Shown here piece by piece: positions 1-64,000 of a stretch of 64,000 nt of DNA. The notes below the pieces were generated by a model. It worked only from the letters and a program-made list of their open reading frames with translations. It was not told where the DNA came from and ran no database searches. The DNA comes from Terriglobia bacterium (lineage in GTDB: Bacteria; Acidobacteriota; Terriglobia; Acidiferrales; UBA7541): NCBI GenBank assembly GCA_020073605.1, contig JAIQEW010000005.1, positions 124,001 through 188,000 on the forward strand. The letters run 5' to 3'. Both the position numbers and the translations under genes were made by a program. The stretch's first letter is position 1, and each line of letters opens with the position of its first letter.

Positions 1-1
1 C

Positions 2-1174
2 GGCTACCGCCCCGACCTCTCGCCCGCGAAGGAAGAGTATAAGAAAGCGCTCGAGTTGATTCGCGCCGCCAAGAGGCCGGTGATCCTGGCGGGACACGGG
101 ATTTCGATTTCCGGCGCGGAGCACGAAGTGCAGGCATTCGCTGAGAAGACGTGCATTCCCGTGGCGATGACGCTGCTGGGACTCGGACACCTCCCGGCGT
201 CCCATGTGCTGAACCTCGGCATGATGGGCATGCACGGCGAGGCTTGGGTCAACAAGACGATTCAGGAAGCCGATCTGTTGCTGGCTTTCGGCATGCGTTT
301 CGATGACCGCGTGACCGGCACGCTCAAAACCTACGCTGTCAACGCGAAGAAGATCCACGTCGATATCGATCCGGCAGAGATCAACAAGAATGTGAAGGTG
401 GACGTGGCGCTCGTCGGTGACCTGCGCAATATTCTGCTCGAGTTGCTGCCGCGCGTCGAATCCGCCAACCATACGGAATGGATCGAGCACATCCACAGCC
501 TCAAGGGCGAAACGGCCGTCCGCGACATTCAGAATCTGCCCGACAATGGCCATCTCTACGCGGCGCACGTAATCAACGATTTGTGGCACGAGACCCGCGA
601 ACACGAAACGATCATCGTGACCGACGTCGGCCAGCACCAGATGTGGGAAGCGCAATACTACAAGCACGAGCAGCCGCGCTCGTTGATCACTTCCGGGGGC
701 CTGGGGACGATGGGATTCGCTCTCCCCGCGGGCGTCGGCGCAAAAGTGGCGCGGCCGGATGCGGACGTTTGGGTCGTCGTCGGCGACGGCGGCTTCCAGA
801 TGACCATGGCCGAGCTCGCGACCATCGTGCAGGAAAACCTGAAAGTGAACATCGCCATCATCAACAACGGCTACCTCGGCATGGTGCGCCAGTGGCAGGA
901 GTTCTTCTACGAGCGCAACTACGAGGCGACGCCGCTGCTGAATCCCGACTTTGCGAAGCTCGCGGAAGCGTACGGCATTCGCAGCATCGTGGTGAAGCAC
1001 CGGTCCGAGGTGGTGCCGGCGGTGCGGGCTGCGCGGGCGCACGAAGGGCCCGTGCTGATCGATTTCAAAGTCGAGCAAGAGGACACCGTGTACCCCATGG
1101 TCGCGGCGGGTTCGGCGCTCCACGACATGATCCGGCGGCCAAATCCCCTGGTCGAAACGGCCGAGGACGAATAG
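2..1174 (+). CDS. ilvB: Acetolactate synthase large subunit, 5'-truncated by window edge
   Basis: Condenses two pyruvates, or pyruvate and 2-oxobutyrate, with thiamine diphosphate, the first step of branched-chain amino-acid synthesis. The visible 390 residues cover the central and C-terminal domains. The TPP-binding GDG motif is seen in VVVGDGGFQMTMAELAT, followed by the NNGYLGMVRQWQ segment typical of biosynthetic enzymes. The reading frame is open from base 2, so the N-terminal pyrimidine-binding domain lies off the window. The regulatory subunit follows after 7 nt, so the two are one operon. Highly confident. Confidence 0.97.
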   Translation, partial: GYRPDLSPAKEEYKKALELIRAAKRPVILAGHGISISGAEHEVQAFAEKTCIPVAMTLLGLGHLPASHVLNLGMMGMHGEAWVNKTIQEADLLLAFGMRFDDRVTGTLKTYAVNAKKIHVDIDPAEINKNVKVDVALVGDLRNILLELLPRVESANHTEWIEHIHSLKGETAVRDIQNLPDNGHLYAAHVINDLWHETREHETIIVTDVGQHQMWEAQYYKHEQPRSLITSGGLGTMGFALPAGVGAKVARPDADVWVVVGDGGFQMTMAELATIVQENLKVNIAIINNGYLGMVRQWQEFFYERNYEATPLLNPDFAKLAEAYGIRSIVVKHRSEVVPAVRAARAHEGPVLIDFKVEQEDTVYPMVAAGSALHDMIRRPNPLVETAEDE

Positions 1175-1181
1175 GAAAACC

Positions 1182-1730
1182 ATGCTCCATACAATTGTCG
1201 TCTATGTGGAAAACAAGCCCGGCGTGCTCTCGCGCGTGGTGACGCTGTTTCGGCGCCGCGCGTTCAATATCGACTCGCTCACCGTCGGCCGCACGGAAAA
1301 ACCCGAAGTCTCGCGGATGACGATCGTGACCGACGCAGATGAGGACCAGGCGCGGCGCATTGTGGCGAACGTTTACAAGCTCGTGAACGTGCTGCTGGTG
1401 GACGATGTGACCCACCAGCCTGCCCTGCTGCGCGACTTGGCGCTCGTCAAGGTCAGCGCCACGGGCGAGAAGCGTTCGCAGATCCTGGAGCTCGCGACCG
1501 TGTTCAAGGCTCGCGTCCTCGATATCGCTTTGGACTCGATTACCCTGGAGCTCACGGGCGGCGAGGAAAAAGTCGATCGCCTGCTGGAATTGCTGAACCC
1601 GTTTGGGCTGCTGGAGGTTGTCCGCACCGGCATCGTGGCCATGCGCCGCGGCGCCAAGTCGCCCGACGTCACAACCAAGGCCAAAAGGATCGGCCCGGTG
1701 GACGACAGCGCCGTCTCGTATTCCGTCTAG
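1182..1730 (+). CDS. ilvN: Acetolactate synthase small (regulatory) subunit
   Basis: Regulatory partner of the large subunit that binds valine through an N-terminal ACT domain and activates the catalytic subunit. The protein is 182 aa, normal for the family. It begins MLHTIVVYVENKPGVLSRVV, the classic ACT beginning with the effector-site NKPGVLSRV stretch, and continues with FNIDSLTVG. The C-terminal half (about residues 80-160) is the conserved ALS small-subunit domain. The ATG is 7 nt after the ilvB stop with a weak GGA ribosome site. It converges on the polX gene with only 8 nt between stops. Confidence 0.97.
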   Translation: MLHTIVVYVENKPGVLSRVVTLFRRRAFNIDSLTVGRTEKPEVSRMTIVTDADEDQARRIVANVYKLVNVLLVDDVTHQPALLRDLALVKVSATGEKRSQILELATVFKARVLDIALDSITLELTGGEEKVDRLLELLNPFGLLEVVRTGIVAMRRGAKSPDVTTKAKRIGPVDDSAVSYSV

Positions 1731-1738
1731 CCCCGCCA

Positions 1739-3532
1739 CTACGCGGATTTTCGCTTCGCGACAGGTTTCTTCGCGGCGTGCGGCTTGGGCCGCAAAGCCG
1801 CGAGGAAATGATCGAGCGGCAGGGTATTGATCACGTCTTTCTTCTCAATCCATCCCCGCCTCGCCGTTTCCACGCCATATTTCATGTAGAGCAGATGGCG
1901 CGTGGAATGCGCGTCGGTTGAAATCACGATCTTCACGCCCCGCTGTTTGGCCATCCGCAGGTGCACGTCCTTCATGTCCAGGCGGTCCGGGAATGCGTTG
2001 CACTCCATCGCCACGCCGTGCTTGGCCGCTGCATCCAGAATGCGTTCCATGTCGTATTCGAAGGGATCGCGGCGGAGCACGAGCCGTCCCGTCGGATGCG
2101 CGATGATCTGCGTGTAGGGGTTCTCGATGGCGGCGAGCATGCGGTCCGTCATCTCAGCCCGCTCCATGTTCATGTAGGAGTGGACCGACGCGACCACCAC
2201 GTCGAGCTCGGCCAGCACCTCGTCTTCCAGATCGAGTGAGCCGTCCTTCTTGATGTCCACTTCTATGCCTGCGAGCAGCCGGATTCCGTGGACCCTCGAT
2301 TGCGCGGCGCGAATCTTCTTGATCTGTTCGAGTGTGCGCTTTTCGTCCATGCCGTTGGCCACGGTGACGGCCTGCGAATGGTCGGTGAGGGCGATGTATT
2401 CGTAGCCCAGGCCGCGCGCGGCCTCGCCCATCTCTTCGATCGAGTTGTGCCCGTCCGACGCAGTCGTGTGCATCTGGAGGTCGCCGCGGATGTCTTCGAG
2501 CGTGACGAGTTTCGGCAGTTTGCCGTGTTCGGCCGCGTCGATCTCGCCGGTGTTTTCGCGCAACTCCGGCTCGATATAGGCGAGCTTCAATTTCGAATAG
2601 ATTTCCTCCTCCGTCCTGCTCGCCACTACCTTGCCGCCCTTGAGCGTCGTGAGGGCGTATTCGTTCAGCGTCCAGCCCATTTCGTTCGCTCGCCCGCGCA
2701 GCGCGACGTTGTGTTCCTTCGAGCCTGTGAAATAGAGCAGGGCGGCGCCGAAGCTTTTCTTTTCGAGCAGCCGCACGTCCACTTGCAGGCCGCTCGTGAG
2801 CCGCACGCTGACTTTGTTTTCTCCGTGCGCGAGGGTTTGCTCGATCTCCGGGTATTTCAAAATATGATCCGCGACGGCGTCGACGTCCTTCTGCTTGTCG
2901 TGGCCCGGCCGCATCGTGATGAGAAGATCGAGGTCGCCAACGGTGTCTTTGCCGCGGCGGAGCGATCCGGCGGGCGTGACGGATTCGACCGCGACGCCGG
3001 CCTTGGCGATAAACACCGCGAGCTTCTGCGCCTCGTCGTCCGCCACATTGAGATGGAAGCGCCCGGAACCGGACAGGTGCTTGAACTGCCCGGCGGCCTT
3101 CAGAATGTTCTGTTCGCTCTTTTCGCCGAACCCGGGGATGTCGTGCAGCTTGCCCTCGCGCGCGAGCTTCTCTAGGCCGTCCACGGTGGCCACCTTGAAT
3201 TTCTTCCAGAGCAGCGCCACTTTCTTGGGGCCGAGCGAGTGCACTTCCAAAAGATCGAGAATCGTGGGCGGATACTTTTTCAGCAGCTTTTGGCGAAGGC
3301 TGTAATCGCCGGTCTTGAGGATTTCGTGGATGTGCGCGGTCATGCCTTCGCCCACGCCCGGAAGCTCCTGAAGCTTCTTGTCGTCCTTGGCGATGTCCTC
3401 GATGCGCTCCGTCAGGCCGTCGAGCAGCTCGGCGACCTTTTCGTAGCTGCGGTAGCGGCCGATGATCGCTCCATCGATTTCGAGCAGTTGCGCCGTCTCG
3501 CGCAGGATTTTCGCGACCTCTTTGTTTTCCAT
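1739..3532 (-). CDS. polX: DNA polymerase/3'-5' exonuclease PolX (Pol X plus PHP domains)
   Basis: Family X polymerase with a C-terminal PHP metal-dependent phosphoesterase, acting in base-excision repair and gap filling. Length from the chosen start is 597 aa, close to the usual 570-580. The N-terminal helix-hairpin-helix region (about 1-130) is followed by the palm domain with GSLRRGKDTVGDLDLL, which supplies the catalytic DxD. The PHP domain starts near residue 340 with DLQMHTTASDGHNS and later ALTDHS. An ATG at 3532 giving MENKEVAKIL is preferred. An upstream in-frame start at 3559 would overlap the NUDIX gene by about 20 nt. The preceding NUDIX gene ends 7 nt before, so they are probably cotranscribed. 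Confidence 0.95.
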   Translation of the reverse strand: MENKEVAKILRETAQLLEIDGAIIGRYRSYEKVAELLDGLTERIEDIAKDDKKLQELPGVGEGMTAHIHEILKTGDYSLRQKLLKKYPPTILDLLEVHSLGPKKVALLWKKFKVATVDGLEKLAREGKLHDIPGFGEKSEQNILKAAGQFKHLSGSGRFHLNVADDEAQKLAVFIAKAGVAVESVTPAGSLRRGKDTVGDLDLLITMRPGHDKQKDVDAVADHILKYPEIEQTLAHGENKVSVRLTSGLQVDVRLLEKKSFGAALLYFTGSKEHNVALRGRANEMGWTLNEYALTTLKGGKVVASRTEEEIYSKLKLAYIEPELRENTGEIDAAEHGKLPKLVTLEDIRGDLQMHTTASDGHNSIEEMGEAARGLGYEYIALTDHSQAVTVANGMDEKRTLEQIKKIRAAQSRVHGIRLLAGIEVDIKKDGSLDLEDEVLAELDVVVASVHSYMNMERAEMTDRMLAAIENPYTQIIAHPTGRLVLRRDPFEYDMERILDAAAKHGVAMECNAFPDRLDMKDVHLRMAKQRGVKIVISTDAHSTRHLLYMKYGVETARRGWIEKKDVINTLPLDHFLAALRPKPHAAKKPVAKRKSA

Positions 3533-3539
3533 GATGAGC

Positions 3540-4097
3540 CTATGCTTTTTGCGCGACAAACTTCGCGTAGTAGAGAATTCCCGCCACCGACTTCGAGTCG
3601 ATGATCTTGCCGGTGCGTATCCACCGCTCGGCCTCGCGCAGCGTGACGGTTTTCTGCGTGATCTTCTCGTCGTCCTCGGGGCGGGCCTTGCCTTTCGTCA
3701 AACCCTCCGCCAGAAATATCTCCATGCGCTCGCCCAGCAGACCCGGAGAAGGGAAGACGTCCAGCAGCCTCTTGATTCGGCGCGCCCGATAGCCGGTCTC
3801 TTCCTGCAATTCGCGGTGCGCGCCTGCAATCGGGTTCTCGCCCGGCTCTTTGTGCCCCGCCACCAGCTCCCAGAGGTATTGCCCGGCGGCGTAGCGGTAT
3901 TGGCGGATCAGCACGATGCGCCCGTCGGGCAGCACGGGCAGTACGACCACCGATCCGTGATGCACCACAATCTCACGCGTTGCTTCCAGTCCGCTTGGCT
4001 CGACCACTTGATCGCGCCGGACGGAAAACACGCGGCCCGTGCACAGGACCGTGCTGCTCAGCACGCGCAATCGCCCGGCTTTTCTCGCTTTCGGCAT
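3540..4097 (-). CDS. NUDIX hydrolase, ADP-ribose pyrophosphatase-like
   Basis: Hydrolyses nucleoside diphosphate derivatives, most likely ADP-ribose or a related sugar nucleotide. The full Nudix box is present: GHKEPGE, seven residues, then RELQEETGY, fitting Gx5Ex7REUxEExGU. It is preceded by LIRQYRYAAGQYLWELVAG, the sequence typical of ADP-ribose pyrophosphatases (NudF type). The ATG at 4097 (MPKARKAGRL) gives 185 aa with a GGAG about 13 nt upstream; an in-frame start further upstream at 4166 would add an unlikely Arg-rich tail. Lies just upstream of polX on the same strand. Confidence 0.9.
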   Translation of the reverse strand: MPKARKAGRLRVLSSTVLCTGRVFSVRRDQVVEPSGLEATREIVVHHGSVVVLPVLPDGRIVLIRQYRYAAGQYLWELVAGHKEPGENPIAGAHRELQEETGYRARRIKRLLDVFPSPGLLGERMEIFLAEGLTKGKARPEDDEKITQKTVTLREAERWIRTGKIIDSKSVAGILYYAKFVAQKA

Positions 4098-4253
4098 TCT
4101 CGCGCTCGCTCCTTTGCTTCTTGGCAGCCGCAATTCTACCCTATGCCCTCGCCTCGCGTCCCCCACGCCGTGCTACGGCTTGGAGCGTCTCATCCGTGCC
4201 ACCACGATTTCCTCTAATTGCTCCGTCTCATCTATACTGGATGCAGGGCATTC

Positions 4254-5039
4254 ATGCCGATCAATACCGTTATCGTTGACGACGAGCGTCCCGCGCGGGA
4301 CGAGCTTGCCTACCTGCTCAAGGGCTTTCCGGAAGTAAACGTCGTGGCGCAGGGCAAGAACGGGCTCGAAGCCGTCGCACTGATCAAAGAGCACGATCCC
4401 GACCTCGTCTTTCTGGACGTGCAGATGCCCGGCCTCGACGGTTTCGGCGTGATCAAGAAGCTCGTCGAGCGCAAAGTGCGCTTTCCGCAGATTGTTTTCG
4501 CGACGGCCTACGACCACTACGCCGTCCATGCCTTCGAGGTGAACGCAGTTGACTACGTGTTGAAGCCTTTCGACAGGGCCCGCATCGCGAAGGCGATCCA
4601 GCGCGCGAAGAAGATGGTCGATGCCAATACCTCGCCCGTCGAACGTTTGGAGACTCTGGTCGGCCAACTGGGCGCCGGAGCGCCGAAACGGGGCGCCGCG
4701 CAGCCTGTAAAACTCCTCGTCAAGTCGCAGTCCCGCATGATTCTGATCGATGCCGACGACATGATCTACGCGTCGATTCAGGACGGTGCGATCACGATCT
4801 TCTCGCGCGAGATCGAAGGCGTCTCGAACTACCGCACGGTCGAGGAGCTGATGGAGGCTCTCGACCCCGCCGTCTTCTGGCGCCCGCACCGCTCGTATCT
4901 CGTCAACATCAATCACATCAAGGAAGTCGTGCCGTGGTTCAAGTCGAGCTTCATGCTCAAGATGAACGACAAGCGCGCCAGCGAAATTCCCGTCTCCCGC
5001 AACCAGACCAAGCGCCTCCGCGAGCTCTTGAAGCTGTAA
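4254..5039 (+). CDS. LytTR-family response regulator
   Basis: DNA-binding two-component response regulator, 261 aa. Residues 1-120 form a receiver domain: the acidic pair is in IVDDERPAR, the phospho-acceptor Asp is in LVFLDVQMPG, and the conserved Lys is in DYVLKPF. Residues about 155-258 form a LytTR DNA-binding domain with FWRPHRSYLVNINHIKEV near the end. No histidine kinase is adjacent, so it is an orphan here. The ATG at 4254 (MPINTVIVDD) is chosen because the receiver begins directly after it; a TATACT hexamer lies at 4233-4238, placing a plausible transcription start about 10 nt upstream. Confidence 0.93.
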   Translation: MPINTVIVDDERPARDELAYLLKGFPEVNVVAQGKNGLEAVALIKEHDPDLVFLDVQMPGLDGFGVIKKLVERKVRFPQIVFATAYDHYAVHAFEVNAVDYVLKPFDRARIAKAIQRAKKMVDANTSPVERLETLVGQLGAGAPKRGAAQPVKLLVKSQSRMILIDADDMIYASIQDGAITIFSREIEGVSNYRTVEELMEALDPAVFWRPHRSYLVNINHIKEVVPWFKSSFMLKMNDKRASEIPVSRNQTKRLRELLKL

Positions 5040-5125
5040 CCGCCGCGCGCTGCGAACGCCGCCAGGCAGCACATGCCCGCCGAACCGGATTTGCGCATCA
5101 CGCGGAGCAATGTGACAATACGTCC

Positions 5126-5929
5126 ATGCAAAAATCCTTTGTCACGTCACTCGTGGTTTTAGCGGCTGGGCTGGTGCTTGTGGGCAACGCCGGGGCACAA
5201 CAAACTCCACCGGCAAAGACTCCGCCGAGTGCTGCCGCAAGCGCTCAGAAGGCGCTCCCGGCCGCGGAAGCGCCAGCGCCCGCGGCAGCAAACCAGGGTG
5301 CTCCAGCACTTACCACACAGAAGGAGAAGGGCAGCTACGCGCTAGGAATGAATATCGGCAGAAGCCTCAGCAGGCAGTCGCTCGATGTCGACTCGGCCAG
5401 CCTGAGTCGCGGCATAGAAGACACTCTGGCCGGCGGCAAGATGCTTCTGACGGACGACGAAGCGCAGGCCGCGCTCACAGAGCTACAGGCCGAGGTGCGC
5501 AAGAAGCAGGAAGCAGAGGCTCAGGTGGCTGGGGAGGCCAACATGAAAGAAGGCGAATCTTTTCTCGCGGACAACAAAACGAAAGAGGGCGTGGTCACGC
5601 TGCCCAGCGGTCTTCAGTACAAGATTCTAACGCCGGGCACGGGAGCGAAGCCCTCGGCCAGCGACACCGTGGTTTGCAACTACCGGGGCACGCTTATCAA
5701 TGGAACGGAATTCGACAGCTCCTACAAGCGCGGCCAGCCGGCGTCGTTTCCCGTCGGCCAGGTGATCAAGGGCTGGACCGAAGCGCTACAGCTGATGCCG
5801 GTGGGATCGAAGTGGCAGCTCTTCATTCCGCCTGATCTTGCCTACGGCCAGCGCGGGGCGGGCGGCGCCATCGGCCCCAACGCCACGCTTGTTTTTGAGG
5901 TAGAGCTGCTCTCGATTCAGGGGAAGTGA
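5126..5929 (+). CDS. Secreted FKBP-type peptidyl-prolyl cis-trans isomerase
   Basis: Periplasmic or envelope proline isomerase, 267 aa. A signal peptide (MQKSFVTSLVVLAAGLVLVG, cleavage near AGA-QQ) is followed by a Pro/Ala-rich linker. Next comes an FKBP_N-type helical dimerization domain (about residues 65-150, with YALGMNIGRSLSRQ) and a C-terminal FKBP domain (about 160-267). The FKBP domain contains GTLINGTEFDSSY, QVIKGWTEALQLM and IPPDLAYGQRGAG, the usual active-site segments. The architecture matches the Mip/FkpA group. The ATG at 5126 is chosen because it opens the signal peptide. Confidence 0.93.
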   Translation: MQKSFVTSLVVLAAGLVLVGNAGAQQTPPAKTPPSAAASAQKALPAAEAPAPAAANQGAPALTTQKEKGSYALGMNIGRSLSRQSLDVDSASLSRGIEDTLAGGKMLLTDDEAQAALTELQAEVRKKQEAEAQVAGEANMKEGESFLADNKTKEGVVTLPSGLQYKILTPGTGAKPSASDTVVCNYRGTLINGTEFDSSYKRGQPASFPVGQVIKGWTEALQLMPVGSKWQLFIPPDLAYGQRGAGGAIGPNATLVFEVELLSIQGK

Positions 5930-5952
5930 GTAGTGATTGGTGAGTAGTGATT
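5927..5952 (+). repeat. Tandem 14-mer direct repeat
   Basis: TGAGTAGTGATT occurs at 5927-5938 and again at 5941-5952, separated by GG, starting inside the stop codon of the FKBP gene. The rest of the gap to trpS (to 6099) holds a small CTCGC/GCGAG hairpin and an AT-rich stretch ahead of the trpS start, but no gene. Confidence 0.75.
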
Positions 5953-6099
5953 CGTGGCTCGCGTTCTGCGAGTCGTGTGTATTGGTGGGGTTTCGAGAGA
6001 GTGCTTCTTAACTCTGAACCCTCAACTTTGTGCTAGCATCGCCTTTGTCATTTTCTATTTTCACTTTTCCGTTTTCAGCACCGGGGGATTTTCTCTAGA

Positions 6100-7362
6100 G
6101 TGGCGAAGCGCAAACGAGTTCTGAGCGGCATGCGGCCCACCGGCCGTCTCCACCTCGGCCATTACTTCGGCGCCCTCCAGAATTGGCTCAAACTCCAGGA
6201 AGAATACGAGTGCTTCTTTTTCGTCGCCGATTGGCACGCCCTGACGACGCACTACGAGGACACTTCTTCCGTCGCTGAAAACACGTTGCAAGTAGCCACC
6301 GACTGGCTTTCGGTGGGCCTTGATCCCGCGAAATCGACGATGTTCGTCCAGTCGAGCATCATCGAGCACGCCGAGCTGCACGTGCTGCTTTCGATGATCA
6401 CACCGCTTTCGTGGCTCGAGCGCGTACCTACCTACAAAGAGCAGATCGAAAACCTGAAAGACCGCGACCTCGGCACCTACGGCTTCCTCGGCTATCCGCT
6501 CCTGCAATCGGCGGACATTGTGGTCTACGACGCCGACTTTGTTCCGGTGGGCGAGGACCAGGTACCGCACGTCGAGCTGACGCGTGAAGTTGTCAGGCGG
6601 TTCAATGCTCACTTCGGCCTGAAGGTCAAAGACGCCTTATTTCAAGACAGTTATCGCGACGATCTTCACCATGTCCTCATGAAGATGGGCGAGCTCGAGA
6701 AGCCAATGCCATTGTGGAAATTGGTGGAACAGGGCGGTATGCGCGCCGAAACAAGGGCTCTTCTTCGGAGTGAGATGCGAAAGCACGCCGCTGAAGTGGG
6801 AATCGACAATTTTCGACGCTCGCTCGGCACGCTCAAGAAGTATTTTATCTGGGGAGAAGTCTTGCACGAACCGGGGCACTTGCTCACCGAAACGCCGCGT
6901 TTGCCCGGTACGGACGGCCGGCGAATGGCCAAGAGTTATGGCAACGCCATCTGGCTCTCCGATCCGCCGGACGAAATCCGCAACAAGGTCCGCAATATGA
7001 TGACGGACCCGCAACGCCAGCGCCGGACCGATCCCGGCCGCCCCGAGGTCTGTCCCGTGTTTGCCTGGCACAAGCTGTTCTCCGCGCCGGACTTGGTCGC
7101 GCGCATTGACGGCGAATGCCGCACGGCGGCGATCGGCTGCGTCGACTGCAAGAAGCTGATGGCGGAAAACCTGGTCACGTGGATCGAGCCGATCCAGGAA
7201 CGCCGCAAAGAATTGGAGGCGCATCCGCAGAAAGTTTGGGATATCCTCGACGCCGGCGGGAAGAAGGCGCACGCGGCCGCGCGGCGCACCATGAAGCGCG
7301 TCCGCAACGCGATATTCAAGTGGGACGAGGCGCGCCCGCCGCGGCGGGCCGGGGGCAACTGA
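6100..7362 (+). CDS. trpS: Tryptophanyl-tRNA synthetase with a 78-residue insertion
   Basis: Charges tRNA-Trp with tryptophan (class Ic synthetase). The HIGH-type motif appears as GRLHLGHYFGAL near residue 15, the tryptophan-pocket region as VPVGEDQVPHVELTREV, and the KMSKS loop as GRRMAKSYGN. At 420 aa it is about 80 residues longer than typical bacterial enzymes. The excess sits between RRFNAHFG and GEVLHEP (nt 6619-6852), directly before the LLTETPRLPG strand and the KMSKS loop. A GTG start is used, with a GGGGGA about 11 nt upstream. scpA follows after 1 nt, so the genes are probably cotranscribed. Confidence 0.95.
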   Translation: MAKRKRVLSGMRPTGRLHLGHYFGALQNWLKLQEEYECFFFVADWHALTTHYEDTSSVAENTLQVATDWLSVGLDPAKSTMFVQSSIIEHAELHVLLSMITPLSWLERVPTYKEQIENLKDRDLGTYGFLGYPLLQSADIVVYDADFVPVGEDQVPHVELTREVVRRFNAHFGLKVKDALFQDSYRDDLHHVLMKMGELEKPMPLWKLVEQGGMRAETRALLRSEMRKHAAEVGIDNFRRSLGTLKKYFIWGEVLHEPGHLLTETPRLPGTDGRRMAKSYGNAIWLSDPPDEIRNKVRNMMTDPQRQRRTDPGRPEVCPVFAWHKLFSAPDLVARIDGECRTAAIGCVDCKKLMAENLVTWIEPIQERRKELEAHPQKVWDILDAGGKKAHAAARRTMKRVRNAIFKWDEARPPRRAGGN

Positions 7363-7363
7363 C

Positions 7364-8146
7364 GTGGCGTCACCATCACCCTATCGCATCAATTTGCCGG
7401 CGTACGAAGGCCCGCTCGATCTCCTGCTCGATATGATCCGCAAGCAGGAGATGGACATCCACAACATCCCCATCGCCAAGGTCACCGAGCAGTATCTCGA
7501 CTACCTGCACCAGCTCGAAACGCTCGATATCGACGTCTCCGCCGACTTCATCTATATGGCCGCGACTCTGATCCACATCAAGTCGAAGATGCTGTTGCCG
7601 GCCGACCCGCTCGCCGGGCCCGACGCGCAGGAAGATCCGCGCGACGAGCTGGTCCATCGTCTGCTCGAGCACGAAAAGTTCAAGAACGCCGCGCAGCTTC
7701 TCTATCAGAAGCAGCAAGTCGAGGCGAACGTGTGGTCGCGCCCGGACCGCGAGCTCTATACCGGCGACGCGATCGAAGGCGAAATGGTGGTTTCGCTCGT
7801 CGATCTCATCAAGACGTTCCACGAAGTGCTCGAGCGCCGCAAATCCGTCACGAAATTCGAGCTGCACCACGAAACGGTGACGATCGCGCAGATGATGGAC
7901 CGCCTCCGCCAGCGCCTGACGGTGACCGACGATCCCGTTTCGCTCATCGAGTTCTTTGGCGCGTGCGAGACGCGCAACGCCATGATCGTCGCGCTGCTCG
8001 CCGTGCTCGAAATGGTGCGCATGCAGGCCGTGATTCTGGTGCAGTCGGAGCTTTTCGCCGACATCGGCCTGCGGAAGCACAAGATGTTCGACGCGGTGTT
8101 TGCCGGGCCCGACGCGATGTCGAAAATCGAGGAGCAGTATCTGTGA
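7364..8146 (+). CDS. scpA: Segregation and condensation protein A
   Basis: Kleisin subunit that bridges SMC heads with ScpB for chromosome condensation. It is 260 aa, normal size. The N-terminal YEGPLDLLLDMIRKQEMDIHNI is diagnostic, and FIYMAATLIHIKSKMLLP follows. The C-terminal winged-helix region (about 180-255) shows LIEFFGACETRNAMIVALLAVLEM. Starts with GTG one base after trpS and overlaps scpB through a GTGA. Confidence 0.95.
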   Translation: MASPSPYRINLPAYEGPLDLLLDMIRKQEMDIHNIPIAKVTEQYLDYLHQLETLDIDVSADFIYMAATLIHIKSKMLLPADPLAGPDAQEDPRDELVHRLLEHEKFKNAAQLLYQKQQVEANVWSRPDRELYTGDAIEGEMVVSLVDLIKTFHEVLERRKSVTKFELHHETVTIAQMMDRLRQRLTVTDDPVSLIEFFGACETRNAMIVALLAVLEMVRMQAVILVQSELFADIGLRKHKMFDAVFAGPDAMSKIEEQYL

Positions 8147-8862
8147 CCATGACACCACAAGAAACCCAAGCCGCACTCGAAGCCATCATCTACGCCGCGG
8201 ACGAGCCCGCCACGCTCGACCAGATCGCGAACGCGCTCGGCATGGAGAAGACGGAGGCCCGCGCGGCGCTCGATCTTCTCGTCGCTGCCTATTCGACGGA
8301 CGACCGGGGCATCGAGGTGCGCAGGGTCGCCGGCGGCTGGAAGTTTTACACCAAGCCGCAGCACCACGACGCGGTCCGCAAGTTCATCAAGAGCCTTCAG
8401 CCGCCGCTGCGCCTCACGATGCCCGCGCTCGAGACTCTCGCGGTGATCGCGTACAAGCAGCCGGTCACCGTGCCGGAAATCAACGAGATTCGCGGCGTCC
8501 ACGTCGGCGGCGTCATCAAGACGCTGCTCGAAAAAAGACTCATCACCACCGCCGGCCGCAAGGAAGTGATCGGCCGGCCGATCCTTTACCGCACGTCGAA
8601 GCAGTTCATGATGCGCTTCGGCCTCTCCGATCTCGACGAGCTCCCCAGCCTCAAGGAATTCGAGCAGCTTGCCCAGGCCGCGCTCGGTTCCGATTCGGGG
8701 ATCGCGCCGGCCGAACCGGAAGCGGCCGCCCCGGAATCGCCCGAAGCCCGCGCCATTCGCGAATCCGGCGAAACCAACGACCTTGCCGAACTCGCCGACG
8801 ATGTGCCGGAATCTTCCGAGCAGTCGCGCACGGCTGCGGCTGGCACATCCGAGACCTCCTAG
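8143..8862 (+). CDS. scpB: Segregation and condensation protein B
   Basis: Dimeric winged-helix partner of ScpA in the SMC complex. The GTG at 8143 overlaps the scpA stop as GTGA; an ATG at 8149 is the alternative and gives 237 aa. Two winged-helix domains are recognisable: about residues 1-90 (LEAIIYAADEPATLDQIANALG) and about 95-175 (LETLAVIAYKQPVTVPEINEIRGV, then LLEKRLITTAGRKEVIGRP). A Glu/Ala/Pro-rich, probably disordered tail (about 185-237) follows. Translational coupling with scpA is expected. Confidence 0.94.
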   Translation: MTMTPQETQAALEAIIYAADEPATLDQIANALGMEKTEARAALDLLVAAYSTDDRGIEVRRVAGGWKFYTKPQHHDAVRKFIKSLQPPLRLTMPALETLAVIAYKQPVTVPEINEIRGVHVGGVIKTLLEKRLITTAGRKEVIGRPILYRTSKQFMMRFGLSDLDELPSLKEFEQLAQAALGSDSGIAPAEPEAAAPESPEARAIRESGETNDLAELADDVPESSEQSRTAAAGTSETS

Positions 8863-8976
8863 CGCGCGACGAGTGTTTTAGCAGGGCTTCCCTCCGCCCT
8901 TCTCGACTTACTTCATGTAGAATGTGCCGTCGCAGGTAACGGCCTGGCCGGGGCGGCGGGCGTGAAGGGACGTTTT

Positions 8977-11154
8977 ATGCGCACCACGAGATTCCTCGCT
9001 GCTTTTGTACTTCTTTGCGGTGTTGCCGCAGGACAAACGCCCTCGGCGCAGGCGCCGCAGCAGAATCCGCCCAAGGCGCAGCAGCCGCCGCAATCCGCCG
9101 CGGCGCTCACGACCAGGACGCGCCTGATCACCGTGGATGTGGTTGTCACCGACTCGCACGGAAAGCCCATCCGCGGCCTGACGCGGGACGATTTCCAAGT
9201 CTCGGAGGAACACGGCGGCCTACAGAGAATCGAGAAATTCCGCTTCGTGGACGCGTCGACAAGCGCACCGGTGCCAGCCAGCGCCGTTCGGCCGTCCGGC
9301 GGCCGCGTTTACTCGAACCAAGCCTTCGATAAGGTAACCGCACCGCCTTCGATCTTGCTGATGGATGTGCTCAACACGGAAATCGACCAGCAGGCTGAAG
9401 TGCGCCGTCACATGCTGATGCTGCTGAAGACTCTGCCCAACAGCACGCCGGTAGCAGTGTTCGTCCTCGGGCATACGCTCCATGTGGTACAGGGCTTCAC
9501 CACGGACCCTGCGCTTCTGCGCGCGGCTGTCGACAAGGCGCTCAGGCCGCCCGACATTGCACAGAATCCGCAAGACGATGCAAATAGCCCGTCGAACGTC
9601 GCGCTCGATCAGAACGGCGGCCAGGAAACACCCTCCATTCAAGCACTCGAGGACGTCGAGAAGACGGAATACGAAGCCCAGATGGCCGTTCGCGTGGGCG
9701 AGACGACGGACGCGATGGTATCCATCGCAAGATATCTGGGAGGCTATCCCGGGCGCAAGAATCTGCTGTGGTTCTCGGCAGCATTCCCCAGTTGGATTGC
9801 ACCGGCCACCGATTTCGGCAGAGATTCGTTCGCTGGTACCGCTGCGTACACGGACAGGATTCGCAAGGCTTTTGAATCCCTCACTGACGCACAAGTCGCC
9901 GTGTACCCGGTGGACGCGCGAGGCCTCGAAATCGCGCAACTGTACTCGACCACGCAGAATCCACACATCAACCACAACAACCCCGGCGCCGCCTTTGGGC
10001 GCCAGCTTACCCGGGACGATACCGCGCGCCTCGCCGCTCAAGCCACGATGGAACAAGTCGCCGATGAGACCGGTGGTAAGCCGTGCGAAAACACCAACGA
10101 TCTCGCCGGATGCGTGCAATCGGCGCTCAACGACGGCTCGTCCTACTACGAGCTGGCTTACTACCCGGAAAACGTCAAGTGGGACGGGCGCTTTCACAAG
10201 ATCACAGTGAAGTCGAATCAGCGCGGGACCAGGCTGCGCTATCGCACCGGCTATTTCGCCACTGACGAGGCAGCGCTCGCCAGGCAGCAAACTCCGGAGA
10301 AGCTTCTACAGCAGGCCTGCGTGGGGCCGTTGCCCTCGACGTCGATTCCGCTAACGGCCATGGCTGTCGAGCCGAAGCAGGCGCAGGGGCAAACGCAAGC
10401 GACCCAGGCCAGATATCTGCTCACAATTTCGCCCGGTGCGCTCACTCTGCCCGCCACGGGCGCGTTGCGCGAGTTGCATCTCCAGATGGCCGTCTGCGAG
10501 TACGGCCCCAAGGGCGACTCATTTGTGTTCTATCGGCGCGATTTCTCTCGAAGCGTCTCGGATGCGGAGTATCAGGGCTGGCAAGCCAACGGAATCCGGA
10601 ACATATTCGACTACGATGCAAAACCCGAAAGCCAGCGCCTGCGCTTCGCCGTGCTCGACCTGCCGAGCGGGACGACCGGTTCGGTCGAGGTCCCCGCGCA
10701 TCCGAGCGAATTCGGCCCTATGCCCGGACCCGTAGATCCCGAGCCAACCGCGGCGGCGCCGCCCGCCGCTGGAGCACCCGCTGTCGCACCGCCCCGCGAG
10801 GTCTTTACGAGCCTCACGTTCAAGTCAAGCTCTGGCGCGTCAAGCAAGCTCGATTGGAATAATGGCATGGTTTCGTATCATGGTGACCTGGGCATCGATT
10901 TGGGAGCGTCTGCATTCTTTCAGAAGACGGTCGGCGCCCAGTTCCATTGCCAGGCTGGCGCCCTTGTGCCGGACGACCCTAAGTCCACTGCGGTCCCGAA
11001 GCTGATCGTCGTATTCGAGTCCTCTAAAGGGTCTGTTGCCCTCGTCGACATGACGGGGAGCGAACCCAAGTATTCAGGAAGCCTTCCTGTCGATCCCAGC
11101 GCGAAGCCATTCTTTGATCAGGTCTGGAAGATCTGCCACTGCCAGCAGCCTTAA
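8977..11154 (+). CDS. Secreted VWFA-related acidobacterial-domain protein
   Basis: Large secreted protein of 725 aa with a Sec signal peptide (MRTTRFLAAFVLLCGVAAGQ). After a Gln/Pro-rich linker it shows the segment TVDVVVTDSHGKPIRGLTRD, the hallmark of the von Willebrand-A-related domain expanded in Acidobacteria. The ILLMDVLNT segment marks the start of the Rossmann-like VWA fold, with a degenerate metal site. A second region (about 480-690) looks beta-rich and is unassigned. The ATG at 8977 is preferred over the GTG at 8962 because AAGGGA lies 6 nt upstream and the signal peptide begins there. Molecular role unknown; probably extracellular binding or adhesion. Confidence 0.88.
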   Translation: MRTTRFLAAFVLLCGVAAGQTPSAQAPQQNPPKAQQPPQSAAALTTRTRLITVDVVVTDSHGKPIRGLTRDDFQVSEEHGGLQRIEKFRFVDASTSAPVPASAVRPSGGRVYSNQAFDKVTAPPSILLMDVLNTEIDQQAEVRRHMLMLLKTLPNSTPVAVFVLGHTLHVVQGFTTDPALLRAAVDKALRPPDIAQNPQDDANSPSNVALDQNGGQETPSIQALEDVEKTEYEAQMAVRVGETTDAMVSIARYLGGYPGRKNLLWFSAAFPSWIAPATDFGRDSFAGTAAYTDRIRKAFESLTDAQVAVYPVDARGLEIAQLYSTTQNPHINHNNPGAAFGRQLTRDDTARLAAQATMEQVADETGGKPCENTNDLAGCVQSALNDGSSYYELAYYPENVKWDGRFHKITVKSNQRGTRLRYRTGYFATDEAALARQQTPEKLLQQACVGPLPSTSIPLTAMAVEPKQAQGQTQATQARYLLTISPGALTLPATGALRELHLQMAVCEYGPKGDSFVFYRRDFSRSVSDAEYQGWQANGIRNIFDYDAKPESQRLRFAVLDLPSGTTGSVEVPAHPSEFGPMPGPVDPEPTAAAPPAAGAPAVAPPREVFTSLTFKSSSGASSKLDWNNGMVSYHGDLGIDLGASAFFQKTVGAQFHCQAGALVPDDPKSTAVPKLIVVFESSKGSVALVDMTGSEPKYSGSLPVDPSAKPFFDQVWKICHCQQP

Positions 11155-11192
11155 TCGTTCGTCATCCGCTGCTTTTCCGGTAATCTATCTGC

Positions 11193-11921
11193 ATGGAAGA
11201 ACGCCTTCAAAAAATTATCGCTCGCGCGGGCCTTGCATCCCGCCGCCACGCGGAAGAGATGATCACCTCCGGCCTCGTCACCGTGAACGGCCGTGTGGTC
11301 ACGGAGCTTGGCACCAAAGCCGACGAGTCCCGCGACCACATCAAGGTCGCCGGGAAACTCCTCCGGCCGGAGACGCAGAAAGTCTATTTGATCTTGCACA
11401 AGCCAACGGAGGTCGTCTCCACGCTGAGCGATCCCGAAGGCCGCCGGTCCCTTCGCGACCTGCTGCACGGAGTCTCTGAGCGCGTTTTCCCGGTCGGGCG
11501 GCTGGAGTATCACTCCTCGGGGCTCGTGCTTCTCACCAACGACGGCGATTTGGCGAATCGCATCCTTCAGGCGCACCATCTGCCGCAGACGTATCACCTG
11601 AAACTCAAAACGCTCCTCACGTTCGAGGAAATCGAGAATCTCACGCGCTCCACCGGCGCTCGAATCTCGCGGCTTCGCGGCAAGGATTCACCGTGGTACG
11701 TAGTCACGCTCTCTGAGGCGCGGCGCGATAGCTTGCGCAACAGGCTTTTCCAGACCGGACATCCCGTCGAGAAGATGCGGCGAGTGGGCATCGCCGAATT
11801 GGAACTTGGCTCGCTTGCGCCCGGGCGGCATCGCGCGCTCTCCTCTGCGGAAGTCGCGTCGCTTGGCCGCGCCCTCGAAGGCCGGCAGCCGGCGCGCAAG
11901 CCGGCGCGCCGAAAGGCATAG
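11193..11921 (+). CDS. RsuA/RluB/RluE-family rRNA pseudouridine synthase
   Basis: Isomerises a uridine in rRNA. The N-terminal S4 RNA-binding domain (about 1-60) reads RLQKIIARAGLASRRHAEEMI, followed by the catalytic domain with FPVGRLEYHSSGLVLLTNDG, whose Asp position is replaced by Glu-Tyr (GRLEYHSSGL where GRLDxxTxGL is usual). The protein is 242 aa, normal for RluB-like enzymes. A TAATCT hexamer at 11181-11186 lies 6 nt before the ATG and no Shine-Dalgarno is visible, so the mRNA may be leaderless. The LEYHSS form of the catalytic loop deserves an alignment because the catalytic Asp is normally invariant. Confidence 0.88.
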   Translation: MEERLQKIIARAGLASRRHAEEMITSGLVTVNGRVVTELGTKADESRDHIKVAGKLLRPETQKVYLILHKPTEVVSTLSDPEGRRSLRDLLHGVSERVFPVGRLEYHSSGLVLLTNDGDLANRILQAHHLPQTYHLKLKTLLTFEEIENLTRSTGARISRLRGKDSPWYVVTLSEARRDSLRNRLFQTGHPVEKMRRVGIAELELGSLAPGRHRALSSAEVASLGRALEGRQPARKPARRKA

Positions 11922-12181
11922 CTCCTCGCAAATCCTCGCTTTCCTTTTTTTCTATTTTCGTTATCATGGATTCACAGTAGGGCGGGGGAATCTCTCAGAG
12001 CGCTTTTACTGGGACCGTTTGAATGGAAGTGCGCCGCTGTGGTGCGTTCGATTGTTTTCGGACGTATCCCGGGCGCAGTGCGGCCCACGCGTGCGCGCGA
12101 GAGTAGTAATCCTGCCAACGGGCATCGCCGGAATCAAGTTTCAGCGGCGCCCACAATCGAAACGCACTTGAAAGGAACGGA
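11922..12181 (+). other. 260-nt gap with possible structured RNA
   Basis: No convincing gene. A TGCGTTCG/CGGACGTA hairpin with an 8-nt loop occurs around 12041-12064, flanked by complementary CCGC/GCGG segments. Outer complementary blocks GGGCG (about 11980) and CGCCC (about 12150) could close a rod of about 170 nt, similar in size to 6S RNA. No known family motif was recognised, so the RNA suggestion is weak. Confidence 0.2.
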
Positions 12182-12643
12182 ATGCATAAACTCACACACG
12201 ATCCGAACCGCGGCGTGAGTCGCCCGCAGGCCGCGCCTGCCGGAGATCCCACCAGTGAGATTCTGAAAACGAGCCACACAATCGCCGTCGTCGGCCTTTC
12301 GAGCCGCCGGCACCGCCCGAGCTACGGAGTTGCGCAATACCTCCAATCGGCCGGCTACAAGATCATCCCCGTAAATCCTGCCGAAACGGAAATTCTCGGA
12401 GAAAAGTGTTACGCCCGCCTGGAGGACATTCCCGAACACGTGGACATCGTCGACATCTTCCGGCGTTCGGAATTTGTTCCCGAGATCGTCGAATCCGCCA
12501 TCCGGATCGGAGCGCGCGGCGTGTGGATGCAGGAAGGCGTCATTGATTCCGAGGCTGCCGAACGCGCCCGCCGGGCAGGACTCTTTGTCATCATGAACGC
12601 CTGTATTTTGAAGGAACACATCAAGCGCTTTCGCCTGCACTAG
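12182..12643 (+). CDS. CoA-binding (YccU-type) protein
   Basis: Small Rossmann-fold CoA-binding protein, 153 aa, of the YccU/CoA_binding_2 family. It shows TIAVVGLSSRRHRPSYGVAQ, then AGYKIIPVNPAETEILG, the usual nucleotide-binding beginning, and later GVWMQEGVIDSEAAERARRAG. These proteins resemble the CoA-binding domain of succinyl-CoA synthetase alone and their cellular task is poorly known. Start at 12182 is preceded by AAAGGAACGG. It converges on the propeller gene. Confidence 0.88.
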   Translation: MHKLTHDPNRGVSRPQAAPAGDPTSEILKTSHTIAVVGLSSRRHRPSYGVAQYLQSAGYKIIPVNPAETEILGEKCYARLEDIPEHVDIVDIFRRSEFVPEIVESAIRIGARGVWMQEGVIDSEAAERARRAGLFVIMNACILKEHIKRFRLH

Positions 12644-12723
12644 AAGGCCGAGCTTGCCGGTTTCGAAACGCCCGCGTGGAATCGGACGCGTGGGACGGAG
12701 CGGCCCCGAGCGGCTCCGGCAAC

Positions 12724-13926
12724 TTACTGCAGCGGAAAAACCTTCAGCACTCTCTTCCCAGGTACCGTCACCGCAATGGATTCACCGCCCGGCGCAATTC
12801 TGAAGTCGCGAAACTGAAGGTCGTGCAGGATGGATGCGATCTTCCCGTCATAGAGTCCAACCCACAGGAGAATATTCGACCGGTCCTCCGGCCCGCGCTT
12901 GAGCAGCACGCGCCGCTCGTCCCGGCTCCACTCGAATCGCCCGAATCCTGCCCGCACGCGCACCGGCTTTCCGGGATGCGCGAGGTCGAGCACGTCGATT
13001 GTGTCACCGTCCTCGAAATAGCCGATCTTCGTGCCCGAAGGAGAAAGGCTAAGGCCGCCCTGGTAGCTTTCGATCGGAGCGATCTCTGTCACGCGTTCGT
13101 GCTCCAGGTCGAGCTGCACGAGCGTCAGCCGTCCTCGAAGGCTGAGGCTGTCTCCCACTGCAAACGCCCGGTTATTCTTGGCGTCCCAGATGACCGTATT
13201 GAAGGTGTGCCCTTCAAAGAGTGTTTTGGTTTGTCCGTCCGACGGGCGCACACGGACGATCGCGTAGGGTCCTCCGCCGCTTAAATATGCGACGGTCGAG
13301 CCATCCGCCAGCCACGTACCGTTCACGGCGCCTTCGATGAATCGAGTCTTCGCCCCCGCTACTTTGATCTCTCGGCCATCGTCGTCGAGCAGCGCGATCG
13401 CGCGGCCGCCTCCCACGCCCGGGATTGGGAGGTCTTCCTCGCGATCTTCTTCATGATCCTTGTCTTTGTCTTTCTTCTTTTCCTTCTTCTTGGCTTCTTC
13501 CTGCGCCAATTTGTCGGCGTAGCCCGGCGGGGCGCCTTGGAGCGTCATATTCACGGCGATGTGTTTGCCGTCAGGCGACCACTTCAGCGAATCAATGACG
13601 TATCCCGCTGGAGGCGGAATAGGCATGAACTTGTCCGCTTCCACGATCCGTCTTACCTTCCCGGGGCCTTCCGAGATCGAGATGTCATCGCGCTCGATGA
13701 TGAGCCGCTTGACACGCTTCATGCGCGGCACGGCGTACACGATGGAGTTGTCCGCCGAGATGTCGAAAGCCTGGCAATCCTCGTCGATTGCGAACTTTGG
13801 AGTGTCCTGCGCGCGCAAAGGCGCCGGCTGCAGCAGAAAAATTGCGCCTATCGCGGCGGCCGCAAGCAGGGAAGCGGGCTGTGCGCGTTTCCAAGTTCGC
13901 CTGTTTTCTGGAAGGACTGTCCTCAC
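12724..13926 (-). CDS. Exported TolB-like beta-propeller protein with charged insert
   Basis: Predicted exported protein of 400 aa. The GTG start at 13926 overlaps the rarA stop as GTGA. A signal sequence follows (hydrophobic LLAAAAIGAIFLLQPAPLRA). Repeated blade motifs resembling WD40/TolB propellers are seen, such as LKWSPDGKHIAVN, GLSLSPSGTKIGYFED and RIAPGGESIAVTV. A very charged Lys/Glu/Asp tract (around residues 150-180, EEAKKKEKKKDKDKD) is inserted between two blades. Function unknown; possibly an envelope sensor or scaffold. The coupling to rarA is translational and need not mean shared function. Confidence 0.7.
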   Translation of the reverse strand: MRTVLPENRRTWKRAQPASLLAAAAIGAIFLLQPAPLRAQDTPKFAIDEDCQAFDISADNSIVYAVPRMKRVKRLIIERDDISISEGPGKVRRIVEADKFMPIPPPAGYVIDSLKWSPDGKHIAVNMTLQGAPPGYADKLAQEEAKKKEKKKDKDKDHEEDREEDLPIPGVGGGRAIALLDDDGREIKVAGAKTRFIEGAVNGTWLADGSTVAYLSGGGPYAIVRVRPSDGQTKTLFEGHTFNTVIWDAKNNRAFAVGDSLSLRGRLTLVQLDLEHERVTEIAPIESYQGGLSLSPSGTKIGYFEDGDTIDVLDLAHPGKPVRVRAGFGRFEWSRDERRVLLKRGPEDRSNILLWVGLYDGKIASILHDLQFRDFRIAPGGESIAVTVPGKRVLKVFPLQ

Positions 13927-15275
13927 TCTTCGCCTTTCGCCGCCGGATTCTTCTTCTGGATTCGCCGAATCTCTTCGAGCCTCTGGCGGATGCGCGCTTC
14001 GAATCCCTGATCCGTGGGCCTGTAATACGTGCGACCGAGCAAGCTCTCCGGCAGGCAGGTCATGTCGGTCACTTTCTCCTCGGTGTTGTGCGCGTATTGA
14101 TAGCCCTTGCCGTACCCGAGATGGCTCATCAGTCCCGTCGGGGCATTTCTTAGATGCAGCGGAACGGGTTCCGCGATGGTGCTCTGCAAATCTTTTTGGA
14201 CGGCTCCGTATCCCGTGTACAGCGCATTCGACTTCGGCGCAAGCGAGAGATAGACCACGGCTTGCGCGAGGGCCAGGTGCCCCTCCGGTGGCCCGATGAA
14301 GTCGAAGGCTTCCTTCGCAGCGATCGTCACGGCCAGCGCTCCGGGTTCCGCCAGACCGATATCCTCGCTCGCCATTCTCACCATCCGGCGGGCGAGATAG
14401 AGCGGATCTTCGCCGGATTCGATCATCCGTGCGAGCCAATAGAGCGCCGCGTCGGGATCGGAATTCCGCACGGACTTGTGCAGCGCGGAAATGAGGTTGT
14501 AGTGTTCCTCGCCGGCCTTGTCGTACGGCAGGAGCTTCTTTTGCAGCACGTCCTCTAGCCGCGCTTCGGAAAGCACGCGCCGGCCGTCTGCGCCGGGCTC
14601 GGTCCCCAGCACAAGCGCTTCCAGCGTGTTGTAAGCTGCGCGCGCGTCGCCGTTTGCGAGGACGGCGATGCGCTCCAGAATTTCGCCGCTGGCCTCGACC
14701 TGTTCTTTTCCAAGTCCGCGCACGGGATCTTCAATCGCTCTCCGGAGCAGCGCGACGATCTGTCCCTCCGACAGCGCGTGCAGCACGTACACTTTCATTC
14801 GCGAGAGCAGCGGCGCAATCACCTCGAACGACGGATTGTCCGTCGTCGCGCCGATGAGGAGAATATTTCCGGCCTCCACGTGCGGCAAAAACGCGTCCTG
14901 CTGCGCGCGGTTGAACCGGTGCACCTCGTCCACGAACACGATGGTCCGGCGGCCGTAGCGGCGCGCGCCTTCGGCCTTCGCCATCACTTCCTTGATCTCT
15001 TTGATTCCGGCCAGCACCGCGCTGAACGGGATAAATTCGCTCCGCGTGTGCTTGGCGATGATCCGCGCGAGCGTCGTCTTCCCGCACCCCGGCGGTCCCC
15101 AGAGCAGCATCGAGCTGAGCTCGTCGCGCTCGATCTGCGTCCGCAGCGGCTTTCCCGGACCGAGCAACTCCTCTTGCCCGATGAACTCGTCGAGCGTCTG
15201 CGGGCGCATCCGGTCCGCCAGCGGCCGCCCCGCCTGCGGTTCTTCTTCCGGTTCGATCGCGCGAAACAGTCCCAT
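13923..15275 (-). CDS. rarA: Replication-associated recombination protein A (MgsA/RarA AAA+ ATPase)
   Basis: AAA+ ATPase that acts at stalled replication forks. Walker A is GPPGCGKTTLARI near residue 60 and Walker B is IVFVDEVHRFN. The protein is 450 aa, as expected. The C-terminal MgsA tetramerization domain contains KSVRNSDPDAALYWLARMIE and the near-terminal LRNAPTGLMSHLGYGKGYQY. ATG at 15275 with AAAGGA 4 nt upstream. The SpoU methyltransferase ends 12 nt upstream, and the propeller gene overlaps its stop. Confidence 0.96.
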   Translation of the reverse strand: MGLFRAIEPEEEPQAGRPLADRMRPQTLDEFIGQEELLGPGKPLRTQIERDELSSMLLWGPPGCGKTTLARIIAKHTRSEFIPFSAVLAGIKEIKEVMAKAEGARRYGRRTIVFVDEVHRFNRAQQDAFLPHVEAGNILLIGATTDNPSFEVIAPLLSRMKVYVLHALSEGQIVALLRRAIEDPVRGLGKEQVEASGEILERIAVLANGDARAAYNTLEALVLGTEPGADGRRVLSEARLEDVLQKKLLPYDKAGEEHYNLISALHKSVRNSDPDAALYWLARMIESGEDPLYLARRMVRMASEDIGLAEPGALAVTIAAKEAFDFIGPPEGHLALAQAVVYLSLAPKSNALYTGYGAVQKDLQSTIAEPVPLHLRNAPTGLMSHLGYGKGYQYAHNTEEKVTDMTCLPESLLGRTYYRPTDQGFEARIRQRLEEIRRIQKKNPAAKGEE

Positions 15276-15287
15276 TTGTCCTTTACT

Positions 15288-16148
15288 CTACGCTTTCCGG
15301 CTCAGTTCTTGCTTCCGCTGCCGCGCCACTTCGTACAGCACGATCGACGCCGCCACTCCGGCATTCAGCGACTCGACCGTCTCGCTCGTCGGAATCGAGA
15401 TCGTCGCGTCGGCCGCGCGCTCGACCTCCGGCGGCACCCCGCTCCCCTCGCTTCCGATGAAAATGGCCGCCGGCTGGCGGAGATCCGCCTGCCCCGCAAT
15501 ACCCGCGGGACCATCCGCATCGCTCCGCGCCCCCGAGCTCGCCGCGTAGATCTTCACGCCCGCGATCCGCAACTGCGCGAGCAGGACCGGAATCGACATC
15601 CCTCGCAGAACCGGCAGCCGGAGAGCCGATCCCGCCGACGCGCGCAACGCCTTCGGTGACCACGGGTCCGCCGTACCGCGCACCGCCACCGCTCCCGTCG
15701 CGCCAAACGCTTCCGCCGACCTCAGGATCGTGCCCACGTTTCCCGGGTCCTGCACTCCTGCCAGCACGATCACGAGCGGCGAGCTTTCGCGCATTGCGCC
15801 AGGGCCGCGCAGGACGTCATCGAGTCCCCACGCGCGTTGCCGGAAGAGCGCCGCCACTCCCTGTGGTGCGTTCGTGCCCGCCACGCCCTCGAAGAGCTTG
15901 TCCGTGGTCCGCAGGACGCGCGACCTCGGAATTCCGGCCTCGCTTTCACCGGCCGCGCGCAGGATTCGCGCGCCTTCGCGCTCTCCCGTCTCGCTCACGA
16001 GTAGAGCCTCAGCCTCGAGCCCCGAGCGCAAGGCCTCCTCGACGAGCTTCGGGCCTTCGACTCCGATCGGCTCGCCGTCGCGCGGTCCCGATCCGCGCAG
16101 CGCCGCTCGAAACGTCTTCAGCCACTTGTTGTCGCGACTCGAAATCAT
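15288..16148 (-). CDS. SpoU/TrmH-family RNA 2'-O-methyltransferase
   Basis: SAM-dependent SPOUT methyltransferase that modifies rRNA or tRNA ribose. An N-terminal substrate-binding domain (about 1-100, starting MISSRDNKWLKTFRAA) precedes the knot-fold catalytic domain. Motif 1 is VQDPGNVGTILRSAEAFG, motif 2 is IFIGSEGSGVPPEV and motif 3 is ISIPTSETVESLNAGVAAS. Start chosen at the ATG 16148 (286 aa). An upstream TTG at 16208 would add 20 residues; neither has a strong ribosome site. First gene of the spoU-rarA-propeller unit. Confidence 0.92.
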   Translation of the reverse strand: MISSRDNKWLKTFRAALRGSGPRDGEPIGVEGPKLVEEALRSGLEAEALLVSETGEREGARILRAAGESEAGIPRSRVLRTTDKLFEGVAGTNAPQGVAALFRQRAWGLDDVLRGPGAMRESSPLVIVLAGVQDPGNVGTILRSAEAFGATGAVAVRGTADPWSPKALRASAGSALRLPVLRGMSIPVLLAQLRIAGVKIYAASSGARSDADGPAGIAGQADLRQPAAIFIGSEGSGVPPEVERAADATISIPTSETVESLNAGVAASIVLYEVARQRKQELSRKA

Positions 16149-16353
16149 TTTGCCGGGGGGACGGGCCTGATCTCGGCGCCACGTGCCACCCTCTCGCAAG
16201 CCTAGCAAACGCCCAACCCGGCGTAAACCTGGAGCGCGCGCCGCAGCCTCTCTTCGTGGCCCCTAACATCTTGCGTGCGTTGGTCTTGCTTCGCCCGTGG
16301 CGCCTGTGCTAGTTTTCCCAAGAACCTCTGGCGCGACCCGCCGCGAGCGAACA

Positions 16354-16992
16354 TTGCCCGTCGAGATCCTCAAAATTTCATCCGAAGCGCCCGAGCGGCA
16401 CGTGATCGAGTACGCTGCCAGCTTTATCAAGCGCGGCCGCATCGTCAGCATCCCGACCGACACGTTTTACGGCCTTTGCGCCGACCCCTTCAATCTCTTT
16501 GCGGTCGAGCGCGTCTTTCAGGTGAAGGGGCGCCCCGAAACGCGTGCGCTGCCGATCCTGGTTAATTCGATCGAGCAGGCGGTCGGGCTTGTCCGCGACG
16601 TGCCCGATGTGTTTCTCACGCTGGCGAACAAATTCTGGCCCGGCCCGCTGACCCTGGTCGTCGAGGCGACTCACCGGCTTCCGCTCAAAGTCACCGGCAA
16701 CACCGGCCGCGTCGCACTGCGCTGGGCCGATTCGCGTATCGCCACCGCGCTCATCGAAGCCGTGGGCGGGCCCGTCACCGGCACGAGCGCGAATCTCTCG
16801 GGCCATCCTTCGTGTACGAACGTCGCCGAGCTCGTCGCGCAGCTCGATGACCGCATCCCGCTTATCCTCGACTCGGGCGACACGGGCGGCACTCTCGCCT
16901 CCACGATTGTGCGCATCGATGGCAACGACTGGTCCATCGCCCGCGAAGGCGCGCTGCCGAACTCCGAGATCGAGAAGGTCTTGCGCTCTTAA
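16354..16992 (+). CDS. L-threonylcarbamoyladenylate synthase (TsaC/Sua5/YwlC)
   Basis: Makes threonylcarbamoyl-AMP from Thr, bicarbonate and ATP for the t6A37 modification of ANN-decoding tRNAs. The YrdC fold is evident from IPTDTFYGLCADPFNL, KGRPETRALPILV, FWPGPLTLVVEA and VTGTSANLSG. A TTG start at 16354 gives 212 aa, the usual short form, and begins right at the conserved VEILKISSEAPE segment. An in-frame GTG at 16297 would add 19 residues. Stands alone on the plus strand. Confidence 0.92.
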   Translation: MPVEILKISSEAPERHVIEYAASFIKRGRIVSIPTDTFYGLCADPFNLFAVERVFQVKGRPETRALPILVNSIEQAVGLVRDVPDVFLTLANKFWPGPLTLVVEATHRLPLKVTGNTGRVALRWADSRIATALIEAVGGPVTGTSANLSGHPSCTNVAELVAQLDDRIPLILDSGDTGGTLASTIVRIDGNDWSIAREGALPNSEIEKVLRS

Positions 16993-17059
16993 GTCGTGAG
17001 ATCCGATAGCGCCCGCGGCGTTCCCGTTCGGCCTCGAGCCGCATAGCCGGCCTCCTCCG

Positions 17060-17635
17060 ATGCGCGAAATCAAAGTGTACGACGAAGGGCGGATTCCGCG
17101 AGATTGGAACGCGCTCCTCAAACCCTCGCAATGCGCGGTTTTCTTCCGGCGCTTTGGTTCTGAAACGCCCGTGTCGTCCGATGGCGTTCCCTTCGCGCGG
17201 CTTCGTGACAGCACGTTTCTCCTGTTCGATAGTCTCGGGGAGGCGCAGGCCTTCTGCGACGCCCGTGTGCAGCAAGTTCCCGATCTGTGCTGCGAGGTCT
17301 TCGACTGCAAGGGAAAAGCGCAGCCGCCGCTCCTCGTCATCGTAAACTCCAAGAACGCTTCGAAAGACGAACTCAGCGCAACCGCCGTGCGGAAGCGCAA
17401 GATGGCCGCCATAGTGTTGGTGCTGGGCGCGCTACCGCTGTTCTGGTGGGACCATAAGGCTGGGGGTAGCCTGGTCGCGCCCACGTACATCGGGTTCACC
17501 ATGATTCTGACCGCGATCCGGCTTTTCTTTTGGAATCGCGGGAGAAAAGAGCATGGGGAAGAACGGGAAAAGCGTATTCAGGAACATCTACTCCTGGAGA
17601 AGCAGGAATCCGGGAATGCGAAGTTATCCGACTGA
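17060..17635 (+). CDS. Hypothetical membrane protein
   Basis: No family recognised. The 191-aa protein has a soluble N-terminal region (about 1-110) containing several Cys (AQAFCDARV, DLCCEVFDCKG). Two hydrophobic segments follow at about 116-131 and 141-157 (GALPLFWWDHK between them), then a charged Lys/Glu-rich C-terminal tail. It looks like a small bitopic or hairpin inner-membrane protein. It lies 54 nt before the antiporter and may be cotranscribed with it. Confidence 0.6.
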   Translation: MREIKVYDEGRIPRDWNALLKPSQCAVFFRRFGSETPVSSDGVPFARLRDSTFLLFDSLGEAQAFCDARVQQVPDLCCEVFDCKGKAQPPLLVIVNSKNASKDELSATAVRKRKMAAIVLVLGALPLFWWDHKAGGSLVAPTYIGFTMILTAIRLFFWNRGRKEHGEEREKRIQEHLLLEKQESGNAKLSD

Positions 17636-17689
17636 CGTGCCGCAGATGATGCACGAATACGGCGCGAAGTCGTACGTGGCGAGGGTATC

Positions 17690-19057
17690 GTGAACAAGTT
17701 GCGAACGGCGCTCATCTACACTGCGATGCTCGCGTTTAGCGTCGGAATATTCTTCTTAATCCAGCGCTATGGGCGCTCGCTGGTTGCCTCCGGACCGCGC
17801 ACGCCTTTCGGCACGGCCGCAACATCCGGTGGCGATGTGCTCACGCACGTGCTCCTTGCGCTCGTCGTGATCATCGTCGCGGCACGAGCTCTGGGCGCAG
17901 TGTTCCGATGGATGAACCAGCCGCCGGTGATCGGCGAAATGATCGCGGGCATTCTGCTGGGACCATCCCTGCTGGGCCGCGTGGCGCCGGGACTTTCGGC
18001 TCACGTGTTTCCTTCACTCGTCGTGCCGTTTCTATCGGTCACTTCCCAGGTCGGCGTCATCTTGTTCATGTTCCTGGTCGGCCTAGAGCTCGACACCGGG
18101 TTATTGCGGCAACGCACGCGAGCTCCGGTGGTCATCTCCCATGCGAGCATCATTGCCCCTTTCCTGCTCGGGGCCACTCTGGCGCTCTGGCTGTATCCGT
18201 CGCTCTCTTCGCAAGACGTTTCGTTCACGCAATTCGCGCTTTTTATCGGCGTGTCCATGTCCGTGACTGCGTTTCCGGTGCTGGCGCGAATTCTCACCGA
18301 TCGCGGGATGCAGAAGAGCCGCATCGGCACGATCGCGCTCGCGTGTGCGGCGGTCGATGACGTCACGGCGTGGTGCCTGCTGGCATTCGTCGTGAGCGTT
18401 GCTAGGGCCCAGCCGGAACGCATTTTCGCCACGCTGGGACTGACGGCCGCTTTCATCATCGTGATATTCGTGTTGGTGCGGCCCGCCGCTCTCTGGCTCG
18501 TTCACAAGCAAGCCACGAACCGGCTGGCGGCGCAGAGCACGTTTGTGATTGTGTGCGCCGCGCTGCTGCTTGCGGCCCTGGCTACGGAGCGAATCGGCAT
18601 TCACGCGCTTTTCGGCGCTTTTCTGATCGGCGTAGTCGTCCCGCATGATTCCTCGCTGGCGCAGGACGTCCGAAGGAAGCTGGAGGACGCCGTCGTGGCG
18701 CTTCTTTTGCCGGTGTTCTTTGTCTTCACTGGATTGCGGACGCAGATCGGCCTCGTGCACGGCTCGCGGAACTGGCTCATCTGTGCCCTGATCATCGCGG
18801 TGGCTTCGCTCGGGAAGTTTGGCGGCAGCTTCGTGGCGGCCCGTCTGACGGGCCTGAGCTGGCGGGAGGCTGCGTCGGTCGGCATCCTGATGAACACCCG
18901 CGGTCTGATGGAGCTGATCGTGCTGAATGTAGGACTGGATCTCGGCGTGCTCTCGCCCGCGCTCTTTGCGATGTTCGTGCTGATGGCACTCGTGACCACG
19001 TTCGCGACCACGCCCATCTTGCAGGCGGTAACTCGGGGCCGGCAGCCCGCACCCTGA
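17690..19057 (+). CDS. Cation:proton antiporter (CPA2/Kef-type)
   Basis: Integral membrane Na+/H+ or K+/H+ exchanger of 455 aa with about 12-13 hydrophobic helices. Typical family segments include PPVIGEMIAGILLGPSLLG, LFMFLVGLELD, SMSVTAFPVLARIL and AVDDVTAWCLLA, the last carrying the paired-Asp ion site. MNTRGLMELIVLNVGLDLGV near the C-terminus is also characteristic. No C-terminal TrkA-N domain is present. GTG start at 17690 preceded by GAGGG. Converges on the peptide-binding protein gene. Confidence 0.93.
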   Translation: MNKLRTALIYTAMLAFSVGIFFLIQRYGRSLVASGPRTPFGTAATSGGDVLTHVLLALVVIIVAARALGAVFRWMNQPPVIGEMIAGILLGPSLLGRVAPGLSAHVFPSLVVPFLSVTSQVGVILFMFLVGLELDTGLLRQRTRAPVVISHASIIAPFLLGATLALWLYPSLSSQDVSFTQFALFIGVSMSVTAFPVLARILTDRGMQKSRIGTIALACAAVDDVTAWCLLAFVVSVARAQPERIFATLGLTAAFIIVIFVLVRPAALWLVHKQATNRLAAQSTFVIVCAALLLAALATERIGIHALFGAFLIGVVVPHDSSLAQDVRRKLEDAVVALLLPVFFVFTGLRTQIGLVHGSRNWLICALIIAVASLGKFGGSFVAARLTGLSWREAASVGILMNTRGLMELIVLNVGLDLGVLSPALFAMFVLMALVTTFATTPILQAVTRGRQPAP

Positions 19058-19104
19058 TGCCCGCACTCAAGGCGCGTGTTTGAAGTCGCAGAAGCGGGCC
19101 CGTT

Positions 19105-20697
19105 CTACTTCAGCTCCGCAGTGTCGAGAAAGTCGTAGCCTCCGCCCGGTGCAATCGCGATCCCGGTCACGCGTGCCCGATGCACGCAAACGTTGTCCAC
19201 GTACCACAAGTTGATGTACGGCTCGTCCTCGGCGACGATCTTCTGAATCTCGGAGAGAAGCTCCTTGCGCTTCGCCATATCCATTTCGACGCGCTGCTTG
19301 TCAATCAGCGCATCGAGCGTGGGATTGCGGTAGTGCCCGCGGTTCGCCCCGTCGGGCGGCATCCTCTTCGAGCTGAACACGTAGCGGAAAATATCCGGGT
19401 CGTTGTTCGCTCCGATCCAGCGAAACGTGTAGAGCTGAAAGCTGCCTCGCCCGATATCCGCGACGAATGTCGCGTTCTCAAGCGGCCTCAGCTCGAGTGC
19501 CACCCCCACGCGCTTCCACTGGTCCGCCAGCGCTTCACCGAGCAGCCGTGCCGATTCCTCCGTCGAAGTCTTCAGCGTCAGATGAATCCGGACGCCGTCC
19601 GCTCCGCGCGCAAAGCCCGCGGCGTCGAGCAGTTGTTCCGCGCGCGCGGGATCGTATGCATACTGCTGGACGTTCGGCTCATACGCCCAATGGTTCGGGG
19701 GTAACAGGCTCGATGCAGGCCGCGCCTGTCCTCGCAGCAAATACCGAATCAGCGTCGTGCGGTCGGTAGCGTAAGCCAGTGCCTGCCGCACTTCCCGGTG
19801 GGCCAGAATCGGATCGTCAAAGTTAAGGGCCACGTAGGCGAACGTCGTCCCCGGCTGCTCCTCCGCGATGAGTTCCGGCACTTTGGTCAGTGCCAGAACC
19901 ATATCCGGCGTCAGGGAATTGACGCCGCCGATGTCCGCGGTGCCTTTGCGCAGCTCCAGCGCCCGTACGATCGCTTCCGGCACGACCCGGAATAGCACCC
20001 GATTGATTTTCGGCGCGCCGCCGAAGTAGTCCGGATTCCTCTCCAGCACAATCTCTTCGTCCTGGGTGATGCTCGCGACGCGGAAAGGCCCGGTGCCGAC
20101 CGGCTTCTGCGCCTCTTCCTTGCCGGAGCCTGCCGGCACGATGCCGATCCCGGGCAGCGTCAGATTCCACAGAAACGACGAGAAGGGCTCGCGCAGGTGA
20201 AAAATCACCGTCGCTTCATCCGGTGTCTCGATCGATTCCACCATCGGGAAAGTCCCGCGCTTGGACGACGCCGCCGCTCCCGAAATGATCGAATCGAACG
20301 TGAACTTCACATCGGCGGACGTGAGCGGTCTGCCGTCATGGAATTTCACTCCGCGCCGCAAATGAAACACATACGTGAGCGGGTTGGGAATGTCCCAGGT
20401 CGTAGCGAGGTCCGGGATGATTTTCATCTGCTCGTCGAAAGCCACAAGGCTGTCGAAAATAAGACCGTGCAGATGTTGCGACTGCGCCTCGGTGCCGATC
20501 CGCGGATCGAGGTTGATCGGCATCGATTCGATCAGAAAGTTGACGGTTCCCGGATCGGCCGCCTGCTGCGATCTTCCGCATCCACCGGCCAGTGCTCCGA
20601 GGGTTGCCAAGAGAACGGCGAGCCTCGCGATTCTCGGCAGGTGTCGCGCTCCTCGCTTGTGCGGATTGGAGCTTCGTATCGAACTGGCGACGATCAA
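19105..20697 (-). CDS. Peptide ABC-transporter substrate-binding lipoprotein (SBP_bac_5)
   Basis: Solute-binding protein of the DppA/OppA family, 530 aa. The N-terminus carries a lipobox (ALAGGC) after a hydrophobic stretch, so it should be a lipoprotein. Family segments include PLTYVFHLRRGVKFHDGRPL, VGTGPFRV and EIVLERNPDYFGG. No permease or ATPase genes are adjacent. The start is a TTG at 20697 overlapping the anmK stop as TTGA, so translation is probably coupled. Next to the muropeptide kinase anmK, import of peptides or muropeptides is a reasonable inference. Confidence 0.9.
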   Translation of the reverse strand: MIVASSIRSSNPHKRGARHLPRIARLAVLLATLGALAGGCGRSQQAADPGTVNFLIESMPINLDPRIGTEAQSQHLHGLIFDSLVAFDEQMKIIPDLATTWDIPNPLTYVFHLRRGVKFHDGRPLTSADVKFTFDSIISGAAASSKRGTFPMVESIETPDEATVIFHLREPFSSFLWNLTLPGIGIVPAGSGKEEAQKPVGTGPFRVASITQDEEIVLERNPDYFGGAPKINRVLFRVVPEAIVRALELRKGTADIGGVNSLTPDMVLALTKVPELIAEEQPGTTFAYVALNFDDPILAHREVRQALAYATDRTTLIRYLLRGQARPASSLLPPNHWAYEPNVQQYAYDPARAEQLLDAAGFARGADGVRIHLTLKTSTEESARLLGEALADQWKRVGVALELRPLENATFVADIGRGSFQLYTFRWIGANNDPDIFRYVFSSKRMPPDGANRGHYRNPTLDALIDKQRVEMDMAKRKELLSEIQKIVAEDEPYINLWYVDNVCVHRARVTGIAIAPGGGYDFLDTAELK

Positions 20698-21881
20698 CGG
20701 CGCCCTTTCGCTGGCGATTTGGCCGCGCGCACGATCTTCCCGAGCACTGCCGGATGCCTCGCCCCCGTTGCAGAAGGCAAATTTGACGGCCGGCCGTGAT
20801 ACGTCTCATACGCAAGCACGGCGAACGCGAAAGCCTCCTTGGCTTCCGCGGGCACGCCGAACCTGCTCGCCGACACCACGTCGATTCCCGGCAGCGAAGC
20901 AGCCAGCTGCGCCATCATCAAGGGATTGAGCGCGCCGCCTCCTGCAACGATCAATTCATCGACTTTGGTCCGCGGCAGTATGAACCGGCGAAATGCGTCG
21001 GCAATCGTCAGCGGAGTGTACACGGTCGCGGTACGCACCAGGTCTGCGTGCCCGGCGTGGTGCTGACTTCCCCACGCGAGCAGCCCGTGCGAATATGCCT
21101 CCCCGAACTGTTCGCGCCCGGCCGATTTCGGTGGTTTCTTTCTAAGGTACGGCTCGCGCATCAGCCGGACGAGCAGCTCGGGAATCGTTCGCCCGCTCAA
21201 GGCGATGCGTGCGTCGCGATCATACGCGGCCTTTTTTCGCGTGATCCGCTCGACGAGAGCATCCACGACCATATTTCCCGGGCCGGTGTCGAACGCGAAC
21301 ACGTCCTCGGCCCCAGCGCCCGCCGGAATCACCGTCACGTTCGCGATCCCGCCGATGTTCAGCGCCGCGCGGCCCCTCAGCGCATCACGATACAAAAGGT
21401 AGTCCACAAAGGGCACGAGCGGCGCTCCCTGGCCGCCTGCCGCCATATCGGCGGTACGAAAATCGCCGACCGTCGAAATTCCGGTGCGCTCGGCGATGAT
21501 GCTCGTCTCCCCGATCTGTAGCGTGGAGGGCGCCCGCACCTTCCCTTGGAACCGAGCCGCTGCGCCCATGTGAAACACGGTCTGGCCGTGCGAGCCGATC
21601 AGCGACACCTCTTCGAGCGGCACGCGCCACTTCTTGCATGCCGCGACGGCCGCCCGCGCGAGCTCAGCGCCGAGCAGAAAGTTCAACTCGCTGATTTCTG
21701 CCGTGGTGGTCGCCGCGCCATTGGCGAGCCGCAGGATTCCTTCGCGCATGTAGGCGGGGAAGGGAACGTGATGGTGTCCTTCGAGTATTGCGATGAGCGC
21801 CGGGGGCGCGCCCGATATCCGCACGAGCGCGGCGTCGATTCCATCCGCCGACGTCCCCGACATCATGCCGAGCACCCGCAT
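20694..21881 (-). CDS. anmK: Anhydro-N-acetylmuramic acid kinase
   Basis: Phosphorylates and opens 1,6-anhydro-MurNAc in peptidoglycan recycling. ASKHA-fold ATPase motifs are seen: GMMSGTSADGIDAALV at the N-terminus, LNIGGIANVTVIP, and FDTGPGNMVVDALVERIT. The ATG at 21881 is preferred (395 aa) because AAGGA lies 7 nt upstream; an ATG at 21896 would add five residues. It follows mutS after a short gap and overlaps the solute-binding protein gene. Confidence 0.95.
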   Translation of the reverse strand: MRVLGMMSGTSADGIDAALVRISGAPPALIAILEGHHHVPFPAYMREGILRLANGAATTTAEISELNFLLGAELARAAVAACKKWRVPLEEVSLIGSHGQTVFHMGAAARFQGKVRAPSTLQIGETSIIAERTGISTVGDFRTADMAAGGQGAPLVPFVDYLLYRDALRGRAALNIGGIANVTVIPAGAGAEDVFAFDTGPGNMVVDALVERITRKKAAYDRDARIALSGRTIPELLVRLMREPYLRKKPPKSAGREQFGEAYSHGLLAWGSQHHAGHADLVRTATVYTPLTIADAFRRFILPRTKVDELIVAGGGALNPLMMAQLAASLPGIDVVSASRFGVPAEAKEAFAFAVLAYETYHGRPSNLPSATGARHPAVLGKIVRAAKSPAKGRR

Positions 21882-21906
21882 GGCTTGGTCCTTCATCCGG
21901 CGCTGG

Positions 21907-24705
21907 TCATTGCAATTGTTTCTGCAATGCTGCGAGCAGGTTCAGCGCCTCAAGGGGAGTCAGCTTGTTCAAATCCGCGCCGCGCAGCGCTTCGAGAACC
22001 GATTCGTCGATGGCCGCGAAACTCGTCTGCTGCGGCGCCGGAGGAATTGCTCCCGGAGAGAGCTCCCGCGTCAGTTCTTCTTCGCTGCGCTCGTGCCGCC
22101 GCAGGATCTCCCTCGCCCTCGAGACCACTTCGTTCGGCAGCCCGGCCAGGCGCGCGACTTCGATGCCGTAGCTTTTGTCGGCGCTGCCCGGCTCCACGCG
22201 CCGCAGAAAAACGATTTCGCTCCCCGCCTCTTCCACGGACACGTGGACGTTTTTCACGCCCGGCAGCAACTGCTCGAGCTCCGTCAGCTCGTGGTAATGC
22301 GTCGCGAAGAGCGTCCTCGGCCGGGCGCCCGCGTGCAGCGATTCGACCACCGCCCACGCAAGCGAGAGGCCGTCAAACGTCGCCGTGCCGCGCCCCACTT
22401 CGTCGAGCAGCACCAGGCTTGCCGGCGTCGCCGTGTTCAAAATCGCAGCCACCTCGCTCATCTCAACCAGAAAGGTTGATCTCCCCCGCGCCAGGTTGTC
22501 CGATGCGCCGATCCGCGTGAAAATCCGGTCGAGCAACGGCAGCTTCGCTTGCTGCGCCGGCACGAACGATCCCATCTGCGCGAGAATCGAGATGATCGCC
22601 GTTTGCCGCAGGTAGGTGGACTTTCCGCCCATGTTCGGCCCGGTGATGATCAGGAGAAACGGCGCCTCGGCTCCGAGATACAAATCGTTCGGCACGAACC
22701 GCTGGCCCGTCTCTTCGAGCAGCTTCTCGATCACGGGATGCCGCCCGCCGGCCACCAACAAGTCTCCTCGCGGTCCCTTCCTGGACACTTCTCTCTCGGT
22801 GAACTCCGGGCGCGCGTAATTCCGTGCCGCCGCGATTCGCGCGAAATTCACGAGCACGTCGAGCTGGGCGATCCCCGCCGCTGTGCGCCGCACGCGCCCC
22901 GCTTCCCGCGCGATCGACTCGCGAATCTCTCCGTAGAGCCGCCGCTCGATTTCGAGCACGCGCTCCTCGGCCGACAGCACTTTGCGTTCGTGTTCCGCAA
23001 GCTCGCGCGATGTGAACCGCTCCGCGTTTACCAGCGTCTGTTTGCGGTCGTAATCCGCCGGGACGAGCGAAAGATTCGGCTTCGACACCTCGATGTAGTA
23101 GCCGAACACCTGGTTGTAACGGATCTTCAGGGAAGCGATGCCGGTTCGCTTTCGCTCGCGCTCTTCCATCGCGGCGATGGTTTGGCGGCCGTGCTTCAAA
23201 ATGTCGCGCAGCTCATCGAGTTCCGCGTGGAAACCCGGCCGGATCACACCCGGATCGTTCGGCAGCGCCGGAGGGTCGTCCGCAATTCCTCGCGCGATGA
23301 TTTCGCGCACGTCCGTCAGCTCGTCCATCTGTTCGCGCAGCGCGTAAAGTCGCCGGGTTTCGCGTCGTGTAGGGGCGGATTTCAAACCCGCCTCTGCGGA
23401 TGGCCGTGGCGTGTCTCCGTCAACGATCAATCCCCGCAAAGCGGGTATCTTTTCGAGCGATCCGCGCAGGGCGTTCAGGTCCCTCGGTGTGGCAACGCCG
23501 AGAGTGATGCGGCTCGTCAGGCGCTCGAGATCGAGGATGGCTTCGAGCTCCCGGTGAACCTCCTCGCGCGCCACGGTCCGCGCCTTCAAATCGGCCACGG
23601 CGTCGAGCCGCTCTTCGATCTCCCGGAGCGAAATCTCCGGCCGCAAGAGCCACGCGCGCAGCAGCCTCGCGCCCATGCCAGTTGCCGTCTCGTCAATTGA
23701 CCTGACCAGCGTCGCCGAAGCGTCGTCTCCCGCTGCCGGCTCGACGAGTTCCAGGTTCCGCACGGTCACCTGGTCGAGGATCATCGCATCCTGTTGCTCG
23801 TAGTAGTTGATGCGGTCGAGGTGTTCGAGGCCGGTCCCCGCTGGACGCAACGAGGGGATCGTGGCCATGTCCTCCGGTTTCCGGGCACTGATAGCGGATG
23901 TCTCGCGCAGGTAGTGGACGATCGCTCCCGCCGCCGCGGTTGCCTGCGGATGCCCGGTCAGCCCGAATCCTTCGAGTGCCACCACGCGAAAATGCTGTTC
24001 GAGCTGCCGCGCCGCAAAGTTGGTCTCGAAAGCCCAGTCGTCGAGCCGCGTCTCGACTGCACCGAGCCCGTTCGCACTCGATGGCGCTGCCTCGGCGAAA
24101 AGCGTCACAGGCCGCGGCAGCAGAATCTCCCGTGGCCGCAGGATTTCCATCTCGTCGCGCAGCCGCGCCTCGGCTTTTTCTCCCGTGAATTCCGTGGCGC
24201 GGAACTCTCCGGTGGAAAGGTCCACGTATGCAAGTCCGATTTTTGCCTCGGTTTGGCGGCTGGCCGGGCGCCCACTTCCAGCCGCCGCAGCGCTGGTAGC
24301 CGCGCTCCGCGCGACTGCCGCCAGAAAGTTGTTCTCCTTCGGATCGACGAGCGACATGCCGGTCGCTGTCCCCGGAGTAAGCACGCGAATCACCTCGCGC
24401 CGCACGAGCTTCTTCCCCGGCCCGGGTTCCTCCATCTGTTCGCAGATGGCGACCTTGTGCCCGGCGCGAATCAGGCGCGCGATGTAGTTTTCCGCGGCGT
24501 GGTAGGGAACTCCGCACATCGGCACCGGCTGCCCCTTTTCTTTGTTGCGGGCCGTGAGCGTGATCTGGAGGATGCGCGACGCAACGACGGCGTCGTCGAA
24601 GAACAGCTCGTAGAAATCTCCGAGCCGGAACAGCAGCAGCGCCGCCGGGTGCTGTTTCTTCACGGCGTGATACTGCTGCATCAATGGCGTGGCAGGTTCG
24701 GTCAT
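21907..24705 (-). CDS. mutS: DNA mismatch repair protein MutS
   Basis: Mismatch-recognition ATPase, 932 aa, slightly longer than usual. The N-terminal mismatch-binding domain contains FRLGDFYELFFDDA (the Phe-x-Glu recognition segment). The ATPase has Walker A GPNMGGKSTYLRQTA and LLDEVGRGTATFDG. A REP-like palindrome is embedded in the coding sequence at 23371-23395 and contributes residues around 437-445 (EAGLKSAPT) between the LRGLI and LYALREQMDEL helices. A second stretch of extra residues near AATSAAAAGSGRPASRQ lies in the connector domain. ATG at 24705 chosen at MTEPATPLMQQYH. Confidence 0.97.
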   Translation of the reverse strand: MTEPATPLMQQYHAVKKQHPAALLLFRLGDFYELFFDDAVVASRILQITLTARNKEKGQPVPMCGVPYHAAENYIARLIRAGHKVAICEQMEEPGPGKKLVRREVIRVLTPGTATGMSLVDPKENNFLAAVARSAATSAAAAGSGRPASRQTEAKIGLAYVDLSTGEFRATEFTGEKAEARLRDEMEILRPREILLPRPVTLFAEAAPSSANGLGAVETRLDDWAFETNFAARQLEQHFRVVALEGFGLTGHPQATAAAGAIVHYLRETSAISARKPEDMATIPSLRPAGTGLEHLDRINYYEQQDAMILDQVTVRNLELVEPAAGDDASATLVRSIDETATGMGARLLRAWLLRPEISLREIEERLDAVADLKARTVAREEVHRELEAILDLERLTSRITLGVATPRDLNALRGSLEKIPALRGLIVDGDTPRPSAEAGLKSAPTRRETRRLYALREQMDELTDVREIIARGIADDPPALPNDPGVIRPGFHAELDELRDILKHGRQTIAAMEERERKRTGIASLKIRYNQVFGYYIEVSKPNLSLVPADYDRKQTLVNAERFTSRELAEHERKVLSAEERVLEIERRLYGEIRESIAREAGRVRRTAAGIAQLDVLVNFARIAAARNYARPEFTEREVSRKGPRGDLLVAGGRHPVIEKLLEETGQRFVPNDLYLGAEAPFLLIITGPNMGGKSTYLRQTAIISILAQMGSFVPAQQAKLPLLDRIFTRIGASDNLARGRSTFLVEMSEVAAILNTATPASLVLLDEVGRGTATFDGLSLAWAVVESLHAGARPRTLFATHYHELTELEQLLPGVKNVHVSVEEAGSEIVFLRRVEPGSADKSYGIEVARLAGLPNEVVSRAREILRRHERSEEELTRELSPGAIPPAPQQTSFAAIDESVLEALRGADLNKLTPLEALNLLAALQKQLQ
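23371..23395. repeat. REP-like palindrome inside mutS coding sequence
   Basis: AGGGGCGGATTT and AAACCCGCCTCT are inverted copies (10 of 12 positions) around a single C. Elements of this GGGGCGGGTTT...AAACCCGCCCC type are usually intergenic. Here the element is read in frame within mutS and adds residues without a stop. Confidence 0.75.
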
Positions 24706-24955
24706 GAACGCGCGCGATACCGCGACAGTGAAGCGATTATGCTGGCTCGCCCGCACGTTTGGCAACATGCTTCCTTCTGGGTATCAGTGCGGTTTGCGAG
24801 ATGTTGATAGACCACTTGTCAGGTTTATCCGACTTATCAGGAGTTGACCGCGCGGTCGAGAGTGCAATTTGGCGTGCGGGCTCAGATTCAAGCCACCGCC
24901 AGCGCGCTGATTCTCAGGAACGGCAACACGATCATCGTGAGCTTCTTCATACCGC
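24706..24955. other. 250-nt gap between MocR gene and mutS
   Basis: No gene seen. A near-repeat, CTTGTCAGG and CTTATCAGG, occurs around 24816-24841. Both flanking genes are on the minus strand, so the mutS promoter probably lies here. Confidence 0.4.
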
Positions 24956-26392
24956 TCATTCACCGTCGAAAGCCTGCTTGAGCCGTATTGCCATCGCCAC
25001 GGCAGCTTCCTGCGGGATGTTCGTAAAACTCAGCAAAAGCCCCTGACGGTCCTCGCGCTCGATGACCCACGGTGACAACGCAGCCGGCGCGAGGCCCCGC
25101 GCTTTAGCACGCGCAACGAGATCGCGGTCGTTCTTGCATCCCGCGACGCGCGCCAGCAGGTGCATGCCGCCCGCTTGAAGTTGCACGCTCATTTGGCCAT
25201 CGAAGACTTCCGCCAGCGCAGCCGCGAGCGCCGCGCGGCGTTCCGAGTACAACGCACGCATCCGCCGGATATGTCGCGCGAAGTGTCCTTCCGTCATGAA
25301 GTCGGCCGTAATCGCCTGGTTGAATATAGGCCGGTCCCGGTACAACAGCTCGTAAATCCGGCCCAATCGGTCGATCTGCGATTCTGGGACGACCACGTAG
25401 CCAAGTCGCAAGCCGGGGAACAGCACCTTGCTAAACGTTCCAACGTAGATCACGCGCCCAGCTTCATCCAGGCTCTTCAATGCCGGCAGTGGCGGACTGC
25501 CATAGCGGAATTCGCTGTCGTAGTCGTCCTCTATGATCCATGCGTCTGCGCTTGTCGCCCAAGACAGTAGATCCAGTCGCCGCCGCGAGCTTAGAGCCAC
25601 GCCCAGCGGAGCTTGATGCGACGGCGTGACATATGCGAATCGGGCTCGCGTCGATCGCGCCATTGCTGCTGAAACGTCCAGACCCTCATCGTCCACGGGC
25701 ACAGGTACCAGCTTGGCGCCCGCAGCTTCCAGTCCCAATCGGATCATGAAATAGCCGGGGTCCTCGAACCAAACCTCGTCATCAGGTTTAAGAAAAGCCC
25801 GGGTGATCATTCCCAGCGCAGCCTGGAAACCGGACGTAATGATCACCTGCTCCGTCGAGCAAAGAATTCCCCGAGAAACTGCAAGGTAAGAACGGACCGC
25901 TTCACGCAACGGTTCGTATCCCGCCGCGCTCGGAGCGCTCAATTCATGCACTTTGATAGAGCGGACATGCCTGATCGCAAGCCGCGACCATAGCTTTCGC
26001 GGAAAGGCATCGAGCGCCGGCAGGCCCATTTGAAACGGTTGGCACGCAAGTATCTCAGTCGCGGGCTCGTCCCAGCGGCGCTTTGGTGCACTGGGCGATT
26101 TTGGAGGAGGCTTGAGGGAGCTGGCCGCCCGAGCCACCTCAGTCCCCGCGGCCCCTTGGCTTACGACGAGCCCTTCAACAGAAAGAAGGCTGTACGCCAA
26201 ATCGATTGTTCCGCGCGAAGTGGAAAGCTGGCTCGCCAAGCTGCGGGACGAAGGGAGCCGTTCGCCCGGGCGCAAAATTCCCTGTGCTATCGCATCGCGA
26301 AATCGCTGATAGATCTGCCGGTAGAAGGGTGTCCGGCTGTGACGATCGAGTTTCAGGCGCATCCGCTCGGATGTGTCGCGGGAATTCATCAT
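24956..26392 (-). CDS. MocR/PdxR-type GntR regulator with aminotransferase domain
   Basis: Transcription factor of 478 aa joining a GntR winged-helix domain (about 10-80, PFYRQIYQRFRDAIAQGIL, LPSSRSLASQLSTSRGT) to a fold-type I PLP aminotransferase-like domain (about 115-470). The PLP lysine region is YVGTFSKVLFPGLRLGYVV, with IIEDDYDSEFRYG upstream. The family uses PLP or an aldimine ligand to control vitamin B6, GABA or other amine genes. It is divergent from the DUF3179 gene and shares about 100 nt of upstream DNA with it, so it is a candidate regulator of that operon. ATG 26392, 26389 and 26428 are all possible starts. Confidence 0.92.
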   Translation of the reverse strand: MMNSRDTSERMRLKLDRHSRTPFYRQIYQRFRDAIAQGILRPGERLPSSRSLASQLSTSRGTIDLAYSLLSVEGLVVSQGAAGTEVARAASSLKPPPKSPSAPKRRWDEPATEILACQPFQMGLPALDAFPRKLWSRLAIRHVRSIKVHELSAPSAAGYEPLREAVRSYLAVSRGILCSTEQVIITSGFQAALGMITRAFLKPDDEVWFEDPGYFMIRLGLEAAGAKLVPVPVDDEGLDVSAAMARSTRARFAYVTPSHQAPLGVALSSRRRLDLLSWATSADAWIIEDDYDSEFRYGSPPLPALKSLDEAGRVIYVGTFSKVLFPGLRLGYVVVPESQIDRLGRIYELLYRDRPIFNQAITADFMTEGHFARHIRRMRALYSERRAALAAALAEVFDGQMSVQLQAGGMHLLARVAGCKNDRDLVARAKARGLAPAALSPWVIEREDRQGLLLSFTNIPQEAAVAMAIRLKQAFDGE

Positions 26393-26464
26393 GGCTCGGT
26401 TATTTCGTTCGGTCTTGGCTCTTCTCATCGTATAGGCATCCGTGCGATATGAATCAGGTTGAGT

Positions 26465-26479
26465 GACCGGAAGCCGGTC
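26465..26479. promoter_or_regulatory. Perfect inverted repeat GACCGG-N3-CCGGTC
   Basis: Perfect 6-bp arms separated by AAG, 13 nt before the ATG of the DUF3179 gene and just ahead of its GGAGAG ribosome site. It lies between that gene and the divergent MocR regulator, so it could be an operator or an mRNA hairpin affecting initiation. Confidence 0.4.
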
Positions 26480-26491
26480 GTGGAGAGCTCC

Positions 26492-27556
26492 ATGAGACTG
26501 AAATACGTTCAGAGCCTGGCGATTGTTGCAGCCGCTGTTGGCATTCTTGGCGGCGGTTCGGCGCTCGCTAAGGGTACATCACCGCAGAGGATGCCGTACA
26601 CCACCGTTGATCATCCGCAGTTCGTTCCCGCATCAGAGGCGACCTTCATGTCCGCCGGCGACGTGCTGATAGGTGTTTCAAGCGGCGACGTTGCCAAGGC
26701 TTATCCAGCCGCTCTACTTGCGCAGCACGGCGTTGTACAGGACCAGATGGCGGACGGGCCCATCGCCATCACCTGGTGAGGGTACTGCAACACAGCCCTC
26801 GTGTTCAGGGCTGAAGCCAAAGGCCAGGCACTCCATTTTGATCCCGACGGCGACGTCGGTGGGAACGAGGTTTTCAAGGACCGCGAAACGGGCAGTCACT
26901 GGCAGCAGTCGGTCTCTACCGCCACGTCCGGACCCCTCAAAGGAACGCGCTTGGCGATCTACCCGTTCTTGATGACCACTTGGGGCGAATGGAATAAACA
27001 GCATCCGAACACGCTCGTGCTGAAACCCGAGCCCGGTTACGCGGAAATCATGCCGAACATGAACAAATTCATCAACCGGGGAATCTCGGGGGGCTTACCG
27101 GATCCAAAGGATGCGCTCAGCCACGACGATCGCCTGCGTCCGCGCGAGATGGTGCTCGGCCTTGAGGTTGGAAAAACGGAGATGGCATATCCGCTCTCGG
27201 CTCTGCGAGAAGTGCGCGTCGTCAACGACCGCATCGGCGGCAAGCCCGTGCTGATTGTCCATCAGCCCGCGTCGGATACCACCACGGCGTTCGTGGCCGA
27301 GTGGAAGGGCAAGGTTCTGCGATTCAAGCCCGCGGATCAAGAGGCCGACCAGCTCTTCGACCTCGAAACTCATTCTTCGTGGAACGCATACGGGCTCTGC
27401 CTTTCGGGGCCGCTCAAGGGCTCTCAATTGAAATCGCTCATCCTCGAGCCGGAATTCTGGTTCGCATGGTCGGAGTTCCACCCGAAGACGAATGTATATC
27501 GGCCGGCAAACCGGCCAAAGAACGAGCCGGGAAACGAAACAAAGAAGGTGCAATGA
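26492..27556 (+). CDS. DUF3179-domain protein with in-frame UGA: predicted selenoprotein (Sec96)
   Basis: The reading frame is continuous from ATG 26492 to 27556 (354 aa) except for one TGA at 26777-26779. Both sides match one DUF3179 protein: PYTTVDHPQFVPASEA and DGPIAITW before the TGA, GYCNTALVF, MTTWGEWNKQHPNTLVL and FWFAWSEFHPKT after it. In the family the segment reads roughly TWCPLCNTA, so the UGA occupies the first Cys of CxxC and gives U-G-Y-C. A Sec signal peptide (MRLKYVQSLAIVAAAVGILGGG) makes it periplasmic. GGAGAG precedes the ATG. A 7-bp hairpin follows the UGA. Function of DUF3179 is unknown; UxxC suggests a redox role. The alternative is a simple nonsense mutation. Confidence 0.8.
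26793..26813 (+). promoter_or_regulatory. Candidate bacterial SECIS hairpin
   Basis: CAGCCCT and AGGGCTG form a perfect 7-bp stem around the loop CGTGTTC. The loop begins 20 nt after the UGA and has G at its second position. Both features fit the general rules for bacterial SECIS elements, which sit inside the coding region directly after the Sec codon. Confidence 0.55.
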
Positions 27557-27600
27557 CCTGCACCCGAACGTGACGACCGCTTGCCAAGGAGAGTCTCATC

Positions 27601-28077
27601 ATGATCACTCGCCGTGAACTGAACAAAGTCATGAGCCTAGCTTTCGCCAGTCTCTTCTCAGGAGCCTCGTCGGAGCTTCTCGCCGTTCAGGCGCCGCCTC
27701 AGCAAAATTCACAGGACCACGGCGCACCCGTGCGGCCTTCCCCACCGAAGCCGCTCATCGAAGAACCTCTCGAAGCCTTGCCCGAGTCCGTAGCCAGCCT
27801 GCTCATTCTTAACATTCCCGCTCACAATCCTTCCTCGACACGCGCGTTTACCGGACACCAGCACTCCGGTCCCGTCTTCGCGTACATCTTAGAAGGAACC
27901 ATCGAAAACCAAGTCGAGCCGGACCCGCCGAAAACGTATGCTGCCGGCGACGTCTTTTTCGAGCCCACCATGCACGTCCATCGCATGCTCCGCAACTTGA
28001 GCGAAACACAGCCCGCAAGGATCTTGGTCTTCCAGATTGTGCCGAACGGCAAGGCAGGGGCCATTGCCGTAAAGTGA
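27601..28077 (+). CDS. Exported cupin-domain protein
   Basis: 158-aa protein with an N-terminal export signal containing a twin arginine (TRRELNKVMSLAFASLFSG). A single cupin domain follows (about 65-150): TGHQHSGPVFAYILEGTIE supplies the first metal motif, and AAGDVFFEPTMHVHRM the second. AAGGAGAG precedes the ATG. It lies 44 nt after the DUF3179 gene and probably forms an operon with it. Substrate unknown. Confidence 0.85.
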   Translation: MITRRELNKVMSLAFASLFSGASSELLAVQAPPQQNSQDHGAPVRPSPPKPLIEEPLEALPESVASLLILNIPAHNPSSTRAFTGHQHSGPVFAYILEGTIENQVEPDPPKTYAAGDVFFEPTMHVHRMLRNLSETQPARILVFQIVPNGKAGAIAVK

Positions 28078-28119
28078 TCGGCTGCCCCTGTTTGGGTACG
28101 TTCCTTCTTCAGCGGCTCT

Positions 28120-28746
28120 ATGGCCAAGTTATACTCAGCCATGCTTTCCCGAGGTCGCACGGTTCGCGAAACCGAGGTCAAACTCCGCGTTAAGGACGTT
28201 AATGGCCTGATCCGCAAGCTGAAGCGCCTCGGTTGCCACTGCTCCGGCCGCGTCCTCGAGCGAAACACTCTCTTCGATACGCCGGATTCGGATTTCCGCC
28301 GCCGTGGCCGGCTTCTTCGGGTTCGGACCGAGGCCCCCGCTCCTTCCAGGCTCGTTCGGGGTGGATCGCGGCGAACGTTGATGACTTCGAAGAGTCCTGC
28401 TCTGGCCTCCGCTGGCTCGCGTTACAAGGAAAAGCTCGAGAGGGAACTGGTGGTGCGATCGGCGGCGCGCTGGCCGGCCGCCCTTCGCTCGCTGGGCTTC
28501 CGGCCCGGATTCTCATACGAGAAATACCGCACCACTTTTCGGCTGCCCGGCCTGCATCTGGACCTGGATGAAACGCCGGTGGGGGTGTTTCTTGAGCTCG
28601 AAGGCTCTCCCCGGGCCATCGATCGCGCGGCCAGAAGCCTCGGTTTTTCGCGCCGCGACTACATCCGGGGCACGTATTGGGACCTGTATGCCGCCGAATG
28701 CCGTCGGCGCGGCCGCGTTCCGCGAAATATGCTGTTCGCCGCGTAA
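28120..28746 (+). CDS. CYTH-domain protein (class IV adenylate cyclase / triphosphatase-like)
   Basis: Triphosphate tunnel metalloenzyme superfamily. The ExExK signature is ETEVKLRV near the N-terminus; LERNTLFDTPD, LRVRTE, EKYRTTFRL and HLDLDETPVGVFLELEG follow the usual order of tunnel strands. Members cyclise ATP or hydrolyse inorganic or thiamine triphosphate, and the choice cannot be read from the sequence. A second ATG at 28141 is possible; neither has a clear ribosome site. Confidence 0.87.
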   Translation: MAKLYSAMLSRGRTVRETEVKLRVKDVNGLIRKLKRLGCHCSGRVLERNTLFDTPDSDFRRRGRLLRVRTEAPAPSRLVRGGSRRTLMTSKSPALASAGSRYKEKLERELVVRSAARWPAALRSLGFRPGFSYEKYRTTFRLPGLHLDLDETPVGVFLELEGSPRAIDRAARSLGFSRRDYIRGTYWDLYAAECRRRGRVPRNMLFAA

Positions 28747-28773
28747 AAATCTCGCAAAATGCGCACTCTTTGC

Positions 28774-28802
28774 TTGACAAAGTTTCCATCTGCCTTTACT
28801 AG
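28774..28802 (+). promoter_or_regulatory. Sigma-70 promoter for the MgtE-N/NRAMP operon
   Basis: A perfect TTGACA (28774-28779) is followed after 17 nt by TACTAG (28797-28802). An alternative -10, TTTACT, lies two bases earlier. It would start a leader of roughly 300 nt ahead of the coding region. Confidence 0.55.
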
Positions 28803-29115
28803 TCGAACCGGGGACAAATGCATCGCAATGGAAGCACGTTCGTCCAATTCGGAGCCTGGAGGTAGTCGCTCCGCCGGGTCTGTCGCGATTGCCCGGGCGG
28901 AGTCGGCCATTTTCGCGCTCGTTTTCGTTCGCTGCTCCCGCGCTGTCGGCGAGACGCGCAGTTTGCTTGCCGATTGGGTTTCCGGGAACAGGGAGGCGAG
29001 GCCCGGCCTGAGGTAATCTGAGGGCGGTTTTCCGTCTGCCCGTGGCCGGATGAATTGCCGGTCCCGGGCATTTTTTTTGTCCTGTCGCTTGCCCTGATGA
29101 ATGAAGGAGCCAGAG
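28803..29115 (+). ncRNA. Long 5' leader with attenuator (metal-sensing RNA suspected)
   Basis: About 310 nt without a gene between a promoter and the ATG at 29116, containing an intrinsic terminator at 29038-29078. An upstream CCGGCC (29003-29008) can pair with GGCCGG (29044-29049), the terminator's 5' arm. GGGC near 29022 can also pair with the GCCC that begins the terminator. Mutually exclusive pairing of this kind is what riboswitch expression platforms use. The genes downstream handle divalent metals. I could not match the aptamer to the ykoK or yybP-ykoY consensus. Confidence 0.45.
29038..29078 (+). terminator. Intrinsic terminator within the leader (attenuator)
   Basis: GCCCGTGGCCGG pairs with CCGGTCCCGGGC (one mismatch, one G-U) over an 8-nt loop, followed after one A by eight T residues (29071-29078). 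It lies 37 nt upstream of a start codon rather than after a gene. Confidence 0.85.
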
Positions 29116-30357
29116 ATGCTGCACGCAACCGAAATTCTGGGCGCCGAAACCTACGACTCTTTCGGCAATTTTGTCGGCCGCGTTAAGGAGATGTTCGTCG
29201 TTCCGGACGAACAGCCGAACCGCATCTCTCGTCTTCTGCTCGGCCGCGGCAAGTTCCGCCCGCTGGTGGCGCGCTACGACCAGATCGAGTCGGTCGCCCC
29301 GGGCCGCGTGCGGCTCACCACGGACGAATCCGCCCTCGAGCTCTATCACCCGAACGAAGCCTGGCTCGCCGTGCAGAAGGACCTGCTCGACCAGCAGATC
29401 ATCGACACCAACGGCCGCAAGGTGGTGCGCGTGAACGACGTCGATCTGATCGACCAGCGCACGAATGGCAACACCGAACTGCGCGTCACGCAAGTGGATG
29501 TGGGCATCCCCGGAGCGGTCCGCCGCCTGTTGCAGGGACTCGTGCCGCCGATGGGCATCCGCCGCATTCAGAGAAGGCTCCCGCAGAGGACGATCCGCTG
29601 GGAATTCGTCAACCTGATCGAGCCGGACCCGCTGCGGCGAGTGAAGCTGCGCATGTCGAGCGACAAGCTGGCCGAGCTGCACCCGGCCGATCTCGCGGAC
29701 ATCATGGAGGAGATTTCGCCGGCCGAGCGGCAGTCCATCATCGATTCGCTCGATGAGGAGACCGCCGCCGAGACGATCGCCGAGCTGGACAAGCGGCTTC
29801 AGACGCAGGTGGTCGAAAAGCTCGATACTGAGAAGGCGGCCGACATCATCGAGGAGATGAACCCGGACGAGGCCGCCGACCTGATCCAGAGCCTCGAGCC
29901 CGCAAAATCCAAGGAAGTCCTCGACGAGATGGAACACCGCGAGGCGCACGAGGTGAAGGAGCTGATGCGCTTCGACGAGAACGCCGCCGGCGGCATGATG
30001 ACGACCGAGATCGTCGTGGTCGGCGAGGACGCCACGCGCGGCGAGGTGATCGACTACATCCGTTTCCACGAAATCTCGCTCGACCAGCTCGACAACATCG
30101 TGCTGATCAACCGCGAGGCTGCGCTCGCCGGCACGGTCCCGGTCGCGCGCCTGGTTCTGGCCGACGCCGACCAGCGCATGGCCGATCTCGGCTCGGAGCC
30201 GTTGCTTTCGGTTCCGCCGGATGCGAGCGACAAGGATGTCTTCGAGATTTTCGACAAATATAATCTGCGCAGCCTGACCGTGGTCAACGAGATGAATTGC
30301 CCGATCGGCGCGATTGCCGTGGACGACATCGTGAGCCGTCTGCGCGCCAGGATCTGA
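29116..30357 (+). CDS. PRC-barrel / MgtE-N / CBS-domain protein without a membrane pore
   Basis: Soluble 413-aa protein. Residues about 1-75 resemble a PRC barrel (EILGAETYDSFGNFVGRVKE), with a second similar module after it. Residues about 185-275 match the MgtE N-terminal superhelix (LHPADLADIMEEISPAERQ, EKAADIIEEMNPDEAADLI). Residues about 285-405 match a CBS pair. The MgtE transmembrane domain is missing. In MgtE these domains sense cytosolic Mg2+ and gate the channel. The NRAMP gene follows after 26 nt, so this may sense metal for that transporter. ATG 29116 has AAGGAG 6 nt upstream; ATG 29101 is the alternative. Confidence 0.88.
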   Translation: MLHATEILGAETYDSFGNFVGRVKEMFVVPDEQPNRISRLLLGRGKFRPLVARYDQIESVAPGRVRLTTDESALELYHPNEAWLAVQKDLLDQQIIDTNGRKVVRVNDVDLIDQRTNGNTELRVTQVDVGIPGAVRRLLQGLVPPMGIRRIQRRLPQRTIRWEFVNLIEPDPLRRVKLRMSSDKLAELHPADLADIMEEISPAERQSIIDSLDEETAAETIAELDKRLQTQVVEKLDTEKAADIIEEMNPDEAADLIQSLEPAKSKEVLDEMEHREAHEVKELMRFDENAAGGMMTTEIVVVGEDATRGEVIDYIRFHEISLDQLDNIVLINREAALAGTVPVARLVLADADQRMADLGSEPLLSVPPDASDKDVFEIFDKYNLRSLTVVNEMNCPIGAIAVDDIVSRLRARI

Positions 30358-30383
30358 AATTTGGGATTTTTCCATAGAGTTCG

Positions 30384-31736
30384 ATGAATACGTGGGGCAC
30401 ATTGACGGACACCTTCTCGCGGCTGGCGAGCGGGGGCAGGGAATTCAGCCGGCGCACCCGCACCGTGCGCAGGCGGCTCGCTGTGTTCATGGCCGTGGTC
30501 GGGCCGGGATTGATCACGTCGAACGTGGACAACGACGCCGGCGGCATCAGCACGTACTCGGCCGCGGGCGCTCAATTCGGCTACACGCTGCTGTGGTCGC
30601 TCATTCCAATGACGATCGCGCTCTACGTGAGCGAGGAGATGTGCGCCCGCATGGGAGTGGTCACGGGCAAGGGCCTCGCCGACCTGATTCGCGAGGAGTT
30701 CGGATTCCGCTCCACGTTTTTTGTGATGATCGCGGCTTTCTTTGTGAATCTTTTCAACACGGTCGCGGAGTTTTCGGGCGTCGCCGAAGCCTCGGAGCTC
30801 ATGCACGTCAGCAAGTATGTTTCCGTGCCCCTGGCCGCAATCGCCGTCTGGCTGCTCGTCGTCTACGGCACGTATCGTATTGTGGAGAAGATCTTCCTGG
30901 TCGCGTGCGCGTTCTATCTTTCCTACGTCATATCGTCGTTTTACGCCAAACCGGATTGGCTTTTTGCGGCGAAACAAATGGTGGTTCCATCCGTCCACAT
31001 GAGCTCGGCCTACCTGCTGATGTTGATCGGCCTTGTGGGAACCACGATTGCTCCGTGGCAGTTCTTCTATCTCCAAGCCGGATTCGTGGAAAAGCGCGTC
31101 GCGGCGCGCCAGTACAAACACGCGAGACTCGACGTTCTTGTCGGCAGCATCTCCTGCATGGTGATCGTGTTTTTCATCATCGTGGCTTGCGCGGCGACTC
31201 TCAACAAGCACGGGCTCACCAACATCTCCAGTGCGGGGGAGGCCGCCCAGGCTCTGGTGCCCCTTGCCGGGAAATGGGCCGGCGGGCTCTTCGCGTTCGG
31301 GTTGCTGAACGCGTCGCTCTTCGCCGCGTCGATTTTGCCGCTGTCTACGGCGCACGTGATCTGTGAGGGACTCGGATTCGAGACCGGACTCGACCGGAAA
31401 TTCAAGGAAGCCCCGGCGTTCTATTCGCTCTACACGATGCAAATCGTGGTCGGAGCCGGGATCATCCTGATTCCCAGGGTGCCGCTGTGGAAGATTCTGA
31501 TTTACTCGCAGGTAGGCAACGGCATCTGGCTTCCCGTGGTGCTGATTTTCATTCTGCTGCTGGTCAACCGCCGCGACCTGATGGGCGATCACGTCAACTC
31601 GTGGGGCTTCAACGTGATCGCGTGGGCGTCGAGCATCATCATGATCGTGCTGACGCTGATCCTGATGTACACCGCGATCTTCCAGCCATCGAGCGGTCTT
31701 TCGGGCTTCCTGCTTCACCTCTTCCACTTCCACTGA
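30384..31736 (+). CDS. NRAMP-family divalent metal transporter
   Basis: Proton-coupled Mn2+/Fe2+ or related divalent cation importer, 450 aa, with about 11 hydrophobic helices. The first helix motif reads GPGLITSNVDNDAGGISTYS, so the metal-binding DPGN of true MntH is replaced by DNDAGG, a divergent NRAMP-related form. LIGTTIAPWQFFYLQA-like sequence (LVGTTIAPWQFFYLQAGFVE) carries the second site region. Because the DPGN motif differs, the transported ion could be Mg2+, Mn2+ or another. Cotranscribed with the upstream MgtE-N/CBS protein. Confidence 0.9.
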   Translation: MNTWGTLTDTFSRLASGGREFSRRTRTVRRRLAVFMAVVGPGLITSNVDNDAGGISTYSAAGAQFGYTLLWSLIPMTIALYVSEEMCARMGVVTGKGLADLIREEFGFRSTFFVMIAAFFVNLFNTVAEFSGVAEASELMHVSKYVSVPLAAIAVWLLVVYGTYRIVEKIFLVACAFYLSYVISSFYAKPDWLFAAKQMVVPSVHMSSAYLLMLIGLVGTTIAPWQFFYLQAGFVEKRVAARQYKHARLDVLVGSISCMVIVFFIIVACAATLNKHGLTNISSAGEAAQALVPLAGKWAGGLFAFGLLNASLFAASILPLSTAHVICEGLGFETGLDRKFKEAPAFYSLYTMQIVVGAGIILIPRVPLWKILIYSQVGNGIWLPVVLIFILLLVNRRDLMGDHVNSWGFNVIAWASSIIMIVLTLILMYTAIFQPSSGLSGFLLHLFHFH

Positions 31737-32238
31737 TCGCGGGGCAGCAAGACTACGGAGTCTCGTTTCTTGGCGATTAGAAACGCCTGCCGTCTTGCGT
31801 TTTCTATGGGTTAGCCAGGTCTCTAATAAATGGAATTGGCGATTAGAAATAGAGCGTCTGGCGGTGGACGCTCGTCGCACGGTGCCATCAGCCCTTCGAA
31901 AAGTGTGACACTTTGCAGGTGACACAATTGTTTGTTTTCTGTGGGTTAGGAGGAAAACTACTCGGCTAGGTGTGTCGATTAACTTCGCACCGGGGAGTGC
32001 TGAAATCCCGCGACTAGGAATGGGGCGGCTGGCGGTGGCTCGTGAATGAGGGCGGCCTGCGTCGACGGGGCACAACGGCGTAGGGGCGCCCGCCCCGCCT
32101 TCGCGACGGCCGAGTTGTACAGCGTTAACCACAGGGCACGGTAGCACGGGGCGAATCGGGTGTCTGTCCGTAGAAATACCGAGGAAACGGTCGAGGCAGG
32201 GAGGAAAGGAAGCGCGGAAGACGCGAGGCAGACTCGCA
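31737..32238. other. 500-nt non-coding, AT-richer stretch with degenerate repeats
   Basis: No credible gene. TGGCGATTAGAAA occurs at 31771-31783 and again at 31837-31849, with a decayed third form (GCGACTAGGAATGG) near 32010. TTTTCTATGGGTTAG (near 31800) and TTTTCTGTGGGTTAG (near 31935) form another pair, and GTCTGGCGGTGG/GGCTGGCGGTGG a third. A palindrome AAAGTGTGACACTTT lies at about 31900-31914. Near 32090 is TAGGGGCGCCCGCCCCGCC, related to the REP-like element in mutS. Confidence 0.6.
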
Positions 32239-34254
32239 TCAATCCTTGCGAACAACCCCAGTGACGCCGGCGGCAAATAAGGTTGCAAGAACCCAACCGA
32301 GCAGTATCTGGAATCGTCGGAAGCCGCGCAGGAAGCCGGGTGAAACGACGTATCGACTGACGCGCCGGATCAAGCCCCTTGCGGGGGCGTGAGACTCGGG
32401 TGGGGTTGGGTCGGGCTGCCAGCGGTCGACCTGTCCCAATTTCACCAGAGGAAAAGAGTTTTCGAGTGAGTATATCGACGCAGAGAAACGTTCATAGTGT
32501 TCCGGGGGATAGCGATCCCTCTTGAAGTCCGAGTATGCATCTTTGTCGGTTGGCGCGATGTTCCGGGAGAAATAGCCGTATCGAAATAAGGGCCATCCGA
32601 GAGCGACGAACAGCAGTAGCAGGGCGAGCGCTCGTCCGGGATAGTAGCCGTGACCGATCGTCAATCGCAGCGTTTGATTCCAAACGTGATTTGCCAGCGT
32701 CTTCACGAGGTGCCGAAAATAGCTGAATGCTTTTCGTGTGTGACCCTGGTGCGTCGGAGCGTTCCATACGCGTTTCTCTTCGCTGCGGCGCTGGCACTCC
32801 ATCTTGTAGAGGACCTGCCGCGCTCCCGCGTCATCGCCCTCGTCTCTCAGGACTTTGGCAAGTTGGCGGTAGGGTTGCGGTGTGAATTCTTGCTGGCGGG
32901 CTAGCCAGTCTAGGCGGCTGTGATGGTCCCTAGGGCCTTGTGTTATGCGCCGGTAGACGAATCCGTCCAGTTCCAAGTGGCCCTTCAAAGGCCAGCTCTC
33001 GACATCATCTAGAATTCGAGAGGCCGATGTATCATCAAGAAGCAGTGTAGCGAGCTCCGGGTTCTTGATGCCAAGCCAATGGAACCCACCAGCGATGGAT
33101 GCTCCGTGCGTAGCTACTCGGCCTCGGAATGTACTGCCGATGCATTCCAAATTCTTTTCGACGCGCGCTCCTAAGAGTTCGACGTCGCCTTCCGCATAGA
33201 AGCTGTCCCGAAAAAAGATGCAACCCTTGACTTCGGCGCCGTCGGCGGCGAAAACTCTTGCGTTATCCGAGAAGCCTACTTGGAGGGGGTTGCTGAATCT
33301 GGCGCCGCTACAGTCGAGATTCCCGGCTATCCGTGCACCTAGGAGGCGGACTTCTCCCTCGGCGCTGAATCCTTCGTCCAGATGGACGTCGCCGTTTACC
33401 GCGATTCCATCCGCAGTTAAGGCGAATCTGTAGTTTTTCTGCGCATCGGCGCCAAGCACGTCTGGCCTAATTTCCGCGAGCTTTGTTGGCCCAATGAAGC
33501 AGCCCCCACCGCAAGTAAAATCTCCCCCTATCTTGGCTCCGGGAAATCGGACTTCACCCTCGGCGCGGAAACGGCGGTTCAGAAATACCCCGTCTCCCAC
33601 CGAAATGCGGTCGGCGGCTATCGCGATACCTCCGCCGGGAACATCGCGCGGCCCGGAATTCAAGAACGTTGCATCGCTGCAGTCAAGTTGTCCGCCGATC
33701 GACGCTCCCAATAGGCTCACTTCGCCATCCGATTTGAAGCCACTCCGGAAGAAGACATTGCCCTTAACTTGCATTCCACTGGCTTCAATCCCGGGCACCG
33801 TCGTTCCGTTTAGAATGAGGTCAGGTATCTCAGCTTGTCGGAGGGTCATGCAGCTCATGATGCGGCAGTTAACGATCGCTAGAGGAAATGGCACTTTCGC
33901 AAAGGAAAGTTCCAGAGCGCCGGATACTTGGGCGCTCCACAACTGGATTCCTTCAGGGTGTACGAGTGCCCTGGCTGAAGCGTTGGTGCAAAGCCACCAA
34001 ATTAGGTCGGCACGAACCTGCCGTTGTAGGCCCCACTCCTCTGCTCTGGCAGGTTTCGCCGCTGAGTCAGGAAGGTCCCTGCCGCAATTCGCAATGCCTC
34101 CCGTTTCGGCGGCGCGGACGAGTTTGAATTCGGCTTCTGTTAATGGAGGATCAAGAAAGCGCGCACGGGCAAGAGTTTCGAGGTCAGCTTCAGGAGGCAT
34201 CCTGTGGATTTGTACATCATCATCAACATATTGTGAATGGTCATTTCTTGCCAC
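32239..34254 (-). CDS. Large beta-helix-repeat membrane protein of unknown function
   Basis: 671 aa, no confident family. Residues about 95-400 consist of repeated short strands such as GEVSLLGASIGGQLDCSDA, GEVRFPGAKIGGDFTCGGG and GEVRLLGARIAGNLDCSGA. This is the pattern of a right-handed beta helix similar to pentapeptide or bactofilin repeats. After a helical linker (QEFTPQPYRQLAKVLRDEG), two hydrophobic segments lie at about 545-565 (ALALLLLFVALGWPLFRYGY) and 645-665. Similar proteins in actinobacteria are sometimes labelled membrane-associated oxidoreductases, without evidence here. Codon use looks less GC-rich than neighbours, suggesting acquisition. A GTG at 34254 or an ATG at 34200 could be the start. 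Confidence 0.7.
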   Translation of the reverse strand: MARNDHSQYVDDDVQIHRMPPEADLETLARARFLDPPLTEAEFKLVRAAETGGIANCGRDLPDSAAKPARAEEWGLQRQVRADLIWWLCTNASARALVHPEGIQLWSAQVSGALELSFAKVPFPLAIVNCRIMSCMTLRQAEIPDLILNGTTVPGIEASGMQVKGNVFFRSGFKSDGEVSLLGASIGGQLDCSDATFLNSGPRDVPGGGIAIAADRISVGDGVFLNRRFRAEGEVRFPGAKIGGDFTCGGGCFIGPTKLAEIRPDVLGADAQKNYRFALTADGIAVNGDVHLDEGFSAEGEVRLLGARIAGNLDCSGARFSNPLQVGFSDNARVFAADGAEVKGCIFFRDSFYAEGDVELLGARVEKNLECIGSTFRGRVATHGASIAGGFHWLGIKNPELATLLLDDTSASRILDDVESWPLKGHLELDGFVYRRITQGPRDHHSRLDWLARQQEFTPQPYRQLAKVLRDEGDDAGARQVLYKMECQRRSEEKRVWNAPTHQGHTRKAFSYFRHLVKTLANHVWNQTLRLTIGHGYYPGRALALLLLFVALGWPLFRYGYFSRNIAPTDKDAYSDFKRDRYPPEHYERFSASIYSLENSFPLVKLGQVDRWQPDPTPPESHAPARGLIRRVSRYVVSPGFLRGFRRFQILLGWVLATLFAAGVTGVVRKD

Positions 34255-34400
34255 CCAGCAAATCTAATTGACTGGGTACCTATCCGAGAAGAAAATGGCG
34301 GCCCCTTCTCCACGGGGTCGGTTGCGTTCTGCGCCGCACATGGTCAGTTGTTTCCGCGGGGAGCGGGTACCAAACGGAAGCGAATTACAGGGAGGTGCTT

Positions 34401-34961
34401 GTGAGCACTACAGTGCGCAGCGAGACCGGGCCGTATCGACCAGAGTTGCTCGTGCAAGTACATGTGGCCGAGTATCAAGCGCTGATGGAGAGGCTGACGA
34501 ATTGGATTACTCTTCAGTGTTCTCTTTGGGCCGTGTTCGTGTTCTATCTCGCGCTCGTCGCGCAAGTGTGGCAGTCGTTCCAGAACAAGTGTTTGCTGGT
34601 ATGGGTAAGTGTATTCATCTTTGAGGTTGTGGAACTGTATTGGTGCTACTGGCAAATGGAGACATACCGAAATGTTGCATACGTCGAAAAGGTGCTGCGC
34701 CCCTTGGTCGAATCTCAGGTTGGCCATTCGCCGTTTTGGCGGTATGAGCGACACATAGCGTGGACGAGAGGCGAAGGTTTCATATGGTGGGAGTGGTCGA
34801 ATGTTGTCTATCCCGTCCTCGTGCTTGGCGCAGCCGCGATCTGGCGGCGTCCGTGGTCTGCTTGGGACAGTCTAGGGCTGATTTTTGCTGTGCTGATGTA
34901 TGCTGGTGTGGTCGTGGTGGCTGTCGACATGCTGAAAACGCGCCGCAGTATTTTTCGGTAG
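34401..34961 (+). CDS. Hypothetical four-helix membrane protein
   Basis: 186 aa, no recognised family. Four hydrophobic segments: about 33-56 (LWAVFVFYLALVAQVW), 63-85 (LVWVSVFIFEVVELYWCYW), 130-148 (VVYPVLVLGAAAIW) and 155-178. A Trp-rich cytoplasmic or periplasmic loop (HIAWTRGEGFIWWEWSN) separates helices 2 and 3. GTG at 34401 is chosen because GGAGG lies 5 nt upstream; a GTG at 34395 overlaps that site. It is divergent from the beta-helix protein and shares its less GC-rich composition. Confidence 0.6.
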   Translation: MSTTVRSETGPYRPELLVQVHVAEYQALMERLTNWITLQCSLWAVFVFYLALVAQVWQSFQNKCLLVWVSVFIFEVVELYWCYWQMETYRNVAYVEKVLRPLVESQVGHSPFWRYERHIAWTRGEGFIWWEWSNVVYPVLVLGAAAIWRRPWSAWDSLGLIFAVLMYAGVVVVAVDMLKTRRSIFR

Positions 34962-35064
34962 TTGACGGGGCCGGTCGACCCGGCCTTCGCCTGTATCCTC
35001 GGGTGTTGCACGCTGTTTGCCCCTGTGCTACTTTCGCTCGCGGACGATTCTTGAGCGATTCCCA

Positions 35065-35904
35065 GTGAAAACCAGCGATTTGTTGAAGCCCGCCAGCCGC
35101 GAGGAAGCGCAGCTTCTCGAAAAACTCGATCCCGACCGGCTCCCCAAACACCTGGCCGTCATCATGGACGGAAACGGCCGGTGGGCCGAGAAGCGGCACC
35201 TGCCGCGCATCGCGGGGCATCGCGCGGGAGTGAAGGCCGCCCGGGAAGTGATCGAGACGTGCGCGCGGCTGCACCTGCGTTGCCTGACACTCTACGCCTT
35301 TTCGCTAGAAAACTGGCGCCGCCCGCAGGCCGAAGTCGATTTCCTGATGCGGCTGCTTCGTGAATACCTGAAGCGCGAGCTGCCTTCGATTCACAAGAAC
35401 AATATCCGCTTGCTCGTGATCGGCCGCTCCGAACAGCTTCCCGAGGGCGTGCGGAAAGACATTGACGAAGCCATGCGCGTCACCGCGCGTAATACCGGAA
35501 TGAAGCTCGTGGTGGCGCTCAACTACGGCGGGCGCGCCGAGCTCGCGGACGCCTTCAACGCCCTGCTCGACCACGTGCGCGCGCACGGCCTCTCCGCTTT
35601 CCACGCCGACGAGCAGACGATCTCCGACCACCTCTACACGGCCGGGCTTCCGGACCCCGATCTCCTGATCCGCACGAGCGGCGAGATGCGCGTGAGCAAT
35701 TTCCTGCTCTGGCAGATCGCCTACGCGGAAATCTATGTGACCGAAACGCTGTGGCCCGATTTTTCGCGGGCGCGTTTGCTCGAAGCGCTGGTTGATTTTC
35801 AGAGCCGCGAACGGCGCTACGGTGGGCTGGGATCCGGCAAGGGCCGCGCGGGTTCGGGCGGCAACGGCAACCCGAAGCGCTCCGGGCATCCGGTGCGAGG
35901 CTAG
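35065..35904 (+). CDS. uppS: Isoprenyl (undecaprenyl) diphosphate synthase
   Basis: cis-Prenyltransferase that makes the C55 lipid carrier for cell-wall polymers. The catalytic segment VIMDGNGRWAEKRHLPRIAG is present, followed by CLTLYAFSLENWRRPQAEVD and PDLLIRTSGEMRVSNFLLWQ, all diagnostic. GTG start at 35065 (279 aa). The C-terminus carries a Gly/Arg-rich tail. cdsA begins 6 nt after the stop, the common uppS-cdsA order. Confidence 0.96.
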   Translation: MKTSDLLKPASREEAQLLEKLDPDRLPKHLAVIMDGNGRWAEKRHLPRIAGHRAGVKAAREVIETCARLHLRCLTLYAFSLENWRRPQAEVDFLMRLLREYLKRELPSIHKNNIRLLVIGRSEQLPEGVRKDIDEAMRVTARNTGMKLVVALNYGGRAELADAFNALLDHVRAHGLSAFHADEQTISDHLYTAGLPDPDLLIRTSGEMRVSNFLLWQIAYAEIYVTETLWPDFSRARLLEALVDFQSRERRYGGLGSGKGRAGSGGNGNPKRSGHPVRG

Positions 35905-35910
35905 CGCGGG

Positions 35911-36768
35911 ATGCTGGCTCGCATACTCACCGCTGCTGTCCTGATTCCGGCCGTCATTGCGCTCGTGTGGTGGGGGCCGCTTGCGCTGCTGGCCGCCGCC
36001 GCGGCGTGCGTCGCGATTCTGGCCCTTGTCGAGTTCTTCCGGCTTGGGGAGCGCGTGGGTCTGCGCGCATTCCAGAAGTGGACCATCGCCTGCGTTGCCG
36101 GACTCTTCTACGCGCAGTATTCGACCGGCCTCGTCGAAACGCACTCTTTGGCGGGAGGCATTTCCATTGTCCGCGACGCGGCGGGCGGGACGCTTTCGAT
36201 CGAAGCGCTCCTGCTGATTTTCGTTTTCGGGGCCGCGGGAATCGGGCTTGCGACGCGACGGCCGCTGCACGATGTCTTGCCCGCGATTGCGATCAGTTCT
36301 GCGGGATTGCTGTTCGTGGCGTTGCCGTTCAGCTACCTGGTCCGCATCAGTGAGATCGAGCGCGTGGGCCGCCAACTGGTGCTCCTGACGCTTTCCATGA
36401 TGTGGGCGGGGGATACGTTCGCCTATTTTGTCGGGCGCTCGATTGGGCGACTGCCGATGGCTCCGGCGCTCAGCCCGAAGAAAACCTGGGAGGGAGCCTT
36501 CGCGAATTTGGTCGGCTCGCTGCTGGTCGCGGTCTTATTCGAGCACTGGATGCATGTGGATATGCTGAGCCTACTGATAATCGCGGGCCTCGCGAATATT
36601 GCAGGGCAGGCGGGAGACTTGATTAAGTCGGCTTACAAGCGAGGAGCCGCCGTGAAGGATTCGGGGACGCTGCTGCCCGGGCACGGCGGCGTGCTCGACC
36701 GGATCGACAGCCTTATTCTTGCCAGCCCGGTCGTGTGGATCGCCTGGCAGTGGTTGGCGTCGCGCTAA
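35911..36768 (+). CDS. cdsA: Phosphatidate cytidylyltransferase
   Basis: Membrane enzyme forming CDP-diacylglycerol from phosphatidate and CTP. It is 285 aa with about eight hydrophobic helices. The C-terminal signature KSAYKRGAAVKDSGTLLPGH followed by GGVLDRIDS is complete, including both Asp residues. Directly follows uppS, so lipid-carrier and phospholipid synthesis are cotranscribed. Confidence 0.95.
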   Translation: MLARILTAAVLIPAVIALVWWGPLALLAAAAACVAILALVEFFRLGERVGLRAFQKWTIACVAGLFYAQYSTGLVETHSLAGGISIVRDAAGGTLSIEALLLIFVFGAAGIGLATRRPLHDVLPAIAISSAGLLFVALPFSYLVRISEIERVGRQLVLLTLSMMWAGDTFAYFVGRSIGRLPMAPALSPKKTWEGAFANLVGSLLVAVLFEHWMHVDMLSLLIIAGLANIAGQAGDLIKSAYKRGAAVKDSGTLLPGHGGVLDRIDSLILASPVVWIAWQWLASR

Positions 36769-36787
36769 CGCGAAGCGCGAGCCAATC

Positions 36788-37102
36788 CTATTCCGACGGG
36801 CCGCCGGCAAACAGCCGCCCGATCGCCACGAGTACGATAGCTCCGACAGTCGCCGCCGCGAGGCTGCCCCAGAATCCCCAGGGCAGGATTCCCAGCCGCG
36901 TAAAGATCCAGCCGCCGATCACCGCACCGATCAGCCCCAGAACGATATTCGTGATGCAGCCGTATCCGCGCCCGCGCGTGATTTTTCCGGCAATCCATCC
37001 GGCAAGAAGTCCGATAACGATCCAAGCGATGAAGCCTTGCGCATGCACGCCGATGAAGATGCCGTCCGGCGCAGCAAGGATTGCTGCCAGGTGACCCATC
37101 AT
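36788..37102 (-). CDS. GlsB/YeaQ/YmgE-family (transglycosylase-associated) membrane protein
   Basis: Small 104-aa membrane protein with three hydrophobic helices. The family pattern is clear: WIVIGLLAGWIAGKITRGRG, YGCITNIVLGLIGAVIGGWI and a final helix AAATVGAIVLVAIGRL. These proteins are often stress induced, and their mechanism is unknown. It is slightly longer than the usual 80-90 aa because of an N-terminal extension. It lies 18 nt downstream of the agmatinase homologue on the same strand. Confidence 0.9.
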   Translation of the reverse strand: MMGHLAAILAAPDGIFIGVHAQGFIAWIVIGLLAGWIAGKITRGRGYGCITNIVLGLIGAVIGGWIFTRLGILPWGFWGSLAAATVGAIVLVAIGRLFAGGPSE

Positions 37103-37120
37103 GAGAGCGCTGCCTCCGCG

Positions 37121-38011
37121 CTACGCTTTACAAAAGACGTAGCCGAGGCATTTATACACCAACTTGGCCGCAAGAAGGTCGGAGGAGAGGCCGCCCGGAT
37201 GGGGCAGAAGACCGACGACGTCGAAGCCGACGATCTTCTTGTGGTCGGCAACGGCGCGCAGGAGCGATGTGACTTCATGCCAGGCGAGGCCGCCCGGCTC
37301 CGGAGTTCCCGTGGCGGGCATGATGGACGGATCGAAGCCGCCGAGGTCGATCGTCAGATAGATGGTTGCGCCCAAATCGTCGAGCACTTTCGCGATCCAG
37401 CTTTTGAGAGGGGTGCGCGCGATATCCTTGGCCCAATAGATCTTCGTTTGCAGTTGCGGGAGCGCCCGCGCCTCTTCGGCTGAAATCGAGCGAATACCCA
37501 CTTGCACCGCCGGGCACGTCTCGACCACGCGCCGCATCGTGCATGCGGGGCTCGCGGCATAGCCCTGATACTCGTGGCGCAGTTCGGCGTGCGCGCCGAT
37601 GTGCAGCACGTTCAGGCTTTTGTACTTTCTTGCGACGGCGGAAACCAGCGGCGGCGTCAGCGCGTGCTCGCCTCCGAGACCAACGGGGAACTTGTTGTCG
37701 TCGAGCAGGCCGACCGCGGCCGTATAGAGTTCGGTGATCACTTCGCCGAGCCCGCCATCCATCGTGTCGATGGGAGGCAGAGTGTGAATGCCGATTTCCT
37801 TGTACGGCTCGGTCTCAAGCTCTTCGTCGTAGAGCTCCATGCCGCGGCTGGCGGCCAGAATCGCGGACGGGCCGTTTCGCGCACCCGGCTGGAGCGAGGT
37901 GGTGCGCTCGAGCGGCACCGGAAAGATGACGGCGCGCGAAGTCTCGTACCGGGAATGCTCTTCCGGGATTCCGCCGAAATTGTCCGGCGGCACAGGTGTG
38001 TATCGGCTCAT
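37121..38011 (-). CDS. Agmatinase/ureohydrolase homologue with degenerate metal site
   Basis: 296-aa ureohydrolase-fold protein. Its closest pattern is agmatinase, which converts agmatine to putrescine plus urea. GLGGEHALTPP keeps the first metal His (H116). In HIGAHAELR the usual DAHAD Asp residues are G139 and E143 (H141 retained). In TIDLGGFDPS the usual DxD is D222 and G224. The substrate-loop His appears as Pro (ASPACTMRR). About half of the dimanganese ligands are therefore missing, so activity is doubtful. The neighbouring pyruvoyl arginine decarboxylase would supply agmatine. ATG 38011 chosen; an upstream extension to 38119 is not family-like. Confidence 0.85.
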   Translation of the reverse strand: MSRYTPVPPDNFGGIPEEHSRYETSRAVIFPVPLERTTSLQPGARNGPSAILAASRGMELYDEELETEPYKEIGIHTLPPIDTMDGGLGEVITELYTAAVGLLDDNKFPVGLGGEHALTPPLVSAVARKYKSLNVLHIGAHAELRHEYQGYAASPACTMRRVVETCPAVQVGIRSISAEEARALPQLQTKIYWAKDIARTPLKSWIAKVLDDLGATIYLTIDLGGFDPSIMPATGTPEPGGLAWHEVTSLLRAVADHKKIVGFDVVGLLPHPGGLSSDLLAAKLVYKCLGYVFCKA

Positions 38012-38191
38012 CGTCGGTTCATGCTTCCTTGGAGAGATTTGAGCGCTTCGATCGTTGTTAGACAACGTTACCTGCGGGCTGCGAGGATGGCAAAGAAAAA
38101 GGGGCGTGGCGCTTCGCATGTAGCACCACCCGGATAGGGCGGTTTCGCGCGGATTGTTTGGGAAGCGGTTGAAACGGGCGGGCGGCTGTAA

Positions 38192-38749
38192 CTAGTCGTC
38201 TTCGCCGAGCAGGATGGCCGCGGCGAGGACGGTGGTCCACAAGCCGCGCTTGTCGCCAACAGCCGACTGCGTGATGTTCATCGTGCGGACAATCTTGTTC
38301 GAGATGCGATAGACCTCTTTTTTTTCGTCCCAGGAAAGATCGGGATCGAACTCGACGTTAAGGGTCGTCGCGAGCATCTCGGCCGCGAGCTCTTCGGTGT
38401 ATTCGCCGGCGATCTCTTCGCTCTCGCCAAAGGAATGGTGCTCGGAAAGGTATCCGTACATCGACTTATCGGCCGGCAGCGCCAAACCAACGCCTGCGGC
38501 GATCAGGCGGTGCGGCTCTCGCGTCTGATTCTCGCTGATGACCGTGAAGGCCACCTGGCCGGGCTTCAAATGCTTGAGCCCTTCGCTGCGCGAGATGAGT
38601 TTGCAATAGGGAGGGAAGATCGACGAGACGCGAACGATGTTGCACGCCGCAATCCCTGCGTTGCGCAAGGCGAGCTCAAAGCTCGACAGGCGCTCGCGGT
38701 GCTTTCCGACTCCCTTGGTGAGAAAAATGTTCTTCGCGACGAACGCCAT
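38192..38749 (-). CDS. Pyruvoyl-dependent arginine decarboxylase
   Basis: Converts arginine to agmatine. The 185-aa proenzyme self-cleaves at a Ser-Ser pair to generate the pyruvoyl group; here VRVSSIFPPYC places it at Ser42-Ser43. Other family segments are KGVGKHRERLSSFELALRNA, GQVAFTVISENQ, GVGLALP and the late GLWTTVLAAAI. Gene order with the agmatinase homologue (180 nt downstream) suggests a polyamine function. The gap 38012-38191 holds no gene. Confidence 0.93.
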   Translation of the reverse strand: MAFVAKNIFLTKGVGKHRERLSSFELALRNAGIAACNIVRVSSIFPPYCKLISRSEGLKHLKPGQVAFTVISENQTREPHRLIAAGVGLALPADKSMYGYLSEHHSFGESEEIAGEYTEELAAEMLATTLNVEFDPDLSWDEKKEVYRISNKIVRTMNITQSAVGDKRGLWTTVLAAAILLGEDD

Positions 38750-38934
38750 GTGCCGTGCCGGTTTGCGGTGCCTCTCGTTTTCTGAATCGGAAAGATTGGC
38801 GCTCGAAAATTAACAAGCACGCGCAGTGATGTCAACTCATTTCACAGCTCTCGATGATTGCAGTTGTGTGAAGCCCGGCGGCGGGACAGGCGAGCGCAGC
38901 ATCCGAGCGCCCGGGAGGCAGAGTCCGAAGAGCG

Positions 38935-39471
38935 TCACTCCTTGTTGCAAAGCAAAATGCAGGGAGCAAGCGCGTCGGAAATCGTTTTCAGCTCGCGGAG
39001 CTGGGGATGCGTGAAGTCCGGACCGGCGTCGGCCTGGACCTTGCCCTTCCGGGAAACTTGCACGACACCGATCACCTTGTTCGCCGCCATGATGGGCGAG
39101 CTCATGATTTTTTGGATCGGGTCGCCGCGCAGCTCCTCGGTGATCGGCACGGCTTCGAAAACGGACGCGTGGGGCACCACGCTGAAGTGGTTGATGAGCT
39201 CCGGGCGCCTTTCGCGAAAGGTGCGGGCCGCCAGTGCATTCGCGCTCGATAGGGGAATTTGCCCGACGGTCCGCAGATTATCCGGCGCGAGGAACCTCAG
39301 CGATCTTTCGTCGGGCGTGAGCCCGAGGATAGCCACTTCGTGCGGCTGCACGGCAAAATTCTTGCTGATCAACTCGACGGCGCGGTTCAGCTGAACGGAT
39401 TCGCCATTGCCGCCCGTGCGGGTTGCGTCGGCCGCCCACTTCTTCAGTTCGCCGAGATGTTCGCTGGCCAT
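38935..39471 (-). CDS. GAF-domain protein
   Basis: 178-aa protein consisting mainly of one GAF domain. Typical features are the N-terminal helix with LNRAVELISKNFAVQPHEVAIL, a central RTFRERRPELINHF, and SSPIMAANKVIGVVQVSRKG near residues 123-142, the usual late GAF strand. No fused output domain is present, so it may bind a small ligand for another partner. The gap 38750-38934 to the decarboxylase gene holds nothing recognisable. Confidence 0.75.
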   Translation of the reverse strand: MASEHLGELKKWAADATRTGGNGESVQLNRAVELISKNFAVQPHEVAILGLTPDERSLRFLAPDNLRTVGQIPLSSANALAARTFRERRPELINHFSVVPHASVFEAVPITEELRGDPIQKIMSSPIMAANKVIGVVQVSRKGKVQADAGPDFTHPQLRELKTISDALAPCILLCNKE

Positions 39472-39671
39472 AGTCGTGGCGCGATTTACTGGACGCGCAT
39501 CTTCACACAGGATACTACCGCCGAGGTTTTGCCCACAGACTGCTCGCGGGATGTGTTCGCGTGGTGCAACTCAGCCGGGAATACCCGCCAGCGCCGGACT
39601 GCCACCGCCGGTTCGAGTTCTGATAGACTTTTGCGGGCCGGCCCGCACAGGAGTTCAGGCCCGGAGGGATT

Positions 39672-40829
39672 TTGGCGCTGTCAGCATCTGGCTCGCAATC
39701 AGGCATCTCCTCCAGGGCTCGCGATCTGCATTTCCGCTCGATCGTCATCGACACGCACGCCGACACGACGCAGCGCCTCATCTTCGACAACTTCGATCTG
39801 GGCGCGCGCCATGCGGATGGCTCGATTGATATCCCAAGGATGCGCGAGGGCGGGTTGGGCGCGATCTTTTTCGCAATCTGGGTGCCGGCGACCACCACAG
39901 GGCGCGGTGCGGTGGAGCGCGGGCTGGGCCAGATTGCGGCGGTCCGCCGCCAGGCAGAGCTGCATCCGAATGACCTGGCGCTCGCGAAAACGGCGGACGA
40001 CATTCGCCGGGCGCGCGACGCGGGCCGAATCGCTCTCCTGATCGGAATCGAAGGCGGCCACCTGATGAATCACGACCTCGGAGTGCTTCGCGAATATGCG
40101 TCTCTCGGCGCGAGCTACATGACGCTCACGCACACGCGCAACACCGATTGGGCCGATTCCTCGACCGATAAGCCCGCGCACAACGGCCTGAGCGATTTCG
40201 GAAAAGACGTAATCCGGGAAATGAACCGCCTCGGGATGATCGTGGACATCTCTCACGTTTCCGACAAGACGTTCGATGATGTGCTCGAATTGAGCGAGGC
40301 GCCGGTTTTCGCTTCGCATTCCTCCTGCCGGGCGATTTGCGAAGCTCCGCGCAATCTTTCCGACGGCGCGATCGAAGCTCTTGCGGCGAAGGGCGGCGTG
40401 GTGCAAATCAATTTCCACGTGGGATTCCTGAGCCGGGAATTCCGCGACGCGGAGAAGGCGCAGCCTCACCTCGAGACGCAGGTCGATTCGGAAACGGCAA
40501 GGCGCTGCGGAGAAAACGTGGCCTGCAAGCTGCTCGAATCGGATAGAATCATGCGCGCGTGGATGGCGGATGGGAAGCTGCCCCGCGTCGAGTGGTCGAA
40601 GATCATCGAGCACATCGATCACGCCGTGAAGGTGGCCGGGATCGACCACGTCGGATTGGGCTCCGATTTCGACGGCGCCGTAATGCCCTATGGCATGGAA
40701 GACGCTTCGCATCTGCCCCGGATCACCGAGGCGTTGCTTGAGCGCGGTTACGTCGAAGAGGAAATTCAGAAAATTCTCGGTGGCAACACGCTCCGCCTCA
40801 TGCAAAATGTGGCGTCTGCGACCAAGTGA
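39672..40829 (+). CDS. Membrane dipeptidase (peptidase family M19)
   Basis: Zinc dipeptidase related to renal dipeptidase, 385 aa. The metal HxD is in VIDTHADTTQRL, the bridging Glu in LLIGIEGGHLM, and further ligands in IVDISHVSDKTF and FASHSSCRAICEAPRN; GLGSDFDGAV completes the fold. TTG start at 39672 preceded by GGAGG with good spacing. No signal peptide is evident, so it may be cytoplasmic. The cyclophilin gene follows after 17 nt. Confidence 0.93.
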   Translation: MALSASGSQSGISSRARDLHFRSIVIDTHADTTQRLIFDNFDLGARHADGSIDIPRMREGGLGAIFFAIWVPATTTGRGAVERGLGQIAAVRRQAELHPNDLALAKTADDIRRARDAGRIALLIGIEGGHLMNHDLGVLREYASLGASYMTLTHTRNTDWADSSTDKPAHNGLSDFGKDVIREMNRLGMIVDISHVSDKTFDDVLELSEAPVFASHSSCRAICEAPRNLSDGAIEALAAKGGVVQINFHVGFLSREFRDAEKAQPHLETQVDSETARRCGENVACKLLESDRIMRAWMADGKLPRVEWSKIIEHIDHAVKVAGIDHVGLGSDFDGAVMPYGMEDASHLPRITEALLERGYVEEEIQKILGGNTLRLMQNVASATK

Positions 40830-40846
40830 GGGAAAGGAATCATCGC

Positions 40847-41563
40847 ATGAAGCGCTTTGCCGTTTCGTTCTCGCTGTGCATCATGGCTGCTCTTGGGCCG
40901 GCCGCTCGCGCTGCGCAGGCGCCGTCCGCGACGCCTCCCGCAGCACCAAAGGCTCCAACTACCACACCTCCAAGGACAACACACATGACGACCGATCCTG
41001 CTTTGTTGCACCCGGCCACTCTGACTGCAAAGGCCCCGGATGTTTTCAACGTTCAGTTCACGACCACGAAGGGTGATTTCGTCGTGGAGGTCACGCGCGC
41101 GTGGGCTCCGCTTGGCGCCGACCGCTTCTACAATCTCGTCAAGCACGGATTCTTCACCGATGCCGCGTTCTTCCGCGTCGTGCCCGGCTTTATCGTTCAG
41201 TTCGGCTTGAGCGCGGACCCGGGCGTCAACAAGGTTTGGCACTCCGCCAACATCAAGGACGATCCCGTCACGCAGAGCAATCGTCCCGGGACGATCACTT
41301 TCGCCACCGCCGGCCCGAACACGCGGACGACACAGCTCTTCATCAATTTCGGCAACAACGCACCCCTGGATCGCCAGGGATTCTCTCCCTTCGGCCGTGT
41401 GACTTCCGGAATAGACGTTGTCCAGAAGCTCTACGCGGGATACGGAGAGCAGCCCGACCAGGGCTCGATCACGGCACTGGGAAAGGCTTATCTCGATAAG
41501 AATTTCCCCAAGATCGACAGCATCCAGAGCGCAAAGATTGTTTCGCCCGCACCGGCGCAGTAG
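40847..41563 (+). CDS. Exported cyclophilin-type peptidyl-prolyl isomerase
   Basis: 238 aa with a Sec signal peptide (MKRFAVSFSLCIMAALGPAARA) and a Pro/Thr-rich linker. The cyclophilin domain (about 70-215) shows GDFVVEVTRAWAP, FYNLVKHGFFTDAAFFRVVPGFIVQFG, and TTQLFINFGNNAPLDRQGFSPFGRV, the standard active-site strands. ATG 40847 is chosen because AAGGA lies 8 nt upstream and the signal peptide starts there. Probably folds proteins in the periplasm. Confidence 0.93.
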   Translation: MKRFAVSFSLCIMAALGPAARAAQAPSATPPAAPKAPTTTPPRTTHMTTDPALLHPATLTAKAPDVFNVQFTTTKGDFVVEVTRAWAPLGADRFYNLVKHGFFTDAAFFRVVPGFIVQFGLSADPGVNKVWHSANIKDDPVTQSNRPGTITFATAGPNTRTTQLFINFGNNAPLDRQGFSPFGRVTSGIDVVQKLYAGYGEQPDQGSITALGKAYLDKNFPKIDSIQSAKIVSPAPAQ

Positions 41564-41587
41564 CGCAGCGGTGCGGCATCGGCGCCA

Positions 41588-43174
41588 ATGAGCGAGGCTC
41601 GAGTCGCTGAATTCGGAGGGCGCTCCGCTGCGGGGGTGCGAGGCCGCGAAGTGGCGGTGAATGCCACGGCCATCCTCGCGGGCCTGGCCGCCGCGAGGCT
41701 GCTGCTGCAATTCGCGGGGATTCGCCACTACGGCTTTTTTCGCGACGAGCTTTACTACATGGCCTGCGGCGAGCATCTCGCCTGGGGGTACGTCGATCAG
41801 CCGCCGCTCATCGCCGGGGTCGCCTGGCTCGTGCGGCACGCGCTGGGCAGCTCCCTCGTCGCGATTCGGATCTTGCCGGCTCTCGCAGGCGCTGCTGTTG
41901 TCTTTCTGACCGGTGTGCTCGCGCGCGAACTCGGCGGTGGCCGCTTCGCCCAATTTCTTGCCGGCGTCGCGATTCTGTTTGCGCCCGCCTATCTCGCGTT
42001 CGATAGTTTTCTCTCCATGAACGCCTTCGAGCCGCTCCTCTGGCTGCTTTGCGCTCTGATTGCGATCCGCATCGTGAAAGGGGCGTCTCCGAAGCTGTGG
42101 CTTGCGTTCGGCGCGGTCGCGGGCGTGGGCTTGGAAAACAAACACACGATGCTGGTCTTCGGCCTCGCGGTTGTGGGCGGACTGCTTTTGTCGAGTGAGT
42201 GGAGAATCTTCCGTTCCAGGTGGATCTGGATCGGCGGATTGATCGCGCTCGCGCTGTTTCTTCCGAACCTTTTGTGGGAAGCACGGCACGGATGGCCGCA
42301 GATCGAAGTGGTGCGCAATGCCCAGCTTCACAAGAATCTGCCCATATCTCCGCTGCAATTCATCGGCGACCAGGTCGCATTCCTTCATCCCTTGGCCTTC
42401 CCGGTCTGGGCCGCGGGGCTGATGTGGCTTTTGTCAGGGCGGGAGACAAAGCGATTCCGGTTTTTCGGCTGGGCGTATTTAACCGTCATGGCAATCTTCA
42501 TTTTGTCGCACGGAAAGTCGTACTACGCTCTGCCCGTCTATACATTGCTGATGGCTGCGGGCGGAGTGGCGATTGAGCGGTTTTCGGAGAGCCGCGCGCG
42601 TCCCTGGCTGCGAGTCGCGTTTCCGGCTCTGTTGATTCTCGGTGGCCTGGTCGCGGCGCCGTTTGGCGTGGCGTTACTTCCGGTGGATGTGTTTCTGCGC
42701 TACGCGCGCGCGTTGCCCTACTCGCAGGTGGCGAAGACGGAACGGGACGCATTGCAGGCCGAGCTCCCGCAGCTCTACGCGGATATGTTCGGGTGGGACA
42801 ACATGGCTTCAACGGTGGCAGGCGTCTATCACTCCCTGCCTGCGGCGGAGCAACAGAGCTGCGCGATCCTCGCGGGGAACTACGGAGAGAGCGGCGCGAT
42901 CGATTACTACGGTCCGGCGCTCGGCTTGCCCAAGTCGATCGGAGGGCACAACAGCTACTACTACTGGGGGCCGCGGAGCTATTCCGGCTCCTGCGTGATT
43001 GTCTTCGGCGAGCGCTCCGGCGATTTCACCAAGCTGTTTGACGACGTGCAGCTCGCCGCCACGATCACGAGTCCGCACGCCATGCCGAACGAGCAGTCCG
43101 TGCCGGTGTACATCTGCCGCAAGCCGCGCGCTCCGCTCTCCGTCCTCTGGCCCAACTTCAAAATGATTATCTGA
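41588..43174 (+). CDS. Glycosyltransferase family 39 (ArnT/PMT-like) membrane protein
   Basis: 528 aa with about ten hydrophobic helices and a periplasmic C-terminal domain. The first loop carries the acidic catalytic motif in FFRDELYYMACGEHLAWGYV, followed by DQPPLIAGVAWL, as in PMT-type transferases that use polyprenyl-phosphate sugars. The uppS product would supply such carriers. Acceptor unknown (protein or lipid). ATG at 41588. Confidence 0.9.
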   Translation: MSEARVAEFGGRSAAGVRGREVAVNATAILAGLAAARLLLQFAGIRHYGFFRDELYYMACGEHLAWGYVDQPPLIAGVAWLVRHALGSSLVAIRILPALAGAAVVFLTGVLARELGGGRFAQFLAGVAILFAPAYLAFDSFLSMNAFEPLLWLLCALIAIRIVKGASPKLWLAFGAVAGVGLENKHTMLVFGLAVVGGLLLSSEWRIFRSRWIWIGGLIALALFLPNLLWEARHGWPQIEVVRNAQLHKNLPISPLQFIGDQVAFLHPLAFPVWAAGLMWLLSGRETKRFRFFGWAYLTVMAIFILSHGKSYYALPVYTLLMAAGGVAIERFSESRARPWLRVAFPALLILGGLVAAPFGVALLPVDVFLRYARALPYSQVAKTERDALQAELPQLYADMFGWDNMASTVAGVYHSLPAAEQQSCAILAGNYGESGAIDYYGPALGLPKSIGGHNSYYYWGPRSYSGSCVIVFGERSGDFTKLFDDVQLAATITSPHAMPNEQSVPVYICRKPRAPLSVLWPNFKMII

Positions 43175-43246
43175 GGATGGGCGGTCTGGCCAGGATCGTC
43201 GGCGCCGATACGCTTTAGCAGCTCGTAAAAGTCCCTATTTGCATGG

Positions 43247-43270
43247 CCTCAGGGGTTAAAACCCCTGAGG
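43247..43270. repeat. Perfect palindrome, 11-bp arms
   Basis: CCTCAGGGGTT and AACCCCTGAGG around a 2-nt AA loop, between two convergent genes. Probably a REP-like element. Confidence 0.8.
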
Positions 43271-43278
43271 GAAAGGGA

Positions 43279-43317
43279 CAACTTACGGCGGGGCTGAAGC
43301 CCCGCCCTTCCAAGTTG
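43279..43317. repeat. Nested inverted repeat, REP-like
   Basis: GGCGGGGCT and AGCCCCGCC (43287-43306) form a 9-bp stem, and outer CAACTT (43279-43284) pairs with AAGTTG (43312-43317). It follows the neighbouring palindrome after 8 nt in the same convergent gap, so the pair may also act as a bidirectional transcription barrier. Confidence 0.8.
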
Positions 43318-43338
43318 CGGGGCATTTTCAACCAGCTG

Positions 43339-43971
43339 TCAGGTGAGCGGGCCGCGGCGCGGGAAAAGCGCACCCAGTTCCAGCTTCGTTGTGTCCAGTC
43401 CCATCTGCGCCAGCCTTTGGCTGACTTCCGATCCGTGGCTTCGGGCAATGCAGAGCAACACGCATTCGCTGGTCAGGATCGGTATCGCCTGGCCCTCCAT
43501 GCGATCGCGAAAGGGCGCGAGGATTTCAGCCTGCTTCAGCACCGCCGCCAGCGCGTCCGATGGCTTGAGAGCGGCTTCATTGGGCGGTTCGGCCTTTTGC
43601 CTGCGCAGTGTTCGCCAGAGCCGAAACAGCGGCGCGCTGTGGCGCTCGTGGTCGTAGAACTCCATCCAGTAGTGCCATCTCTGGGGACTGATCCGGCAAA
43701 TTCCCCGGAGCCAGTTTTCCACTTCTTCCCGGTCTTCCTCCTCCCAGTATTGAGAGAGCCGGTCCCAATTGCAGATGTACATGCCCGCGAGCAGATCCGT
43801 GACCTCAATGGTGCGGGACGCGCGGCTATGCGCGAGCATCGCGGCAAACGTCTTCGCGCGCGCGAGTTCGAGCGTCATGCGGTGGGACACCGGCTCGGTG
43901 TCGCCATCCCCGTCCGCCAAACTGCCGCGGAAGCGAATCCCCGCGATGCCTTTTCGACCGAAGAATCTCAT
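43339..43971 (-). CDS. Hypothetical protein, possibly Clp_N-like helical repeats
   Basis: 210 aa, predicted helical and cytoplasmic. LARAKTFAAMLAHSRASRTIEVTDLLAGMY near residue 35 and LTSECVLLCIARSHGSEVSQ near residue 180 resemble the paired repeats of Clp N-terminal domains (EHLLLALL pattern), but the match is weak. A Trp-rich middle (CNWDRLSQYW, RWHYWMEFYDHE) is unusual. ATG 43971 chosen. Its 3' end faces the palindrome pair. No operon partner. Confidence 0.5.
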   Translation of the reverse strand: MRFFGRKGIAGIRFRGSLADGDGDTEPVSHRMTLELARAKTFAAMLAHSRASRTIEVTDLLAGMYICNWDRLSQYWEEEDREEVENWLRGICRISPQRWHYWMEFYDHERHSAPLFRLWRTLRRQKAEPPNEAALKPSDALAAVLKQAEILAPFRDRMEGQAIPILTSECVLLCIARSHGSEVSQRLAQMGLDTTKLELGALFPRRGPLT

Positions 43972-44388
43972 TGTGGGTGGATGACTTCCCCTCATCTCAG
44001 CTTAGCAGATTGCGTAACGGCTCACGCGCGTGGTGACCTAAGCGTTTGTGTATAGCCTCCAAACGCCGGGCGGCAAAGAAAGAAGGCGTCCCGGCCTTGG
44101 TGAATACGCCGCCCTTGCGCGTCGATAGATATTGCGAATGGGATGGATTCACAATTCCGTGGGTTCGGCTTAGGACTTCCTTACGGGTCGCCACGCACAC
44201 TGCATTAGCGGGTAGGTCGCGCCCCGCTGGTATGCGAGGAGGGGGAAAGATCGCCGAATCCGGCGCATCCATTCTTTGGATTGGACGATTGGCCGGCCGG
44301 CGCGATACTCTTGTGGGCGAGTTTGGGCCCGCTGGCCGGGATGAAGTCCGCATTAATTCTGGAAACTACACCAAACCGAAGGAGATTC
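43972..44388 (+). other. 417-nt upstream region of the glutamine synthetase gene
   Basis: No gene. A candidate sigma-70 promoter, TTGGAC (44281-44286) and GATACT (44304-44309) 17 nt apart, precedes the start codon by about 80 nt. No sigma-54 (-24/-12) element or NtrC-type repeat was spotted. The part 43996-44220 has no recognised structure. Confidence 0.4.
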
Positions 44389-45819
44389 ATGTCCAACGAA
44401 CTTCGTAATTTTCTAGAAATTCCGTACGCCGAGCTGGAAGACTTGAATTTGAAGGCCAAGGAACAGCGGTTCGGCCGCGTTCCCACGCAGAAGATCCAGG
44501 AAGAGCGGCTGAAGTACCTGACGGACGAGAAGAGAATCAAGGCCGTGACCGTGCTGTTCAGCGACCTAGAAGGCCGCCTGCACATGCTCGATTACGACAA
44601 GAAGTTCCTCGTCAAGAGCTGGGACAACCTGACGTTTGACGGGTCCTCGATCCGCGGCTTCACGCCCCAGCGCGAGAGCGACCTGCGCCTCGGGATCGAC
44701 TGGAGCGCTTTCTACTGGGCGCCGGCCGACTTTTTCGGTCCCGGCAAGGTGCTTGTGTTCGGCGAGGTGATCGACAAGGACGGCACGCCGTACACCGCCG
44801 ACATGCGCGCCATGTTGAAGACCTTTTCGGACGCACAATTCAAGAAGGACGGCTTCACGCTGAACGCGGCCAACGAGATTGAGGGATTCCTTTTCGCCGG
44901 CGCGGACGCGGAGAAGCACTACCACAAGACCCTGAAATTCGAGTACGTCAACACCGGCGGGTACTACCATTCGTTGCCGAGCGACCCGCTGCGGTCCTTC
45001 ATCGACACCGTGGCCGAAGTCCAGCGCGCCATGGGCTTTCAAAACGAAAAGGACCACCCCGAGGTTGCGCCCTCTCAGTTTGAAATCAATTACGGCTACG
45101 GCGAAGTGGTTGCAGCCGCCGACCAGATCCAGCTCTACAAGCTCATCTGCCGCCAGGTGGCGACGAGGGCGGGCATGACGGCCAGCTTCCTGCCGAAGCC
45201 GGTCGTGGGCGTCAACGGCAGCGGCATGCACACCAACGTTTCCATCAGCAAGGACGGCACGAACCTCTTCTGGGATCCGAACGGGCAGGAAAAGCTCTCG
45301 AAATTCGGATGGGAGTTCATCGACCGGATTTTGACGCACGGCAATGACATTTGCCTCGCTCTGAATCCTAGCGTAAACGCCTTCCGCCGCCTCGACCCGC
45401 ACTTCGAGGCGCCGAACCAGATCAAGGCGTCGGCCGTCGATCGCGGTTCCATGATCCGCGTGCCGATCGGCAACCACCGAAGCATGCGCGTGGAAGTCCG
45501 CTCCGTTGCTCCGGATGCGAATCCCTACCTCGTGATGCTGAGCATTTTCAAGACAGGTTTGCAGGGTGACACAGCGAAGATCGCCAACCTCCGCCAGGCC
45601 GAGCGCTATCTGCCCGACAACATCTACACCGCGCTCGAGGATTTCCGGAAGGCGGAGTGGAACACGAAACTTCTCGGTGCGGATGTAAAAGCCCGGTACG
45701 CCGACCTGAAACAAGCCTCAGCCGATCGCTGCCCGCGGCTTCTGGGCACGTTCGTAAAGGGCCCCGAGGTGCAGTTCCACCACGAGGTCTACAACCAGTA
45801 CCTGTGGAACGAATTCTAA
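44389..45819 (+). CDS. glnA: Glutamine synthetase (type I family)
   Basis: Joins ammonia to glutamate using ATP, 476 aa. The N-terminal beta-grasp ends with LTFDGSSIRGFTPQRESDLR, the usual latch region. Catalytic segments are NEIEGFLF, PSQFEINYGYGEVVAAADQI, VNGSGMHTNVSIS and LNPSVNAFRRLDPHFEAPNQ. I do not see the NLYxLPPE tyrosine-adenylylation site of the regulated GSI-beta enzymes, so control by adenylylation is unlikely. ATG 44389 follows AAGGAG. A strong terminator closes the gene. Confidence 0.92.
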   Translation: MSNELRNFLEIPYAELEDLNLKAKEQRFGRVPTQKIQEERLKYLTDEKRIKAVTVLFSDLEGRLHMLDYDKKFLVKSWDNLTFDGSSIRGFTPQRESDLRLGIDWSAFYWAPADFFGPGKVLVFGEVIDKDGTPYTADMRAMLKTFSDAQFKKDGFTLNAANEIEGFLFAGADAEKHYHKTLKFEYVNTGGYYHSLPSDPLRSFIDTVAEVQRAMGFQNEKDHPEVAPSQFEINYGYGEVVAAADQIQLYKLICRQVATRAGMTASFLPKPVVGVNGSGMHTNVSISKDGTNLFWDPNGQEKLSKFGWEFIDRILTHGNDICLALNPSVNAFRRLDPHFEAPNQIKASAVDRGSMIRVPIGNHRSMRVEVRSVAPDANPYLVMLSIFKTGLQGDTAKIANLRQAERYLPDNIYTALEDFRKAEWNTKLLGADVKARYADLKQASADRCPRLLGTFVKGPEVQFHHEVYNQYLWNEF

Positions 45820-45837
45820 AATCGGCACCGTAACGCG

Positions 45838-45880
45838 AAAACGCCCTGGCCGGGTCTCCGGCCAGGGCGTTTTGCTTTTT
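45838..45880 (+). terminator. Strong intrinsic terminator after glnA
   Basis: AACGCCCTGGCCGG pairs perfectly with CCGGCCAGGGCGTT over a GTCT loop, extended by AA/TT pairs, then TTGCTTTTT. Being nearly symmetric, with A residues upstream, it could also stop the convergent bshB1 transcript. Confidence 0.93.
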
Positions 45881-45902
45881 GGGCAACGCGACGCTGGGGG
45901 CG

Positions 45903-46616
45903 TCAAAGAGACCGGACGGGAATCCGAGCCACGTCGTCGAGCTGCATTACTTCCTTCACCACGAAGCCTTCGGCGTATTTCACGCCGATCATGCGCCCGT
46001 AATGGCGCGCCACGAGGTCCATCCTGCCTTCCAGCTCGTCGAGCGGAAGAGCCACCTTCGACCGTTCCTTTTTCACCGGCCGGAATTGCGAGGCGTACGC
46101 CAGGATCGCGCGGCGCCGCCCGTCGTATTGTTTGGTGATGTCCACGGCGATGGTAGGCCGGACGTCGGCGTACGCTGCTGCGTAGAGAATCTTGAACGGG
46201 CGAAACGCTTGGCCCTCGAGCGGATAGTTCTTCAGCCCGGCGACGAAACAGCCCTCGTAGCCCAGCCTCGCGGCCGTGTAGTGGTCGGGGTGGCGCCCCT
46301 CCCAATAGGGGAGGATCACGGTGTGCGGTTCGAGTTCGCGAATCACGCCGGCGACGGCGGCCTTGAACTCGTCGCTCACCTGAAGGTGCGCGTCCGGCAA
46401 TCCGAGATTGCGCCGCACTTGGACCCGCAGAATCTTTCCGGCCCGGGCCGCTTCCTTCAGACGCGTATCGGGATTGCCGCGCGTCCCGGTTTCGCCGCGC
46501 GTGAGATCGAGAATTCCCGTGCGATAGCCTGCCTGGGCCATCTTGAGCATGGTGCCGCCGCAGGTGAGCTCGACATCGTCGGGATGCGGCGCAATCGCCA
46601 GCAGATCGAGTTTCAT
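45903..46616 (-). CDS. bshB1: Bacillithiol biosynthesis deacetylase BshB1
   Basis: Zinc deacetylase of the LmbE/PIG-L family that removes acetyl from GlcNAc-malate in bacillithiol synthesis. 237 aa. Metal motif APHPDDVELTCGG is at the N-terminus, and LTRGETGTRGNPDTRLKEA plus YWEGRHPDHYTAARL fit the BshB1 subgroup. GGAGGG precedes the ATG. bshA and bshC are not in the window. Confidence 0.93.
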   Translation of the reverse strand: MKLDLLAIAPHPDDVELTCGGTMLKMAQAGYRTGILDLTRGETGTRGNPDTRLKEAARAGKILRVQVRRNLGLPDAHLQVSDEFKAAVAGVIRELEPHTVILPYWEGRHPDHYTAARLGYEGCFVAGLKNYPLEGQAFRPFKILYAAAYADVRPTIAVDITKQYDGRRRAILAYASQFRPVKKERSKVALPLDELEGRMDLVARHYGRMIGVKYAEGFVVKEVMQLDDVARIPVRSL

Positions 46617-46688
46617 TCGCCCTCCGTTTCGCGCTCCGATTCTACATGATCGGCGTTGCCCGCGAATGCGGGCCTCTGGCGCGAAGGG

Positions 46689-47960
46689 CTAAAGGCGGCT
46701 TAGCGCGGGGAATCCGAAGTGCAATCGCGCGGCATTGCCCGCCGTGTGGTCCATCTGCATCGTTATGTGGGTGCGGATGACGGCCAGGTTGCGAAAGTAA
46801 CGCCCGAGCGGCGCAGTCTTGGACGCGGCGGAGGTCCCGCTGGTGCGAAACATCAGGTCGACCGCTTCCCAGCAGAGCCGCACGCATTGCTGCTCGATCT
46901 GAAGGAACCTGCGGTCCTGCTCATCGGAAAAGATCACGCCGTCTTCCGCTTCGCGCCGGGCGCATTCTGTGTAGTCCGCCGCCATTTGCAGGAGTGCGGA
47001 TTCGGCCGTGTCGACAAGGGACTGTGCGACTCCGAAGTGGCGCTGGAATTCCGGTTCCTGCGAGCGCGGCCGGAACGGCGGGAAACTTGCACTCTTGGCG
47101 CGAAGAATCTCCTCGTAGATGTCCAGCGCTCCGCGTCCGATTCCCACGCATACCGCGCCGATTTCGGAAACGAGCAGAGATGCGATCCTCCCGCGGTACA
47201 ACGGGTTGCTGTGCAGCAAGCTTCCCGGCCGCGGGTGAATGGTCTCGCCATTCGCATTGGATAGCAGCAGCGCGCGGTGCGCCGGCAGAAACATCTCCTC
47301 GATCACCACGCGGCGCGAGCTCGTGCCCTGCATTCCGATCACGCTCCAGTTGTCGATGATCTTGTATTGCTCGCGGTCAAAGAGGGCAAAGAACGTGCCG
47401 AGCGGAGCTGTGGATTCCGGCCCCGGGATCACGCATGTGCCGATGAAATGGGTGGCGAGGTCGCAACCCGAGGCGTAGTCCCAGGCGCCCTTCACGCGGT
47501 AGCCGCCGTCGACAGGAACGGCCACGCCGCCCGGCAACGCCACGCCCGGCGCGCGAAACTCTCCTTTATCGCCAAAGCCCTCACGTTGCCCCATTTCCGG
47601 AAAAGACGCCATCAGGAACGCATGACCCGCCGTAAGGGCCAGCACCCATCCGCTTTCCGAGCAGCCGCGCGAAATCGCGATCATCACCTTGAGAAAGGCG
47701 GGCAGGCCGAACTCGTATCCTCCAAAGCAGCGAGGCTGAAGGATGCGGTAAAACCCGGCCTCGATGAATCTGTTGTTGCTGTCGACCGATACCTGGCCCG
47801 CTACCTCGCACGCGGCTTGGCGTTCGCGCAGCATCGGGCGCATCGCCTCCGCGCGGTGCAAGACTTCTGCGGGCGTGAGACCCGGCTCCGGCGACGGAAT
47901 GTCTTTCGCCGGTTGCGCGGCTGCCGATTTCGTGACGTTAGGCATACGATTGGGCGACAT
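46689..47960 (-). CDS. Acyl-CoA-dehydrogenase-like flavin monooxygenase (HsaA/DszC type)
   Basis: 423-aa flavoprotein fold with an N-terminal helical domain (FIEAGFYRILQPRCFGGYEF), a middle beta domain (GVAVPVDGGYRVKGAWDYAS, GTCVIPG) and a C-terminal four-helix bundle. The pattern matches the group of two-component FMN-dependent hydroxylases related to acyl-CoA dehydrogenases rather than true beta-oxidation enzymes; the catalytic Glu of the latter is not seen. No flavin reductase is adjacent. ATG 47960 preferred over 47987. Substrate unknown, perhaps an aromatic or sterol. Confidence 0.82.
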   Translation of the reverse strand: MSPNRMPNVTKSAAAQPAKDIPSPEPGLTPAEVLHRAEAMRPMLRERQAACEVAGQVSVDSNNRFIEAGFYRILQPRCFGGYEFGLPAFLKVMIAISRGCSESGWVLALTAGHAFLMASFPEMGQREGFGDKGEFRAPGVALPGGVAVPVDGGYRVKGAWDYASGCDLATHFIGTCVIPGPESTAPLGTFFALFDREQYKIIDNWSVIGMQGTSSRRVVIEEMFLPAHRALLLSNANGETIHPRPGSLLHSNPLYRGRIASLLVSEIGAVCVGIGRGALDIYEEILRAKSASFPPFRPRSQEPEFQRHFGVAQSLVDTAESALLQMAADYTECARREAEDGVIFSDEQDRRFLQIEQQCVRLCWEAVDLMFRTSGTSAASKTAPLGRYFRNLAVIRTHITMQMDHTAGNAARLHFGFPALSRL

Positions 47961-48054
47961 TATGTCCGAGTGAACGCCGCCACGCAAACGCCCAGTGTTC
48001 CCGGAAGCCCAGCTAGTGCTAATGTGTCGGTCTGTACTTTGGAGGCTTGCTCGA

Positions 48055-48810
48055 ATGGCGGAAAAGCCGCTCGCAAATCAGGTTGCGCTGGTCACGGGCG
48101 CGGCGAAACGCATCGGCCGCAGCATCTCGCTGCGCCTCGCGGCCGACGGCGCGGCGATTGTTGTGAATTACATGACGTCGAAAGCGGAGGCGGAATCGCT
48201 CGTGCGCGAGATTCAGGGGCGCGGCGGGCGCGCGACGGCGATCCAGGCGAATGTCTCGAAGCGGACGGAAGTTGAAAAGTTATTCGCGGCGGTGGAGAGG
48301 GAATTCGGCCGGCTCGACATTCTTGTCAACAACGCCGGGGTCTTCTTCCATGCCAAGTTCCAAGAGCTGACCGATGAGCAGTGGGACCGCATCCTCGATG
48401 CGAACCTGAAGTCGCAATTCCTGTGCTCGCAGGCCGCCGCGCCGATCATGAAGCGGCAAGGGCGCGGGCGGATCATCAATCTTTCGTCGCTCGGCGGATT
48501 GCTCGCCTGGCCGGGCTACACGCACTACTGCGTTTCGAAGGCGGGGTCGATCATGCTGACGCGATGCCTGGCGCGAGCGCTGGCGCCTGAAATCCTGGTG
48601 AACAGCGTTGCGCCGGGAACGATCGAGTTTCCGGGAGAGGCGCTCGGCGATCCCGCGCGTGCCCTGAACGTGAAGGAATATATCGAGCGCGTCCCGCTGC
48701 ATCGCACCGGCACGGGCGACGACATCGCCGACGCCGTTGCTTACCTCGCGACCGCCGACTTCGTCACGGGCCAAGTAATCGTCGTCGATGGCGGCCGCGC
48801 TCTCGTGTGA
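48055..48810 (+). CDS. SDR-family oxidoreductase (FabG-like)
   Basis: NAD(P)-dependent short-chain dehydrogenase, 251 aa. Cofactor motif TGAAKRIGRSISLRLA, NNAG in LDILVNNAGVFF, and catalytic Ser (NLSSLGG) plus Tyr-x3-Lys (YTHYCVSKAG) are all present. The ending DFVTGQVIVVDGGRAL is typical of the classical SDR family. ATG 48055 with GGAGG 9 nt upstream. Divergent from the acyl-CoA-dehydrogenase-like gene. Confidence 0.92.
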   Translation: MAEKPLANQVALVTGAAKRIGRSISLRLAADGAAIVVNYMTSKAEAESLVREIQGRGGRATAIQANVSKRTEVEKLFAAVEREFGRLDILVNNAGVFFHAKFQELTDEQWDRILDANLKSQFLCSQAAAPIMKRQGRGRIINLSSLGGLLAWPGYTHYCVSKAGSIMLTRCLARALAPEILVNSVAPGTIEFPGEALGDPARALNVKEYIERVPLHRTGTGDDIADAVAYLATADFVTGQVIVVDGGRALV

Positions 48811-48886
48811 TTTGTTGGGGTGGCTCTGTGGATCGTGGCTGAGGGAAGCACGTTCAGCCGTATACTCGGCGGCGCGAGGTGCCCTG

Positions 48887-49342
48887 ATGGGAATTCGATG
48901 GCAATCAACCGCAACATTCTTAGACCGACCTCTCGTCTGCGTGGCGGTGGGACCTGACCCGGCGAAGAACGAGGCTCGCGGACACGCGCGCGGCATCGTA
49001 GCCATCGGCGACATGGCAACGGGCTTTATCGCCGTGGGAGCGCTCGCTCGCGGTTTCGTCGCCGTCGGAGGCCTCGCTATCGGCGGGATCACCCTAGGGG
49101 GACTCGGCGTCGGCATACTCGCGTTGGGGGGATTGGCGCTGGGATGGCTAGCCCTTGGTGGACTGGCGGTCGGCTACATCGCCGTGGGAGGTTTGGCGAT
49201 CGGAGTCTACGCTCTGGGCGGAGCGGCCGTGGGCAAGTTTGTGTGGAGCGGCATGCACAGCGATCCCGAGGCCGTCGAATTCTTTTCTCGATTTTGGCAT
49301 GGCGTCCTCGTGCCGCAGGGCCTAAGATCGACTTTCAGGTGA
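48887..49342 (+). CDS. Protein with eight tandem hydrophobic decapeptide repeats
   Basis: 151 aa. After about 35 residues comes a run of eight ten-residue units of the form xxAxGGLAxG: IVAIGDMATG, FIAVGALARG, FVAVGGLAIG, GITLGGLGVG, ILALGGLALG, WLALGGLAVG, YIAVGGLAIG and VYALGGAAVG. The regular Gly spacing suggests a narrow beta solenoid, or a membrane-associated Gly-zipper stack; it does not look like a set of separate TM helices. The C-terminus (MHSDPEAVEFFSRFW) is amphipathic. Function unknown. ATG 48887 chosen; an earlier start at 48788 overlaps the SDR gene's end. Confidence 0.65.
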   Translation: MGIRWQSTATFLDRPLVCVAVGPDPAKNEARGHARGIVAIGDMATGFIAVGALARGFVAVGGLAIGGITLGGLGVGILALGGLALGWLALGGLAVGYIAVGGLAIGVYALGGAAVGKFVWSGMHSDPEAVEFFSRFWHGVLVPQGLRSTFR

Positions 49343-49429
49343 TTCGCGCGGTTCGATGGTTTTGCCAGTGCGAGAGATGCACAGAAGGACTTGGGACATC
49401 GTGACACCAGAGGCAGGGGGTCGACGGAC

Positions 49430-49900
49430 ATGAGGATTTCACGCGAATGGGCGCGACGGGGCGCGCAAGTCTTTCTTGGAACTCTGCTCACGTTCGCGTC
49501 GGCGGGAGCCTTGGGCGCGCAATCTCAGACGGCGCCCAAGCCCGCAACCCAACCAGACCAATCCACGCCGCTGATCCGTTCATTGGAAGGTCCGGACCTA
49601 TTTCGCGCCTACTGCGCCTCTTGCCATGGCGTGGACGCCAAAGGCAACGGCCCCGCCGCCCGGGACTTGAAAGCGAAGGTAGCCAACCTGACGGTCCTTT
49701 CAAAGAACAACAAAGGCAAGTTTCCGGAGGCGCGCGTCCGCAAGGTGGTCATGGGCGACGACATCGTTGCGGGACACGGCTCTCGCGAGATGCCCGTCTG
49801 GGGACCGATCTTTCATCAAATCGAGTGGGACGTAGACCGCGGGAATGTCCGGCTGGACAATCTGGTGAAGTACCTCGAATCAATCCAATCGCTGAAGTAG
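49430..49900 (+). CDS. Monoheme c-type cytochrome
   Basis: Exported electron carrier, 156 aa. An N-terminal signal (RRGAQVFLGTLLTFASAGAL) precedes the class I cytochrome c domain. Heme attachment CASCH appears in FRAYCASCHGVDAKGNGPA, and the distal Met is probably in SREMPVWGPIFH. ATG 49430 is chosen because the signal peptide begins there. The cupin follows after 61 nt. The electron partner is unknown. Confidence 0.92.
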   Translation: MRISREWARRGAQVFLGTLLTFASAGALGAQSQTAPKPATQPDQSTPLIRSLEGPDLFRAYCASCHGVDAKGNGPAARDLKAKVANLTVLSKNNKGKFPEARVRKVVMGDDIVAGHGSREMPVWGPIFHQIEWDVDRGNVRLDNLVKYLESIQSLK

Positions 49901-49961
49901 CCATCGCTGACGTCGGGCGCATTGGCATCCGCACGGATCACAGCAAAAGCCAGGGGCGCAC

Positions 49962-50315
49962 ATGCCGACACTGATCGAGAAGCCGACGCGCATCGAGGCG
50001 GTCGGCACGAAGCCGAAAGTCATCGAGGAGTTCGTTGGGCACGTCAACTCGAAGACGGCAGCGGTGAGCGTCGCTCACATGCGAAGCCCCGCGGGATGGC
50101 TCGAGCCGGGACAGACTCCGGAGTTTGACGAGTACACCGTGGTTCTAAAGGGTGCGCTGCGGGTCACGCACAAGGGCGGAAGCCTGGATGTGCGCGCGGG
50201 TCAGGCCGTGGTGGCGCATCGCGGCGAGTGGGTGCAGTATTCGACGCCCGAGGGTGCGGAATACATCGCCGTCTGCCTCCCGGCGTTTTCGCCCGCCACG
50301 GTCCACCGCGACTGA
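49962..50315 (+). CDS. Single-domain cupin protein
   Basis: 117 aa, cytoplasmic, a small cupin barrel. TPEFDEYTVVLKGALRVTHK covers the first motif region and VRAGQAVVAHRGEWVQYSTP the second. The usual His pair of the first motif is absent (EFDEY), so metal binding may be altered. The gap 50316-50408 holds no gene. Confidence 0.85.
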   Translation: MPTLIEKPTRIEAVGTKPKVIEEFVGHVNSKTAAVSVAHMRSPAGWLEPGQTPEFDEYTVVLKGALRVTHKGGSLDVRAGQAVVAHRGEWVQYSTPEGAEYIAVCLPAFSPATVHRD

Positions 50316-50408
50316 TTTAGAAGTTGTCGCCGATGCGGCTCGTGGCCTGATCGAGCGGCGCCGCGCCGCCGTCGCGCGACCACATCCGCGCGACCGCATG
50401 GGTCAGCT

Positions 50409-51395
50409 CTAATACGCGGCGAGCTTTTCGGCGGTGGCGACGATCGCGCCGGTATCGACGTTCCAGGCCTTGTCGAGCGGCGGCGCGAAGGGAATCGCGG
50501 GAACGTCGGGGCCTGTGACGCGCACGATCGGCCCATCGAGATCTTCGAATGCTTCCTCGCTGACGATGGCGGCGAGTTCGGCCCCGAATCCCATCGTGCG
50601 CTTGTCTTCGTGCACGATCAGGACCTTGCTGGTCTTGCGGACGGAATTCAGGATGGTTTCCTTGTCGATCGGCGCAAGCGTGCGGATTTCGACGACCTCG
50701 GCCTCCACGCCCTTCTGCGCCAACTGCCCGGCGGCGTCGATGGAAGGCTGCGTGAGCGAGCCGTAGGTGAGGATCGTCAGGTCGCGCCCCTCGCGCCGCA
50801 CGGCTGCCGGGCCGATGGGCACGGTGTAATCGCCTTCAGGAACTTCGCCCTTGGCGGTGCGGTAGAGCCGCTTGTGCTCGAAGAAGATCACGGGGTCGGG
50901 ATCGCGGATGGCCGAGAGCAGCAGCCCCTTCGCGTCGTATGCGGTCGAGGGCATCACGACCTTCAGCCCCGGCTCGTGCGCGAACCACATCGCGTTTTCC
51001 TGCGAATGATACAGCCCGCTGCCGCCGCCTCCGCCGCAGCACACACGGATCGTGAGATGGCAAGAAAATCCTCCGGCGCTGCGATACCGCAGCTTCGACG
51101 CCTGCTGAATGATCTGATCCATTGCCGGCGTGATGAAATCGGCGAATTGAATTTCCGCCACCGGCCGCCATCCGACCAGCGACGACCCAATCGCCACCGC
51201 AATGATCGCTCCCTCGGCGAGCGGCGTATCGAGGACGCGGTCCTGGCCGAACTTGTCGAGCAGCCCGGCGGTCGCTTTGAAAACGCCGCCCGACCCTCCG
51301 ATATCTTCGCCGAGGAGAAAAACGCGCTCGTCGCGCTCCATCTCCTGTAGCAAGGCTTCGTTGACCGCTTCGATTAAAGTCAGTGTGCGCGCCAT
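50409..51395 (-). CDS. pdhB: 2-oxoacid (pyruvate-type) dehydrogenase E1 beta subunit
   Basis: Transketolase-like beta subunit of a 2-oxoacid dehydrogenase E1, 328 aa. Segments VFLLGEDIGGSGGVFKATAG, DTPLAEGAIIAVAIGSSLVG, EIQFADFITPAMDQI and IGPAAVRREGRDLTILTYGS are typical. The alpha subunit ends 24 nt upstream. No E2 or E3 gene is in the window. Pyruvate or branched-chain substrate cannot be decided from sequence alone. ATG 51395 is chosen over a TTG at 51407. Confidence 0.9.
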   Translation of the reverse strand: MARTLTLIEAVNEALLQEMERDERVFLLGEDIGGSGGVFKATAGLLDKFGQDRVLDTPLAEGAIIAVAIGSSLVGWRPVAEIQFADFITPAMDQIIQQASKLRYRSAGGFSCHLTIRVCCGGGGGSGLYHSQENAMWFAHEPGLKVVMPSTAYDAKGLLLSAIRDPDPVIFFEHKRLYRTAKGEVPEGDYTVPIGPAAVRREGRDLTILTYGSLTQPSIDAAGQLAQKGVEAEVVEIRTLAPIDKETILNSVRKTSKVLIVHEDKRTMGFGAELAAIVSEEAFEDLDGPIVRVTGPDVPAIPFAPPLDKAWNVDTGAIVATAEKLAAY

Positions 51396-51419
51396 CGCTC
51401 CGCTCAAGTCCCTTCCGTG

Positions 51420-52439
51420 CTATGCGCCGCGCTCCGCCCAGACATGGTCCGCAAGTTCGGACGCATCCGGATAGGGGCTTTCCTCGGCGAATTCGACCGC
51501 CGCGTTGATTTCGGCCGTGATTTCGGATGCGATCTGGCCCTTCTGGGCCTCGGTGAGAATCTTCTTGTCGAGAAGCTGCTTTTCGAACGCGGCGAGGGGG
51601 CACTTCTTCTTCCACCCCTCCACTTCTTCCTTAGTCCGGTACTTCGCCGGATCGATTTCCGAGTGGCCGTACCAGCGATAGGTTTTGCACTCGAGCAGCG
51701 TCGGCCCTTCACCCGCGCGGGCGCGCGTGACCGCCGCTTGCGCCGCGTCGTGCACCGCGAGCACGTCGTTCCCGTCCACGGTGACACCCGGGAACCCGTA
51801 GGCCTTCGCCCGGTCGGAGAGATTTTCGAGCGCCGTCTGCAGCCGCAGCGGGACCGATTCCGCCCAGCGATTGTTCGCGCAGACGTACAGGCAGGGAAGC
51901 TTGTGCACTCCGGCGAAATTCAGCGCTTCGTGGAAAGTGCCCGTGCTTGTGGCGCCGTCGCCGAAAAACGCGACGACCACGGAGTCGCGCCCGTGCTTTT
52001 TCAATCCGAAGGCGACGCCCGTGCCCACGCTCAACTGTCCTGCGATGCTGCTCGCGGGCGTGATCACGTTTAGAGGCGGATATCCCATGTGCGCCGGGGA
52101 AGAGCGTCCGCGGTCTGGGCTGGTCGCTTTGGCGAAGAGCTGCGCGAAGCAAAACTTCAGCGGCGCGCCCTTGATGATGTTGGAGGTCCAGTCGCGGTGG
52201 GACGGCGCGATCCAATCGTCGTCGCGCAGGCCGTACGCTGCGCCGACGTTCGTGGCTTCCTGCCCAACTGCTGAATAGAAGTTGCCGCCGTATTTTCCCT
52301 GGCGGAAGAGGATGCGGGCCTTTTCGTCCGAGATTCGGCACTTCAGGAGCAAGCGGTAAATCCCCAGCAGAAGTTCCGGCGAGCGTGCCGTTGTTCCCGG
52401 ACTTTTGTCCGTCACAGCGCGGCTGCTTTTCGGCGGCAT
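51420..52439 (-). CDS. pdhA: 2-oxoacid (pyruvate-type) dehydrogenase E1 alpha subunit
   Basis: Thiamine-diphosphate-binding alpha subunit, 339 aa. The TPP motif is GDGATSTGTFHEALNFA...CANNRWA; RQGKYGGNFYSAVGQEA and SSPAHMGYP precede it, and KTYRWYGHSEIDPAKYRTKE follows. Typical of pdhA/bkdA-type heterotetrameric E1. The N-terminus has a short Ser/Thr-rich extension (MPPKSSRAVTDKSPGTTARS). Divergent from sdhC across a 283-nt gap. Confidence 0.9.
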   Translation of the reverse strand: MPPKSSRAVTDKSPGTTARSPELLLGIYRLLLKCRISDEKARILFRQGKYGGNFYSAVGQEATNVGAAYGLRDDDWIAPSHRDWTSNIIKGAPLKFCFAQLFAKATSPDRGRSSPAHMGYPPLNVITPASSIAGQLSVGTGVAFGLKKHGRDSVVVAFFGDGATSTGTFHEALNFAGVHKLPCLYVCANNRWAESVPLRLQTALENLSDRAKAYGFPGVTVDGNDVLAVHDAAQAAVTRARAGEGPTLLECKTYRWYGHSEIDPAKYRTKEEVEGWKKKCPLAAFEKQLLDKKILTEAQKGQIASEITAEINAAVEFAEESPYPDASELADHVWAERGA

Positions 52440-52667
52440 GTCAGCTCCTGAGAGCGGCGCGCGCTCCTTAATCCTACGGATCGAAAATATAGCACCGATT
52501 CATGCGCCGACGCGCCCACGAGATCCGCGCCATTTCGATAAGATTAAGATCGGCGGATACCTTCTCTCGCTTGAGCGATTCCCGCCGTCTCCGTTCGAAG
52601 TGAGATTTTTCGTGCGAACGCGCAAGCGGCTCGATCGGGCGTGCGCGCGATTTCTTCAGATTCTTAT

Positions 52668-52695
52668 TTGCAAATTGCGCATTCTCGAATATTCT
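52668..52695 (+). promoter_or_regulatory. Candidate promoter for sdhCAB
   Basis: TTGCAA (52668-52673) and TATTCT (52690-52695), 16 nt apart, in an AT-rich patch between the divergent pdhA and sdhC genes. It precedes the sdhC GTG by about 28 nt. Confidence 0.4.
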
Positions 52696-52722
52696 ATCGG
52701 CGTTGGGGGGGAGCCAAATAGG

Positions 52723-53481
52723 GTGGCGGATTCTTCGGCTGTTAAGGAGTTGACTCGCTTCGGCAGTACCCAGCGCCGCGACGCGTGGTGGATCGAAATT
52801 ATTCCAGCTCTCGTCATCTTCAGCGCATTCATCATCTACGCCACGTGGCGGGCATTCGAGGGCAAATTTTACGAGGTCGGCCCATACCTGTCGCCATTCT
52901 ATTCACCTCTCATCGATCCCGAGCACCATTGGTGGCGTTTTTCTCCCGCGATTCTGATTCTGGGCGGCCCGGCCGGATTCCGCGTCACCTGCTACTACTA
53001 TCGCAAGGCATACTACCGCGCGTTCGTGATGCATCCTCCCTCGTGCGCTGTCAGTGAAGGCGAGCACCGGGGCTATCGCGGTGAAGCGTCTTTCCCGCTG
53101 ATCCTTCAGAACGTGCATCGCTACTTCTTCTTCATCGTCGCAGTATTTCTTTGTTTTCTCTGGTATGACGCCGTCGTGGCCTTCAAGTTTCCCGAAGGTT
53201 TCGGGATCGGCGTCGGCTCCGTCATCATGCTGGTCAACGTCCTTTTCTTGACCACGTACTCAGCTTCGTGTCACTCGCTGCGCCATCTGGTGGGAGGAAA
53301 GGTCGACTGCTTTTCCTGCGTGACGCTTGGCGCGCCGCGCCATTCGGCATGGCGCTTCGTGACGATACTCAATGAACACCACATGCTCTGGGCCTGGCTG
53401 AGTCTTTTTTCCGTGGCGCTTACGGATCTTTACATCCGCCTCGTGGCTTCCGGCGTTCTGAAGGACATTCGACTGCTGTGA
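52723..53481 (+). CDS. sdhC: Succinate dehydrogenase membrane anchor subunit (five-helix type)
   Basis: 252-aa membrane protein with about five helices: near residues 20-42 (IIPALVIFSAFIIYATW), 65-88, 125-147 (FFFIVAVFLCFLWYDAVVAF), 155-180 and 215-240. His residues suited to heme or quinone sites occur in helix ends (CHSLRHLVGG, NEHHMLWAWL). Its position directly before sdhA and sdhB, with a GTGA overlap, identifies it as their anchor. It resembles the single long anchor of the actinobacterial Sdh1-type enzyme, not the SdhC/SdhD pair. GTG 52723 preceded by GGGGGAG. Confidence 0.8.
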   Translation: MADSSAVKELTRFGSTQRRDAWWIEIIPALVIFSAFIIYATWRAFEGKFYEVGPYLSPFYSPLIDPEHHWWRFSPAILILGGPAGFRVTCYYYRKAYYRAFVMHPPSCAVSEGEHRGYRGEASFPLILQNVHRYFFFIVAVFLCFLWYDAVVAFKFPEGFGIGVGSVIMLVNVLFLTTYSASCHSLRHLVGGKVDCFSCVTLGAPRHSAWRFVTILNEHHMLWAWLSLFSVALTDLYIRLVASGVLKDIRLL

Positions 53482-55202
53482 CCGCCTCCTCTCAACACGA
53501 GACACACGAACACGACGTACTGATCATCGGCGCGGGTGGCGCGGGCTTGCGAGCCGCAATCGAAGCGCTGGCACAGGGCGCGCGCGTGGGCGTCGTGTGC
53601 AAGTCTCTGCTCGGCAAGGCGCACACCGTGATGGCCGAGGGAGGCCTCGCCGCGGCGATGGCGAACCTCGACAAAGAGGACGATTGGCGCACGCATTTCC
53701 GCGACACGATGCGCGGCGGCAAGCTGGTCAACAACTGGCGCATGGCCCAGCTTCACGCGCAGGAAGCGCCGGACCGCGTGCGCGAGCTCGAGCAATGGGG
53801 CGCGCTCTTCGACCGCACGGAAAACGGCGAGATCCTTCAGCGCGCTTTCGGCGGACATACCTTCAGGCGCCTCTGCCACGTCGGCGACCGCACCGGCCTC
53901 GAAATGATCCGGACCTTGCAGGACCGCGGCGTGCACATGGGCTTCGACGTGTACATGGAGTGCACGATCACGAAGCTCCTGAAGGATGGCGACCGCGTGG
54001 CCGGTGCATTCGGCTATTGGCGCGAGACGGGCAAATTTGTCACCTTCAAGGCGAAGTCGATCGTGATCGCCACGGGCGGCATCGGCAAGTCGTGGAAGAT
54101 CACTTCGAATTCCTGGGAGTGCACGGGCGACGGCATGGCGCTGGCTTACGAAGCAGGCGCCGAGCTTCTCGACATGGAATTCGTGCAGTTTCATCCGACA
54201 GGGATGGTATGGCCGCCGGGAGTGCAGGGACTTCTGGTTACGGAAGCCGTGCGCGGCGAGGGCGGCCTGCTCCGCAACAAGAACGGCGAGCGCTTCATGG
54301 AGAAGTACGATCCGAAGAAGATGGAGTTATCCACGCGCGACGTGGTGGCGCGTTCGATCTACACGGAAGTAAAGGAAGGGCGGGGCAGCCCGCACGGCGG
54401 CGCGTTTCTCGACATCTCGCACAAGCCGGCGGAATACGTGAAGCGCAAGCTTCCGAGCATGTACCACCAGTTCAAGGAACTCGCCGACGTCGATATCACG
54501 AAAGGGCCGATGGAAGTCGGGCCGACATGCCACTACGTGATGGGCGGGATTCGCGTGGACGCGGAAACGGGCCGGTCGTCCGTGCCCGGACTTTTTGCGG
54601 CAGGTGAGGCAGCGGCGGGGTTGCACGGCGCCAATCGCCTGGGCGGCAATTCGCTTTCGGATTTGATCGTGTTCGGCCGCCGAGCGGGATTGGCCGCTGC
54701 GGAGCACGCCAAGAAGACCGCGGCGCCCACGCTCGACAATTCCCAGATCGAAGCGACCGAGCGGGAAGTGCTCGCGCCTTTCGCGCGAACGAGCGGTGAA
54801 AGCCCCTACCAGATTCATCACGATCTTCAGGAAATGATGCAGAATCTGGTTGGCATCTTCCGCACGGATGAAGACCTGCGCAAGGCCCTTGCCGCACTCG
54901 AAAAGCTGAAGGCCCGCGCATCAAAGATGCGTGTCGAGGGCTCGCGGGTGTTCAATCCGGGCTGGCACCTTTCGCGCGACCTCGCGTGCATGCTGACGAT
55001 CTCCGAAGCCTGCACGCACGCCGCCCTTGCCCGCAAGGAAAGCCGCGGGGCGCACAGCCGTCTCGATTTCCCGAAGAGTGAGGATGTGTGGGGCGCAAAG
55101 AATCACGTGATCGTGAACAAGGGCGGCGCGATGACGCTCTTCGAGGCGCAGCGCCCCGAGATGCCTGCGGAACTGAAGCAGATTTTGGCGGAAGATAAGT
55201 AG
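53478..55202 (+). CDS. sdhA: Succinate dehydrogenase/fumarate reductase flavoprotein subunit
   Basis: 574-aa flavoprotein. FAD-binding VLIIGAGGAGLRAAIEA is at the N-terminus, the covalent FAD His lies in KAHTVMAEGGLAAAMANLD, and the dicarboxylate-binding part includes FVQFHPTGM, RGEGGLLRNKNGERF and HGANRLGGNSLSDL. Starts GTG overlapping the sdhC stop, so translation is coupled. Transfers electrons to SdhB. Confidence 0.95.
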   Translation: MTASSQHETHEHDVLIIGAGGAGLRAAIEALAQGARVGVVCKSLLGKAHTVMAEGGLAAAMANLDKEDDWRTHFRDTMRGGKLVNNWRMAQLHAQEAPDRVRELEQWGALFDRTENGEILQRAFGGHTFRRLCHVGDRTGLEMIRTLQDRGVHMGFDVYMECTITKLLKDGDRVAGAFGYWRETGKFVTFKAKSIVIATGGIGKSWKITSNSWECTGDGMALAYEAGAELLDMEFVQFHPTGMVWPPGVQGLLVTEAVRGEGGLLRNKNGERFMEKYDPKKMELSTRDVVARSIYTEVKEGRGSPHGGAFLDISHKPAEYVKRKLPSMYHQFKELADVDITKGPMEVGPTCHYVMGGIRVDAETGRSSVPGLFAAGEAAAGLHGANRLGGNSLSDLIVFGRRAGLAAAEHAKKTAAPTLDNSQIEATEREVLAPFARTSGESPYQIHHDLQEMMQNLVGIFRTDEDLRKALAALEKLKARASKMRVEGSRVFNPGWHLSRDLACMLTISEACTHAALARKESRGAHSRLDFPKSEDVWGAKNHVIVNKGGAMTLFEAQRPEMPAELKQILAEDK

Positions 55203-55214
55203 CGGAGGCGAGTA

Positions 55215-55949
55215 ATGGCGGAAGTGACCCTGCGAGTTTTTCGCGGCGACCGCGACGGCGGTAAGGCCGTCGATTATCAGGTGCCACTGACTGAGGGTAT
55301 GGTCGTACTCGACGCGATTCACTCCATCCAGGCGCACCAGGCACCCGACCTCGCCGTGCGCTGGAACTGCAAGGCCGCCAAGTGCGGGTCGTGCTCGGCC
55401 GAAGTGAACGGCAGGCCGAGCCTGATGTGCAAGACGCGCATGGATGCGCTCCCGCACGACCAGCCCATCACCGTGTATCCGATGAAGTCGTTCCCGGTGA
55501 TCAAGGACCTGGCCACCGACGTTTCCTGGAACTACCGGGTGAACAAGAAGATTCCGCCGTTCCAGCCGAGGCCCGGCGTCGAATGGAAGATGGACCAGCG
55601 CGACGTGGACCGCGTGCAGGAGTTCCGCAAGTGCATCGAATGCTTCTTGTGCCAGGACGTGTGTCACGTCCTGCGCGATCACGATAAGAAGCAACAATTC
55701 GGCGGGCCGCGTTTCTTCGTTCGCAGCGCCGGGCTCGAGATGCATCCGCTCGATGGCGCCAGCCGAACGCGCATGCTGAAAGAGGAACTCGGAATCGGAT
55801 TCTGCAATATCACGAAGTGCTGCACGGAAGTCTGCCCCGAGGAAATTCACATCACCGACAACGCCATCATCCCTCTCAAGGAGCGCGTCGTGGACGAGTT
55901 CTACGATCCGGTGGCGATGATTGTCCGCAAGATCTTCGGCGCGAAGTAG
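55215..55949 (+). CDS. sdhB: Succinate dehydrogenase/fumarate reductase iron-sulfur subunit
   Basis: 244 aa with three cluster sites. [2Fe-2S]: WNCKAAKCGSCSAEVNGRPS then LMCKT. A [4Fe-4S] motif CIECFLCQDVC and the last Cys set CNITKCCTEVCPEE serve the other clusters. Begins 12 nt after sdhA with a GGAGG. Relays electrons from SdhA to the quinone at the membrane anchor. Confidence 0.95.
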   Translation: MAEVTLRVFRGDRDGGKAVDYQVPLTEGMVVLDAIHSIQAHQAPDLAVRWNCKAAKCGSCSAEVNGRPSLMCKTRMDALPHDQPITVYPMKSFPVIKDLATDVSWNYRVNKKIPPFQPRPGVEWKMDQRDVDRVQEFRKCIECFLCQDVCHVLRDHDKKQQFGGPRFFVRSAGLEMHPLDGASRTRMLKEELGIGFCNITKCCTEVCPEEIHITDNAIIPLKERVVDEFYDPVAMIVRKIFGAK

Positions 55950-55967
55950 CGCCGGGGAATCGCACTC

Positions 55968-56378
55968 TCAACGCATTTCAGGGATTTGAATCCTGCCGGT
56001 CGCGAGTCCTTCGATCAGGTCGCGGTCCGCGGGCAGAAAATCAAGCTCCGGCAGTCGCTCCGGCGCCCGCCACTCGATCCGCTCGAACTCCAGATTCTGA
56101 ATCTTTTCAGGCGCCACGCTCGCGGCGAAGAACACGATCTCAAAGGGCTCGCGCATCTGCTCGTACCGGTGTTGGATGCGCAGCACCTCGGGGCCGATCT
56201 TCGCATGCACGCCCAGCTCTTCCCGCAGCTCGCGTGCGAGCGCAGCTTCGAGCGTTTCGCCCGGTTCCTTCTTGCCGCCCGGGAATTCCCACAGCAGCTC
56301 GAACTTGGAGCCGCGCTTCCGCTGGCACGCCAGCACCTTGCCTTCGGATTCAATGAGGGCTGCCACTACGGTCAGCAC
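55968..56378 (-). CDS. MutT-type NUDIX hydrolase (8-oxo-dGTP diphosphatase-like)
   Basis: 136 aa. The Nudix box GGKKEPGETLEAALARELRE continuing ELGV is complete. LACQRKRGSKFELLWEFPGG before it is typical of MutT, which cleanses oxidised dGTP. GTG 56378 is chosen because GAGGA lies 7 nt upstream and the first strand begins there (VLTVVAALIES). Longer TTG starts would reach the T-run of the upstream gene's terminator. Confidence 0.88.
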   Translation of the reverse strand: MLTVVAALIESEGKVLACQRKRGSKFELLWEFPGGKKEPGETLEAALARELREELGVHAKIGPEVLRIQHRYEQMREPFEIVFFAASVAPEKIQNLEFERIEWRAPERLPELDFLPADRDLIEGLATGRIQIPEMR

Positions 56379-56420
56379 GGGATCGTCCTCGGTTGAATTC
56401 TGAAACAACTTCTGCCGCGA

Positions 56421-56460
56421 AAACAAAAACGCGCCGGAGAGCGGTTGCTCCCCGGCGCGT
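56421..56460 (-). terminator. Intrinsic terminator of the OmpA-family gene
   Basis: On the minus strand ACGCGCCGG pairs with CCGGCGCGT over a 14-nt loop, followed by TTTTGTTTT. It lies 18 nt downstream of that gene's stop and upstream of the mutT-like start. Confidence 0.85.
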
Positions 56461-56478
56461 TCGTTTCTGAAGATTCGA

Positions 56479-58194
56479 CTACTGATCCGCCTGAACCTTC
56501 GCGAGCGGCGGTTTCGGCATCTGCCAGATCAGCTTCGAGTCGTCGGCTGTGTGCGGGAAGAATTGCGACGACTTCTTGCCGGAGGGCAGGAGCACGATAT
56601 CCGCGCGGCGGTTGTAGGCCAGCCAGTCGGCGCGCACGTCCTTGAGCCGCGCCTTCGGCGGCGTATTGGGATTCGTGCTTTCGAGTGCCTTCACCGACGG
56701 CTTGTCGAGCGGGCGCTCTTTTCCGTAGGCGGCGGTTTGAATCTTGTCGGCCGCGATGCCCTGGTCGACCAGATACCGCTTGATTCGCTCCACGCGGCGT
56801 TCGCTCAGGTCCTGGTTGAACGGCTTTGACCCGCGTTCGTCCGCGTAGGCTTCGACAGACAGCTTTGCGTCCGGATCGTATTCAAGATACTTCTTGAAGC
56901 CGCCCGCGAGAGTGGCGAGCGCCAGTTGCTGGCTGCGGACCAGCCCGACCTGCGGGTTCCTTTTGTCGGGATAGTCGGTGGGGTAAAAGATGCTCTGGAG
57001 CGTGACCGTCGGAATCGGTTCCACTGACCCGACGACGTGCAGCCCAGCCGTCTGGGTGGACGACCCGCCGCAGACGTTCGTGGCGTTGAGTGTGAAATTC
57101 TTCGTTTCGTCGATCGTGCGCGCCGGCTGTCCCTCGGGAACCTGCGATGAATCGGCCGGTTCGGCCTTCACCGTCTGGCTGCCGCTGGCATCCACTTTGT
57201 TGTTGTTGAGCGTCACATTGTCGGCATTCGACGTTTGCCAGGCCAGTGCTGAGGAATCCTGCGTGAGAACCTTCTCGCCGATCTTGCGGTAGTGCACTTC
57301 GGCCGGGGTGGCGCTCAGGCTCGCATCCACCTTCGTGTTCACGTTCACCGTCCCGGTCCCCTTGACCGTTCCTCCGGGGCCCGCGGCGCTGAAATCATAG
57401 GTTGTCGTCGCATGCGGCGAAACCGACTGGCTGCCGCTGAGCGGCACCGGGCCGATTCCGCTGATACTGGCGTCGACCGTTTCAGTGGTTTGCCATGTCA
57501 GCGTTGAGGACTGCCCGCAATTGATGTTCGCGGGCGCAAGGCTGAAGCTGCCCGTCACTCCGGCCACCGCGATGGTGTCGCTGATCCAGCCGCCCTTGTA
57601 GCGGGGCTCGCTGGTGCGCTTGGCCAGATCCTTCTTGTCCTTCGTTTTCGATGTGCCGTTCTTGGAAACGTCGATGGAAATCTTCTGGTTCGCGGCTACC
57701 GTGGTGTCTCCGGACCAGACGTCGGTTCCATTCCGCGTGGCGGTCACATGATAGGTCCCCGGCGGAACGAGCAAAATCCGGTGCCACCACCAGTCGTGGT
57801 TCATGGCGCCGACGTGGCCCACGAAGTAGGGAGGCGTCTTGCCGTTCAAGAGCACGGCCGCGTGGCTGTCGCCCTTGAGTTCGATCTGCCCGAACGGGCC
57901 GCTCACCGGGCCGCCGTAGGCGTCGAGGGCGACCGTCAGAGGCGTCGTCTTGCCCGAGTCGACGTTCACTTCCTGGGTCGAGATCTTGTAGCCGTAGTTG
58001 ATCACCACGACGGTGTGCTTGCCCGGGCTCAGCGGAATCGTTTGGTTTCCTTCGCGAATGGCCTTGCCATCCACAAATATGTACGCCTTCTTCGGCGTAA
58101 CCTTGACCTTCAGCTTTCCATCCTGCGCGAAGCCGGCAGTCGCGCCGAGCGCGAGGGCCATCACGAGGGTGAAGAGGTACACGAGTCGTCGCAT
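56479..58194 (-). CDS. Exported OmpA-family protein with PEGA-like N-terminus
   Basis: 571 aa with a Sec signal (MRRLVYLFTLVMALALGATA). Residues about 25-100 resemble PEGA domains (KLKVKVTPKKAYIFVDGKA). The middle (about 210-370) has Ig-like beta repeats (ANINCGQSSTLTWQTTETVD). The C-terminal OmpA/MotB peptidoglycan-binding domain contains LSVEAYADERGSKPFNQDLS then ERRVERIKRYL, though its last part carries an insertion (SVKALESTNPNTPPKARLKD). It probably links the outer membrane to peptidoglycan. GGGGAG lies 7 nt before the ATG. Confidence 0.87.
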   Translation of the reverse strand: MRRLVYLFTLVMALALGATAGFAQDGKLKVKVTPKKAYIFVDGKAIREGNQTIPLSPGKHTVVVINYGYKISTQEVNVDSGKTTPLTVALDAYGGPVSGPFGQIELKGDSHAAVLLNGKTPPYFVGHVGAMNHDWWWHRILLVPPGTYHVTATRNGTDVWSGDTTVAANQKISIDVSKNGTSKTKDKKDLAKRTSEPRYKGGWISDTIAVAGVTGSFSLAPANINCGQSSTLTWQTTETVDASISGIGPVPLSGSQSVSPHATTTYDFSAAGPGGTVKGTGTVNVNTKVDASLSATPAEVHYRKIGEKVLTQDSSALAWQTSNADNVTLNNNKVDASGSQTVKAEPADSSQVPEGQPARTIDETKNFTLNATNVCGGSSTQTAGLHVVGSVEPIPTVTLQSIFYPTDYPDKRNPQVGLVRSQQLALATLAGGFKKYLEYDPDAKLSVEAYADERGSKPFNQDLSERRVERIKRYLVDQGIAADKIQTAAYGKERPLDKPSVKALESTNPNTPPKARLKDVRADWLAYNRRADIVLLPSGKKSSQFFPHTADDSKLIWQMPKPPLAKVQADQ

Positions 58195-58424
58195 CTGAAT
58201 CTCCCCAAATAGTTTTTTAGGCGGATTGAATGATCGTCCCCTCGCGCCCTGACGAGAGAACATTGGCTAGGAAGATTTAAAGTATCCCCTAAGCCCTCTC
58301 CTGTCAATCAGATTCAAAGAAGTGGCGAAAGGTTGCGAGGCCTCGCTCCGAACGGCGATTCCGCGGTAGGCGTCACGCTGGCACATATCTTGAGCGCGAG
58401 CCGCTGTGGCTTATACTAGCGTCT
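58195..58424. other. 230-nt divergent gap ahead of the IscU-like gene
   Basis: No gene. It contains the promoter annotated at 58390-58417 for the plus-strand gene; the AAAGTATCCCC stretch near 58280 may belong to the promoter of the OmpA-family gene. Confidence 0.4.
58390..58417 (+). promoter_or_regulatory. Sigma-70 promoter, probably giving a leaderless mRNA
   Basis: TTGAGC (58390-58395) and TATACT (58412-58417) are 16 nt apart. Transcription would start about 7 nt after the -10, at or next to the GTG start codon 58425, and no Shine-Dalgarno is present. Confidence 0.55.
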
Positions 58425-58778
58425 GTGTTCAACGACGCCGTTCTCGACCACTTTCGCAATCCCCACAATGCCGGGGATCTTCCCGACGCCACCGCTATAG
58501 CTGAGGTGACGAATCCGGTCTGCGGCGACATGCTGCGCCTTTCCGTACGGCTCGAAGGTGGGAGAATCGCCGCCGCGCGTTTCAAGGCGCAGGGCTGCGT
58601 TGCCGCGATCGCTTCGAGTTCCGTCCTCACCGATCTGCTGGGGGGCAAGACACCCGCCGAAATCCGTCTGATTACGCCCGAGAAGATCTCCGAAGCCCTC
58701 GGCGGCCTGCCCCCGGCCACGTTTCACGCCGCCCAGCTCTGCGCGGACGCTCTCGCCGCGCTTTTGCGAAAGATATAG
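58425..58778 (+). CDS. IscU/NifU-like iron-sulfur cluster scaffold protein
   Basis: 117 aa. Scaffold on which Fe-S clusters are built. The three ligand Cys are visible: NPVCGDMLRL (C33 with the conserved following Asp), KAQGCVAAIASSSVL (C57) and HAAQLCADAL (C106). FRNPHNAGDLPDA near the N-terminus is diagnostic. Start GTG 58425, no ribosome site. Converges on mobA-like gene. No cysteine desulfurase is adjacent. Confidence 0.9.
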   Translation: MFNDAVLDHFRNPHNAGDLPDATAIAEVTNPVCGDMLRLSVRLEGGRIAAARFKAQGCVAAIASSSVLTDLLGGKTPAEIRLITPEKISEALGGLPPATFHAAQLCADALAALLRKI

Positions 58779-58793
58779 AGCTGTCTCCCACCG

Positions 58794-59420
58794 TTACTTG
58801 TCGTCCTGACTGTGCAATGCTCGATCGAGGGTCGCCGGATCGTTGATATTCAAAATGACGCCTTCTTCCTCCGTGGGAATTTCGAGCACATCCGCCGCGT
58901 GCGCCCACACGACCTGTCTCGCGCCCACCTCCGGCGAAGCCGCGAGTAATTCGTCATAGAGCGTTGACCGGAAGACGACCGGGTGCCCGCGCTTGCCGTG
59001 GAAAGTTGGAAGCACGATCGGCTTGCTGCTCGAATCGAACGCGTCGATCAGTTGAGCGACCAGCGCCGTCGAAATGATCGGATGATCCACGGGGCAGAGA
59101 ATCATTCCTTCGGTGCCGCCGGCGGGCAGGCTTCGAATCGCCGCTTGGATCGACGAGAGCTGGCCCTTCTGCCAATCGGGGTTTTCGACGGCGAGCGCGG
59201 CGAAGGATCCCAGCTTTTGCCGGATCTCGCCGGAATGGGCGCCCACGACGATCCGAGTCAGGCTGACGCGCGGGTGCTGCGTCATTTTGAGGAGGTATTC
59301 GACAAAGGTTCTTCCGCGGTAGGGAAGCAGGGCCTTCGGCGCGCCCATCCGGCTGGATTCGCCGCCCGCCAGTATCACTGCTGCAAGCGGCCTTCGGTGG
59401 ATGACCGCGGAAAGTGGCAT
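58794..59420 (-). CDS. MobA/MocA-like molybdenum cofactor nucleotidyltransferase
   Basis: Transfers CMP or GMP to molybdopterin, 208 aa. The nucleotide motif is VILAGGESSRMGAPKALLPY, with LCPVDHPIIST (metal Asp) and GKRGHPVVFRSTLYDEL characteristic of MocA-type (cytosine) enzymes. It follows xdhC after 7 nt on the same strand, so both should serve maturation of a xanthine-dehydrogenase-like molybdenum hydroxylase located outside the window. Confidence 0.9.
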   Translation of the reverse strand: MPLSAVIHRRPLAAVILAGGESSRMGAPKALLPYRGRTFVEYLLKMTQHPRVSLTRIVVGAHSGEIRQKLGSFAALAVENPDWQKGQLSSIQAAIRSLPAGGTEGMILCPVDHPIISTALVAQLIDAFDSSSKPIVLPTFHGKRGHPVVFRSTLYDELLAASPEVGARQVVWAHAADVLEIPTEEEGVILNINDPATLDRALHSQDDK

Positions 59421-59427
59421 TTTCGGT

Positions 59428-60252
59428 TTAGTCGTGATGTGCGGCTGCGGCTTGCGAAAGCTTGACGGACTTGTGCGGCAGGTTTTGCGCGTTGCGGCGC
59501 ACGGCGATCAATTCCGCCGTGATGCTGATGGCAATTTCTTCCGGCGAAAGCGCGCCGATATCGAGTCCCACGGGCGCGTGCACCCGCCCGAACTCGCCTA
59601 CGGAGTAGCCTTCTTTTTCGAGCGCTTTGTACACGGAAAGCACCTTGCGTTTGCTCCCGATCATTCCGATGTACCGCGCCTCCGTGCGCACGGCCCACGC
59701 CAGCACGCGCATGTCGTCCTTGTGTCCGCGAGTCACGATCAGCAGGTAGCTCGAAGCGTTCGGCTTGATCTTTGCGAACGCGTCTTCGTAGGTGGTGTAA
59801 ATCTCGCCCGCCATGGGGAATCGCTCCGCATTGGCAAAAGTCTCGCGGTCGTCTGCGATTGCGATTCCAAATCCCACGGAGTTTGCCGCGCGCGCCACCG
59901 CCGATGAAATGTGGCCTCCGCCAAACACGTAGAGCACCGGTTGCGGCAGGAGCGGTTCCACGAAAATCTCGAGCGTGCCGCCGCAGATCAGCCCGGCGTC
60001 GTAGGCCGCTTCGTGGTTCAAATTGAAGGTCATCTTGCGGGGCTGCTCGGCCTTCATCACGTCTTTCGCCGCCGCCCAGACTTCCGCTTCGACGCAGCCG
60101 CCACCGATCGTCCCGGCGATCGACCCGTCTTCGCGCACCAGCATCCGTGAGCTTTCATAGCTCGGAATCGAGCCGTTCGTGTGGACGATCGTCGCGAGCG
60201 CCCCTCGCTCGCCCGCCTTCCGCATTCGCACGATTTCTTCGAACAGGTCCAT
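59428..60252 (-). CDS. XdhC/CoxI-family molybdenum cofactor insertion protein
   Basis: Delivers and sulfurates the molybdenum cofactor for xanthine dehydrogenase or CO dehydrogenase type enzymes. The N-terminal XdhC_CoxI domain shows GSIPSYESSRMLVREDGSIAG followed by TIGGGCVEAEV. The C-terminal Rossmann domain begins VLYVFGGGHISSAVARAA and includes GMIGSKRKV. ATG 60252 (274 aa) chosen at MDLFEEIVRM; an ATG at 60315 would add 21 residues. Operon with the MocA-like gene. Divergent from the alcohol dehydrogenase. Confidence 0.92.
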   Translation of the reverse strand: MDLFEEIVRMRKAGERGALATIVHTNGSIPSYESSRMLVREDGSIAGTIGGGCVEAEVWAAAKDVMKAEQPRKMTFNLNHEAAYDAGLICGGTLEIFVEPLLPQPVLYVFGGGHISSAVARAANSVGFGIAIADDRETFANAERFPMAGEIYTTYEDAFAKIKPNASSYLLIVTRGHKDDMRVLAWAVRTEARYIGMIGSKRKVLSVYKALEKEGYSVGEFGRVHAPVGLDIGALSPEEIAISITAELIAVRRNAQNLPHKSVKLSQAAAAHHD

Positions 60253-60372
60253 GTCGTTTAGTCGAGCGTACGTCGCCCCGCCCGGCGCTGTCAATTCAAT
60301 GTGCCCTTGGAGCATCGTCTGGACACTGTAGGGTGACGATGCTACTTTAGCCCGCTCGATCGGGAGGCATTG

Positions 60373-61401
60373 ATGAAGGCGGTGGTGATTTCCGAGCACG
60401 GCGGTCCCGAGGTCCTGCGCTACACGGACTTTCCCGAGCCGGCGATCGGCGGCCACGAAGTCCTCGTACGCGTCCGGGCCTGCGCGCTCAATCACCTCGA
60501 CCTATGGGTCCGCCGCGGTCTTCCCGGGCGCTCGATTCCATTTCCGCACATCCCGGGCAGCGACATCTCCGGAGAAGTCGCCAAAGTCGGAGAGAGCGTC
60601 AAGAACGTGCGCGTGGGAGAAAAAGTCCTGCTCGCGCCGGGGCTTTCCTGCGGCCAGTGCGCGCAGTGCATCGCCGGCCGCGACAATTTCTGCAAGGAAT
60701 ACACGCTCTTCGGTTCCGGAGTGCACGGCGGCTGCGCCGAGTTCGTGAAATCGCCCGTCTCCAACGTCATCCCGATTCCGGGCAATCTCAATTTTGAGGA
60801 AGCCGCCGCGATTCCGCTCGTTTTCCTCACCGCGTGGCACATGCTTTTCTATCGCGCGCACCTCCAGCCCGCCGAGGATGTGTTGGTGATCGCCGCGGGC
60901 AGCGGCGTGGGCAGCGCCGCGATTCAGATTGCGAAAGCCACGGGCGCTCGCGTGATCGCCACTGCCGGTTCCGAGCCGAAACTTGCGAAAGCCAGGGAAC
61001 TCGGCGCCGATGAAGTCCTGCTTCACGGGGGCGAATTCGCGCGCGAAGTGAAGCGTCTGACGAACGGCCGCGGCGTGGACGTCGTCTTCGAGCATGTCGG
61101 CGCGGCCACGTGGGACCAGAGCGTGTACAGCCTGGCCGCCGGAGGGCGCCTCGTCACCTGCGGCGCGACCACGGGCTTCGATAGCAAGATCAACGTCGGC
61201 TATCTCTTTGCTCGCCAGCTTTCGATTCTCGGCTCGTTCATGGGGCACAAGGCCGAGCTTTTCTCTGTGTTGGAGCTTTTCAAGCGCGGATTGCTGAAGC
61301 CCGTGATCGACTGCGTTCTGCCCCTCGAACGCATCGCCGACGCGCACAAGCGCCTCGAGAATCGCGAGCAGTTCGGCAAAGTCGTCCTGAAGGTCCCGTA
61401 A
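60373..61401 (+). CDS. Zinc-type medium-chain alcohol dehydrogenase/quinone oxidoreductase
   Basis: 342 aa MDR-superfamily enzyme. The structural-zinc Cys cluster is present (CGQCAQCIAGRDNFCKEY). The NAD(P) motif is VIAAGSGVGSAAIQIAKATG. The first-domain segment NHLDLWVRRGLPG has His/Asp where catalytic zinc ligands would be replaced (Asn-His-Leu-Asp instead of Cys-His), so the catalytic zinc may be missing. ATG 60373 has GGGAGG 5 nt upstream. Substrate unknown. Confidence 0.9.
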   Translation: MKAVVISEHGGPEVLRYTDFPEPAIGGHEVLVRVRACALNHLDLWVRRGLPGRSIPFPHIPGSDISGEVAKVGESVKNVRVGEKVLLAPGLSCGQCAQCIAGRDNFCKEYTLFGSGVHGGCAEFVKSPVSNVIPIPGNLNFEEAAAIPLVFLTAWHMLFYRAHLQPAEDVLVIAAGSGVGSAAIQIAKATGARVIATAGSEPKLAKARELGADEVLLHGGEFAREVKRLTNGRGVDVVFEHVGAATWDQSVYSLAAGGRLVTCGATTGFDSKINVGYLFARQLSILGSFMGHKAELFSVLELFKRGLLKPVIDCVLPLERIADAHKRLENREQFGKVVLKVP

Positions 61402-61445
61402 ATCAATTTCAGGGCGGCTGCGATCGCTAGACGAGGGAACTGTCT

Positions 61446-62117
61446 ATGGGAGCATTCCACGCGCTGCTGGTCGAAGGCGTACCCGGTATTGGCAAGTCCA
61501 CGCTGATAGACACTTTGATTCGCCGCCACGTCGATTCGTCCGATCCCAGGCGCATTCGCTCGTTCCTCCATCTCTCACAAAGCCACACGTATGGCCCTCT
61601 GGCGCCCGCGGAGGATCGTGGTTCGCTCACTCTCGACGCGAACCTTCGCCTTCTGGATCGCGTCGCACAAACGCTCGAGTGGCTTCATGCCGACCTGCAA
61701 TACAGCGACAAACCGTGCTTCGTTTTGATCGATTGTCTGCACCTCACGCACTGTCTGCGTCCGGGCATCCTTACGTGGGATGAAGCCGAGCAAATTGATA
61801 GGCGCCTCGCGGCAATCGGCTGCAAGCTGCTGCTCCTGAAAGGGAAGGAAGAGACGATCCGCTCGCGCACGATTCACGGCCGGAGCGGCTCGCAATTCCT
61901 GACGGAGTACGCCGTCAAGTTCGGCGAGACCTTCGACAAAATCCATGCGTACTTCGTCCGCGAGCAGGCAGAGTTCGTTCGCATGTTCGAGCAGTCCGCG
62001 TTCGAAAAGAGAATGCTTGAAAACGACGGAAGCCTCGATAACATCGTTGAGGAAGCCTACGGCTTTTGGATGCAAGGCGAGCCCAAAGGAACGCGCTTCC
62101 TGACGAAGAACGCGTAA
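61446..62117 (+). CDS. P-loop nucleoside/nucleotide kinase-like protein
   Basis: 223 aa, one P-loop domain. Walker A is GVPGIGKSTLIDTLIRRH at residues about 11-28. A possible Walker B is CFVLIDCLHLTHCL near residue 95, and a lid-like Arg segment KEETIRSRTIHGRSG follows. This fits a deoxynucleoside or thymidylate-kinase-like fold, but the substrate is not clear. It precedes the MntR-like regulator by 11 nt. Confidence 0.7.
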   Translation: MGAFHALLVEGVPGIGKSTLIDTLIRRHVDSSDPRRIRSFLHLSQSHTYGPLAPAEDRGSLTLDANLRLLDRVAQTLEWLHADLQYSDKPCFVLIDCLHLTHCLRPGILTWDEAEQIDRRLAAIGCKLLLLKGKEETIRSRTIHGRSGSQFLTEYAVKFGETFDKIHAYFVREQAEFVRMFEQSAFEKRMLENDGSLDNIVEEAYGFWMQGEPKGTRFLTKNA

Positions 62118-62128
62118 GAGAACCGACG

Positions 62129-62806
62129 ATGCGTAGAGAAGCTACGAGCGTTTCTCAAGAAGACTATCTGAAAGCCATCTGGGAGCTCGTGCAGGAGGAG
62201 CAGACCCCGATCAGCGCGCGTCTCGCCGAGGACCTCGGCGTCACTCCGCCGGCCGTCACCGCCGCGCTCAAGCGCATGGCGCGTAGCGGATATCTCCGCG
62301 TGCAGCGCGACGGCCGCATTTCGCTCTCGGCCAGAGGGAAGGGAATCGCGCAGCACCTCGTCCTCCGCCACCGGCTTGCCGAAAAGCTTCTCACCGAAAT
62401 CATCGGCCTGGAGTGGTCGCGCGCTCACGAAGAGGCTGAGCGCCTCGAGCACGGCATCTCGCCCGAAGTCGCGCGACTGCTCCTCGCGCGTTTTGGACGC
62501 GACAGCCGCTGCCCGCACGGCGTCCCGCTTTTCGGCGGCATGTCGCGCCTTCGCCGCAAACACGGCGCCGTGCGCCTCTCCGATGCCGAGGTTGGGCATT
62601 CCTACGAAGTCCTGCGCGTCTATGAGAAAGATCCTGCGTTCCTCGAGTTTCTCGAGCAGCGCCATCTGCGCCCTTCGGCTCGCGTCCGCGTCCTCGATCG
62701 CGAGTATGACGAAACCATGTCGCTCACTGTCGCAGGGCACGGCGCGGCGCGCATTCATCTCGGCAAGCCCGCCACCGAGCGCCTGTGGGTTCGTCGCCTG
62801 GCATGA
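62129..62806 (+). CDS. DtxR/MntR-family metal-dependent transcriptional regulator
   Basis: 225 aa. Residues about 8-70 are a winged helix (SQEDYLKAIWELVQEEQTPI, DLGVTPPAVTAALKRMARSG). The metal-binding/dimer domain includes RHRLAEKLLTEIIGLEW, AEERL-like EEAERLEHGIS and RFGRDSRCPHGVPL, the conserved Cys-Pro-His. An SH3-like FeoA domain ends the protein. It responds to Fe2+ or Mn2+; a link to the NRAMP operon at 29-31 kb is only a guess. ATG 62129 chosen. Confidence 0.92.
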   Translation: MRREATSVSQEDYLKAIWELVQEEQTPISARLAEDLGVTPPAVTAALKRMARSGYLRVQRDGRISLSARGKGIAQHLVLRHRLAEKLLTEIIGLEWSRAHEEAERLEHGISPEVARLLLARFGRDSRCPHGVPLFGGMSRLRRKHGAVRLSDAEVGHSYEVLRVYEKDPAFLEFLEQRHLRPSARVRVLDREYDETMSLTVAGHGAARIHLGKPATERLWVRRLA

Positions 62807-62810
62807 TCCG

Positions 62811-63041
62811 ATGCTGAACGCCCTGCGCTACTACTGGATCATCTCCAAGGGCCACCGCCTGCGTCCATGGACGTCACCTTACATTCAGTGGCGCATGGAA
62901 ACATTCTTCGGCCATGAAGCGGCCGACCTCGACGCCCGCAAGTTCTTCAGCCTGATGTGGCGCAATCGCGCTCGTATGGAGCGTTTCCTCGACTGGGTTG
63001 CCGAAAGCCGCCACAGGATATCGCAGCGATCTTCCATGTGA
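62811..63041 (+). CDS. Small hypothetical protein
   Basis: 76 aa, no family recognised. Basic and aromatic (LRYYWIISKGHRLRPWTSPY), predicted helical, no membrane segment or signal. ATG 62811 begins 4 nt after the MntR-like gene's stop, so it is probably in the same transcript. The high density of Arg and Trp suggests nucleic-acid or protein binding, but that is speculation. Confidence 0.6.
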   Translation: MLNALRYYWIISKGHRLRPWTSPYIQWRMETFFGHEAADLDARKFFSLMWRNRARMERFLDWVAESRHRISQRSSM

Positions 63042-63100
63042 ATGGTGCGCGAACGCCCGGATGGGAGTAATCTCTCGGGCGAAAGTCTGGAGGTGCCGCC

Positions 63101-64000
63101 GTGCGCAAATCCAAGAACGACTCGGTCAACCGTCGCGATTTCTTGAAGGCGGCGGCCACAGGCACAGCCGCAGCCGCGCTTGCCGCGACGCCGGCAGCCG
63201 CCGCGGCGGCAGCAGCGCCGGCCCGTAATGCCGCGCCTCCTCCCCTCCTGAAGGCGGCCGATGCCGCGCCTGCGAATGCGGAAGTTCTCACGGTCGATCG
63301 CCCCGGCTCCGACTTCATGGTGGACGTTCTCAAGTCGCTGAATTTCGAATACGTCTGTGCGAATCCCGGCAACTCCTTCCGCAGCCTGCACGAATCGCTT
63401 ATCAATTACGGCGGCAATCAGCGCCCGGAGTTCATCACCTGCTGTCACGAGGAGTCCTCCGTCGGCATGGCCCACGGCTATGCAAAGATCGAAGGCAAGC
63501 CTCTTCTGGTCTGCGTCCATGGCACGGTCGGTTTGCAGCACGCGTCGATGGCCATCTACGACGCCTTCTGCGACCGCGTGCCCGTCTACATCATCCTCGG
63601 CAATTTTTCCGACGCCGCGCTGCGTTTCGGGCAAGTGGACTGGACCCACAGCGCGCAAGATCCGGCCGCGATGATCCGCGACTACGTGAAGTGGGACGAC
63701 AACCCTCTCTCGCTCCAGGCATTCGCCGAATCCGCCGTGCGCGCCTACAAGATCGCGACGACGCCTCCGATGATGCCGGTCGCGCTGGTCGCCGGCCACG
63801 AGCTGCAGGAGGACCAGGTTCCCGACGGCGCGAACATCGGCGTGCCCAAGCTCACCATGACGTCCCCGCCTGTGGGCGATTCAGGCGCGGTTGCCGAGGC
63901 GGCGCGGCTCCTGGTAGAGGCGGAAAGTCCGGTGCTGGTCACCGATCGCGTGGCGCGCACTCCCGCGGGCCTCGCGCGCATGATCGAACTCGCCGAGCTG
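63101..64000 (+). CDS. Tat-exported TPP-dependent enzyme (acetolactate-synthase-like), truncated by window end
   Basis: 300 residues visible, no stop before the window edge. The N-terminus has a twin-arginine signal (NRRDFLKAAATGTAAAALAA), then an Ala/Pro linker. The TPP-enzyme N-terminal pyrimidine domain follows: FEYVCANPGNSFRSLHESLI, with the catalytic Glu in CCHEESSVGMAHGYAKIEG and LVCVHGTVGLQHASMAIYDA. The next segment GNFSDAALRF begins the link to the middle domain. Relatives make acetolactate or act on oxalyl, benzoyl or sulfo substrates. Export across the membrane is unusual for TPP enzymes. GGAGG lies about 8 nt before the GTG. Confidence 0.88.
   Translation, partial: MRKSKNDSVNRRDFLKAAATGTAAAALAATPAAAAAAAAPARNAAPPPLLKAADAAPANAEVLTVDRPGSDFMVDVLKSLNFEYVCANPGNSFRSLHESLINYGGNQRPEFITCCHEESSVGMAHGYAKIEGKPLLVCVHGTVGLQHASMAIYDAFCDRVPVYIILGNFSDAALRFGQVDWTHSAQDPAAMIRDYVKWDDNPLSLQAFAESAVRAYKIATTPPMMPVALVAGHELQEDQVPDGANIGVPKLTMTSPPVGDSGAVAEAARLLVEAESPVLVTDRVARTPAGLARMIELAEL

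What the first reader, a model, noticed from the sequence alone, without database searches (positions are those of the whole stretch)
26492..27556. In-frame UGA replaces the first Cys of CxxC in a DUF3179 protein: probable selenoprotein
The 1065-nt frame is intact on both sides of a single TGA (26777-26779). The two halves together make one complete DUF3179 protein. The stop falls precisely where the family has Cys in a C-P-L-C type motif, giving W-UGA-G-Y-C-N-T-A. UGA at a CxxC Cys, with no other stops or frameshifts and good family match after it, is the classic signature of Sec insertion. A random nonsense mutation would hit this codon only by chance. A UxxC protein exported to the periplasm would be a redox enzyme candidate in a family of unknown function. 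Recall of any prior selenoprotein label for this family could not be checked.
Basis: partly seen in the sequence, partly recalled or inferred. Interest (0 to 1): 0.93.

Follow-up and report, generated by a model that had tools for sequence, protein, structure and literature searches.

The report
Acidobacterial DUF3179 selenoprotein with cupin partner
This gene of a likely acidobacterium has one in-frame UGA that is predicted to be read as selenocysteine, giving a likely exported redox protein of a family that reviews already list as a selenoprotein family, and it sits beside a cupin gene with which it likely works.

Summary
Frame 26492-27556 has one internal TGA (codon 96); reading through it gives a complete DUF3179 protein (PF11376, E 1.7e-65). 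Comparison favours selenocysteine. (1) The genome has tRNA-Sec, SelA, SelB, SelD and a formate-dehydrogenase-like frame with its own in-frame UGA. (2) At 121 distinct homologous places the codon is 67 TGA, 52 Cys, 2 others, no TAA/TAG. (3) A hairpin starting 13 nt after the UGA is conserved with compensatory changes, and its codons are frozen (synonymous difference 0.09 against 0.555 elsewhere); the three close Cys relatives have lost this stem. (4) Strong SelA is in 53 of 53 genomes with the UGA form and 22 of 39 with Cys forms only. (5) Cys forms nest inside Sec clades. The kind is known: two reviews list DUF3179 as a UxxC/T selenoprotein family, and NCBI names relatives '(seleno)protein'. 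Apparently new: a cupin gene lies beside all 20 close UGA relatives examined, and the two are fused in 16 of 120 listed homologues; the predicted fold is a duplicated, Rieske-like barrel without the iron-sulphur ligands (suggestive only). A role as an extracytoplasmic selenol/thiol oxidoreductase is inferred, untested.

The parts
26492..27556 (+). DUF3179 gene, ATG to final TGA, predicted selenoprotein of 354 residues
26482..26485 (+). GGAG, possible ribosome-binding site before the ATG
   Evidence: read by eye in the sequence; not tested
26492..26569 (+). codons 1-26, likely export signal peptide (ends A-L-A)
   Evidence: by eye from the translation; no signal-peptide program was run
26777..26779 (+). 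in-frame UGA, predicted selenocysteine 96, first position of U-G-Y-C
26793..26813 (+). predicted SECIS hairpin: stem 26793-26799 / 26807-26813, loop CGTGTTC
   Evidence: own-sequence folding not decisive
26801..27556 (+). open frame from a GTG after the UGA; close relatives in the databases are annotated from this point
27601..28077 (+). cupin gene (Cupin_2), conserved neighbour; N-terminus looks like a Tat-type signal by eye
   Evidence: fused to DUF3179 elsewhere

Best explanation
The in-frame UGA at 26777-26779 is likely decoded as selenocysteine, directed by a predicted SECIS hairpin at 26793-26813 and carried out by the SelA, SelB, SelD and tRNA-Sec that this genome encodes, giving a predicted 354-residue DUF3179 protein with a U-G-Y-C motif. 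Shown by computation: the intact read-through frame, the Sec machinery genes, the UGA/Cys alternation over the family, and the conserved, covarying hairpin. Inferred: the protein is exported by its N-terminal signal peptide, and Sec96 and Cys99 form a reversible selenenylsulphide, so that it would act as an extracytoplasmic selenol/thiol oxidoreductase; invariant His79 may share the site. It would work together with the likely exported cupin protein encoded next to it. Substrate, electron donor and the cupin's role are unknown.
For: tRNA-Sec, SelA (18), SelB (19), SelD (20); a formate-dehydrogenase-like frame whose one UGA lies in RVUHGP. Codon 96: 67 TGA, 52 Cys, 2 other of 121. Synonymous freeze at codons +5 to +11, 0.09 against 0.555 in 22 close UGA genes; the ten lowest of 107 windows overlap it. 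Stem pairing 202 of 203 cells in 29 sequences, 0 of 2000 arm shuffles as high. A near-complete stem in one of three registers in 61 of 67 UGA loci against 7 of 52 Cys loci. SelA in 53 of 53 genomes with the UGA form, 22 of 39 with Cys forms only. Tree: Cys forms nest in Sec clades, at least 8 changes. C96, C99 and H79 invariant in 75 of 75 aligned proteins. Cupin beside 20 of 20 close UGA loci.
Against: The window's own sequence does not fold better than shuffles over 50 nt (z -0.11, another structure preferred) and only weakly over 36 nt (12 of 200 shuffles as good). The hairpin stretch ranks ninth of 1044 in this gene. No Rfam match in the window. The close Cys relatives lose this stem but can fold another hairpin there, so hairpin stability alone does not separate the forms. 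SelA co-occurrence is not corrected for relatedness. 9 of 67 UGA forms lack the second Cys, so a Se-S pair cannot be the rule for the whole family. No experiment; redox role and partnership are inferred.
Confidence: 0.88

Rival explanations
1. A plain nonsense mutation, or an assembly error, in a Cys-type DUF3179 gene: a pseudogene.
For: A TGA interrupts the frame, and four of 120 listed database relatives are annotated only from after the stop.
Against: The same UGA stands in 67 of 121 distinct places, never TAA or TAG, with frozen synonymous codons and a covarying stem behind it. The rest of the frame is intact.
Confidence: 0.02
2. UGA is read as Sec, but the site serves metal binding (H79, Sec/Cys96, Cys99) rather than redox cycling; with the cupin it would be a metal-handling pair.
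For: H79, C96 and C99 are invariant in 75 of 75 aligned proteins; the conserved neighbour is a cupin, a fold that often binds metal (recalled); the fold looks Rieske-like.
Against: 9 of 67 UGA forms have Ala or Thr instead of Cys99. Most known UxxC selenoproteins are taken to be redox-active (recalled; passages of PMC2398784 and the PMC9312934 abstract argue that way).
Confidence: 0.2
3. UGA read by near-cognate or reassigned tRNA (for example as Trp) instead of Sec.
For: None found.
Against: The same gene ends in TGA. The alternative in relatives is a Cys codon in 52 of 54 non-TGA places, never Trp. The hairpin and the Sec genes would be unexplained.
Confidence: 0.01
4. Two products: a short peptide ending at the UGA and a separate protein started at GTG 26801, as database annotation of close relatives implies.
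For: Four of 120 listed homologues are 243-251-residue versions starting there; an open frame from GTG 26801 exists.
Against: The cut removes the family's most conserved site (H79, C96, C99); Cys relatives are one uninterrupted protein.
Confidence: 0.02

Closest known systems
DUF3179 domain-containing selenoprotein family (pfam11376, UxxC/T), listed in PMC9312934 and PMC13188914; the first cites Zhang and Gladyshev 2007, on an Olavius algarvensis symbiont (not held, not read)
   Same: Same Pfam family, UGA at the first position of the UxxC/T motif.
   Different: Acidobacterial host (likely), U-G-Y-C sequence, a cupin neighbour; whether the earlier members have these was not checked.
NCBI 'DUF3179 domain-containing (seleno)protein' records (P0009, P0032, P0044, P0072)
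   Same: 56-64% identical relatives from Bryobacteraceae and Vicinamibacterales genomes.
   Different: Printed with C at this position; whether a source had U cannot be told, as no listed protein bears U.
Formate-dehydrogenase-type selenoprotein (same genome, L204)
   Same: In-frame UGA followed by a hairpin at +15 to +32 counted from its U.
   Different: Unrelated protein.
Rieske domains and NirD-like small subunits
   Different: No CxH...CxxH ligand motif in the protein; no sequence relation detected; two tandem copies.

Membership tests
DUF3179 (PF11376) | profile score over the curated cut-off along the whole domain | tested here: met
   221.8 bits against 27, profile 7-292 of 292
Bacterial selenoprotein | genome encodes tRNA-Sec, SelA, SelB, SelD | tested here: met
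Bacterial selenoprotein | UGA aligned with Cys in homologues | tested here: met
   67 TGA, 52 Cys codons, 2 others of 121
Bacterial selenoprotein | SECIS hairpin just after the UGA | tested here: met
   by comparison; single-sequence folding not significant
Bacterial selenoprotein | selenium actually incorporated | not testable with these tools
   needs 75Se label or mass spectrometry
Rieske iron-sulphur protein | Rieske-type fold | tested here: inconclusive
Rieske iron-sulphur protein | CxH...CxxH cluster ligands | tested here: not met
   motif absent from the translation
Thioredoxin-fold UxxC oxidoreductase | thioredoxin fold around the UxxC | tested here: inconclusive
   model mostly beta with the motif at a strand end; no thioredoxin-fold row among those listed, which does not exclude it

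The most novel reading that the evidence does not exclude
The acidobacterial W-U-x-x-C DUF3179 protein and its cupin neighbour form a two-part exported redox module, in which a selenocysteine is mounted on a duplicated Rieske-type barrel that has given up its iron-sulphur cluster: a selenoenzyme architecture not described before.
Probability: 0.3. Interest if true: 0.65.

Novelty: new member of a known kind. Interest (0 to 1): 0.4.

Why it matters
It adds a well-supported branch to a known but uncharacterised selenoprotein family. In the sampled genomes of this class the family bears UGA at more than half of the places read (67 of 121), with repeated Sec/Cys switches and loss of the stem that can be read directly in sequence. 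The cupin pairing gives a functional handle on a domain of unknown function, and the truncated database entries show how ordinary gene calling hides such genes.

Tried and rejected

Papers. PMC9312934, PMC13188914, PMC12013277, PMC2398784, PMC1794560 and PMC9230427: passages only. Zhang and Gladyshev 2007 (gkm514): not held, nothing read. Searches 'DUF3179' (3 papers), 'selenoprotein'+'DUF3179' (2), 'PF11376' (1) and 'selenoprotein'+'cupin'+'selenocysteine' (3, judged by listing only) showed no paper on the cupin pairing or the fold. That covers this library only; the listings were seen, not read through.

Full report
Observation. The frame 26492-27556 (+) starts with ATG after a GGAG, carries a single internal TGA at 26777-26779 and ends with TGA at 27554-27556. 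Read through, it is one DUF3179 protein: PF11376, 221.8 bits over residues 39-333. The window lies in a 3.66-Mb genome of 30 contigs, 93.61% complete. The eight named loci nearest to the gene are all from acidobacterial records (Acidobacteria, Candidatus Acidiferrales, Terriglobia, Bryobacteraceae, Bryobacterales), so the host is most likely an acidobacterium; its name is not given.

Machinery. Two tRNA matches pass the tRNA-Sec cut-off of 47 bits. One (67.5 bits) is called tRNA-Sec with anticodon TCA by ARAGORN, the other (48.3 bits) tRNA-Ser. SelA, SelB (369.5 bits over 242.25; the other nine matches lie below the cut-off) and SelD (369.7 over 125; the other two lie below) are present and confirmed against NCBIfam and Pfam. 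Of five molybdopterin-oxidoreductase matches one has an in-frame TGA. It is a formate-dehydrogenase-like frame of 1062 codons whose one UGA falls in RVUHGP, the classic Sec site as recalled, followed by a hairpin at +15 to +32 from its U. So the genome encodes a complete set of Sec genes and at least one further probable selenoprotein.

Family-wide column. P0001 was searched in 61 genomes (own and relatives; 19 with a match) and in 299 genomes of the class (95 with a match). In the genus, 5 of 20 genomes, own included, have it. I fetched the matches that seemed to span residue 96 and read the aligned codon in 127 of 130 loci. Without six duplicates: 67 TGA, 47 TGC, 5 TGT, 1 TCC, 1 TAT, no TAA or TAG, of 121. 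The third residue after the UGA is Cys in 58, Ala in 5 and Thr in 4 of the 67. The review label is 'UxxC/T'.

SECIS. In 22 close UGA genes synonymous codon choice is frozen at codons +5 to +11 after the UGA: mean pairwise difference 0.09 at 7 codons against 0.555 at 128 others. Of 107 seven-codon windows the ten lowest overlap this site. Arg +10 is AGG in 22 of 22, although AGG makes up 29 of 402 of their other Arg codons. The three close Cys relatives use CGC, CGC and CGG there and have Ala in place of Leu +7. Counted from the U of UGA, the stem 17-23/31-37 pairs in 146 of 147 cells of 21 sequences. A second subgroup has a different stem at 17-23/29-35 (56 of 56 in 8 sequences). Together 202 of 203 cells pair, against a mean of 173 for arm shuffles, and 0 of 2000 reach it. 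In the window the second pair is A-U where most have G-C. A third subgroup (31 sequences) carries a CACACC-GGUCU-GGUGUG hairpin nearer the UGA, almost without variation. UGA forms fold more stably at +12 to +41 than Cys forms (mean -11.3 against -6.8 kcal/mol; 59 and 45 distinct stretches). A near-complete stem in one of the three registers is found in 61 of 67 UGA loci and 7 of 52 Cys loci. Against this: the close Cys relatives keep only 2 to 3 of the 7 pairs but can fold another hairpin there, at -8.9 to -12.1 kcal/mol; the window's own 50-nt stretch is not more stable than shuffles, the 36-nt stretch only weakly so; and the hairpin stretch ranks ninth of 1044 in this gene.

Co-occurrence and history. 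Over the same 299 genomes, SelA at E 1e-40 or better is present in 53 of 53 genomes with a UGA form and in 22 of 39 with Cys forms only; three genomes whose match misses residue 96 were left out (Fisher p 3.6e-8, not corrected for relatedness). In a tree of 118 proteins (67 Sec, 51 Cys; quick method; the two other forms and one shorter row left out) at least 8 changes are needed, 7 forced by starred branches; shuffled labels need 38. The window's gene sits in a starred clade of 20 Sec and 3 Cys rows; of the three Cys genomes, two have no SelA match and one has. Fourteen Cys rows of family f11 form one starred clade inside a starred set of 20 Sec and 15 Cys rows; their genomes have no strong SelA match (six have weak ones, E 1e-7 to 1e-4).

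Partner. The cupin gene at 27601-28077 (Cupin_2) recurs beside 20 of 20 close UGA loci: 12 on the same strand downstream (one cut by a contig end), 8 convergent. It also lies beside all 3 distinct close Cys relatives, but was not found beside L028, L063 or 9 loci of other subgroups within flanks of about 1.5 kb or less; 38 of 130 loci were examined, four of them duplicates. In neighbourhoods of 20 relatives (7 to 13 kb), DUF3179 (21 of 21 loci, window included) and the cupin (19 of 21) are the widely shared genes; the other large clusters look, by the printed coordinates, like reading-frame shadows of these two. In 16 of the 120 listed homologues DUF3179 is fused to cupin domains; the window's cupin is 64% identical over 72 residues to one of them. 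The four fused proteins that I read (P0027, P0037, P0044, P0072) are printed with C at this position.

Database state. Four of 120 listed homologues are versions truncated after the UGA (P0003, P0004, P0008, P0052), two of them 90% identical to this protein. NCBI names some relatives 'DUF3179 domain-containing (seleno)protein'. The family is already on record as a selenoprotein family, and the finding is a well-supported new member.

Mechanism. Most likely SelB with Sec-tRNA reads the UGA at the hairpin; the protein is exported; Sec96-Cys99 acts as a redox pair; the cupin protein assists. The decoding step is strongly supported by comparison; export, redox cycling and partnership are inferred.

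Noticed in passing
L204 1189-4377 (own genome, contig C7): A formate-dehydrogenase-like frame with one in-frame UGA (RVUHGP), a second probable selenoprotein of this genome, with a hairpin after the UGA.
   Followed up: partly
L064, L069, L066 and 28 other loci, right after the UGA: A second DUF3179 subgroup (Y-U-T-L-C-H-T-G-L-V-W) carries a nearly invariant, different hairpin (CACACC-GGUCU-GGUGUG) nearer the UGA: hairpins of different sequence in one family.
   Followed up: partly
L029, L041, L091, L102, L038, L048, L049, L124, L142: DUF3179 genes with UGA but Ala or Thr at the second Cys position (U-P-L-A, U-P-L-T, U-P-I-T), so a Sec without a partner Cys in the motif.
   Followed up: no
24956-26428 (-): MocR-type regulator (GntR plus aminotransferase domains) divergent from the DUF3179 gene; not seen beside its relatives.
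   Followed up: partly
29101-30357 and 30384-31736 (+): Adjacent genes that look like an MgtE-type and an Nramp-type metal transporter (by eye from the translations; not searched).
   Followed up: no
28120-28743 (+): CYTH-domain protein just downstream of the cupin gene.
   Followed up: no
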